From assembly GCA_002435835.1 (NCBI GenBank), contig DIVM01000125.1, forward strand, positions 1 to 7,387: 7,387 bases of DNA, written 5' to 3'. The DNA comes from Firmicutes bacterium UBA6132 (GTDB lineage Bacteria > Bacillota_A > Clostridia > Tissierellales > Sedimentibacteraceae). This document shows positions 1-7,387 of this stretch, piece after piece. A program made the translations under genes and the position numbers. The notes under the pieces were generated by a model that saw only the letters and a program-made list of their open reading frames with translations, made no database searches and was not told the DNA's origin. Every line of letters starts with the position of its first letter. The stretch's first letter is position 1.

Positions 1-231
1 ATTTTCGAAAAATACCCAAATTTCACACCCTCCTCCAAGGCCAAGTCTACAATCTTATAGGTCTCACCTATTACATCAAATCCCAATAAATTAACCGATT
101 ACAATCAAGAATTTTACAAAATTATTAATAAGAATCAAAAATGAAAAAATTTTAAAAATTACTATTTTTACAATCTTTACAAAAATAACTTCTTAAGTAT
201 CACCAATTTTCTAATACTAAAATGAAATTTT
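1..231. other. AT-rich left flank, no complete gene
   Basis: This stretch has no complete open reading frame. The first part reads as possible protein on both strands. The plus frame from base 1 runs to a TAG at 58-60 (ending K-A-K-S-T-I-L). The minus frame is open from about base 98 leftwards past the window edge and contains VIGETYKIVDLALEEG. Neither has a visible ATG and ribosome-binding site, so neither is called as a gene. Bases 100-230 are nearly all A/T with many A- and T-runs and presumably hold the promoter of the gene at 232, but I could not pick a convincing -35/-10 pair. Confidence 0.5.
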
Positions 232-1248
232 ATGAATAAAGCTTTCCACAAAGTAATAATTTACCATGATGAAGTAAAGGATATCCCAGATGTAAATTTG
301 AGAGGACACATATTATTGTTTGTTCCAATTTCCATCTCTATTGATAACTCTACTCCATTATTAGGTGATTATCATACTGATTATTTCCCAAGAATTGTGT
401 TGTACCAAGAAATTTGCAAAGTAAGGAAAAAATATAATTTCTATAACAAAATGCATTTTTCAGACATTGGTGGAAAAAAATGGACAAAGTTCGATGAAGC
501 AAAACGTGAGATTTTAGGAATTATTATTGACGCTTTGAAAATCAAATCTTCGTTTTATTTTAATAGTCCACTAAATTGCAAATTTGCAGTAATTTTCTAT
601 CCGAAGGGGAAAGATTTGAAATTTTATTCAGGTGAAACAAAAAAAGAAAAAACCTTCAGATATGATGAAACACTACTAAGGATATTAATTAAAGGATCAG
701 CTCATTTCCTATATGATTCTGAAAAACAAATTGAGATTGAAGAATTTATTACTGACGGCTTTTCGACGTTTAGACCATTGAATGAGAATCGCATATTATT
801 CCAAATTAAAATCGATGAATTTTCTGGACGATCCGAATTAAGAAATTATGTTCATTTCGATCCCAATTTATCAATTAATCATCTTCCTTCAGATCATAGG
901 AATTATGAAGTTGATTCTACGGATTTCATTAACGCAAATTTGTTACAAGTTGCTGATTTATTGTTAGGGTCCATAAATCGTGTATGTTTTACTAATTCAA
1001 AGCTCCCTACTAAAATTCCTCAAATTGGTGAACTTTGTTCAAAAAAAGATGTAATAGCAGTTTTAATGAAAAATTTGTTAGAAAAAAAATTTAGAGGTAA
1101 AGGTTTTATCCATAGTAGCCATTATAAAACTTTCGTTGTTTCTAAAGTGGATTTTCTCGGAGATGAAATTGTTTTTAGTGAAGTTGGTATTTCCAATAAT
1201 AATAATGAAATTAATCCAGATCAATTACCTCTCATTTTTAATAACTAA
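232..1248 (+). CDS. DUF3800 domain protein (predicted RNase H-like fold)
   Basis: A 338-residue protein that I recognise as a member of the DUF3800 family. An acidic pair near the N-terminus (Y11-H-D13-E14) is followed by HFSDIG (75-80), a core strand ending FYPKG (122-126), RYDETLLR (143-150), TDG (174-176), SDH (220-222) and the family's C-terminal signature NANLLQVADLLLG (234-246, D242). DUF3800 proteins are predicted to adopt an RNase H-like fold; D13, D175 and D242 are the plausible metal ligands here. No signal peptide or membrane segment is seen, so it should be cytosolic. The family is frequent in accessory and defence-rich regions, but its biochemical role is not settled. The ATG directly precedes the first conserved strand, so the start looks right although no Shine-Dalgarno sequence is visible. 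Two stops stand in tandem (1246-1251). It is convergent with the gene ending at 1466 and so is not in its operon. Family call fairly sure; activity inferred. Confidence 0.8.
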   Translation: MNKAFHKVIIYHDEVKDIPDVNLRGHILLFVPISISIDNSTPLLGDYHTDYFPRIVLYQEICKVRKKYNFYNKMHFSDIGGKKWTKFDEAKREILGIIIDALKIKSSFYFNSPLNCKFAVIFYPKGKDLKFYSGETKKEKTFRYDETLLRILIKGSAHFLYDSEKQIEIEEFITDGFSTFRPLNENRILFQIKIDEFSGRSELRNYVHFDPNLSINHLPSDHRNYEVDSTDFINANLLQVADLLLGSINRVCFTNSKLPTKIPQIGELCSKKDVIAVLMKNLLEKKFRGKGFIHSSHYKTFVVSKVDFLGDEIVFSEVGISNNNNEINPDQLPLIFNN

Positions 1249-1301
1249 TAATCCTAACTGGCCTGATATTTGTTTTTCAATTTGATCCTACTACAGTGAA
1301 A

Positions 1302-1326
1302 AGTGGAGGTGAGTTGCCAAACCACT
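1302..1326. repeat. Small stem-loop beside palindromic element
   Basis: AGTGG (1302-1306) pairs with CCACT (1322-1326). In addition TTGCCAA (1314-1320) is a perfect inverted match to TTGGCAA (1367-1373), linking this piece to the larger palindromic element next to it. The layout resembles the hairpin before the 6328 palindrome, so it may be part of the same composite repeat. No T-tract follows, so it is not called a terminator. Confidence 0.4.
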
Positions 1327-1340
1327 ATATCACCCCTCCT

Positions 1341-1440
1341 AAGGGAGATAGCATTTGGTGTCAAACTTGGCAATCCATATATTGATTAACCAAAACCTAA
1401 ATATGGATAATCATGTTTTAATCTCCTAATGCTTCGCCTT
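1341..1440. repeat. Palindromic MITE-like element, ~100 bp
   Basis: The ends form an imperfect terminal inverted repeat. The left end runs AAGGGAGAT then AGCATTTGG (1350-1358), and the right end is CCTAATGCT (1425-1433) followed by TCGCCTT. Eight of nine bases pair in the core. Inside lies a second perfect hairpin, ATCCATAT (1373-1380) with ATATGGAT (1401-1408). It carries no coding capacity. The AAGGG...AGCATT end recurs at 6327-6341 and 6834-6847, so this is one member of a dispersed family. It fills the gap between two convergent genes and could slow or end transcription from both sides, but neither strand shows a good T-tract. The style suggests a cyanobacterial interspersed repeat (inference from memory). 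Confidence 0.6.
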
Positions 1441-1465
1441 AATCTGATTGTGTTACACTCCCAAT

Positions 1466-3088
1466 TTAATACGGAAAGGGTGGATTATTCTTATTGATGG
1501 TGCTAAAGAAATACGGTCCAGGCAAATAAATAGATTCATCATCTTTCCTTAATAAAGCTAAATATTCTAGTGTGTTATAACTCTTCTCATAAAATTTATC
1601 AATTAACTCGTATGCAATTTGAGATTGTATATCTATGTAACGTTGGAGTTCTTGCCTCCCCAAGTTCCAGCTAAACGAATCATAATGAATTTTGAACTTT
1701 TTAGTAACTTCAGCGGTTCCTTTCAATGTTTTTGCGTCACATTTTATATCTAATTTATTAAAAATAAAATTGAGATCATCATTAACGGAGCATATTTTTA
1801 TTCCTAAGCTCTCAACTTTATCATGTAAAATTTTTATGGACTTATGGCCTAAACCGTCAAGATGGACATCTGAATCTAGTAACTTAATAAGCTGTGAAAC
1901 CATTAAGATATTATTTTGGAGCAATATTTTATTTATTCTTGTGTTAATACCCAGCGAGGAAACTGTAATAGCGCAAAATTGATCAAGTTCGACTGCTCTG
2001 CTATTTTCCATTTTAGTGATGTAATCTTGAAAGGCCTTGCTGAGAGACAGAATGGTACTACATAAATCCAAGGTAGTATTAAAATCCCATGCTGGCTTGA
2101 AATTGCTTATTTCGGAAATTACTAAGTCTAGTCTTTGTTTGATTAAAGATTCTGTGTCCCCATTGTTAGAATTTTGAGCTATAGCCTTAATTGACATTTT
2201 ATCTTTATATGCTTTTTCAATTGTTTTATATGTTTCCCTTGAATAACTATAAATCAGAAAATATGCGCCGATAATATTGAAAGTAGTTTTAGAATAACCG
2301 TTAAGTTCAGCAAACACATCAATAATCCATCTGATATCCAATCTAGAAATATCTAAATAGTTGATTGAATTATTACAAATCATTTCTATAAGCTTTTTAA
2401 TTTCAAACCTATCACGTCCATATGAAAGTAGATCCAAATCTTCTAGTGAAGCATTTTCTATTAAATAATCGTTCTTAAACCTATTGTTACTATAGGAAAC
2501 ACGCTGGGCTCCGTTTGCCTCTTTTGATATCATTAATACCTTTAATTTCATTTTTTCATTTTTGTCTTCTACACGTTCTATCCAAGCTGAAAAGAATTCG
2601 ATATCATTGTCATTCAATATATATAATCCATATAAAATTTTATATAGACATGTAGATAAATTACTCGACTTATAATCTGTATAATTATATTTTGAGACAG
2701 ACATGTTCAAAGAAACTAATTCAAGCAATTTGTTTACAGTATAATAATCGCTTTCCATGAGAAAATGAGATATTAGAGTAACGGATTCCCAGGGCTCATT
2801 CGAATGTTTAAATAGTGTTTCAATTAAGAAATTATTATTAACAATTTCACCGTACGATTCTTCAGGCAGTTCATTTAAAATGCCACTTGAGATTTCAGCA
2901 TCAGTTTTGATTTTACGTGAATGTTTATTAAGAAGATACAACCACATTTGAATTGCCGCACTTAAGTCAATCGTAGCGATTTTTGCAATCGTCGACGTCA
3001 GTGTTTCTACATTGTTATCCCAATCATCTTTAAACATATCAAAGCTGTCATAAAGGATTTGTTGCTTGTTTTCAGAACTCATTACCAT
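1466..3088 (-). CDS. Helical protein with RNA polymerase alpha-CTD-like domain
   Basis: A 540-residue protein, not recognised as a whole. Most of it is predicted alpha-helical and rich in L, I, N, S and K, like a scaffold or solenoid, with no membrane segment. The readable part is residues about 373-431, which match the C-terminal domain of RNA polymerase alpha: S-x-LGI-x-TR, then N-x-I-x-x-V-x-x-L, then a helix-hairpin-helix turn GLGHKS (412-417), then K-x-x-x-LGI. In RpoA that fold binds UP-element DNA and activators; similar domains turn up in unrelated proteins as DNA- or protein-binding modules. The C-terminal 100 residues (SWNLGRQELQRYID onwards) are unassigned. ATG at 3088 is chosen because GAAGGGG lies 8 nt upstream; a GTG at 3097 overlaps that site and would add three residues. 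It starts 24 nt after the GHKL ATPase gene and is almost certainly co-transcribed, so it is probably that protein's partner. Function unknown. Confidence 0.75.
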   Translation of the reverse strand: MVMSSENKQQILYDSFDMFKDDWDNNVETLTSTIAKIATIDLSAAIQMWLYLLNKHSRKIKTDAEISSGILNELPEESYGEIVNNNFLIETLFKHSNEPWESVTLISHFLMESDYYTVNKLLELVSLNMSVSKYNYTDYKSSNLSTCLYKILYGLYILNDNDIEFFSAWIERVEDKNEKMKLKVLMISKEANGAQRVSYSNNRFKNDYLIENASLEDLDLLSYGRDRFEIKKLIEMICNNSINYLDISRLDIRWIIDVFAELNGYSKTTFNIIGAYFLIYSYSRETYKTIEKAYKDKMSIKAIAQNSNNGDTESLIKQRLDLVISEISNFKPAWDFNTTLDLCSTILSLSKAFQDYITKMENSRAVELDQFCAITVSSLGINTRINKILLQNNILMVSQLIKLLDSDVHLDGLGHKSIKILHDKVESLGIKICSVNDDLNFIFNKLDIKCDAKTLKGTAEVTKKFKIHYDSFSWNLGRQELQRYIDIQSQIAYELIDKFYEKSYNTLEYLALLRKDDESIYLPGPYFFSTINKNNPPFPY

Positions 3089-3094
3089 TATTAA

Positions 3095-3103
3095 CACCCC
3101 TTC
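3095..3103 (-). promoter_or_regulatory. Ribosome-binding site, decides the start
   Basis: On the minus strand GAAGGGGTG precedes the ATG at 3088 by about 6-8 nt. The GTG at 3097-3095 is part of this site, which argues against its use as the start codon. The sequence is nearly the same as the one in front of the ATPase gene at 5161-5168. Confidence 0.6.
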
Positions 3104-3112
3104 AAATTATTT

Positions 3113-5152
3113 TTATTTTAACTCTATTTTAAATTCCTCGCCATGATATTGATCGCAGTACCATTCCCACTGCCTCACTCTTTTTTCAAAATGTAATTTT
3201 TTTAAAGGATTTCTTATATAAACCACTTTCGATTCGCTATCACTTTGTATTAGTAAACAGATAATATAGTCTTCGCCATATTGATGGCCAGCAGTATACT
3301 CGTTATTTGTTATTGTAAATGATGCCGACTGATTATTTAGAGACTTAACCTCAATATAGCGCTTTTCTCCATTGGGTGTAGTGCTTTCCAAATCATATCC
3401 AACGTTTTGACGACTAACATCAACTACATCATTACCAAAAAACTTTTCTAATTCAATGCATTGTTGTTCAGCAGATCTCCATTTTGAGATAACGGGTTTA
3501 TTAGTTGGTATCGAAACTTCGTTAATCGCTGAATTTCCATAATTTTTTTCTATTTTCGTGTTGGACTGGGCTGATATAATATCGCTTGTAATTCCCAATT
3601 TAGAACTTAAAATACTTATATCATATGGATTCATAATTTCTGAAATTGCACGTTTGACAGCTTCAGCAGGCTTAGATTTAGCGCTGATTTGCTCTAAACC
3701 AACAATGCCTGATTCACTAGGTATTAATATTCCTTGCATAGATAAAGAATTCTTATTCGTAATACTGGCAGCTTTTGAGGCACTTGCGATAAAAGAGAGT
3801 ATTTTTGCGTATGTTCGTGGATTTAACTTTTCTACAAAACTCTTTTCTGTGAGGGTTCGAGAGATATCCTCTGTCGAAAAAAACTCTTTTGAATGTTTTT
3901 CGATAAATTTATCAATCATTGGAAAGCTATTATAATAATCAATTTTTAACGATTGCATTCCGATATATTCAGATTTTCTTAAAATATGTTTTTCGCTATC
4001 TTCAAAAGAGTTAGGGATTAATTTGCACTTGCCAATAAGCTGCATTGTGTCATTTGCCAACTCAAAACGAAGGGATTTTTTTATTAAGGTGTTCAACTTG
4101 TTAATTAATTTCTGGTTCATTATACTAAATGAATTCATCCTGGAGATAATATCCAGAAATTCCGTAAACATAGCATTTTTACCCCTCAAAGCTACTTTCA
4201 AAGTATCAAAAAGTAGTAATGCAAGATTGTCGATTGCTTCATCTGTTAATTCGTCTTGAGTAATATGTTTTCTTGATGGGTCAGTTGAAAAGTCTGCGTT
4301 TAATTTCAGTAAAAAGGGTGATTTATCTAGCGTGGGTAAAAAACAATGATATATTGCCTCCGCTGAATCGCAAGGAACAATTTTATTACCGAGAAATTTC
4401 ATTGCAAGAGCAACTATGTTTTTACGAATTATTAACCATTCCTCTTTTTTATGTCCTTTAAATATTATTGTGCTATAGCCGCTAAAAGTTTTATGAGTTC
4501 TTTCAAAACTGAAATTGATTTCACTCATTCTAACTAAACAATTTTTTACATTATGTAAAAATATAAAATATCCGTTGTCTAAGCCTCTTATTTCTTCTTT
4601 AAACTGTTCTAATTTTGCATTTGTAAAAACAAAAATTGTTGTGTAATTTTGAGCTGCCAAATTATTAATGTAATTTTTTAAATGCAATTCTAAATCGTCA
4701 ACAAGAAAAGGGATCCTAACTGTTGGAAGTTTATCTGAAGGTTTATTGAGCGCTTGTGCGCACTTTGATTTCGAAAAAGTAAAGTAAGTGTTGTCAGAAT
4801 ATATTATTATTTCACTTGTTAAGTATGCAGTACTTTTAAACCCAACCCCACGATATCCAATCATATAACCTCGTTCTTTTTTGCTTGCACCAGAGCGGCT
4901 AATTGAAATTATATCGTTCGCATCAAATGGTCTACCGTTATTAGCAAAAATTATATTTCCTTGAAATTCTTCGACAAGAATCTTTGAAGATCCGCTATCA
5001 TCTGCATTTTGCAGCAATTCAACAAAAATACGACCACTATAGCTCTCAGCCATATATTTTTCCATTGCGGCCATATCTTCTAATAGATATGGTGAATTTT
5101 TTGCTTCTGTTATATATTCTGCATTTATTTTTTGAATTATATTATTGAGCAA
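3113..5152 (-). CDS. Sacsin-like GHKL ATPase with C-terminal DUF3883 domain
   Basis: A 679-residue protein. The N-terminal 250 residues are a GHKL (Hsp90/MutL-type) ATPase of the sacsin class. The N-box is ELLQNADD (45-52; E45, N49), the G1-like box IIFANNGRPF (67-76) and the glycine-rich lid G-Y-RGVGFKS (99-107). The family binds ATP and cycles between open and clamped forms. The C-terminus (about 560-650) matches DUF3883, the domain also found in plant NO VEIN. GYD (D587) followed by IEVKS (E601, K603) has the spacing of a PD-(D/E)XK nuclease core, so nuclease activity is possible but unproven. The middle, about 330-550, is unassigned and helical. Start: TTG at 5152, preceded by AGGAAGGGTG; no upstream in-frame start precedes a stop, and the next ATG would remove residues just before the N-box. 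Such GHKL plus nuclease-like architectures are typical of predicted prokaryotic conflict systems (family knowledge; role here inferred). Likely one operon with the alpha-CTD-like gene. Confidence 0.85.
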   Translation of the reverse strand: MLNNIIQKINAEYITEAKNSPYLLEDMAAMEKYMAESYSGRIFVELLQNADDSGSSKILVEEFQGNIIFANNGRPFDANDIISISRSGASKKERGYMIGYRGVGFKSTAYLTSEIIIYSDNTYFTFSKSKCAQALNKPSDKLPTVRIPFLVDDLELHLKNYINNLAAQNYTTIFVFTNAKLEQFKEEIRGLDNGYFIFLHNVKNCLVRMSEINFSFERTHKTFSGYSTIIFKGHKKEEWLIIRKNIVALAMKFLGNKIVPCDSAEAIYHCFLPTLDKSPFLLKLNADFSTDPSRKHITQDELTDEAIDNLALLLFDTLKVALRGKNAMFTEFLDIISRMNSFSIMNQKLINKLNTLIKKSLRFELANDTMQLIGKCKLIPNSFEDSEKHILRKSEYIGMQSLKIDYYNSFPMIDKFIEKHSKEFFSTEDISRTLTEKSFVEKLNPRTYAKILSFIASASKAASITNKNSLSMQGILIPSESGIVGLEQISAKSKPAEAVKRAISEIMNPYDISILSSKLGITSDIISAQSNTKIEKNYGNSAINEVSIPTNKPVISKWRSAEQQCIELEKFFGNDVVDVSRQNVGYDLESTTPNGEKRYIEVKSLNNQSASFTITNNEYTAGHQYGEDYIICLLIQSDSESKVVYIRNPLKKLHFEKRVRQWEWYCDQYHGEEFKIELK

Positions 5153-5446
5153 TTTTATAACACCCTTCCTAAGTTTATATTTGCATCGAAGCCCATTTTT
5201 CTCCGAATTGCCATCGATTTCCCTATTTACTTAGCACATTTCATTATCGCATATATTTTCATTGTTCATGATGGAGCTATGATTATCTATGGTTTTACCA
5301 CCATTGACATGGGCAACCTGCCTCCCTGTAAAATTTATGACCTAAAACTTGTGACATGCATAACTAACCTTTAATAGCCCTTAAAATTTTAACCAAAAAA
5401 ATTACTGACATTTTTAAATCTTATCCCCCATATTAAATATTCTTTA
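5153..5446 (-). other. Intergenic leader between 166-aa gene and GHKL ATPase gene
   Basis: This 294-nt gap is long compared with the 24 nt between the next two genes, so the ATPase operon may have its own promoter here. It contains a perfect 12-bp palindrome TTAAAATTTTAA (5381-5392) and two neighbouring short hairpins: ATGGT/ACCAT (5289-5293 with 5300-5304) and GGCA/TGCC (5312-5315 with 5319-5322). A 19-codon frame on the minus strand (ATG 5214 to TAA 5155) ends just before the TTG start and could be a leader peptide. No clear -35/-10 pair was found. Confidence 0.35.
5161..5170 (-). promoter_or_regulatory. Ribosome-binding site for TTG start
   Basis: AGGAAGGGTG on the minus strand ends 8 nt before the TTG at 5152. 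It supports a TTG initiation codon for the GHKL ATPase, which lacks an ATG near its N-terminus. It mirrors the site in front of the downstream partner gene. Confidence 0.55.
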
Positions 5447-5947
5447 TTAACTACCGGGTATATTCCATTCATCTAGTTTGTTCCGACTTATAATAAGTTT
5501 GTTTAGGGGATTTTTGGAACCATAAGCTCGCAAACTTGCTCGTGGGATTAATTCAACTGTAATAGTTTGAGATTTTTCAAGATTAATGTCTATACATTTT
5601 TCAATTTCTAATGGTTCTAATAAACACACTTCCATTTTTTTTGCTTCATTTACTGCTGGAAAACCACATACCAAAGCAAAGTAAACTGGTAGTGTTTGCT
5701 TTTTTTCGGATATTTTCTTCAGTTCTGAAGATTGAAAAGGGAAATTCCAAACAGTTTTTTCTTCTTTTTTTGTAAATCTAGGCAAAATCGAATATTTAAC
5801 ATAAACAATTACCTCATCATTTAGAATGTACATAGCCCAAGCATTCGATTTATCTGTTTCAACCAATCTCAATGTTGGTGAATCATTCCTAAGAATTCTT
5901 GTAAGAACAATACCATGCATTAGATGAAATGTTTTGACATGACTCAT
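5447..5947 (-). CDS. Uncharacterised 166-aa protein beside the GHKL operon
   Basis: I do not recognise a named domain. The protein looks soluble and beta-rich, with no signal peptide or membrane span. Segments that look conserved-like are HGIVLTRIL (11-19), AWAMYILND (36-44) followed by V-Y-V-K-YS (48-53), WNFPF (67-71), VYFALVCG (88-95), SLRAYGS (138-144) and a C-terminal RNKLDEWNIPGS (155-166). The ending W-x-IPGS right at the C-terminus is notable. The ATG at 5947 has a strong AAGGAGAT ribosome-binding site (5963-5956) ten nt upstream, so the start is secure. It lies on the same strand and upstream of the GHKL ATPase gene but 294 nt away, so a shared transcript is possible rather than shown. 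Its position suggests an accessory, sensor or regulator for that module (inference). Composition is similar to its neighbours. Confidence 0.7.
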   Translation of the reverse strand: MSHVKTFHLMHGIVLTRILRNDSPTLRLVETDKSNAWAMYILNDEVIVYVKYSILPRFTKKEEKTVWNFPFQSSELKKISEKKQTLPVYFALVCGFPAVNEAKKMEVCLLEPLEIEKCIDINLEKSQTITVELIPRASLRAYGSKNPLNKLIISRNKLDEWNIPGS

Positions 5948-6010
5948 AATGAAATATCTCCTTAAGAAAACTAAAGTTTATGTTCTTTTTTTTCGGTATA
6001 TTTTCAAGAA

Positions 6011-6050
6011 ATTAATTTGTTTAGAATACCGCCCTAAAATATTAATTTGT
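6011..6050. repeat. Exact 10-bp direct repeat, 30-bp period
   Basis: ATTAATTTGT occurs at 6011-6020 and again at 6041-6050, exactly 30 bp apart, close to three helical turns. An inverted pair CGGTAT (5994-5999) and ATACCG (6026-6031) overlaps the first copy. The site is between the candidate promoter and the 166-aa gene, so it might be an operator for a regulator. In AT-rich DNA such repeats can also arise by chance. Confidence 0.35.
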
Positions 6051-6054
6051 ATAA

Positions 6055-6063
6055 AGTATAGCA
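6055..6063 (-). promoter_or_regulatory. Candidate extended -10 promoter for the 166-aa gene
   Basis: On the minus strand TG-C-TATACT fits an extended -10 element (TGnTATAAT) with one mismatch. No good -35 hexamer is seen, which is acceptable for extended -10 promoters. It would give a leader of about 100 nt ahead of the ATG at 5947, carrying the two copies of a 10-bp repeat. Alternative starts nearer the gene cannot be excluded. Confidence 0.35.
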
Positions 6064-6158
6064 TGTACTAGTTTTCATAAATTAAAATTTTTGAAGTAAA
6101 TTTTTAGTGATTTGAAAATACATTGATTAGAAAGTCAAATGCATATAATACTGGAATG

Positions 6159-6320
6159 TGGGTTGACAACCCAACATCCCTATAGTTAAACACCATCTCA
6201 CCTTCAATTAAATAACTCGGAAAACTATGGCTTGGTAAAACCGCACCCCCAAACCATGATTTGCCTCTTAGTAGCCCAATCCGTAGTAAGTCGGGTGGGT
6301 TACCAACCCACCACATCCCC
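6159..6320. repeat. Two related GTGGGTT/AACCCA stem-loops
   Basis: The first copy has GGGTT (6160-6164), a 3-nt loop and AACCC (6168-6172), followed by AACATCCC. The second has GGTGGGTT (6294-6301), a 3-nt loop and AACCCACC (6305-6312), a perfect 8-bp stem, followed by ACATCCC. The shared downstream ACATCCC shows that the copies are related and not just two hairpins. They bracket about 120 bp of unassigned sequence. A minus-strand reading frame across this block is repeat-derived and is not taken as a gene. Confidence 0.55.
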
Positions 6321-6327
6321 CTCCATA

Positions 6328-6366
6328 AGGGAAAAAGCATTTCCGCTCTTGGAATGCTTTTTCCCT
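6328..6366. repeat. Strong palindrome, 16-bp stem
   Basis: Bases 6328-6343 pair with 6351-6366 around a 7-nt loop (6344-6350), with one G:T pair and no mismatch. The arms carry AGGG, five A and GCATT. It is the most stable hairpin in the window. It belongs to the same family as the elements at 1341-1440 and inside the pseudogene (shared TAAGGG and AGCATT blocks, and a C-rich stretch before them). No T-run follows on either strand, so a repeat element is favoured over an intrinsic terminator. Confidence 0.65.
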
Positions 6367-6477
6367 GACATATTTATTCATGATTAAATAACTTGATCCA
6401 TCCTGTACTCTACCTACATTAGCACCAACAAATCACCACCTGAATAATTCACACTAGAATATATTTTCTAATTAAGC

Positions 6478-6483
6478 TATAAT
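6478..6483 (+). promoter_or_regulatory. -10 box of the DUF6602 remnant
   Basis: A perfect TATAAT lies 29 nt before the ATG at 6513. The -35 region (TAGAAT at 6455-6460, 17-bp spacer) is poor. A transcript would start near 6490, giving a leader of only about 23 nt that still includes the ribosome-binding site. Confidence 0.45.
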
Positions 6484-6508
6484 CTCCATAATATCATTTA
6501 CTGGAGAT
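6482..6508 (+). promoter_or_regulatory. Inverted repeat covering the ribosome-binding site
   Basis: ATCTCCA (6482-6488) and TGGAGAT (6502-6508) form a perfect 7-bp inverted repeat with a 13-nt loop. The right arm contains the GGAG Shine-Dalgarno sequence (6503-6506), 6 nt before the ATG at 6513. The left arm lies at the -10/start junction. RNA entering from upstream would mask the site, whereas RNA started at the local promoter (near 6490) would lack the left arm and stay open. Confidence 0.45.
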
Positions 6509-6512
6509 CCCC

Positions 6513-7298
6513 ATGTCATTACTCTCAGACTTCTGCAACGAAACCGAAGCACTACTTTTAAGCTCTTTCATCAACCAACAACCCAACAACCCAGATTCCA
6601 TCCAAACCCTCAGAAATCATTTCATCAATCTCTTCCTGAAAAGATTCCCCCCCTCTACAATCCAGATCGGCTCCGGAATCATCATCGATCATTTCGGAGC
6701 CCAATCCAGCCGCCAAAACCTGATCCTATACCTCAACGACTTCCCCATCTTTCCAACCACATCAGGATCCAAAATATACCCTATGGAAAGCGTGATCGCA
6801 ACAATAGAAATTCTCCCACCATCCACCACTCGTAAGGGCATAGCATTCACGCACTTGTAATGCTTTGCCCAGCTTACCCAATCCTTCTCCAACAGCGCAT
6901 CCGTAAAAAACTTGAAAACCGGAAAGCACAGAATCCTTGCCAATAACTCCTTAGATTACATGGAATTGTCGTTAAGAATAAAACCAAAAACATTTCTGTT
7001 TTCTTTCCAATCTCCTGTCGATCACCAATATATTCACGCACAATATGACCTAATTAAACAAGAAACTAATTCTGTTGTCCCCGATGGAATCTGTTTTTTA
7101 GGAAAAAATGGTTTATATGCAAAATACAATCCTGAATCGAGATCAACCAATTTTTATCATGAGGAACCATTTACTAGATTTTTCCAACATCTACTTCAAA
7201 TAATTGTAGGTGAAATAAACTCAAATAATCTGAAACAACAATCAAATTCGTCCATTGTTTACGATCTCAGCGGCTACTTGATGTCATACCAAACTTAG
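6513..7298 (+). pseudogene. DUF6602-type (nuclease-like) gene broken by a palindrome insertion
   Basis: Residues 1-100 match the N-terminal half of the DUF6602 family: IGSGIIIDHFGAQS (52-65), Q-N-L-I-L-Y (68-73), then P-M-E-S-V-I-A-T-IE (90-99), which should run into the EVKS motif. Instead 20 unrelated codons follow, including a TAA at 6858-6860. The same frame then resumes with LTQSFSNSASVKNLK and a plausible DUF6602 C-terminal half ending at TAG 7296-7298. Because the frame is kept, the extra DNA is a multiple of three, a net gain of about 50 nt if the family's usual spacing applies. The family is predicted to have a PD-(D/E)XK-like core; here the expected Asp is N69 and the Lys is lost, so the product would be inactive even if read through. 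ATG at 6513 has GGAG 6 nt upstream. ATG 6912 could start a C-terminal fragment but has no clear ribosome-binding site. Confidence 0.7.
6813..6871. repeat. Palindromic element inserted in coding sequence
   Basis: GGGCATAGCATT (6836-6847) pairs with AATGCTTTGCCC (6859-6870), 11 of 12 bases, around an 11-nt loop. A C-rich lead-in ending in TAAGGG (6833-6838) precedes it, as in the two intergenic copies. The TAA stop at 6858-6860 straddles the loop and the right arm. The outer limits are estimated from where the DUF6602 match stops (after 6812) and resumes (about 6873). No target-site duplication could be recognised. Confidence 0.6.
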
Positions 7299-7387
7299 TC
7301 TTTGGTTTTAGTTGATTTCGAATAAATTAATGCCATAATTTACAAACGTTGAAAAACAATTGGTGTCAAGGCAAGATAGAAATGTCC
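7299..7387. other. Right flank, nothing assigned
   Basis: These 89 bases after the pseudogene are AT-rich with no reading frame of note. TTGGTGTCAA at 7360-7369 is identical to 1355-1364 in the first palindromic element, so another repeat copy may begin here and be cut by the window edge. Confidence 0.4.

Follow-up and report, generated by a model that had tools for sequence, protein, structure and literature searches.

Two adjoining genes in the window (the whole stretch of 7,387 nucleotides analysed here, from Firmicutes bacterium UBA6132) probably encode one ATP-gated nuclease machine with a helical, DNA-binding and activating partner, which likely restricts phage or other invading DNA. 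The features to which the text refers are as follows.

1466..3088, minus strand: partner gene, 540 aa, ATG start 24 nt past the ATPase stop codon
1790..1984, minus strand: RNA polymerase alpha-CTD-like module, partner residues ~369-433
2528..3088, minus strand: N-terminal helical domain of the partner (residues 1-187), which stand-alone partners elsewhere also have
3089..3112, minus strand: intergenic gap of 24 nt containing the ribosome-binding stretch GAAGGGGTGTT
3113..5152, minus strand: ATPase-nuclease gene, 679 aa, TTG start
within the ATPase gene: sacsin/MORC-like GHKL module, ATPase residues ~19-330, then a helical linker
3197..3484, minus strand: DUF3883/NOV_C domain, ATPase residues ~557-652, with the nuclease-like core D587, E601-x-K603

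The ATPase and its predicted nuclease domain

The first-pass annotation had described an ATPase with intact motifs, a nuclease-like core at its C-terminus and a partner gene 24 nt downstream, and all three descriptions hold. The protein has the N-box Asn, the glycine-rich lid motifs and the sacsin/HATPase profile match of a GHKL (Bergerat) ATPase, and its fold matches in a structure comparison (the rows of which cover residues 18-360 only) were MORC, sacsin and Hsp90 proteins. The C-terminal domain lies beyond these rows, which end at residue 360; in the predicted model of residues 557-652 the order of the elements fits PD-(D/E)XK. The corresponding core motif, D...(D/E)-x-K, is present as D587, E601 and K603, which are invariant in 32/32 aligned ATPases, and the core is intact in 65 of the 70 full-length ATPases. 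Pfam assigned the domain to NOV_C; DUF4263 was absent from the ATPase at E up to 1, and Shedu was rejected as an identity on this basis. From its motif, the DUF3883 domain is the predicted DNA cutter of the pair.

The partner and its two parts

The conserved core of the partner consists of its first ~187 residues, which are helical and match no known family. Farther along, the alpha-CTD-like module named in the first-pass annotation is genuine (both profile and fold match), but it is not the conserved feature of the partners, which is the N-terminal helical domain (N-domain): no alpha-CTD half was found outside the lineage of the window, and among the 26 loci with an N-domain described below it is shared only by the window's close relative (L001). 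Of the 34 partners found, 14 were aligned, and R384, G412, G414, K416 and S417 were invariant in all of them; the alpha-CTD of B. subtilis has the same residues aligned at R384, G414, K416 and S417. Position 387 is N in 12 of the 14, as in B. subtilis, and K in the window itself. Residues kept by the module align with those that contact DNA in real alpha-CTDs. Because the module keeps these residues, DNA binding appears likelier than contact with RNA polymerase, which narrows the earlier proposal that the partner recognises nucleic acid or transcription machinery. A profile search of the sigma-like region gave no sigma factor.

Pairing of the two genes across bacteria

Loci were collected by their ATPase (79 fetched). 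The N-domain was present in 26 of them, distant bacteria included, and its gene was the immediate same-strand neighbour of the ATPase gene in 24 of the 26, with gaps of -26 to +47 nt; in the remaining two (L006 and L009) it lay one or two same-strand genes away. The partner stands upstream of the ATPase in 19 loci and downstream in 7. Sixteen genomes picked from these loci were searched for the N-domain; it matched 17 times, in 15 of them, and every match was at the ATPase locus. The pairwise distances for the N-domain track those for the ATPase (r 0.76 for 22 pairs, 0/5000 permutations; common descent uncorrected, and L002, L003, L028 and L053 being near copies of one locus). The adjacency, the two gene orders and the matching divergence bear out the claim that the two genes belong together, and the tabulation of side-by-side homologues suggested in the first-pass annotation gives that claim its numbers.

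The N-domain was absent from 53 of the 79 ATPase loci, five of which fall inside the same 30-row tree branch, and in four genomes a weak N-domain match had no ATPase nearer than 1.5 kb. The distribution is patchy: 1727 genome searches gave 13 positives, of which 9 were strong. A mobilizable plasmid carries one relative that has an N-domain partner, and a viral contig carries another; a search of 50,697 phage records at E 1e-10 returned no relatives of the ATPase.

A clade with a damaged nuclease core

E601 is lost in five of the 70 full-length ATPases (L019, L020, L021, L022, L035), four of which have also lost D587, and these five form one clade (SH-aLRT 100). Partners of 767-1377 aa belong to exactly these ATPases. 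An Mrr_cat domain has been added in L020 (E 6e-30) and L021 (E 4e-28), and in L022 and L035 the pair lies inside a BREX operon, with PglZ on one side and BrxL on the other. In other lineages the remainder of the partner has been exchanged and, in two cases, the nuclease as well. A nuclease core that decayed while the pair persisted, two members gaining Mrr and two others being flanked by BREX genes, amounts to a natural experiment, and the clade predicts which part of the pair does the cutting.

Defence genes in the neighbourhood

The comparison of neighbourhoods with defence genes, also proposed in the first-pass annotation, gave clear single loci but only moderate enrichment overall: 292 PADLOC families were matched among 137 flanking genes versus 169 among 137 control genes. 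Apart from the BREX operons, single neighbours matched PDC-S02/Mrr (L005), PDC-S20 (L004), HEC-06 (L024), OLD (L021) and MkoA (L019). When 20 large neighbours were scanned individually, ten had no PADLOC family match, and the six ORFs scanned in the window (7.4 kb) had no match to BREX models.

Proposed mechanism and its rivals

The N-terminal helical domain would dock the partner on the ATPase, and in the window's lineage the alpha-CTD-like module would bind DNA by way of its helix-hairpin-helix. In MORC and MutL-type proteins ATP closes the GHKL dimer around DNA; here, upon sensing, ATP may likewise close the dimer around DNA, and closure would activate the DUF3883 nuclease, the target being invading DNA. 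Nuclease-tied GHKL ATPases recur in restriction and phage defence. A partner in which one domain stays constant and the remainder can be exchanged offers a handle on how the ATPase learns when to fire its nuclease, the expected division being that the core docks and the extra part senses; the alpha-CTD-like module would represent the rare use of a DNA-binding fold from transcription for invader recognition. More tentatively, and as something we hold possible more than probable, the pair might be the first member to be described of a modular two-gene defence chassis, in which a GHKL clamp and one docking partner domain stay constant and three things are exchanged: the partner's sensor part, which is alpha-CTD-like, a long helical protein or missing; the nuclease, either DUF3883 or Mrr; and even the host system, the pair standing solo or within BREX. 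In the lineage of the window, an alpha-CTD captured from RNA polymerase would read UP-element-like invader DNA and aim the ATP-gated nuclease at invader promoters.

Two co-directional genes, one for a nuclease-like enzyme and one with a constant partner domain, would also suit a toxin-antitoxin-like pair, in which the partner serves mainly to hold back an ATPase-nuclease that, once released, turns on nucleic acid of the host cell, the result being abortive infection and not restriction. Antitoxins are often encoded first, as the partner is in 19 of the 26 loci, but the window's lineage has the opposite order, partners of 767-1377 aa would be unusual antitoxins, and a whole clade keeps the pair with a damaged nuclease core, which a pure toxin role leaves unexplained; we regard this explanation as unlikely. 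It is doubtful, but a serious possibility, that the pair branches from Tiamat, a GHKL-DUF3883 defence protein encoded by a single gene, as a two-gene form with the same working mode. Profiles of TmtA (which we take to stand for Tiamat) match the ATPase at both ends (best E 1.6e-44), and the one full-length TmtA examined (L126, 1593 aa) shares the GHKL and NOV_C ends and, directly behind the GHKL part, matches the N-domain marginally (protein E 1.3e-3, stretch E 0.012). The ATPase, however, has 679 aa against TmtA profiles of 1302-1782 positions, ~1100 mid-protein residues of L126 lack a counterpart in it, and blastp identity between the two is 30% over 121 residues. The ATPase was rejected as a single-protein Tiamat, since it does not span these profiles: the best match covers 10-479 of 1538, and the C-terminal stretch matches a different TmtA profile at 1394-1489 of 1563. 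No mechanism for Tiamat was found in the literature searched.

A role in transcription is a further reading, with the alpha-CTD-like partner bringing the ATPase to promoters or RNA polymerase and DUF3883 binding instead of cutting. The restriction of the alpha-CTD half to L001 among the 26 loci, the sigma-like region without a sigma factor match by profile and the nuclease core intact in 65 of the 70 ATPases make it distinctly improbable. Slighter still is the chance that the pair serves the cell in DNA repair or protein quality control, in the manner of MutL or sacsin, and is no defence system: MORC, sacsin and Hsp90 proteins do match the ATPase fold, but patchy presence in the genome searches (13/1727), variable neighbours, a plasmid copy and the position of two relatives in BREX operons are unlike housekeeping genes.

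Comparison with known systems

The first-pass annotation knew of no name for this pair, and in the libraries and literature searched we likewise found none for the pair, its two-gene form or the partner domain. The combination of GHKL with PD-(D/E)XK has precedents in VcSduA and in the TmtA models of PADLOC. TmtA has a GHKL/sacsin-like N-terminus and a C-terminus matching NOV_C, and its profiles are the best PADLOC matches of the ATPase. VcSduA, the GHKL-type Shedu (type I-D; formerly paraMORC3), likewise joins an N-terminal GHKL ATPase to a C-terminal PD-(D/E)XK nuclease; mutating either part abolishes phage defence, and control of the nuclease by the ATPase is the hypothesis of its authors (PMC12137116). 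Its nuclease, however, is DUF4263 where the window's ATPase has DUF3883/NOV_C, and it is described as one gene, whereas the window's system adds a second gene with a constant domain. MORC/paraMORC ATPases are found in restriction-modification operons, but a scan of six ORFs in the window gave no match to a methylase or a helicase. PglW of type 2 BREX is a defence protein with an alpha-CTD-like helical domain followed by winged helices (PMC12839542); it is a kinase, whereas the window's partner had no kinase match and is paired with a GHKL nuclease-like protein. The SNF2 helicase-DUF3883 proteins of RM operons have the same C-terminal domain, named a novel REase domain there (PMC3710099), but in them a helicase takes the place of the GHKL ATPase.

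The ATPase gene and its partner

The pair consists of two co-directional genes, both on the minus strand of the window:

3113-5152, minus strand: ATPase gene, 679 aa
1466-3088, minus strand: partner gene, 540 aa, beginning 24 nt past the ATPase stop codon

The partner start at 3088 was preferred because the majority of close homologues start there. The ATPase carries a sacsin ATPase domain and a NOV_C/DUF3883 domain, both above the Pfam cut-offs; it also matches the NCBIfam sacsin N-terminal domain, and its closest PADLOC models are the TmtA profiles (best E 1.6e-44). Neither Pfam nor PADLOC gave a match to the partner at E up to 1; RNA polymerase alpha was matched only weakly, far under the cut-off of that model.

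Pairing of the ATPase with the partner N-domain

Two ATPase peptide patterns, scanned against 84,980 species genomes, gave 99 confirmed stretches, the best 80 of which (78 loci) were kept; one locus from a scan of viral contigs brought the set to 79. Using an iterated partner profile, the N-terminal helical domain of the partner (residues 1-187, here the N-domain) was found in 26 of the 79 loci (of these, L002, L003, L028 and L053 are near copies of one another and represent a single lineage). It lies on the immediate same-strand neighbour of the ATPase in 24 of the 26, at a distance of -26 to +47 nt, and one or two same-strand genes separate the two in L006 and L009; the N-domain gene is upstream in 19 loci and downstream in 7. 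The pair proposed in the first-pass annotation is real, but its conserved core is the N-domain and not the alpha-CTD-like half of the partner, which, of the 26 loci, only that of L001 has in common with the window.

In a reverse search of 16 genomes picked from these loci, 15 genomes yielded 17 N-domain matches, each of them at the ATPase locus. For 13 matches the retrieved stretch itself contained the ATPase; for the other four (L019, L020, L022 and L035) it did not reach far enough, and they were placed by coordinates. The sixteenth genome, that of L017, had no N-domain match. Broader surveys (391, 398, 348, 295 and 295 genome searches, each including its known positive centre; the draws overlapped in some genomes, and scoring was limited to 8-10 candidates per genome) gave N-domain matches in 13 genomes. 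Nine were strong (E 2.1e-40 or better), all at an ATPase locus: six were already in the reverse search, two correspond to loci L003 and L028, judged by the length of the contig and the position on it, and one (G554) is new. The other four were weak (best E 2.8e-6 to 6.4e-14), with no ATPase within 1.5 kb, and are either evidence against exclusivity or chance helical matches. Pairwise distances of N-domain and ATPase agree (r 0.76 over 22 pairs, reached by 0 of 5000 permutations; common descent uncorrected).

The N-domain forms a protein of its own (about 190-230 aa) or one end of a longer protein: the C-terminal end in one of 407-416 aa and the N-terminal end in those of 767-1377 aa. In the window and L001 (whose ATPase is 79% identical), it is fused to the alpha-CTD-like half. 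The extra half of the window partner starts where stand-alone partners stop. In L008 (6568-7979), two N-domain genes stand in tandem ahead of a single ATPase. An in-frame stop interrupts the N-domain partner in L016 (7360-7996, also with a frame shift) and L024 (7379-7999); the adjoining ATPase is open in both.

Phylogeny and other neighbours of the ATPase family

A tree was built by a quick method, without bootstrap, from residues 1-520 of 70 full-length ATPases, a set that excludes L029 and L053 because of their short length. The window and all 24 N-domain loci represented fall within one 30-row group (SH-aLRT 99). This group also holds five loci without the N-domain (L011, L014, L017, L018 and L055), four of which have a 607-805-aa gene close upstream. 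Many other, more distant ATPases have different close neighbours, which form linked groups (single-linkage clustering, E 1e-3). A second partner group (loci L031-L077) has 39 linked members, most of them about 110 aa or 230-280 aa long and most encoded directly upstream; many of these genes overlap the ATPase start by 4 nt, and one protein has a DUF5067 match below cut-off. The third group comprises 8 proteins, mostly about 152-161 aa, downstream of another ATPase branch (directly so in L030, L034, L036, L040, L060 and L074). Some rows (e.g., L044, L072, L078) have no groupable neighbour. Six hand-given partner labels required 9 changes on the tree versus 34 in shuffles, so several branches of the family retain their own neighbour.

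The nuclease-like core of the DUF3883 domain (D587, E601 and K603) is intact in 65 of the 70 ATPases. The five damaged ones (L019, L020, L021, L022 and L035) form one branch (SH-aLRT 100) and coincide exactly with the five loci having an enlarged partner: E601 is replaced by Ala and K603 kept in all, and D587 is lost in four and retained in L035. Behind the decayed domain, L020 and L021 have an additional Mrr_cat nuclease domain, which was not found in the ATPases of L019, L022 and L035. We read this lineage as one in which the cutting role moved elsewhere and the ATPase-partner unit was retained.

Genomic context

In L022 and L035 the pair is flanked by PglZ on one side (E 5e-299 and 0) and BrxL on the other, with an additional 381-aa gene in between in L022; BrxL of L035 was assigned by clustering and tally. 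Past BrxL, both loci (L022 13510-17221, L035 12497-16339) have similar genes, a leucine-rich-repeat protein (by Pfam in L022) followed by three genes encoding 168, 433 and 263/265 aa. A match to mad6/PD-T4-6 was obtained for the second of these in L022 and for another gene of 433 aa that lies upstream in L019. At 1e-5, a set of 137 of the 181 flanking genes (24 of the 26 N-domain loci, about 49,000 residues) gave matches to 292 PADLOC families, versus 169 for 137 control genes taken from 16 of the same genomes at arbitrary places, either round coordinates or the beginnings of contigs (46,029 residues, limited to 900 aa per gene). Of twenty large flanking genes compared singly with PADLOC, ten had no match and ten matched (PglZ twice, BrxL, two mad6/PD-T4-6-like genes, MkoA, OLD, PDC-S20, PDC-S02/Mrr and HEC-06). 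One relative, in which a 209-aa N-domain partner overlaps the ATPase start, is on a mobilizable Planococcus plasmid close to an IS66 transposase; in phage records the ATPase was not found at E 1e-10.

Elsewhere in the window are:

232-1248, plus strand: 338-aa gene convergent with the pair, DUF3800 match just under the Pfam cut-off (E 0.0024)
5447-5947, minus strand: 166-aa gene preceded by a good ribosome-binding site and lying about 300 nt from the ATPase start on the upstream side, no family match above cut-off
6513-6860 and 6912-7298, plus strand: DUF6602 gene (above cut-off in Pfam; in PADLOC, PD_DExK at E 3e-14 and NucC at 6e-4), then a second open stretch in the same frame past an in-frame stop

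Lying close to the pair, the stretch 6513-7298 may be a second gene of nuclease type that has decayed.

Proposed mechanism and comparison with known systems

In the study of VcSduA, a GHKL-type Shedu, GHKL ATPase mutants and nuclease mutants both lose phage defence, and its authors hypothesize that the nuclease is under ATPase control (PMC12137116). By analogy, ATP would cause the ATPase to dimerise and close on DNA, and closure would release the DUF3883 nuclease. The N-domain would serve to dock the partner, whose alpha-CTD-like half may, in the window, contribute a DNA-binding module. The patchy distribution, mobile copies and neighbours suggest invading DNA as the target.

The kind of enzyme is already known; among the families and literature searched, no name was found for either the partner domain or the arrangement as two genes. 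By nuclease family the pair is not Shedu, and by architecture it is not Tiamat: the TmtA profiles span 1302-1782 positions versus the 679 aa of the ATPase; in a full-length TmtA match (L126, 1593 aa), about 1100 residues separate the ends shared with the ATPase.
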